The notes beneath the pieces were generated by a model. It searched no databases. It was given only the letters and a program-made list of their open reading frames with translations, and had not been told where the DNA came from. DNA of 22,960 nucleotides from a virus. The stretch's first letter is position 1. Each line of letters starts with the position of its first letter. Below are positions 1 through 22,960 of the stretch, in pieces. The translations under genes were made by a program, and so were the position numbers. Location: IMG/VR virus record IMGVR_UViG_3300002231_000776, positions 13,699 to 36,658 of that record; one strand, given 5' to 3'.

Positions 1-8
1 TGATAGTG

Positions 9-38
9 AAAAGGGGGAACGGTTTAACCCGCTCCCCC
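9..38 (-). terminator. Rho-independent terminator ending the head-gene operon
   Basis: On the minus strand a 10-bp stem (arms at 29-38 and 13-22, one G-U pair, 6-nt loop) is followed directly by TTTT. It lies 7 bases after the stop codon of the last head gene, so it most likely ends the long minus-strand transcript. Confidence 0.8.
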
Positions 39-45
39 CGGATAT

Positions 46-546
46 TTATCCTTCAAGATCCGAGACATCGGCTATAACAGCCCAAACACGCAGGATACCG
101 GCTGTGACAGTACCAGTTACGGTATTACACAGAATATCTATTGTGTCAGTTGTCGCTCCAGCCGCGCCCTGACCTATCACATACGGATAAGTCGCTACGG
201 GCTGCTCAACATAGTCCGTGGCCACGTAACTTGTGGACGAACCAATGTCAATACCGTCAATCCAGATATCCACATCACCACCGGTGATACCCATGTCGAT
301 ATCAAGAGCCGTGGCCCCTGCTACCGTCTCGGTTATCTCGATACCTGCATTAAGAACGTCTGTTCCCTGTGGAAGATTGAGCGTCTGGATAATATCACCC
401 GAAGCCAGCACGCCGTCACCCTGCGCTACGAGCTCCGCGCTCACTGTAGCCAGTGTAATCGTTGCTTCTGCTACGCCTACCTTCTGACCCAATCCAGGCC
501 ATGCTCCTTTATTCATCGTTACTGCTGAATCTGCTGCTGTTGGCAT
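46..546 (-). CDS. Putative head decoration-like protein, 166 aa
   Basis: This gene follows the major capsid gene on the same strand and is the last before the terminator. GGAGG stands about 8 bases before its ATG. The protein is rich in Thr, Val, Gly and Asp, has no Cys-rich or membrane segment, and looks all-beta. Residues 57-84 and 134-160 resemble two stretches of the signal-bearing protein at 3118-3750: a hydrophobic strand, then a D-x-D-M/I-D-M type segment, then a T-G-x-V-T-x-G-x-L/F strand near the C-terminus. The two are probably paralogs. Position after capsid fits a head decoration or capsid-stabilising role, but this is inferred from context and not from a recognised family. Confidence 0.55.
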   Translation of the reverse strand: MPTAADSAVTMNKGAWPGLGQKVGVAEATITLATVSAELVAQGDGVLASGDIIQTLNLPQGTDVLNAGIEITETVAGATALDIDMGITGGDVDIWIDGIDIGSSTSYVATDYVEQPVATYPYVIGQGAAGATTDTIDILCNTVTGTVTAGILRVWAVIADVSDLEG

Positions 547-601
547 GATCTTTCCTCCATTGAGGTGTTATTAACTTGTCTACACTGTCTTAATGGCTTT
601 T

Positions 602-664
602 GGGGCCCGTTACCGAAACGCTTGTTTGACGGACGGCACTAGACGGCCCCTCAGCACTTTTTTT
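602..664. other. Inverted repeat between capsid and decoration-like genes
   Basis: Arms GGGGCCCGT (602-610) and ACGGCCCC (643-650) can pair with one bulged base. On the plus strand a run of seven T (658-664) follows 7 bases later; on the minus strand, which is the coding strand here, no T-run follows. It may be an RNA stability or attenuation structure of the late transcript, or a weak terminator for antisense transcripts. Confidence 0.35.
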
Positions 665-1604
665 CTATACCTTCTTGGCGTACAACCAGCCAAGAGCCTC
701 AGGCTTAACTACTTTGTAACCGTATACCTGCAATCCGCGGAACAGCGTACCGAAGGCAAACGGGGTTCTTCATGTTCTCGTTCTCGATCAACTGTGTGGC
801 GAACGTCATTGCATCATTGGTTCCGAATATGATGCAGGTAGCAGACGCGGCATCACCGTCAGTCGTGGTTGTGAGCAGATTGCTCTTGTAAAGGGTGAAG
901 GTATCAACCATACCGATTCGACCATTCCTCAGGGGAGAAACAGCGTCACCCGTCATGTTCACGTTCTTGAGGTCGGACAGTTTCAGGATACCGCACATCC
1001 ACGCCGGTATAACCATCCAGCGTCCCTCTTCTGGGATATTCTGCTCGTCAAGAACCTGGCCACATTCGACAATCTTATCCAAGACGTTGGCCTTCGTCAG
1101 CTGGACAGATGCACCACCATCAACGCCTAAGTTGATGTCACCGGAGATCGCGCCGGCACTCGCGCCCTGGTTGCTTGCATGTGCGTCTGAATACACATCT
1201 GCCAGGAATGCGGTGTCTATGGAGATTTTGAGCTGCTTCGAGGCATCTTCCGTCCACCTCTCGGTGTACTTCTTGATGTCTGTCTGCTTATCATCAACGC
1301 GGTTCGTTGAGAAAGCCCAGTATTTACCCTTATCAATCAGCAGCGTGACCGGAGTCGAGCTAGGCTGTTCGAAGTTAAGAGTCTGACCCTTCTGGTGGTC
1401 GCGAATGGTGATTGTAGGCGTCGAGCGGATATAAACCGTATCACCCTGCTCTTTAATCTCGCCCTCATAATCAGTGTTCGTGATCGCCGCTATCACTGTC
1501 CTGGCGTAGAACTTAACAAGCAACTTACCGGAGTAAATTACCGGTACGTAACGCATTGTCGTGGCCGCGATATTCCTTGTCCCTGCTGCTACTGGATATC
1601 CCAT
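665..1604 (-). CDS. Major capsid protein, interrupted by a +1 frameshift near its 3' end
   Basis: The product forms the icosahedral head shell. The N-terminal part, the acidic and aromatic E-x-W-T-E-D region, and a C-terminal segment with F-G-T-L-F-R-G-L-Q-V-Y-G-Y-K-V match the style of HK97-fold phage capsid proteins of about 300 residues. Reading from the ATG at 1604 (weak GAGG site), the frame runs 281 codons to Asn-Pro at 762-767. It would then go off into an unrelated 18-residue tail ending at 705. Skipping one base in the C-run at 761-765 gives 31 more residues ending K-K-V and a stop at 665, which restores the family C-terminus and a 312-residue product. The cause is either an extra base in a homopolymer or programmed +1 slippage. 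The scaffold gene lies just upstream and the decoration-like gene downstream. Confidence 0.85.
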
Positions 1605-1654
1605 CTCATCCTCGCTTTCATTGTTACGCCACGTTCGGACAGCCTTCTATACGG

Positions 1655-2710
1655 TTACTGGCCGTATATAATTCTACCCTCATCCGCGGCTTTATCGATT
1701 ATTGCTTGTATTTTGATCGCTCTTGGATCGTTCTCACGTTCCGGACCATATTCACCAAGCGCAACCTCCTGGTAAAACTGCTTTACCTCAGACTCGTTGA
1801 TATATTTAACGGGTTCTGGAGTTCCAGGTTGCCCCGGGGATCCGGCTGCCCTCGCGGGCTTAATCTGGTGGGTTACGTCCCCGCCAGCTTCATTTCCAGT
1901 TAAACCAGCTTGAGTCATATAGGTCTTAAAGATATCAACACCCCGCGCAACGTCCCCGATATCTGCGGCTGAACTGGCTAATATGCCCCATTCCAACCCG
2001 CTTGCCGGATCTACCGTTGCCAAAAAGGCATTAAAGCCAGGAGAAGTATTTAACCGAGCTGCTCCAGGGAGATGCTGGTCAACAGCATTTATGAATGACT
2101 GAACGCTGCTACTTCCGGCCTGAGCCTGTTGATCTCTCTCAATCTGGTCAAGACGCGCATTAAGGCGGTCTCTTTCTGCTTTATCTGCTGCCTGAGCCGC
2201 TTCTACTTCCCCGAGCACAGCTCTGCCTGAAACACCAAGGGCTTCATTCCTGTTCTGGAAATCCTGACGTTCTTCGGCATTCAAGTGTGCTAAGTGAGGT
2301 GGTACAGCGGGTGCCGCTGGTGCAGGAGGCCGTTCACGTATGGCCTTAATCTCTGCTCCCATATCCGACAACCTTTTACTCAGTATTGGGACTTCTGCAT
2401 TGTATTTCCCCTGTAGCGCGTGATGTTGCGCCATCAGCCTATCATAGTCCGATCGAGGTACAGTATCTCCTGCCGGAGCCGCTGCGGCTGGTGCCGGGGC
2501 TGCGGATACTGGAGGTGCGTCAACCATTTCTGATAATGACACAATTTCCCCATCTGGAGCTGGAGAGGCCGGAGCCGCTGGATCAGCCGCTACGGGAGCC
2601 GGAGCCGCCGCTGGAGCTGGTGTTACGACCTGTTCTGCTTCTGCCGCCGCTATGGCTGCATCTGCTGCTGCCTCTTGGTCCAATACTGATTGTGGTGTTC
2701 CTGTTCCCAT
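1655..2710 (-). CDS. Capsid scaffolding protein (probable), 351 aa
   Basis: It lies directly upstream of the capsid gene, the usual place for a scaffold. Residues 1-85 are Ala/Pro-rich and of low complexity. A charged, probably coiled-coil middle follows (about 88-205, many E/R/Q/A heptad-like stretches), then a more globular part and a helical charged C-terminus ending near G-R-I-I-Y-G-Q. Such acidic, helical, low-complexity proteins next to capsid genes guide head assembly and leave or are cleaved on maturation. No protease domain is visible in it or nearby in the window. GGAG stands 8 bases before the ATG. Family assignment rests on composition and position. Confidence 0.65.
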   Translation of the reverse strand: MGTGTPQSVLDQEAAADAAIAAAEAEQVVTPAPAAAPAPVAADPAAPASPAPDGEIVSLSEMVDAPPVSAAPAPAAAAPAGDTVPRSDYDRLMAQHHALQGKYNAEVPILSKRLSDMGAEIKAIRERPPAPAAPAVPPHLAHLNAEERQDFQNRNEALGVSGRAVLGEVEAAQAADKAERDRLNARLDQIERDQQAQAGSSSVQSFINAVDQHLPGAARLNTSPGFNAFLATVDPASGLEWGILASSAADIGDVARGVDIFKTYMTQAGLTGNEAGGDVTHQIKPARAAGSPGQPGTPEPVKYINESEVKQFYQEVALGEYGPERENDPRAIKIQAIIDKAADEGRIIYGQ

Positions 2711-2731
2711 CTTCTCTTCTCCGTTTCCGTG

Positions 2732-2776
2732 GGCCGTTCCCGGTGTCCACTTTACGTTGAGGCCGTTCCCGGTGTC
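2732..2776. repeat. Two 16-bp direct repeats in the scaffold gene leader
   Basis: The sequence GGCCGTTCCCGGTGTC occurs twice without mismatch (2732-2747 and 2761-2776), 29 bases apart. Both copies lie in the untranslated stretch just ahead of the scaffold start, on the minus-strand transcript. Confidence 0.8.
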
Positions 2777-2812
2777 TCAACTTGTTATGTTATGAGGTAA
2801 AACATGCTCCTG

Positions 2813-3073
2813 CTACTGTATCCCAGCTCCCTCACCGCCTAGCTGCGTGTCAGATACAGTCGGATTCGCACCCTTTATCTCGTCCAAAATCTCTTTTAAC
2901 GTCTTGGAGGCGCCTGTGCCTCGATAAAGCTCGTTCCCATTCAAATCGTCGTTTAAGTCCCTCTGCTCTTCCTTGGACTCTTCAAACCACTGGATAATGA
3001 TTTGCCCGAAGTCGCTTCTCTCGAAAGCGGCCAGGGCCATTGTTAATTGATCGTTGTCTCTTGTTAGCTTCAT
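2813..3073 (-). CDS. Small head-module protein of unknown function, 86 aa
   Basis: A short acidic protein between the signal-bearing decoration paralog and the scaffold. The N-terminal two thirds look helical (residues 8-40, F-E-R-S-D-F-G-Q then W-F-E-E-S-K-E-E) and the C-terminus is flexible and Gly-rich. I do not recognise a family. Its start has no clear Shine-Dalgarno site; the G-run before it lies in a GC-rich hairpin at 3084-3104 that could mask the start region. The reading frame is clean and fills the gap between two good genes. Position suggests a minor head or assembly factor. Confidence 0.55.
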   Translation of the reverse strand: MKLTRDNDQLTMALAAFERSDFGQIIIQWFEESKEEQRDLNDDLNGNELYRGTGASKTLKEILDEIKGANPTVSDTQLGGEGAGIQ

Positions 3074-3117
3074 ATCTTTTAAGCCCCCGAGGAAACCCCG
3101 GGGGATCCAGAATCTAA

Positions 3118-3750
3118 TTATTGTGCTTGCAGATCGTACTCAAGATTCACAATGAAAGTACCACCGGTAACGGCTTCTGTTCCGACTACAACGCTGATAG
3201 CTCTTGCGGCTGTTGATTTAACGGCTGTTGCGGCTGAACCCAGAGGGACAGTAGCTACAATTCCTACAGCCTTGAAAGCATTGGTAACAGTATCAGCGGC
3301 AAAGATGTCATCATTGACGTTCATGTCGATTCCAACCGTTGCCAGGACGCCTGTACCCGTCACTACGTCTATAACGTCAATATACCCGTCATAAACCACC
3401 GCGTTATCAGGTATGGTGACTCCTAAACTGTTTGTGCCTATCGCGCCATGAGTCCCACCGTCAAACGTGGCTCTGAGAACCTGCCTGGTCGTAAGGCCGT
3501 CTGCTGTGCCAGAACTGGAGATAGGGCCTGTAGACGTTATGGCGTCAAAGGTGTTTGTGCCGCCGCTAAATACAGTCGGAGACGTGATAAGGATAGCTGC
3601 ATCCGCGGGAAGAAGCTTCTTTATCTCCCTGACGGAAAACTCATAAACACTGTAATTAACGCGGTCTACCGCAAACAGGACAGTTGCGAATGACACCAAA
3701 AGCGTCAGGACGAACAGGCCAATAACATTACGAACACTGATTTTCTTCAT
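3118..3750 (-). CDS. Decoration-like protein with N-terminal signal or membrane segment, 210 aa
   Basis: AAGGAG stands before the ATG, 15 bases after the portal stop. Residues 1-30 form a classic export signal or membrane anchor: two Lys, an Arg, a hydrophobic stretch from about 10 to 27, and a possible cleavage after L-F-A. The rest is Thr/Val/Gly-rich, probably beta-structured, and residues 109-143 and 185-206 resemble the 166-residue protein at 46-546. An export signal on a protein coded between portal and scaffold is unusual, since heads assemble in the cytoplasm. It could be a membrane-attached assembly platform, a virion fibre, or an inherited cell-surface domain. Function is unknown. 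Confidence 0.6.
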   Translation of the reverse strand: MKKISVRNVIGLFVLTLLVSFATVLFAVDRVNYSVYEFSVREIKKLLPADAAILITSPTVFSGGTNTFDAITSTGPISSSGTADGLTTRQVLRATFDGGTHGAIGTNSLGVTIPDNAVVYDGYIDVIDVVTGTGVLATVGIDMNVNDDIFAADTVTNAFKAVGIVATVPLGSAATAVKSTAARAISVVVGTEAVTGGTFIVNLEYDLQAQ

Positions 3751-3765
3751 ATCTTCTCCTTGTGG

Positions 3766-6700
3766 TTACGCCGCGTTCTTAAGGGCTTCCTGCTCCTGTA
3801 GCGCGGCTCGTTCTTTTTCCAACTCGATTTCTAACAACTTGATCTTCTTCTTATCAGGGACGAGATCCTCCATCTGCAAGGTATCCGCTGCTTCCCTAAG
3901 CAGTTTCGCTCTTCCAGGCACACCGAGTATTCTCTGATCTATCGGATTTGCTGTGACATTCAGGAGCTCCATTCTTTGCGCGGCCATCTGCTCCCTCAGA
4001 ATCATAGCCAACGCCCCTTGAGGTTGTATTTCCAAATCTCCCTTAATGGATTCGTCTTTGTCATACAGCATGTTCCATTCGTACTGGCGTAATACCGTCG
4101 GTCTCAATACTTCCCTGTCAATACGGCCAATAACCTTCTTTATTCCCCGCGCCGCACTATTCATCAACATTCCGAGACCGCGCGCTGTATTGTGTGTCGG
4201 CACTCCATTTGCACAAACAAATAGATGATTTTTTGCGTCGACTGTGATACATGTTGCTTCGCTTTCCCCGATATGCTCTATCCCGACAATGTAGCGACGA
4301 GCAGCCTTTTTCTCTTTTACTCGACTCTGTTTGCGTTCAAGATGGAATATACGTTCATTGGGGAGATAGAAATGAACTCTGTGATTCTCTTTCCTGAAAA
4401 TCTTACATCCTCGGATAATACCTTCTCCGGCTTTCTCCGTCGTGACACTTACGGCCTGAGCGCCCAGCGATACGACGAGTCGACGGAAATCCTCGACCAT
4501 TCTTTCAGAAGATGTCGACAGGAAGGTCTTGTCGCCCTCCTTGCTGCAACAACCGTCTATATCCATCAGGCCACGTAGTAATTCAAGCCGGACTTCTTTT
4601 GTGTTGTAGAGATAATCAGTTGGAATGAATTTGTGTATGCTCTTACAATCTAGTCCGTAGGAATGATAATCTGGCCGGATTCCTAGAACAGTTTGAGTCC
4701 AAGAATTATCATCAGGAGACTTGGGGTCTATTTTGCCAAGTTCATACGGTATTTGATCGAAAATCTCTTGATCTTCACTTGTAAGACGGCATCTGGCATC
4801 ACCATCACCCAATAGCGCCCCCATCGTATATGGGTCAATCTTTACATCACGTTTCGCAAATTCAACACATGACACTGTAGGGAGAGCCCATTTCGGACGG
4901 CACCCTTTTGGATTCCTCTCGTCTTTCTTGGTGTATCTAAATAAGCCTTTTTCAAGCAGTTCGGCAGTCGTATAGACATGCCAGTCACCTGGCCCGTTTC
5001 GCCCAGGATGGCTACTAACCGACCATCTATGCTCCACATCACAGTCGACATGGCTTCCGTCGCTGAATCTCATCCTGAATATATCGCGTTCTCCCTGAGG
5101 GAATACTGCTTCTACCTTTGCTAAAGAGCCATAAGTAGTACAGACTTTATCCCCAACTTTGATAGAACCCATCTCTACCGGGCCTTCTGGAGTAAGAAGC
5201 TCTTCGTAGTTGGCTAATGCCCTCCCAGCGCCAGCGGCTCGGTCATTTCCATACGAGTAAGCGGGGATTCCGGTGTAATCGTCAGCCAGCATGGCAAACT
5301 GGTCATAGACGCCCATTAGCTCTTTGGAGTACACCTTCGGCTGGAAGAAATCGATTGCTTTAAGCTGGCTCCGCGCGTTGTTTATGAACTGCCAGATTTT
5401 CCATGGGTGCATCTGGGTAATCTTCTCGCCCTTCGCTAAACGGTTGATATCGTTGATAACCACCTGAGGACCTGACCCGATTCCAAGGTTATTCACCATG
5501 GCGCGAATAGAAGCGTTGCAGATAGACTGTAAATCAGACATAAGCTCCGGTACGCCCTTATACCAGAACGAGCCAGGCACAATCCCCCAGCCAGTCTTAG
5601 AGTAGGGCCTGTGGCCTAGAGGATGGGGATTAAACGCCACATAGAGCAAATACGCCCCAACCTGTAGAGCGTTGATCTCGTACTCTTCCAGCGGCTTGTA
5701 GCGGTTTTCCCTTCAAATCCGTATACATCCCTCTATCAATCAGGAGACGCCCCTGCACGGAGCCCCAGAACTCTTTGCCCTCGATAAGCTCCCGGCCACC
5801 GGTCACTCTATCGCCCTTATCCTCAAGAATCGCCCGGATACTGTCTATCGTAGTCCAGGAACGTAGCCCTCCGCGGCCATAATACGTTCAAAACAAAGGT
5901 CAATCGCCGCAGAATCATAGCCAGGTAGCCCTTTCATGGCGAAAAGCTCTTTACGGGTGAATTTGATACGCTCAATCAGATTGCCCTCATTGCAATTCTT
6001 AGCGCCGTCGGAAGGATACATGTCCAGCGGGCTCGGAGCTTCGTAAACGTGTTTGGTGACAGTTTTCACCGTTGCGATCGTTCGACCACCAAAAGAAGCC
6101 TTTTTGAACTTTAGGACTTTTTCACGCCTTAGAACCGGCCCCTTTATGAATCCGGCCTTGAAAGTGGTCATATTGTGGATAAACTCATCAAACGCCTCAT
6201 CCCATTTGCCCTCGGCCATCTGGTCCTTAATCTTGCGCTCCATCTTCTCTGCGCGGTCCTCAGCCTCTTCTTTGGCGTCCTCTTCGACCTGATCTCGGAG
6301 CATATTCGCCATATCGTAGGCTTGGTCCTGATTCATCATCTCCCCTGATTCCTGCCACTGTCGCTGGAACTGAGCCATAACACGCTCTACAATGAGCTCT
6401 TCGGCAACAGGCGGTAATTCAGGGATAGGAGAGGGTTTGAGCTGGAAAGGGTGGGAAGAGAGCACATCACCGAGCCACGCCTCGGCAGCTCGACACTTAA
6501 CGCCCGTAAGGCCAAGAAAGACCTTTGTGCCGCCCTGGGCCATAATAGCGGCCAACTGCGTGGAAGAATACTCGTTATTTCGCTGATTGAGGTTATCAAT
6601 CATCTGCCTCTCAACCCCAGAACTCTCTCGATTTATGCGGTTTTCCTCGAAACAGTTGCTTATATGCGAAGAAAGGGTGACTATCGGGGTTACGGTCTGT

Positions 6701-6852
6701 TCTGATCGGGCCTGTTGTACTCGGCGCTCTGATTCTTGGATATCCTGATTGGAGGCGTATTGGATAAGGCCCATGCTCTTAATGCCCTGAGGCGTAGTGG
6801 CCCTGCTGGCGGTAGCATGCCTCGTAAAATCCTGTTCAGTGATTGGATACAT
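3766..6852 (-). CDS. Portal protein with in-frame intein and two compensating indels
   Basis: The portal is the dodecameric ring at the head vertex through which DNA passes, and binds TerL. The start at 6852 has CGGAG before it. The N-terminal part (to about 5868) includes an acidic coiled-coil stretch and the portal-like segment S-P-L-D-M-Y-P-S-D-G-A followed by L-I-E-R. The frame then breaks: a base seems missing at 5867-5871 and an extra G is present at 5709-5711. The intervening 53 codons read cleanly one frame over, and the original frame then resumes (L-L-Y-V-A-F-N-P-H-P). An intein fills 4189-5220. Spliced and corrected, the protein is about 684 residues, a normal size for this portal type. 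The C-terminal part has M-L-M-N-S-A-A-R-G-I-K and a charged coiled tail. Confidence 0.88.
4189..5220 (-). other. Portal intein, class 3 type, with LAGLIDADG endonuclease (344 aa)
   Basis: The intein begins at Ala (A-L-A-N-Y-E-E-L-L-T-P-E-G) after extein G-A-G-R and ends T-H-N before extein Thr (T-A-R-G-L). Block B is D-V-E-H-R-W, with the Trp two residues after the conserved His. Block F holds A-T-C-I-T-V-D. The residue after the splice site is Thr. Trp, Cys and Thr at these places are the hallmark of class 3 inteins, which lack the usual first Cys or Ser and form the branch on the block F Cys. Two LAGLIDADG motifs are intact (M-G-A-L-L-G-D-G-D and L-L-R-G-L-M-D-I-D-G), so homing activity is plausible. 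The open frame is unbroken. Confidence 0.9.
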
Positions 6853-6864
6853 ATATCTCCGGGC

Positions 6865-6913
6865 AAAAGGAAAGGGCCAGTAATGACGAGTTGGCCGCCA
6901 ACTGACCCTTTCC
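6865..6913 (-). terminator. Stem-loop terminator between TerL and portal
   Basis: Arms at 6901-6913 and 6869-6881 form a long stem on the minus strand (GGAAAGGG paired with CCCTTTCC, then a bulge and further pairs), followed by TTTT at 6868-6865. It ends 12 bases before the portal start. An alternative small hairpin (AGTTGG/CCAACT) sits inside it. Confidence 0.6.
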
Positions 6914-7022
6914 TGAAATCATCACCAAGTGTCGCGCAACACCCGGCTTTGCCTAAAATTATATTATGATCTCATGATCGTTTACCTCTGGATACAAAAA
7001 ACACGTTGTACTTCATAAGTAT

Positions 7023-7050
7023 ATTATAGGTAATTTTCTGAAAAAGTGAA
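7023..7050 (-). promoter_or_regulatory. Sigma-70-like promoter in the TerL-portal gap
   Basis: On the minus strand TTCACT (7050-7045) and a perfect TATAAT (7028-7023) are 16 bases apart. The 260-base gap holding it (6853-7112) has no convincing gene. Transcription would run towards the portal, through the stem-loop at 6865-6913. Confidence 0.5.
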
Positions 7051-7112
7051 GGGTGTTTTTTTAGGAGAACACGTTTACCCTTTTGCTTATTGAACGAAAA
7101 GGTAAAAATAAA

Positions 7113-9694
7113 TCACGTCCAACCGGAAGCATCTGCGCCCTCAACTGGCAGAGCTTGGCCGCTACTACCCGCTGTTTGGTTGCCAGAAGTAGCCCCGCCG
7201 CCGCCTTCTGCGTGCATGGCGATATACTGCAATCCGTCATGCGGATGAGAAAATCTATTCTTCTCGGGCTCGGTGGAATGATTGACGCCGCCCTGCGTTC
7301 TCATCTGGCGGTAACGGTAGCCGCCCTGGAATCCCTTACGGAGAATCCGACACCTCGGAGAGAGCATAAACCCGGGATTACCCTCAACCATTCGAAGAAG
7401 GAAACCGTCTACGGCTTCTCTGCGTGGCGTGAACTTATTGGTCCGGGCCATTTCTGTATGGATCCCCGCCGCGGCCAGCTCTTGCAAGCAGCTAATCTCG
7501 TTTGAGTCTGACGCCGTTTTCCCCGCTGGGTCTCCAACAGATTGCCAGTCCATGCCTGGGTAACGATTCTGGAGATACGGTTTAACAATCATCCGCGCAA
7601 ACTTCCGTACACCCATGTCCTCAACATACCGGTCTGGATCCATATTCAAGCGTTGCTTCTCAGGAATGCCGGCTACGAGCTCGTCAATCACTCTGAGCTG
7701 CCCTCTCATGGATTGCTGGGCTATTACGCATGTCGGGGTTAATCCGAAGTCAAATCCCAGAATTAGAGGAAGCCCTCTATGCGGGGCCAGTTCTTCTCTC
7801 GCGCAGTGAATATCGTCGTTGTAATCAGGGTAAATCGGCTTACCATCCATGGTGTTGCCGTAATTGCCCATCAAGAATACGTTAATCCATGACTCTTTAG
7901 CACCCGCACACTGCCGCGTCCAGTATTCGTACTTATCATTGTGGTTCTCTGCATTTTCAGCCGGAGGAAGGCCGGTCTGGCCCATATTCGCCACGTACAG
8001 CTGCGGATCGTTCTTGTTCTTCTTTGGCACCTTCAAGACGGAGGGAGGCTGCCGCCAGAACTGATATGTTTCCGGTTTCTCGACCTCAGCCAGGTTATAC
8101 CACCAGCTATCCTCGTCGGGCGGGTTAGTGTCCATGATGACCCCAGAGAAGGAACTCCCTCCGAGTCTCGGGCTCGGAAAACGGGATACACGGCCACCGG
8201 CCATGGTTACGTGGGTATGCAGTATTTCCGACGCCTCATTGAACCATACCATTGTGAACTCAATGGATTTCAGCTTCTTAACGTCCTTTTCCTCGTCCAG
8301 CGGGAGAAAGATTATCTCCATGTCCATGGTGGTCCCGTCAGATAACGGCATGATACAGTGACCGGAAATAGGAATCGAGGAGCTGATATGACATATTGAC
8401 TCTGGCACCCATTCCTGCCAGGTCTTGATTGTCGTCGAGATAAGCTCGGGGTTTGTTCGGATTGCACCAAAAAGCCTTACCCGTTACGCCTCACATAAAC
8501 CGTTGGGATAGGCATTTCTGCACAGTAAACCAATCCATCATATTTCTTTTTGTACCATCCGCGCTTCTGTCGATTATAGCTCTGACTGAAAAGTAGTGGC
8601 CTATATTTCTTGGGAGATAGCAATGTTACGATGTAGGAGACGTGTTTTGCCTACCCCAAATCCCTGTCTTATTCTTCTTTCCTCGCCGATCACGTCGCGC
8701 GATATTTGCAACCATACCACCTTTGAGCGCCATCTCTTGTAAATCGTCTGATAGTTGTTTTGAACTCGTGTATAACGTCTGCGTGATAGAATCCTTCCTG
8801 GTATGTCCATCCCCCATACGCAAAACCACGGATGAAGGCCCTATGATACTCAGGAGGGGCGTTGAGAATACTACGCGGAACACTCTTCTGATACGATTTG
8901 CCGGCCTTTCTCACAATATCCATAACTGGCTTATTCTTCTTGGTATGTTTGAATAAGAAGTTAAAACCACCTTCCTGGCGAGGGTTTTTTGTGAATGGCA
9001 TCTTAGCTTTTTTGCATATTTCGTGAATATAATCGATTCCATGTTGCTTTTTCTGAGTAAGGACTACTCGAGGGGTGGGGCGGTAGAATCCACATGAACC
9101 GTCTGCATACCAGAATCCTAACCATTCGACCTGCTCGATGGAAAGATTAGGTTTGACTCCCTTCCATTCTCCATCACGGCGAACGCGATAAGCCTTTGTG
9201 TTGTAGATATCCTCAGCATGAACCATATGATATTCGTCCCATATTTTCTTTCGGGTACGGAGTTTGCTCACCCACATCTGGTGATCGGGCGTGACAAGGA
9301 AATCCACTCCTTCTGCCTCAAACCCTATCATCTCGCCTTTGTATGGGCTTATGCTGATTTTGTTTGGCCGCTCGTATTTGATCTTCTCACCCTGGAGGGT
9401 AGCAACACGATCTGTAGGCAATACATTCTTGAAGAACTGAAATCCGCGTTTCTCCGTCAGTATCTCGGTCTGATCGTCGTAGCAGTTACGAACTACACCC
9501 ATTCGAGTCTTGCGAACGCCATTATATGCCCGCTGCTCCTTGCCGCGCATGAAGAGCTCCATCACGCAAGCCACACTCTTGCCGCTCCCAATATTCCCCA
9601 TGAGCCCACGATAGAAGGCGTTGGACCCATGGAACAGTGAAGCTGTCGGGCTCGATTTATACTCGATTATGAAATCTTCGAGTTCCGTGCTCAT
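7113..9694 (-). CDS. Terminase large subunit with intein, broken by several indels
   Basis: This is the packaging ATPase and headful nuclease. The start ATG overlaps the stop of the gene before it (ATGA). Walker A is G-N-I-G-S-G-K-S at residues 33-40. The ATPase Glu motif V-W-F-N-E-A-S-E follows the intein. The C-terminal RNase H-like nuclease has L-G-F-D-F-G, G-D-P-A-G and H-P-H-D-G-L-Q-Y with their acidic residues. An intein splits V-V-R-N from T-N-P-E-L-I-S-T-T-I-K-T-W. Indels are visible at 8811-8815 (extra G of the coding strand), about 8628-8634 (one base missing), 8480-8482 (extra G) and the splice junction near 8452-8460. All lie in or at the edge of the intein. Corrected and spliced, the protein is about 517 residues, normal for TerL. 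Confidence 0.88.
8457..9484 (-). other. TerL intein with LAGLIDADG endonuclease (about 343 aa, frame-broken)
   Basis: It starts at Cys71 (C-Y-D-D-Q-T-E-I-L-T) right after V-V-R-N, so it is a class 1 intein. Block B is V-T-P-D-H. LAGLIDADG motif 1 is L-G-F-W-Y-A-D-G; motif 2 is I-R-G-F-A-Y-G-D-G-H once one G is removed from the five-base run at 8811-8815. The C-terminal part, read across frames, gives G-L-V-Y-C-A-E-M-P, V-Y-V-R-R-N-G-K-A-F-W-C and then the junction. The exact last Asn is blurred: a lost AC pair at 8454-8457 would restore N followed by Thr. As written the intein cannot be made as one protein, which would kill TerL, so the indels are probably sequence errors. Confidence 0.8.
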
Positions 9695-9888
9695 TGATCT
9701 TTTGTCTCTTTTTCGGCCTTCTTCTTGAGCCCGTCGTTGATATAGCCTACCTGCCGGTGAGCTTTACTCGCGCTCTCATGGCCTCCACCATCAAGAGGCT
9801 TGCCGCTCTTCTCATTCACCGCTATCTTCCCGGTCTCCGCTTCCACTACCCGGTTCACTCCCTTTATCTGTTTCACTGTGACTGGCAT
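9691..9888 (-). CDS. Small basic phage protein of unknown function, 65 aa
   Basis: AAGGAG lies 6-7 bases before the ATG and the stop overlaps the TerL start. The protein is basic and Gly-rich, with V-V-E-A-E-T-G-K-I-A and D-G-G-G-H near the middle. I have the impression of a widespread small phage protein family with this pattern but cannot name it. It overlaps the tail of the gene upstream by 77 bases in another frame; its own strong ribosome site supports this one. Confidence 0.65.
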   Translation of the reverse strand: MPVTVKQIKGVNRVVEAETGKIAVNEKSGKPLDGGGHESASKAHRQVGYINDGLKKKAEKETKDQ

Positions 9889-10222
9889 CGCTATCTCCTT
9901 TCTTGATTTTGAGTTTCGGCACCACGCCTTTCTCAGCCGCCTTTTCTGAGGCTGTCTGAGGATTAGGCATTTCCTCTGCTACATCCAGACAGTATGGACC
10001 AAGTTGCTCACAAATGCCATAAAAAACACTCCGAGACTTCTTTGCGCTCGGCGATATCTTCTTTCTGAGCCGCTCACACTCCTTCGCAGATTCAGAGTGA
10101 AGAGCCTTAACCATGGCTATCAAACCCTCGCAGAAGAGGCCAAGAGACTTATTATCTTGGCCTAATTTCTCTATCTGCTTGAGAAGATCGCCCCTACTCC
10201 GTTTCGCTCTTGTCGGCTTCAC
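9812..10222 (-). CDS. Helical protein of unknown function with acidic/Ser tail, 136 aa
   Basis: I place the start at GTG 10222, which overlaps the stop of the zinc-ribbon gene (GTGA) and has GGAG about 12 bases upstream. Longer readings would run through that gene. The N-terminus is basic (K-P-T-R-A-K-R-S-R), followed by a coiled-coil-like helix (L-L-K-Q-I-E-K-L) and a second helix with many K/E/R. The last 35 residues are low-complexity Ser/Gly/Asp/Glu. That tail overlaps the next gene by 77 bases, so the true end may be earlier if a base is wrong here. No family recognised. Confidence 0.5.
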   Translation of the reverse strand: MKPTRAKRSRGDLLKQIEKLGQDNKSLGLFCEGLIAMVKALHSESAKECERLRKKISPSAKKSRSVFYGICEQLGPYCLDVAEEMPNPQTASEKAAEKGVVPKLKIKKGDSDASHSETDKGSEPGSGSGDREDSGE

Positions 10223-10512
10223 GCTTCTGGAGCTCCGACCTCTGCAGGTTTCATTATGTCCCTGAAAGCGTCTTTGAGCTGTTCCCCGATTCCGCTCATG
10301 CCGCGGGCCGCCACTTCTTCTGAGCAGGTACCGCACGTCAGTATCTTAACGCAGTTACCCTTCTTCGTCTCAGGATCAGCGCCCTCAGGGTCAAACCGGT
10401 CTGCTTCCGGAAAGAACTCCACCATCATTGTTCCCCAGCCTTCGGGAAGATCGCCGTCCGGCCCTACTGGTGCCACATTCGGACACACATCACATGTTGC
10501 TTGATAACCCAT
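10219..10512 (-). CDS. Zinc-ribbon protein, 97 aa
   Basis: Two CxxC knuckles (C7/C10 as C-D-V-C and C60/C63 as C-G-T-C) flank a stretch with L-P-E-G-W, the pattern of small phage and bacterial zinc-ribbon proteins with a conserved Leu-Pro-x-Gly-Trp. An extra Cys sits at 54. The C-terminus is helical. AAGGAG stands 6 bases before the ATG and directly follows the tRNA 3' end. Its role could be nucleic-acid or protein binding; no enzyme motif is seen. Confidence 0.7.
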   Translation of the reverse strand: MGYQATCDVCPNVAPVGPDGDLPEGWGTMMVEFFPEADRFDPEGADPETKKGNCVKILTCGTCSEEVAARGMSGIGEQLKDAFRDIMKPAEVGAPEA

Positions 10513-10528
10513 CGTTATCTCCTTTTTT

Positions 10529-10604
10529 TGGCACCGGGGGGAGGGCTCGAACCTCCAACAACCTGATTAACAGTCAGGCGCACTACCAATTGGGCTACCC
10601 CGGT
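10529..10604 (-). tRNA. tRNA-Asn (anticodon GTT)
   Basis: A full 76-base cloverleaf: acceptor ACCGGGG/CCCCGGT, D-loop AATTGGTA, anticodon stem CCTGA/TCAGG around CTGTTAA (anticodon GTT, reading Asn codons AAC and AAU), T arm GGAGG-TTCGAGC-CCTCC, discriminator G and an encoded CCA. The D stem has one mismatch. It lies inside the operon, and the next gene's ribosome site begins a few bases after the CCA, so the tRNA must be cut from a message. Confidence 0.95.
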
Positions 10605-10614
10605 CTGATTATTA

Positions 10615-10881
10615 TTACTTATCCAGTATCGAAACACCGCCCTGAGCCGCTTGCATAGCCTTTCCGCAACGCATACGAGCATTTTCCAGATCACGGAACA
10701 CCAATGTCAGATTGGCCTTCATGTTCGCCTGTTTGCTTGCGGGGATGTTAGCCCCATCAAGTAGAGAATCCTCGCACTGAAAGTCAGAAGCCTCAGTCAT
10801 CGTATCGGCTACTGTTTGTTTCAGCTTCTCAATCTCGGCTCTCAGCCACGAACATACCTCTTCTACCGTTGTCTCGCCCAT
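10615..10881 (-). CDS. Small helical protein, tentative Acb2-like, 88 aa
   Basis: I choose ATG 10881, with AGGAGG 5 bases upstream; the GTG one codon earlier is too close. The site overlaps the end of the gene before. The protein is acidic and helical in its N-terminal half. The C-terminal helix carries L-T-L-V-F-R-D-L-E-N-A-R-M-R-C-G-K and ends G-G-V-S-I-L-D-K, a pattern I associate with a common small phage family. The spacing L-x-L-x(n)-L-E-x-A-x-M is loosely like the helix of Acb2 anti-CBASS proteins that bind cyclic nucleotides. That link is weak. The tRNA follows 11 bases later. Confidence 0.6.
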   Translation of the reverse strand: MGETTVEEVCSWLRAEIEKLKQTVADTMTEASDFQCEDSLLDGANIPASKQANMKANLTLVFRDLENARMRCGKAMQAAQGGVSILDK

Positions 10882-10883
10882 CA

Positions 10884-11240
10884 CTACCTCCTGTTTGGTT
10901 TTTTGTTGAACAAAGCACCGAAGCCTTTTGCCAGCCAGCTCTTCTCGGGCTTGTCCTGTTTACTACTGGGACTCGCTGACTCGTCCCGTTTTGCGACAAA
11001 TTCCTCAGGTATCTCCATTTTGCCCTCGACCTTGGGCCGCTGGATAGCGTGACTCGCGTTCCCAGAGTGAAGCAGACGGTAGCCCATAGGCGTAACCCAG
11101 TAAATAGCGCCTGTAGCCGATATTGCGCCTGGCACAGGTCCCTGATCTGTTTTAACATCCTTCATCAGAGGCCAGTATATCCTCTGGTTCATAAAGTTCC
11201 TGTACCCCGTTGTGCGCTTATATCCGTTCTTTTCAGCCAT
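10884..11240 (-). CDS. Unknown basic protein, 118 aa
   Basis: AAGGGAG stands before the ATG. The N-terminal 70 residues look globular with aromatic residues (Y-W-P-L, I-Y-W-V-T-P-M-G-Y), the rest is charged and probably disordered with Lys and Ser, ending K-K-P-N-R-R. It ends where the next gene's ribosome site begins (TAGTGATG). No family recognised. Confidence 0.6.
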   Translation of the reverse strand: MAEKNGYKRTTGYRNFMNQRIYWPLMKDVKTDQGPVPGAISATGAIYWVTPMGYRLLHSGNASHAIQRPKVEGKMEIPEEFVAKRDESASPSSKQDKPEKSWLAKGFGALFNKKPNRR

Positions 11241-11251
11241 TTCTATCTCCC

Positions 11252-11422
11252 TTAGTTCAGGTGGACAAACATATCAGGCGCTAATCCCATGCCCAAATAC
11301 TTCCACGTTGTAATTTTGTTCTCGTCCTCAATCCAGTCAAAATGCGGTATTATGCAGTGAATCATCACAAACGGGTTTGGAGATTCAGGCTCACTCGGTA
11401 CCAGACACGGCGGCTCGTACAT
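11252..11422 (-). CDS. Small unknown protein, 56 aa
   Basis: The frame begins M-Y-E-P-P-C-L-V-P and ends D-M-F-V-H-L-N. GAAGGGA stands about 9 bases before the ATG. It overlaps the end of the upstream gene by 32 bases, and its stop abuts the ribosome site of the gene after it. It fills an otherwise empty 150-base gap in a tightly packed operon. The protein has several aromatic residues (H-F-D-W, W-K-Y-L) and looks folded. No family recognised. Confidence 0.5.
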   Translation of the reverse strand: MYEPPCLVPSEPESPNPFVMIHCIIPHFDWIEDENKITTWKYLGMGLAPDMFVHLN

Positions 11423-11735
11423 CTTTCAGCATCCCTTCGAGTCTTTCTACTTCGTTCCTGAATCGCCCGATTGTCCCCAAAAGCCTATTATTCTCGCGCT
11501 TCAAAGCGTCATCAGCATCACTCTCCAGGCTGCTTATACGCTCCATCTGGTACAATATCAGCCCTTTCATCATCACAAGCTCATTGAACTCATAATGCTG
11601 ATTCGCTATCCGGCTGGACATTTCAGACAACAGCTCCGGTTCTTTGTCAAGCTGGCGTTTAATCTCCGCGGCAGTGAAGTCCGGGTGTATTTGGAACTTC
11701 ATGCCTCCATCTACAGCTTTCTCGGTCTTAATCAT
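11391..11735 (-). CDS. Coiled-coil protein of unknown function, 114 aa
   Basis: I place the start at ATG 11735, overlapping the upstream stop (ATGA) with AAAGGG before it, not at the earlier in-frame start within the upstream gene. From about residue 27 the protein is almost all helix, with leucines and charged residues spaced as in coiled coils (A-E-I-K-R-Q-L-D-K, then R-E-N-N-R-L-L-G and R-N-E-V-E-R-L-E-G-M-L-K). It likely oligomerises. No family recognised. Confidence 0.6.
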   Translation of the reverse strand: MIKTEKAVDGGMKFQIHPDFTAAEIKRQLDKEPELLSEMSSRIANQHYEFNELVMMKGLILYQMERISSLESDADDALKRENNRLLGTIGRFRNEVERLEGMLKDVRAAVSGTE

Positions 11736-11956
11736 TTGATTACCCTTTCCATCACGACGGTTACTTTGTATTTGCCTTTGCCAGCGATATGGTGATGAGC
11801 GCACGTCAAATAGGCGCTTCTGGGCGGGTGTGGGGCGTCCTCGATTCCCCTCTTGCAGGTGGCAAACGCCTGAAAGAGCTTAAATGCCCTCTTGAGGTCC
11901 TGCGGGGGAAGCATTCTTATGTCCTGACTAATGTTCGGCTTGATCTTTCTACTCAT
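11732..11956 (-). CDS. Small protein of unknown function, 74 aa
   Basis: The start overlaps the upstream stop (ATGA) with AAAGGGG 5 bases before it, and its stop overlaps the next start. The protein is basic, with a helical N-terminal half (D-L-K-R-A-F-K-L-F-Q-A-F) and a Cys/His cluster (C-K-R-G, then C-A-H-H-H) that could bind a metal, followed by a short strand-like C-terminus. The end of this gene is a typical translational coupling site. Confidence 0.6.
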   Translation of the reverse strand: MSRKIKPNISQDIRMLPPQDLKRAFKLFQAFATCKRGIEDAPHPPRSAYLTCAHHHIAGKGKYKVTVVMERVIK

Positions 11957-12348
11957 CTAAACCCCTTTCTGTTTCCGTATCGGCTGCCAACGAACCATAT
12001 CTTGCTCTTTGGGACGCGCTTATATATCCTGTATTCCGTGGGTTTACACGTCCCTACCTCTGTAACGATATTCGAAATCATCTCATACGGCTCAACCTGA
12101 TTAGACCATACCATCCATAAATCCCAGAAATGCTTCTTCCTCGCAAACTCAGCACTTAAAGCCCAAGCTAAAGAAGGAGAATCAGAAAAACAGACGTAAG
12201 GCGGTTTCCATTGGGTAAGCACTCCGGGCTTATGCGGACACAAACCATTACGCAATATACCCTCCCTGCGCTTCCGGGGGGACCAGTGATATAGGACAAA
12301 ATGCTCCCTCGCGGGTCTCTTAATGACTCTCTTTCTGTATCCCTTCAC
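11953..12348 (-). CDS. Putative ADP-ribosyltransferase-fold protein, 131 aa
   Basis: The GTG start at 12348 overlaps the stop of a 24-residue gene (GTGA). The protein opens with a basic stretch, then L-Y-H-W-S-P...G-I-L-R-N-G-L-C-P, a pattern like the first strand and helix of ADP-ribosyltransferase or Tpt1-type folds (L-Y-H-x-T/S...I-x-x-x-G-L). P-P-Y-V-C-F-S-D-S-P-S-L-A-W-A resembles their second motif, and T-E-Y-R-I-Y ahead of V-P-K-S-K-I-W-F-V may hold the third, catalytic Glu (E105). H21, Y51 and E105 would be the triad. The likeness is by pattern only. If active it could modify host proteins or nucleic acids, or be the toxin of a toxin-antitoxin pair. Confidence 0.5.
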   Translation of the reverse strand: MKGYRKRVIKRPAREHFVLYHWSPRKRREGILRNGLCPHKPGVLTQWKPPYVCFSDSPSLAWALSAEFARKKHFWDLWMVWSNQVEPYEMISNIVTEVGTCKPTEYRIYKRVPKSKIWFVGSRYGNRKGFR

Positions 12349-12419
12349 TCATTACCCCCGAACTGTATCACTACCGCCAACAGCGCCAATACACAAGCTA
12401 ATATGCCAAGTGGGTGCAT
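12345..12419 (-). CDS. Membrane micro-protein, 24 aa
   Basis: The ATG sits in TAATG, overlapping the stop of the 49-residue gene by one base, and its TGA overlaps the GTG of the next gene. Residues 5-19 form one hydrophobic segment (G-I-L-A-C-V-L-A-L-L-A-V-V-I) with a short polar tail G-G-N-E. The two-sided coupling makes a real gene likely though very short. It could be a regulatory membrane peptide or a lysis-related peptide; nothing shows which. Confidence 0.45.
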   Translation of the reverse strand: MHPLGILACVLALLAVVIQFGGNE

Positions 12420-12568
12420 TAGTCGTCTATACTCTGCCAAGCAGACATCTTGAAACTAACTTCAGGATAATCCTCACTCTTCTTCTGGATGAACGCCTTA
12501 ATCTCTTCAAGCACTTCCGGCGCACCTATTCCCGTCATCTCAATATCCAATGCCACATGTTCTTCCAT
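12419..12568 (-). CDS. Small acidic protein, 49 aa
   Basis: AAGGGGG lies 4 bases before the ATG. The protein is acidic and probably folds as strand-helix-strand (V-A-L-D-I-E-M-T then P-E-V-L-E-E-I-K-A-F-I, then V-S-F-K-M). Its stop overlaps the start of the 24-residue gene. It is the first of a coupled chain of three with the ADP-ribosyltransferase-like gene. No family recognised. Confidence 0.55.
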   Translation of the reverse strand: MEEHVALDIEMTGIGAPEVLEEIKAFIQKKSEDYPEVSFKMSAWQSIDD

Positions 12569-12594
12569 CTTTCCCCCTTTTTGGTGTTTTTAGT

Positions 12595-13203
12595 TCAATC
12601 TGTCCCGTAAATCCCGCCTGGATGACTTTTTAGCTTCTTCTTGATTTTACGCAGCGCCCGGACCACGATCTGCCGAACACGCTCTTTACTGAGCTTATGG
12701 ACCTCCCCAATCGCGCGGAACGTCTGTTTCAGCCCAACACGCCTGTAAAGCATATCCCAGTATCGATCGTCCAGAATATCAGAGCAGAACCGCTTGAGCT
12801 CTCCCGAGTCAAACGATATCGGATACTCTCGATCATCAGTAATCATGTGAGCCCCCTCATTGTCCAGAGCCCCCAGCTCTACAGCTGGTCGGTGCCAGTC
12901 TTTCACGCCTTCCTTCCCAGACATCAGGTCTCTGCGTACTGGAGCCGGCAGATAGTCCATCTCGGTCCACTGGTCGCCCATGCTCCCTCTTATCTGCGAT
13001 CTGACCCATGTGCTGAAAACCGTCCCCCTTGACTCTTCGAACGTACGGTACGCGGTTATGATACCCTTCCGGCCCGACTGGAGCAGGTCCTCTTTGTCCA
13101 ATCCAGGACAAGGGCGCCGGTAATACCGGTAGTACACCTGCTTTACGGTTGTCTCGTACTGTTCAAGAGCATCCTGCTCGCTTTCTGGTTTCTGTCCCGC
13201 CAT
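12595..13203 (-). CDS. Sigma-70 family RNA polymerase sigma factor, 202 aa
   Basis: I choose ATG 13203, with GAGGGAG 3-4 bases upstream; an earlier in-frame ATG lies deeper in the upstream gene. Region 2 is residues 36-75 (D-L-L-Q-S-G-R-K-G-I-I-T-A-Y-R-T-F, then F-S-T-W-V-R-S-Q-I-R-G). A short linker has D-Y-L-P-A-P-V-R-R-D like region 3 of the FliA/SigB type. Region 4 is 148-192, with the helix-turn-helix T-F-R-A-I-G...L-S-K-E-R-V-R-Q-I. It should direct host RNA polymerase to phage promoters, presumably late ones. It lies ahead of the packaging and head genes in the same operon, so it may raise its own expression. Confidence 0.85.
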   Translation of the reverse strand: MAGQKPESEQDALEQYETTVKQVYYRYYRRPCPGLDKEDLLQSGRKGIITAYRTFEESRGTVFSTWVRSQIRGSMGDQWTEMDYLPAPVRRDLMSGKEGVKDWHRPAVELGALDNEGAHMITDDREYPISFDSGELKRFCSDILDDRYWDMLYRRVGLKQTFRAIGEVHKLSKERVRQIVVRALRKIKKKLKSHPGGIYGTD

Positions 13204-14440
13204 TATCTCCCTCTGGTTGTTTCCGCGGAACATACCGCATACATGTCATTTTCCGGTCAGTCTGGTGATAGCCTACCTTGCAAGTGTTGTGCATCATCAC
13301 TGAGCCAAGCCTATTCTCACAATCAAAGCACGGCGACACCTTTTCGTGCCATTCCTCCGGTTTCTTGGCCTCAGGCTCCTTGATCTTCCGGCGCTGCATG
13401 AAACACTTGCAGTTATGGTAGCTCTCTCGCCCATAATTCAGCCCGCAATTTGGAACAAGCTCAGGGTGCCAGAACATGCACTCTTTACACGGTTGCTCGG
13501 GGATCCCCCGCATAGCGTCGCAAACTATCTCATCGTGAAGGGCTTTGTTCCTTCTCTCGTACAGATCCGATACGCTCACCCCCCACCAGGGCGCCCCGAG
13601 AGCAGAAGCCGTCTTTTTCACGTATACCCGCTCTCCGGTCCGTTCTTTGAAATGATTACAGTGGTATCTCGGGTCATTCCGGCCATTTCCAAGCGTGCAC
13701 AGAATATCAAAACTGGCATGATAGCTCTCTCCGTACCGGCAATTATCGCAAATACCCTCGTATTTCGGTGTCTCCGGTTCTCCCGCCGCACCATCAGCAT
13801 TCGGCTCAGGTTTCACCATATCCAGCGGTGGTATCAATTCAGGGTAGTCAGCCTCCACTGCCGCCCACATCGACGCTATACTCGCATCTCGGAACTCTTT
13901 AAGCCATTTCGGTAGACCCCCCTCTTTCGGAGTATCAGCATTCGATTTTTTTTCAGTCCAGTCCGAGCACCATGAGTAATGCGGTATATTCAGCTTGTGA
14001 CCATTCAGCGCGCACCTTAGAACAATGAAGCCTGTGTCCTCGCTATTCCCACAATTCTTACAACAGTCTACAAGCCCTTCTGTAACCATCCAGTCAGGAG
14101 GCAGTTTTTTACCACTCTCAGCATCCGGCCATATTTTTTCACGACCCTCTCTCAGGGCTCCCTCGAAGATATCAGCAAGCGGTTTGCCACTCTCAGAAGG
14201 GGTAGACATATTTTTTGAGGACTCAGAAGGGCTCATAATATTTTCGCTACCGGGTCTACGGGAGAACCGGTACTTACTATCTGCCCTACCCGACCCCCTT
14301 TTTCCTGTGGTCCGAGGGGGGGTCTCTTTATGACGGTTGGAAAGCCACATCATCACCATGAAGAGAAAGAAGCACCCGAGCTGGAAGAGGGCTAAAACAA
14401 TGAGAATATCATGGCTCTGGATTGTGAATCTAGGGGTCAT
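13163..14440 (-). CDS. Membrane-anchored protein with four Cys modules, 425 aa
   Basis: A single membrane segment covers about residues 12-33. A charged, Ser/Pro-rich linker follows to about 120. Then come four copies of one module: Cys at 127/130/143/158, 231/234/248/261, 318/321/332/344 and 371/374/387/400. The pattern is C-x2-C-x(10-13)-C-x(11-14)-C-x2-aromatic (C-S-D-W, C-N-H-F, C-K-C-F where the third copy has an extra Cys, C-M-R-Y). Each copy probably binds one zinc ion or an Fe-S cluster. The linkers between copies differ in length and content. The start overlaps the TerS stop (ATGA); the end overlaps the sigma gene by 41 bases. I recognise no family. Confidence 0.7.
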   Translation of the reverse strand: MTPRFTIQSHDILIVLALFQLGCFFLFMVMMWLSNRHKETPPRTTGKRGSGRADSKYRFSRRPGSENIMSPSESSKNMSTPSESGKPLADIFEGALREGREKIWPDAESGKKLPPDWMVTEGLVDCCKNCGNSEDTGFIVLRCALNGHKLNIPHYSWCSDWTEKKSNADTPKEGGLPKWLKEFRDASIASMWAAVEADYPELIPPLDMVKPEPNADGAAGEPETPKYEGICDNCRYGESYHASFDILCTLGNGRNDPRYHCNHFKERTGERVYVKKTASALGAPWWGVSVSDLYERRNKALHDEIVCDAMRGIPEQPCKECMFWHPELVPNCGLNYGRESYHNCKCFMQRRKIKEPEAKKPEEWHEKVSPCFDCENRLGSVMMHNTCKVGYHQTDRKMTCMRYVPRKQPEGDNGGTETRKRAGCS

Positions 14441-15081
14441 GCGCTGTTTTCCTTTGATTTATCGTTATTATCACTGCTTGGTTGCGTTTTGGTTGCGTTT
14501 TCAGACGGAAGTACGGTCACATCAGCATCTATCCGCTTCTCAGGAGGAGTCGATCCACGCTCAGGAACACCGTGAATGTGGTAGTGGATCTGCGTCGCTT
14601 GGTCACCTGCTGCCTCTCTATCCTTGAACTTGCCAGTCTTATCGCCACCTTTGACGGCTATCTCAAGGCATTTATCACTAAAACGGTGGATTACACCGCA
14701 TTGTGAGCCTTTATGAAAGACAGGCTCATCCCAGCCTTTGACGCCACGCTTGTCTAAAGCCTCTTCCCTGATCTCCTGGCGAACACGCTCTCCTGAGGCT
14801 ACTGCTGCCTTCCAGATAAGCTCTAAAAGCTCGTTCTTGGCCTTTAACAGCCCTAACTCACTGAAAGCAAGGCCGGTCTCCACACTGGCCTGTCTGTGCG
14901 TTGTGCCGTGAGAGAGCAGATGTATGTATTTCACTACGCGTGTACGTACCTGAGGCTTTGTGTCGGCCAAAACCGGTCGCAACGCAGCTTTGAGGCTTTT
15001 CAAGTCCTCAGCTAAGAAGGCGGCTTCCTCGGGTGATAGGTCATCAGGATGAAGTATGGGAAGATGGTCAGAAGGCTTCAT
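14437..15081 (-). CDS. Terminase small subunit (probable), 214 aa
   Basis: TerS recognises phage DNA and starts packaging with TerL. Residues 45-85 contain a helix-turn-helix-like region (T-H-R-Q-A-S-V-E-T-G-L-A). After it comes V-R-Q-E-I-R-E-E-A-L-D-K-R-G, then W-D-E-P-V-F-H-K-G and I-H-R-F-S-D-K-C-L-E-I, the pattern of phage TerS proteins (helix, then x-P-V-F-x-x-G then R-x-Y/F-S-D-x-L). The last 60 residues are polar and low complexity. It lies about 4.7 kb ahead of TerL, with many small genes between. The start overlaps the HNH-like gene's stop. Confidence 0.65.
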   Translation of the reverse strand: MKPSDHLPILHPDDLSPEEAAFLAEDLKSLKAALRPVLADTKPQVRTRVVKYIHLLSHGTTHRQASVETGLAFSELGLLKAKNELLELIWKAAVASGERVRQEIREEALDKRGVKGWDEPVFHKGSQCGVIHRFSDKCLEIAVKGGDKTGKFKDREAAGDQATQIHYHIHGVPERGSTPPEKRIDADVTVLPSENATKTQPSSDNNDKSKENSA

Positions 15082-15671
15082 ACAATACTCCTATACTCTA
15101 ACTCTGTCGAATTGGGTGATTTGGCATGTAGCTTACGATGGTGTTTCAAGCACAGCCAACGAACAGAAAGGGGTTGATCGTAATCGTCATGATGAGCCTC
15201 AGCAGGAGAAGAGCCGCAGACAGAACATGGGAGAGGAATCAGTTTACCATACTTGATATGCGTTCCGACCAGAGCGCGAGCTTGCTTCTTTTTGTATTCG
15301 AGGGCTTCCTGTGGAGACATAGCGTCAAGAACGGCCTGTTTCTCGGCTTTTACACGCTCGAAGTAGCCTGGTTGCTTACGAGGGTCGCCGTCAGGGTAAT
15401 GATCGATACGGTATTTCTTGGTTTTCTTGAGATCACATCTCTTACAGCGTGGCATGTGACCGCTGGGCTTGGCCTCTACGCCTGTTGTGAGCACCCCTCT
15501 CGGCACTATCTCGTAGCCTTCTGGGGCCGGGATGAGTACGCATGCTATCGATCTGCTGGGAGGAAGGTTGAGCTTCTTCTCTCTTTCGCCAAACATCTTG
15601 AGAGCTGTATCGCCCGGCTGCATGTATTTGGTAATACCCTGCTTGGTCGTCTCCATAACTAACATCTTCAT
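15078..15671 (-). CDS. HNH-like zinc protein, 197 aa
   Basis: The C-terminal region has P-C-S-V-C-G, then A-H-H-D-D-Y, then R-W-L-C-L-K-H-H-R-K-L-H. This Cys2...His-His...C-x2-H-H arrangement is that of HNH-like zinc-binding proteins common in phages (H-H-D-D-Y and P-L-x-V-R-W-L-C motif). An earlier C-K-R-C may hold another metal. Two starts are possible: ATG 15671 with AAGGAG 6 bases before it (chosen), and ATG 15716 with another AAGGAG 4 bases before it, adding a 15-residue N-terminus. Whether it cuts DNA is not certain; many relatives are only zinc-binding. Confidence 0.65.
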   Translation of the reverse strand: MKMLVMETTKQGITKYMQPGDTALKMFGEREKKLNLPPSRSIACVLIPAPEGYEIVPRGVLTTGVEAKPSGHMPRCKRCDLKKTKKYRIDHYPDGDPRKQPGYFERVKAEKQAVLDAMSPQEALEYKKKQARALVGTHIKYGKLIPLPCSVCGSSPAEAHHDDYDQPLSVRWLCLKHHRKLHAKSPNSTELEYRSIV

Positions 15672-15740
15672 ACTACTCTCCTTCTCTTTTATCGGCCCCC
15701 ATGGACAGTACGCCATAACTCTCCTTAATGGTTAAAACCG

Positions 15741-15866
15741 CTAAACCCCAATAGAATGGGGCATATCGTGGCCTTCGTTGTTGTTAGATCGTGGCTTACA
15801 GAGCAACCTCGCAAGCCTGATTTCGTTAAAACTGCTCAAATACACCATAATGGCCTCATACTCCAT
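15741..15866 (-). CDS. Possible micro-protein, 41 aa
   Basis: In the 157-base gap between two clear genes a clean frame starts M-E-Y-E-A-I-M-V-Y-L and ends H-S-I-G-V. No good ribosome site is seen; the first half looks helical. It may be real, or the gap may simply be a leader for the HNH-like gene. Confidence 0.3.
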   Translation of the reverse strand: MEYEAIMVYLSSFNEIRLARLLCKPRSNNNEGHDMPHSIGV

Positions 15867-15873
15867 GTAAGAC

Positions 15874-16656
15874 TTACTGAGTCGATTCGCTAGCCTGGTC
15901 ATCCTCGTAGGAGAGGTAATCAGAGCACTCGTCATGGTCACACTCGCTGATAGTGCGGTCACACGTCCGATAGTTGACGCAATGCTTAGGGTCAACCTCT
16001 ATCGGCTGGGGAACCCTTTCCTCTGGCTCTCCTGAGTGATATGGCCTACCCTTCTTCACTAGGTCGAGCGATTCGTTCACGTCATCCATGGTTGTATCGT
16101 CTGGAACAGGACTGGCAGATGAAACAAGCCCCTCTCGCTTGGCTCTCATAGTGATAGTATCGTCAGCTGGGTCTTCGTCCATCCAGAAGGCATCCTGGCA
16201 AGTATCCTTGAGCTGACAGTCAGCACAGTTGTTACAGGGCTGTTCCTCACCCATTTCAAAAGCTGTTGACTCTCCCTCGATATCCTCAGGCCCCTCTTCT
16301 GACTCTTCCGGGTCCTCAGGTATGAACTGGTTGACCGAAGGCTCCCAGACCCCTTCTACGTCCTTTGCTGCCCCAGTGAGCATGTCTGAGCAGGACCAGC
16401 CTGTTTCCTCATCTATCGTGATACCCATGAGCTGGGCGATCTGGCGTATCGCGTCAACAGTCTCGGCCTCAGTCGGGTAAGAGGCTTGGAACATCAGGGC
16501 CGGGAGATCCCCCGGGCTGACAGCATCAGTGCCGAGCCCACCCACGAACATGGAGCCCTTGGCGAGAGTGGGGTCATCAGGGTGAATACAGCGCATGAGG
16601 CATAAGCCCCACTTATCAGGCAATTCGAGTGTAAAAGCGGTCTTTTTAGCTGTCAT
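15874..16656 (-). CDS. Acidic protein with two four-Cys clusters, 260 aa
   Basis: AGGAG lies about 10 bases before the ATG, which overlaps the gene upstream by 11 bases. The N-terminal 100 residues look globular. Residues 110-140 are a run of Glu/Pro/Asp. Two Cys clusters follow: C141/C144/C147/C153 (C-N-N-C-A-D-C) and C226/C232/C239/C244, with a polar acidic linker between. Each could hold zinc or an Fe-S cluster. It has no membrane segment. The close placement with other Cys-rich genes in this operon is notable. I recognise no family. Confidence 0.6.
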   Translation of the reverse strand: MTAKKTAFTLELPDKWGLCLMRCIHPDDPTLAKGSMFVGGLGTDAVSPGDLPALMFQASYPTEAETVDAIRQIAQLMGITIDEETGWSCSDMLTGAAKDVEGVWEPSVNQFIPEDPEESEEGPEDIEGESTAFEMGEEQPCNNCADCQLKDTCQDAFWMDEDPADDTITMRAKREGLVSSASPVPDDTTMDDVNESLDLVKKGRPYHSGEPEERVPQPIEVDPKHCVNYRTCDRTISECDHDECSDYLSYEDDQASESTQ

Positions 16657-16999
16657 GGGTGTTTATCTCCTGGTTGTAAGGCTCAAGGGTCTCCCTGATC
16701 TTGTCCTCTGTTGCTGGATTATAGGCTTTTAGGCCCTTTTTGGGGTCATATCGCATAATATAGAGCTTTTTGGCGTTCATTGCGGCCTGTAGCGCGTCAA
16801 AATGGTCGGAAGTACGCCTTCTGAGGGTGAACGGCTTAGGGTCAGCTGGTCGGGCGCATACTATCCAGTATGACTCAGGGTCAGCCGGGTCCTTGACATA
16901 GAACAGCTTACCGACCGAGGCCGTGACCTCCAGGCCCAGCGAATCACAGAACTTGAGGAAGTCCTGCTCATGTGTCTTGCTGGCTTTAGCTCTGATCAT
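16646..16999 (-). CDS. Unknown protein at head of the minus operon, 117 aa
   Basis: I choose ATG 16999 (M-I-R-A-K-A-S-K). An in-frame GTG 75 bases earlier lies in the divergent promoter area and lacks a ribosome site; the ATG also has only a weak one. The protein is basic with alternating strands and helices (L-F-Y-V-K-D-P, then D-A-L-Q-A-A-M-N-A-K-K-L-Y). No family recognised. Being first in the minus operon, it may be an early-made protein or a late one driven by an unseen promoter. Confidence 0.5.
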   Translation of the reverse strand: MIRAKASKTHEQDFLKFCDSLGLEVTASVGKLFYVKDPADPESYWIVCARPADPKPFTLRRRTSDHFDALQAAMNAKKLYIMRYDPKKGLKAYNPATEDKIRETLEPYNQEINTHDS

Positions 17000-17063
17000 G
17001 GTTTTACTTACTAGGAAGCGTGGTTTTGAAAAGCAAGAGAAAAAGTCAGAAATATTGTTTTTT

Positions 17064-17087
17064 ATAGTTGACACTGTGCGTAACTAT
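17064..17087. promoter_or_regulatory. Dyad over the plus-strand -35 box
   Basis: ATAGTT (17064-17069) and AACTAT (17082-17087) are perfect inverted arms 12 bases apart. They overlap the TTGACA box, so a bound dimer would block the promoter. A ribbon-helix-helix protein coded 43 bases downstream is the obvious candidate. Confidence 0.4.
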
Positions 17088-17095
17088 GCTATCCT
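17068..17095 (+). promoter_or_regulatory. Sigma-70 promoter for the plus-strand operon
   Basis: A perfect TTGACA (17068-17073) and TATCCT (17090-17095) are 16 bases apart in the divergent gap. The start would fall near 17102, giving a leader of about 28 bases before the first ATG. Confidence 0.7.
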
Positions 17096-17129
17096 ACCAG
17101 AAATAAATAGAACTAAGCAGGAGACGAAT

Positions 17130-17609
17130 ATGGCGAGAAAAACAGACCACCCTGAGTACGGAATATGGAACGCGATGATCTCAAGATGTCATAGCGAGAA
17201 GAATAGATCGTATAGTTCTTACGGCGGCAAAGGGATAAAAGTATGTGCAAGGTGGCGAGAGAAAGTGAATGGTTTTGATAACTTTGTTGAAGACATGGGG
17301 CCGCGTCCTTCTCTAAATTATCAAATACACAGAGGTAATCCTTCGCATGGATACACTCCTAAGAACTGTAGCTGGATAGACAAGGAGATTCATAAAGATA
17401 TGCCTCGTAGGAATTACAAGAAAAGAAAGGATGCAGACAAGTATAGGTCAACCAGCGTGCACCTAATAAAGCAATCAGGAGAAGCATTAAAACGGATGGC
17501 GAAAGCTAGAGACCGCTCGGTCAACTGGCTTATCAATAGAGCGATTACGAAACTGCTAGAGTCGGAGGAAACAGAAAAAAGTATGGTCGCAGAAAAAGAA
17601 AGGAAGTAA
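17130..17609 (+). CDS. DNA-binding protein: HNH/AP2-like N-terminus plus ribbon-helix-helix C-terminus, 159 aa
   Basis: AGGAGA stands 5 bases before the ATG. Residues 8-90 follow the pattern of phage HNH/AP2-associated proteins: W-N-A-M-I-S-R-C-H, S-Y-G-G-K-G-I-K-V-C, D-M-G-P-R-P and Y-T-P-K-N-C-S-W. Residues about 108-150 look like a CopG/Arc ribbon-helix-helix domain (S-T-S-V-H-L-I-K, A-L-K-R-M-A-K, R-S-V-N-W-L-I-N-R-A-I). Ribbon-helix-helix proteins bind inverted repeats as dimers and often repress their own gene. It is the first gene after the plus promoter. It could be a homing-type nuclease with added targeting, or a repressor built from a nuclease-derived domain. Confidence 0.65.
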   Translation: MARKTDHPEYGIWNAMISRCHSEKNRSYSSYGGKGIKVCARWREKVNGFDNFVEDMGPRPSLNYQIHRGNPSHGYTPKNCSWIDKEIHKDMPRRNYKKRKDADKYRSTSVHLIKQSGEALKRMAKARDRSVNWLINRAITKLLESEETEKSMVAEKERK

Positions 17610-17786
17610 ATGATTATTATGAACCGTGATGACATAGTTAAGTACATCCGCACACTCGCTTCTCAGTTCCCTGAGAGTCTTGTCGGTTGCGCTGTGTCTA
17701 AGGTTGAAGATATGAGCCTGTCCTCTCTTATAGAGTTGAGTGACGAGCTCGAAGAAATGCTACTGCACCGTGAAGCGGCGGCATAA
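17610..17786 (+). CDS. Small helical protein, 58 aa
   Basis: AGGA stands 5 bases before the ATG, which begins right after the upstream stop. The protein is acidic and helical (I-V-K-Y-I-R-T-L-A, then S-L-I-E-L-S-D-E-L-E-E-M-L-L). A second ATG three codons on could also serve. No family recognised. Confidence 0.6.
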   Translation: MIIMNRDDIVKYIRTLASQFPESLVGCAVSKVEDMSLSSLIELSDELEEMLLHREAAA

Positions 17787-17806
17787 GAATAATTAATGTA
17801 GTACAA

Positions 17807-17828
17807 AAAACTGGAGGGTAAGAACGTG
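17807..17828 (+). promoter_or_regulatory. Repeated ribosome-binding cassette, copy 1
   Basis: AAAACTGGAGGGTAA followed by a GTG start with GTGA. The same 15 bases occur at 20566-20580 ahead of another GTG start. Strong GGAGG here decides a GTG start. Confidence 0.7.
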
Positions 17829-18335
17829 AAATGTATTGTAGTAGATAAGTCGGAAAAGCCATTTGTTTACATGACCGAAGCAGACGGTTTCTGGACACCT
17901 GAACCAACCAAGGCCAAAGGGTTCGACACACCTGAGGAAGCGTACCAAGCAATCATGGACTGTGACACAGATCACAGGGCATCCATGGACATCTTAACCG
18001 TGAGCGACATGGTTCTGGATAAGAAGGAAGAACCCACTAAGGGCGAGCATACGCCGGGGCCGTGGCGAGCATATAAAGGAGAGACACCCAACCAAGTCGA
18101 GATATCAGAAGAGGGAGGTATCTATTGGATAGCCAAGGTTCAAACAGTAAAGGACGACTTCAAGACCCTCGTAGACGCCGAGGCGAACGGTAGACTTCTG
18201 GCGGCGGCTCCTGAGTTGCTGGAGGCATGCAAGCTTCTAGTCGAGGGTATCCAAAAAGCTGATAACACAGGCTTCATTGAAGGTATTGAGGCGATAAGTA
18301 AAGCCACAGGCCGAAACAAAGCGAAAGGTGCATGA
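17826..18335 (+). CDS. Phage protein with HTPGPW and AAPELLEA motifs, 169 aa
   Basis: The GTG start is set by GGAGG 8 bases upstream. The N-terminal half (M-K-C-I-V-V-D-K-S-E-K) looks like a small folded domain with D-T-P-E-E-A-Y-Q-A-I. The second half carries H-T-P-G-P-W-R-A near residue 76 and A-N-G-R-L-L-A-A-A-P-E-L-L-E-A near the C-terminus, a pair seen in many phage and prophage proteins of unknown role, often joined to different N-terminal domains. The two halves may be a fusion. Confidence 0.65.
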   Translation: MKCIVVDKSEKPFVYMTEADGFWTPEPTKAKGFDTPEEAYQAIMDCDTDHRASMDILTVSDMVLDKKEEPTKGEHTPGPWRAYKGETPNQVEISEEGGIYWIAKVQTVKDDFKTLVDAEANGRLLAAAPELLEACKLLVEGIQKADNTGFIEGIEAISKATGRNKAKGA

Positions 18336-18505
18336 TGAAACACTACTTCAATCCCATAGCGTTAATGTTCGGTATCGGTCTTGGCATCCTGATAGCTCTT
18401 GAAGTAATACACCGCAGAGAACACGAGCGGGCGCATCAGGCTATCGTCGAAAGTATTGGGTTCAACACTGACGCTATCTATCGCTTACATCCCGAGCAGG
18501 AGTAA
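18332..18505 (+). CDS. Small membrane protein, 57 aa
   Basis: It starts at ATG 18332, overlapping the upstream stop (ATGA). Residues 7-27 are one hydrophobic segment (P-I-A-L-M-F-G-I-G-L-G-I-L-I-A-L), followed by a charged, His-rich cytoplasmic or periplasmic tail. Its stop lies inside the next ribosome site. No family recognised. Confidence 0.6.
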   Translation: MMKHYFNPIALMFGIGLGILIALEVIHRREHERAHQAIVESIGFNTDAIYRLHPEQE

Positions 18506-18507
18506 CC

Positions 18508-18990
18508 ATGAATACATACGAGAAAGAAATTAAATCTATTGACGACTTCATCCTTCTTTTGGCTGATCTCTACTTCGACGGAAAAGCGTACCACTGTGAG
18601 GATGATGCACTAGAAGTTATTAACGGCCAGACTCAGGAGTTGATCTTTTCCAAACAGGAAGCAACAGAACTTAACAAGCGCATGGGTGAGGCCTATGATC
18701 TTGATTGGTCAGGAACTAATACTTGTCCCTGCGGAATTGCTCTTGCTATCGAAAAGATCCTTACTAAGGATGAGACGTGGATGCAAGTCATACATGAAAA
18801 GAACGCTCGGCTACAAGAGAAGGATAGAACCATAGCTAAACAACGGGAAGCTCTCCGAGGAATAAAGAACGGTATTGAGTTTGAGGCTATTCTCCAGACT
18901 CTTCACGACAGAATAAATGTAGCAGAGAAACAGCGAGACCTGTACGCCAACAAGCTCAGACGTATTCGTGATATCACTCCGACAGAATAG
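18508..18990 (+). CDS. Unknown protein with coiled-coil C-terminus, 160 aa
   Basis: AGGAG stands 5 bases before the ATG. The N-terminal 90 residues look globular, with a C-P-C-G at about residue 73. From about 95 to 155 a long charged helix (K-N-A-R-L-Q-E-K-D-R-T-I-A-K-Q-R-E-A-L) suggests coiled-coil pairing. No family recognised. Confidence 0.6.
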   Translation: MNTYEKEIKSIDDFILLLADLYFDGKAYHCEDDALEVINGQTQELIFSKQEATELNKRMGEAYDLDWSGTNTCPCGIALAIEKILTKDETWMQVIHEKNARLQEKDRTIAKQREALRGIKNGIEFEAILQTLHDRINVAEKQRDLYANKLRRIRDITPTE

Positions 18991-19022
18991 TAAAGGGATA
19001 ACTTTAAAGAGGGAGTTATTAA

Positions 19023-20561
19023 ATGAGGTACGGATCTATATGTTCAGGAATAGAGGCCGCTACTACAGCATGGCACCATCTCGGATGGGAGGCTGCATTC
19101 TTCTCAGAGATAGAACCCTTTCCATCAGCGGTATTAAACCATCATTGGCCCAGCGTTAAGAACTTGGGCGATTTCACAACAATAAAGGAGGATGATTATG
19201 ACGGACGAATTGAGCTTTTGGTCGGAGGAACACCTTGCCAATCTTTCTCAGTCGCAGGCCTCAGAGGAGGACTGGATGATGAGCGTGGTAACTTGTGCCT
19301 CGAGTTTCTTAAACTTGCTGAACGAACACGGCCCCGCTGGCTGGTATGGGAGAACGTCCCCGGAGTCCTTTCATCCTGGTCATGTGACAAGGAAGGTCAG
19401 ATTCTTTCCAAATGCAGACCCGGAGGCAACGGATCAGAATGGGAACGCTTTGATAGAGAGCGAAGTGATTTCTCATGCTTCCTTGAAGGGCTTTCAGAAT
19501 GCGGGTATGGGTGGGCCTACAGAGTGCTTGACGCTCAGTATATCAGAGTGGACGGGTTAGGAAGGGCTGTCCCTCAAAGACGAAGGCGTGTCTTCGTTGT
19601 CGGATATATTGGAGACTGGCGACCTCCCGCAGCGGTACTATTTGAGCGCCAAAGCCTGTCGGGGAATCCTGCGCCGAGCAGAACGAAGGGGCAAAGAGTT
19701 GCCGGAACAGTTAAGGGTGGCTCTGGAGAACGTGGCTATCCAGACCTCAGCGACGGAAACGGAGGGGGATTAGCCACGGTAGCAGCTCCATTAAACACTT
19801 CATGGGCGAAACGATCACCCGGATCTCAGGCTCAAGAATGGGATAGTGAAAAAGGTAGCTATTTCGTTCCTGAAGTGTCACCCGCAATCAAAGCAAGGGA
19901 TTGCAAGGGGCCATCTTCAGACGGTACGGGTGATGGTCTACCGATAATTCCAGAAGCAACAGCGGTTCGCACAGCTCAAACTAATGCCAACGGAATTGGT
20001 GTAGCTGAGGAAGTTAGCCACACTGTAGATCAAGCACAAGGCCAAGCTATTGCCCAAGTCCACGACATGCGAGGAAACGGTGAGGGTGAAGTTGTCAACA
20101 GTCTAGTAGGAGATCACTTAAATCGGCCAACTGATTACACTCCGGTAGTCAGTGAGGGAGTTCAGGAAGTATCGCCTACGTTGAAGGCGGAATCAAAACA
20201 ACAGACGACAACAGGGCAAAATAATATCTGTGTCCCACTCGCCTTTCAACAGAACACCCGTGATGAAGTTCGCAAGATGGGTGGTGATGGGCAGATAGCA
20301 GGAGCATTGGCTGCTGAAGCTGGCATGAAACAGCAGAACTATATTGCATCAATGACAGTTCGCCGCCTCACGCCAGTAGAATGTGCTAGACTGCAAGGCT
20401 TTCCAGACAACCATTGTAGAATACCGTGAAAGAAAAAGAAGGCCGAAGACTGCCCAGATGGGCCGCAGTACAGAGCTTACGGCAACTCAATGGCCGTAAA
20501 TGTTATGCGTTGGATTGGTAAGCGAATCGACATGGTAGAAGCAATCAAAGAAATAAACTAA
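19023..20561 (+). CDS. C5-cytosine DNA methyltransferase with in-frame TGA
   Basis: The enzyme adds methyl groups from SAM to cytosine C5. Motif I is S-I-C-S-G-I-E-A near the N-terminus, motif IV is G-G-T-P-C-Q-S-F-S (catalytic C72), motif VI is W-E-N-V-P-G, motif VIII is P-Q-R-R-R-R-V-F-V-V-G, and motif IX is R-R-L-T-P-V-E-C-A-R-L-Q-G-F-P. The long middle with repeated S-P-A-I-K-A-R-D-type pieces is the target-recognition part. Codon 469 (20427-20429) is TGA. Reading on in the same frame gives P-D-G-P-Q-Y-R-A-Y-G-N-S-M-A-V and a TAA at 20561, i.e. motif X. The stop sits where relatives often have Trp or Tyr (R-I-P-W/Y). As written the protein lacks motif X and is likely inactive unless the stop is read through. 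GAGGGAG precedes the ATG. Confidence 0.88.
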
Positions 20562-20565
20562 CATC

Positions 20566-20585
20566 AAAACTGGAGGGTAAACGTG
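20566..20585 (+). promoter_or_regulatory. Repeated ribosome-binding cassette, copy 2
   Basis: The same 15 bases AAAACTGGAGGGTAA as at 17807-17821, again just ahead of a GTG start in GTGA. It lies directly after the methyltransferase TAA. Confidence 0.7.
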
Positions 20586-20906
20586 ACAGAACAACAACAC
20601 AAGAAGATATCGGACGTGCTGGATCAGAACGCTAGACTCAAGCACACACTCAAGGAAATACTCAGCGACGCCGACAAGTGGCTTAACGCTCAACGTCCGT
20701 CTGAGGTCTTTCACGGCATGACGGCTGAGGATCTTATTATGTCATTCTCGGGGGCCGCAGGGTTCGCTCTGAACTCATGTTCCGAGATTCCTGAGCCTGT
20801 TCATCATATCGACGAGGAGCTTGAAAAGACTGTGCAACTAGCCGAGGACATGAAGCGGCTGGCTAACAGTATCCATGAGCGTATCGAGGATCTCAAGAAA
20901 GGATGA
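20583..20906 (+). CDS. Unknown helical protein, 107 aa
   Basis: GGAGG before the GTG sets the start. The protein is helical and charged: D-Q-N-A-R-L-K-H-T-L-K-E-I-L near the N-terminus and T-V-Q-L-A-E-D-M-K-R-L-A at the C-terminus, with a short middle part (H-G-M-T-A-E-D-L-I-M-S-F) that looks folded. Its stop overlaps the next start (ATGA). No family recognised. Confidence 0.6.
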   Translation: MTEQQHKKISDVLDQNARLKHTLKEILSDADKWLNAQRPSEVFHGMTAEDLIMSFSGAAGFALNSCSEIPEPVHHIDEELEKTVQLAEDMKRLANSIHERIEDLKKG

Positions 20907-21094
20907 AACACTTTATACACCAGAACGAGATAAACGGGTTTGTGCCGCTCGTGGTTCAGTATCGTAACTACTTCCGACACAAGGCCATCTTGATGGAGGC
21001 ATGTCGCATCCAGAGACTAGCGCACCGAAAGATCACAGCGCACATAGAGTATCTGGAGTTTTGTAAATCAGTAGGAGAGAAGGAGAGCAGGTAG
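20903..21094 (+). CDS. Small basic protein, 63 aa
   Basis: The ATG overlaps the upstream stop and has AAAGG before it. The protein is rich in His, Arg and aromatic residues and looks helical (H-K-A-I-L-M-E-A-C-R-I-Q-R-L). No family recognised. Confidence 0.55.
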   Translation: MKHFIHQNEINGFVPLVVQYRNYFRHKAILMEACRIQRLAHRKITAHIEYLEFCKSVGEKESR

Positions 21095-21097
21095 ACT

Positions 21098-21226
21098 ATG
21101 ATTAAAGGAACAAACATATCAGGCGAGGCGCTGGTGGTTGGAGTGGTTATATTTGCAATCGGAATGTTGCTGGTGATCTTGGCGGCATACGCAAAAGAGA
21201 AGATGAACGAAAAGCCAATAGATTGA
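21098..21226 (+). CDS. Small membrane protein, 42 aa
   Basis: It begins four bases after the upstream gene, with AGCAGG about 7 bases before the ATG. Residues 10-31 are a single hydrophobic segment (L-V-V-G-V-V-I-F-A-I-G-M-L-L-V-I-L-A), followed by a charged tail K-E-K-M-N-E-K. It is the last gene before the terminator. It could be a holin-type or regulatory membrane peptide; context does not say. Confidence 0.55.
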   Translation: MIKGTNISGEALVVGVVIFAIGMLLVILAAYAKEKMNEKPID

Positions 21227-21244
21227 CGAAGGCCAGAGTAAGCA

Positions 21245-21291
21245 AGCCCCTCAGATCGTGGCATACACGGCAACCTGAGGGGCTCTTTTTG
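21245..21291 (+). terminator. Rho-independent terminator of the plus operon
   Basis: Perfect 10-bp arms AGCCCCTCAG (21245-21254) and CTGAGGGGCT (21275-21284) with a 20-base loop are followed by CTTTTTG. It lies 18 bases after the last plus-strand stop and between convergent operons. Confidence 0.9.
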
Positions 21292-21294
21292 TGG

Positions 21295-21708
21295 TTAGGC
21301 TCGAATGTTAATGATATTGCCGCTGACAGGCTTAACAACCAGATTACCCGACAACCCCCTGACGAATAGAGAGCCATCCTCGCGGCCTCCAATGATTACC
21401 GTGGAGACACCGTGCTTGATATGTATGCCGCCACCGTTCTTGCGGTCTGTTGGATGAGCATGTATCGGCGTGGTGTCAATGCTGATTACCTGATCTGGAC
21501 TATTCTGGTTGAAGTAGTCCTCGTTGTATACTTCTACCTGCATGGTAGACCGTCCTTTCTGCCCTCGCGGGGGCGTTTGTTTATTGAGCATGTATTCTAA
21601 CGCACGAAGCTCCCGTATGTCAAACGTTAAGGAAGGGTCGCGCCTGGTACGCTCCCTGAGATGGTCGCGCCTACGCTCAAGCGCCTTGATATGTTTCGCT
21701 TCACTCAT
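21295..21708 (-). CDS. Unknown protein, 137 aa
   Basis: I choose ATG 21708 (M-S-E-A-K-H-I-K), 11 bases after the upstream stop; the ribosome site is weak. Residues 5-45 form a charged helix pair (L-E-R-R-R-D-H-L-R-E-R...D-I-R-E-L-R-A-L-E-Y-M-L), a pattern common in small phage proteins. A beta-like part follows (I-S-I-D-T-T-P-I-H-A-H-P, V-S-T-V-I-I-G-G), ending in N-I-R-A. The second part could also start by itself at M-Q-V-E-V (about 65 residues from the end), which has its own AAAGGACGG upstream. Confidence 0.5.
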   Translation of the reverse strand: MSEAKHIKALERRRDHLRERTRRDPSLTFDIRELRALEYMLNKQTPPRGQKGRSTMQVEVYNEDYFNQNSPDQVISIDTTPIHAHPTDRKNGGGIHIKHGVSTVIIGGREDGSLFVRGLSGNLVVKPVSGNIINIRA

Positions 21709-21719
21709 AGTTCTGTTGG

Positions 21720-22325
21720 TTACACGTCCAGCTTGATCTTGGCTTGTTTGGCCGAGCACAGTATAAGCTCGCTTAACGTCTGGTGATCTTTGGCGTACAG
21801 CTTGAACAACGCCGTCAGCGGAAGAGAGTGATGCTCGAAACCTGTCTCCGGGGGGAAGATTATAGGGGCGTTATCCCCAATTCCTTGTCTCGGATCTGCT
21901 GACCGTGCTCGGTTGGTTACGTTGTTGGTGACTCTGTACCTATCAGCCGGGAAACCCCTGAACGAACCATTCCGAATAGCCTTAATGATACCCTCGATTT
22001 GGAATTGCGGCTTGGTAATAATCTTCCGAACCTGGCTGGGCTTAATGTGCTTGCGTAGTATCAGCTCCCGCTCCTGTTCCGTCAGCTTTACTGCCGTGTA
22101 ATAACACTCGCGCCAATACTTACTGCCGTATGTTCTCCCGTACTTCTTCTCAAGCAGATCGCCCAGCTCGTCGGCGGCGTTATCAATGCTCTTGGCTTTG
22201 CCGGAGTCGATATTCTCTTTAATAATCCTGCCTACCTCAAACTTGAAGCGCAACAGGGCATCGCCTATAAGCCGCTCCGTATCTTTGAGTAGCTTCTCTA
22301 TTTTCTGGATGTCTTTTTCCTTCAT
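21720..22325 (-). CDS. Unknown helical protein, 201 aa
   Basis: AAAGG stands 5 bases before the ATG. The N-terminal 90 residues are helical and charged (I-Q-K-I-E-K-L-L-K-D-T-E-R-L), with L-G-D-L-L-E-K-K-Y-G-R-T-Y-G-S-K-Y-W, faintly like the helical N-terminal domain of DUF1016 proteins. Then P-S-Q-V-R-K-I-I looks like a helix-turn-helix. The C-terminal third has aromatic and Pro residues. It may bind DNA; no family can be named with confidence. Confidence 0.5.
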   Translation of the reverse strand: MKEKDIQKIEKLLKDTERLIGDALLRFKFEVGRIIKENIDSGKAKSIDNAADELGDLLEKKYGRTYGSKYWRECYYTAVKLTEQERELILRKHIKPSQVRKIITKPQFQIEGIIKAIRNGSFRGFPADRYRVTNNVTNRARSADPRQGIGDNAPIIFPPETGFEHHSLPLTALFKLYAKDHQTLSELILCSAKQAKIKLDV

Positions 22326-22394
22326 TCTGGCCTTTTTGTCGAATTACTTGGTGAATAATTGTCCTGCAAGAACGATCTTCCGTTTTATTTGTTG

Positions 22395-22688
22395 TTAGTC
22401 TGAGAATCTCTTGCGATCATAAAAGCTGTACTGGACATTCCCCTCACGGTGATAGCCTTGAACAATCTCTATGTCCTCATGCACCTTCCCATCAAGTAGT
22501 AAATTGTAATCTCCTTTACTCATTGGGAGGTGTGATATTATCAGAAATTGGCCGTGATTAAATTTCTCTGTCTTTGATTTAACAATCTTATACATGAAAT
22601 ATTTCTTACGCCTACGGCCTGTGAAGTGGTACACCTTAAGTACATCATTGACCATTATTTCCCTTCGGTTTTTGTCATAAGCCTTCAT
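22395..22688 (-). CDS. Conserved-looking small phage protein, 97 aa
   Basis: AGGAG stands 8 bases before the ATG. The protein has V-N-D-V-L-K-V-Y-H-F-T-G-R-R-R-K-K-Y-F-M-Y, a pattern I recall from many small phage proteins of unknown function, then a basic and aromatic C-terminal half. It looks like a small beta-barrel protein. No function is known to me. Confidence 0.6.
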   Translation of the reverse strand: MKAYDKNRREIMVNDVLKVYHFTGRRRKKYFMYKIVKSKTEKFNHGQFLIISHLPMSKGDYNLLLDGKVHEDIEIVQGYHREGNVQYSFYDRKRFSD

Positions 22689-22691
22689 GTT

Positions 22692-22862
22692 TTATTCTCC
22701 TGTCGCCTTTCTTAAAGCGTTTCTGCTTATTACTTCCCGCTGTCCATTCTCAAACTCCACAAGACAACTGTTCATCTTTCCCCGACAAACGACTTTACAC
22801 CTACGCCCCTTCATGCTTTGCCGCTTACTGTTATTTCCCCATCTGTATTCGTATAAAGTCAT
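22692..22862 (-). CDS. Small basic phage protein, 56 aa
   Basis: The ATG overlaps the upstream stop (ATGA) and the stop lies 3 bases before the next start, inside the coupling region. The protein is basic and probably a small beta-barrel (R-R-C-K-V-V-C-R-G-K-M-N-S-C-L-V-E-F, then V-I-S-R-N-A-L-R-K). This pattern also looks like a common small phage family of unknown role. Confidence 0.55.
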   Translation of the reverse strand: MTLYEYRWGNNSKRQSMKGRRCKVVCRGKMNSCLVEFENGQREVISRNALRKATGE

Positions 22863-22960
22863 TGTTCTGTCGAATTACTCACGCCAACACAGAAATCAAT
22901 AAACTCTTTCTTCTCACGTTGTATCCTGCAAGCTGTTTCGTATAGTATTAAATTAGCAAG
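22859..22960 (-). CDS. Partial gene running off the right edge, at least 33 aa
   Basis: An open frame enters from the right edge and ends N-S-T-E-Q at a TGA that overlaps the next ATG. The visible part has R-E-K-K-E-F-I-D-F-C and looks helical. Too short to identify. Confidence 0.45.
   Translation of the reverse strand, partial: LANLILYETACRIQREKKEFIDFCVGVSNSTEQ

Follow-up and report, generated by a model that had tools for sequence, protein, structure and literature searches.

Phage DNA passes into and out of the capsid through a ring protein, the portal. Six portal inteins ('PORT') were described in cluster C1 mycobacteriophages (PMC5050341). Class 3 inteins are defined by a Trp at B:12, a Cys at F:4 and a Thr at G:5 (WCT), together with the lack of a nucleophile at position 1 (PMC3196547, PMC7664689, PMC5050341). 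In the structure of the MchDnaB1 intein, the equivalent Thr143 lies inside the intein and is part of a Cys-His-Thr triad. The literature searched, in which subscription papers were incompletely covered, described no class 3 intein in a portal. As far as could be checked, the mechanistic type of the intein presented here is already known, and its insertion site and host protein are new.

The analyzed window comprises 22,960 nucleotides of a 36.7 kb IMG/VR record of an uncultured bacterial virus. Its podovirus-type portal gene very probably carries a mobile intein of class 3, one of the less common types, which would splice via Cys324 and home into empty portal genes. The features of this locus are given below, with ^ marking an insertion point.

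5845..6852, minus strand: N-terminal half of the portal (phrog_332, E 1.6e-11)
5630..5887, minus strand: stretch of the portal N-extein in another frame, with the conserved EGKEFWGSVQGRLLIDRG in the displaced frame, as in portal L013
5221..5712, minus strand: part of the portal N-extein in the intein frame (phrog_1216 portal; 57% identical to L013)
4189..5220, minus strand: predicted class 3 intein of 344 codons, Ala1 to Asn344 (unbroken frame, intein profiles, 54-row alignment, confident fold)
5029..5031, minus strand: His64 (block B:10), invariant in the 54-row alignment
5023..5025, minus strand: Trp66 (block B:12, W of WCT), invariant in the same alignment
4804..4806, minus strand: Asp139 of LAGLIDADG motif 1 (GALLGDGD), from alignments and the PI-SceI-like fold
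4555..4557, minus strand: Asp222 of LAGLIDADG motif 2 (RGLMDIDG), from alignments and Pfam LAGLIDADG_3 above cut-off
4249..4251, minus strand: Cys324 (block F:4, C of WCT), predicted first nucleophile, invariant in the alignment
4195..4197, minus strand: Thr342 (block G:5, T of WCT), invariant in the alignment and placed by the published class 3 definition
4189..4194, minus strand: His343-Asn344, C-terminal junction with predicted Asn cyclisation, invariant in the alignment
4186..4188, minus strand: +1 Thr of the C-extein (predicted second nucleophile), the invariant Thr of GxGR^T in intein-free relatives
3766..4188, minus strand: C-extein of the portal with its stop codon (phrog_332; homologous annotated portals in HMO-2011-like phages)

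The minus-strand frame 3766-5712 contains the uninterrupted insert, which stays open over 344 codons with all catalytic residues present. Ala1 is encoded at 5220-5218, Asn344 at 4191-4189, and the +1 Thr at 4188-4186. The intein ends read GAGR^ALANYEELL and VPTHN^TARGLGMLM, and the joined flanks read GAGR^TARGLGMLM. PHROG matches reached 4e-31 across the intein, and the profile of the intein C-terminal region (TIGR01443) scored above its own cut-off. With phmmer, the splicing blocks aligned with the class 3 intein MchDnaB1, with gp41-1, and with an engineered gp41-1 variant into which Trp and Cys had been introduced. A chance resemblance is therefore dismissed on the strength of the PHROG, TIGR01443 and phmmer matches to MchDnaB1 and gp41-1.

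The host gene was identified as a podovirus-type portal by phrog_332 and phrog_1216 and by homologous annotated portals in HMO-2011-like phages; the Pfam SU10_portal match was below its cut-off. The L013 portal, which is 57% identical over the C-extein, is free of the intein and reads GAGRTLGGLGMLMNSAARG straight through the junction. Intein-free junctions were also found in the portals of Rhizobium phage RHph_TM3_14A (GAGRTASGLAML) and HMO-2011 (GVGRTASGISML). As a wide alignment of the portal C-extein lacked conserved stretches for scanning, the N-extein alignment was used for the harvest. All 80 further portals obtained in this way were empty at the exact junction, with a near-invariant GAGR^T(A/S)SGL, which makes the intein boundaries firm. 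The original prediction, made from the letters of this DNA, had placed an intein at 4189-5220 in a portal gene and had proposed a search for empty sites in related phages; its coordinates proved exact, and the sites exist. Its claim that the insertion splits a conserved portal segment also holds, with GAGR^TARGL in the window and an invariant GxGR^T in intein-free relatives.

Position A:1 of the intein is an Ala, so that the usual Cys, Ser or Thr nucleophile is absent, as had been predicted. A Cys or Ser start close to the boundary was considered and rejected, as none lies nearby and the 80 empty sites fix the junction. The motif 'EHRW' contains His64 and, two residues further, Trp66, while 'ATCITV' contains Cys324 and 'PTHN' ends the intein with Thr342-His343-Asn344. 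All six of these residues were invariant in the 54 aligned inteins, and in the alignment with MchDnaB1, Cys324 is matched by the Cys of block F (RCVEVD / TCITVD). The H-R-W and A-T-C-I-T-V motifs had been named from the sequence alone, and both were recovered. For the Trp/Cys/Thr set, the earlier reading was right on Trp and Cys and on a Thr at +1; the defining Thr is however Thr342 at G:5, within the intein, and not the +1 extein residue. Since the equivalent Thr143 of MchDnaB1 lies inside the intein, the choice of the +1 Thr is considered a slip. Trp66, Cys324 and Thr342 map to B:12, F:4 and G:5 respectively, and with every defining sequence feature present, the insert is by sequence a well-formed class 3 intein that is predicted to splice.

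AlphaFold2 with the 54-row alignment modelled the intein with a pLDDT of 96.1 and a pTM of 0.91. In Foldseek searches, the full-length model matched PI-SceI (E 1e-16), its splicing part matched the class 3 DnaB inteins 6rix, 6riy and 6bs8, and its nuclease part matched I-DmoI. The intein is thus confidently modelled as a Hint fold joined to a LAGLIDADG fold. Endonuclease blocks C, D, E and H are all present, D and H as 'KFIP' and 'SLG', and the two full LAGLIDADG motifs that had been claimed were both found with their catalytic Asp. Motif 2 contains Asp220 and Asp222; Asp139 and Asp222 are what we take to be the counterparts of the PI-SceI catalytic acids. Five same-site inteins (L019, L020, L099, L100, and L101) carry an Asn at the Asp139 position (GNGD or GNSD), which indicates that endonuclease activity is not kept family-wide and that some members may have a weakened endonuclease. 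As Asp139 is kept where several portal relatives have Asn, the window copy belongs to the apparently intact endonucleases. It looks able to copy itself into other portal genes, and homing is predicted.

The order of the splicing steps is taken from the class 3 literature. After translation, Cys324, assisted by His64 and Thr342, would attack the bond between Arg and Ala1 directly, which would yield the class-specific branched thioester. The N-extein would then be transferred to the +1 Thr, Asn344 would cyclise with the help of His343, and the exteins would ligate as GAGR-TARGL. On the DNA, homing would proceed through cleavage of empty portal genes by the LAGLIDADG domain at GAGR^T(A/S)SGL, by which the intein would be copied into these genes.

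The position of the insert within the portal was assessed on a model of the intein-free L013 portal, which matches the portals of cyanophage A4, SU10, N4, PaP3, and T7 and reached a pLDDT of 73, a moderate confidence that falls below 50 at the junction. The junction falls between residues 549 and 550, just as a helix of 41 residues (551 to 591) begins, in a flexible part that is modelled with low confidence. The T7 portal has its tunnel loop between alpha9 and the valve helix alpha10, which is 39 residues long; Arg368 of the loop lines the channel (PMC6702177). By comparison with T7, we infer that the insertion point falls within the tunnel loop/valve region, beside the invariant Arg and just before the 41-residue valve helix; given the confidence of the model at this point, the placement is one of analogy. 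Since the insertion adjoins an invariant Arg at this predicted loop, an unspliced portal would be expected to form no working channel, and infectivity would need splicing. With the insert at what is predicted to be the portal valve, splicing would serve as a checkpoint on DNA packaging.

Nine other lineages carry an intein at this very portal junction (L002/L021, L018, L019, L020, L022, L099, L100/L101, L102, and L103), of which L022 is cut off by the contig end. A further one occurs in L098 (ONVK01000004.1), a contig of an uncultured Lentisphaerae MAG and the sole hit in the genome collection. Its match statistics equal those of L020, and Lentisphaerae are a possible host phylum for this relative. 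The relatives found all carry W, C and THN. In a tree that covers class 3 inteins only, namely the portal inteins and 75 others, the portal inteins form one clade (ultrafast bootstrap 100, SH-aLRT 97). The best identity to the window intein in a tblastn search of 50,697 phage records was 33.8%, so that these records hold no close member of the portal group. Class 3 inteins had been described as mostly belonging to phage replication proteins such as DnaB. Helicases are indeed among the hosts, but the spread is wider: in the first harvest, 60 of 70 distinct inteins follow a terminal GK and precede a Thr or Ser, which are Walker A motifs of varied ATPases including recombinases and terminases.

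The same-site intein of L103 (1525-2571, plus strand) starts with Cys1 and also carries Trp B:12, Cys F:4 and THN; its long branch is basal in the portal clade. By these residues it is a possible natural class 1/class 3 hybrid, which, if true, bears on how class 3 splicing evolved. A Cys start with WCT was also observed in L080 and L083 at Walker A sites. In L019 (1064-1087, plus strand), the portal intein is well conserved apart from an in-frame TAG at codon 6, for which a read error, damage and a reassigned stop codon are the alternatives.

The intein might have reached these portals by transfer or by descent. Within the portal group, inteins share 50-69% identity once L103 (36-43%) and two close pairs (L019/L020, L100/L101) are set aside; for the portals, identity is often only 24-45%. 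The inteins of L100 and L022 are 69% identical against 41% for their portals, and those of the window and L020 54% against 24-26%. The portal of the window resembles the intein-free L013 and L123 no less than it does intein-bearing portals. The window intein has a G+C of 0.46 and a GC3 of 0.41, compared to 0.49-0.52 and 0.56-0.64 in the flanking portal, and the intein was lower in G+C than the upstream flank in 7 of 7 relatives compared. One ancient insertion in a portal ancestor, passed on vertically without recent homing, would fit the correlation of intein and extein identities (Mantel r 0.49, p 0.005, 9 phages) and the similar divergence of both parts in L099/L102 and L019/L020. It is nevertheless unlikely, as several inteins are far closer to each other than their portals are, the window portal is no further from intein-free than from intein-bearing relatives, and the intein differs in base composition from its gene. 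The inteins being more alike than their portals and distinct in composition favours horizontal spread with some vertical descent, with the direction of transfer inferred. The intein is under protein-level constraint; between L019 and L020, dN was 0.13 and synonymous sites were saturated, which precludes a dN/dS ratio. A jump of the portal intein from a Walker A site is plausible. With a Walker A junction DNA profile, the portal junction of 79 empty portal genes fell in the top 2% (median) of in-frame positions, and its median rank was 6 of about 64 when only Ser/Thr/Cys +1 positions were counted. As this second rank is weaker, Walker A mimicry is put forward with reserve. That a Walker A class 3 intein entered the non-ATPase portal gene, with GAGR^T mimicking GxGK^T/S in protein and DNA, and then spread horizontally has somewhat less than an even chance.

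The record itself raises the question of whether the intein is a remnant. The portal frame is lost near 5870 and regained near 5700, upstream of the intein, and conserved portal sequence is kept in the displaced frame. As the frame leaves and returns between these points, the portal ORF is not continuous in this record, and the window copy is possibly not expressed in full length. TerL holds a second intein, of the class 1 type, at about 8470-9484 on the minus strand (VVRN^CYDDQTEILTEKRG..., then TerL TNPELISTTIKTW). Inteins starting with CYDDQTEIL follow the same or a near-identical VRN motif of TerL in L209-L218 and L221; the TerL of L002 is empty at that site. The TerL intein is broken by several frame changes, at about 8480-8840, while the class 3 intein is unbroken. 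Such breaks would suit an intein remnant that has lost splicing and homing and lies in a defective gene or a prophage under decay. This is very unlikely for an intein open over 344 codons with all catalytic residues, all the more as the inteins of L002, L018, L099, L100 and L102 lie in continuous open frames of more than 1,000 codons. The breaks occur only outside the class 3 intein, and read or assembly error fits them at least as well as real damage and is the more probable of the two. Least likely of all, to the point of being scarcely credible, is a class 1 or 2 type without a first nucleophile, in which the +1 Thr attacks directly as in KlbA-like class 2 inteins and Trp, Cys and Thr coincide by accident. 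Ala1 is also a class 2 feature, and class 1 inteins with a Cys at F:4 exist (PMC3196547). Against this, WCT, the block B His and THN are all invariant in 54 relatives, and among solved structures, class 3 DnaB inteins are the nearest relatives that share the splicing blocks.

Further genes were identified in the window. A phage-encoded sigma factor with sigma-70 regions 2 and 4 lies at 12595-13233 (minus strand), and a C-5 cytosine DNA methyltransferase, whose match falls into three separate stretches, at 19023-20429 (plus strand). A terminase small subunit candidate (phrog_4044) was found at 14437-15081, and an endonuclease-type gene (phrog_2340) at 15078-15716 (minus strand) lies directly downstream of its start region.

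With this intein, a capsid-channel protein with a new insertion site joins the known hosts of class 3 inteins, and the small same-site family with its many empty alleles offers a system in which intein homing and loss can be studied, as can a possible transition between class 1 and class 3. The class 3 DnaB inteins of M. chimaera (DnaB1, 6rix/6riy) and M. smegmatis (6bs8) share the splicing blocks, WCT, the THN end and the Hint fold. The solved DnaB inteins are however short (about 130-145 residues) and lie in a helicase, while the window intein has a full endonuclease domain and lies in a portal. The Walker A ATPase inteins (L003-L008, L023-L097), whose hosts include terminases and helicases of Klebsiella, Vibrio, and Brevundimonas phages, are 28-41% identical, with the same WCT, the same length and a LAGLIDADG domain; they occur at GK^T/S of P-loop enzymes, in contrast to GAGR^T of a structural protein. 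The portals of HMO-2011-like and Rhizobium RHph_TM phages have homologous exteins and share the invariant GxGR^T, but unlike the window contain no intein at this site in the examined records. Among the mycobacteriophages examined for portal inteins (Alice, Colt, and LifeSavor), Colt and LifeSavor of cluster C1 also carry inteins in portal genes. By sequence they belong to class 1, with Cys1 at the start and SHN^T and SKN^C at the end. Their insertion positions differ, as does the portal family, and the window intein with its Ala1 does not belong to their group.
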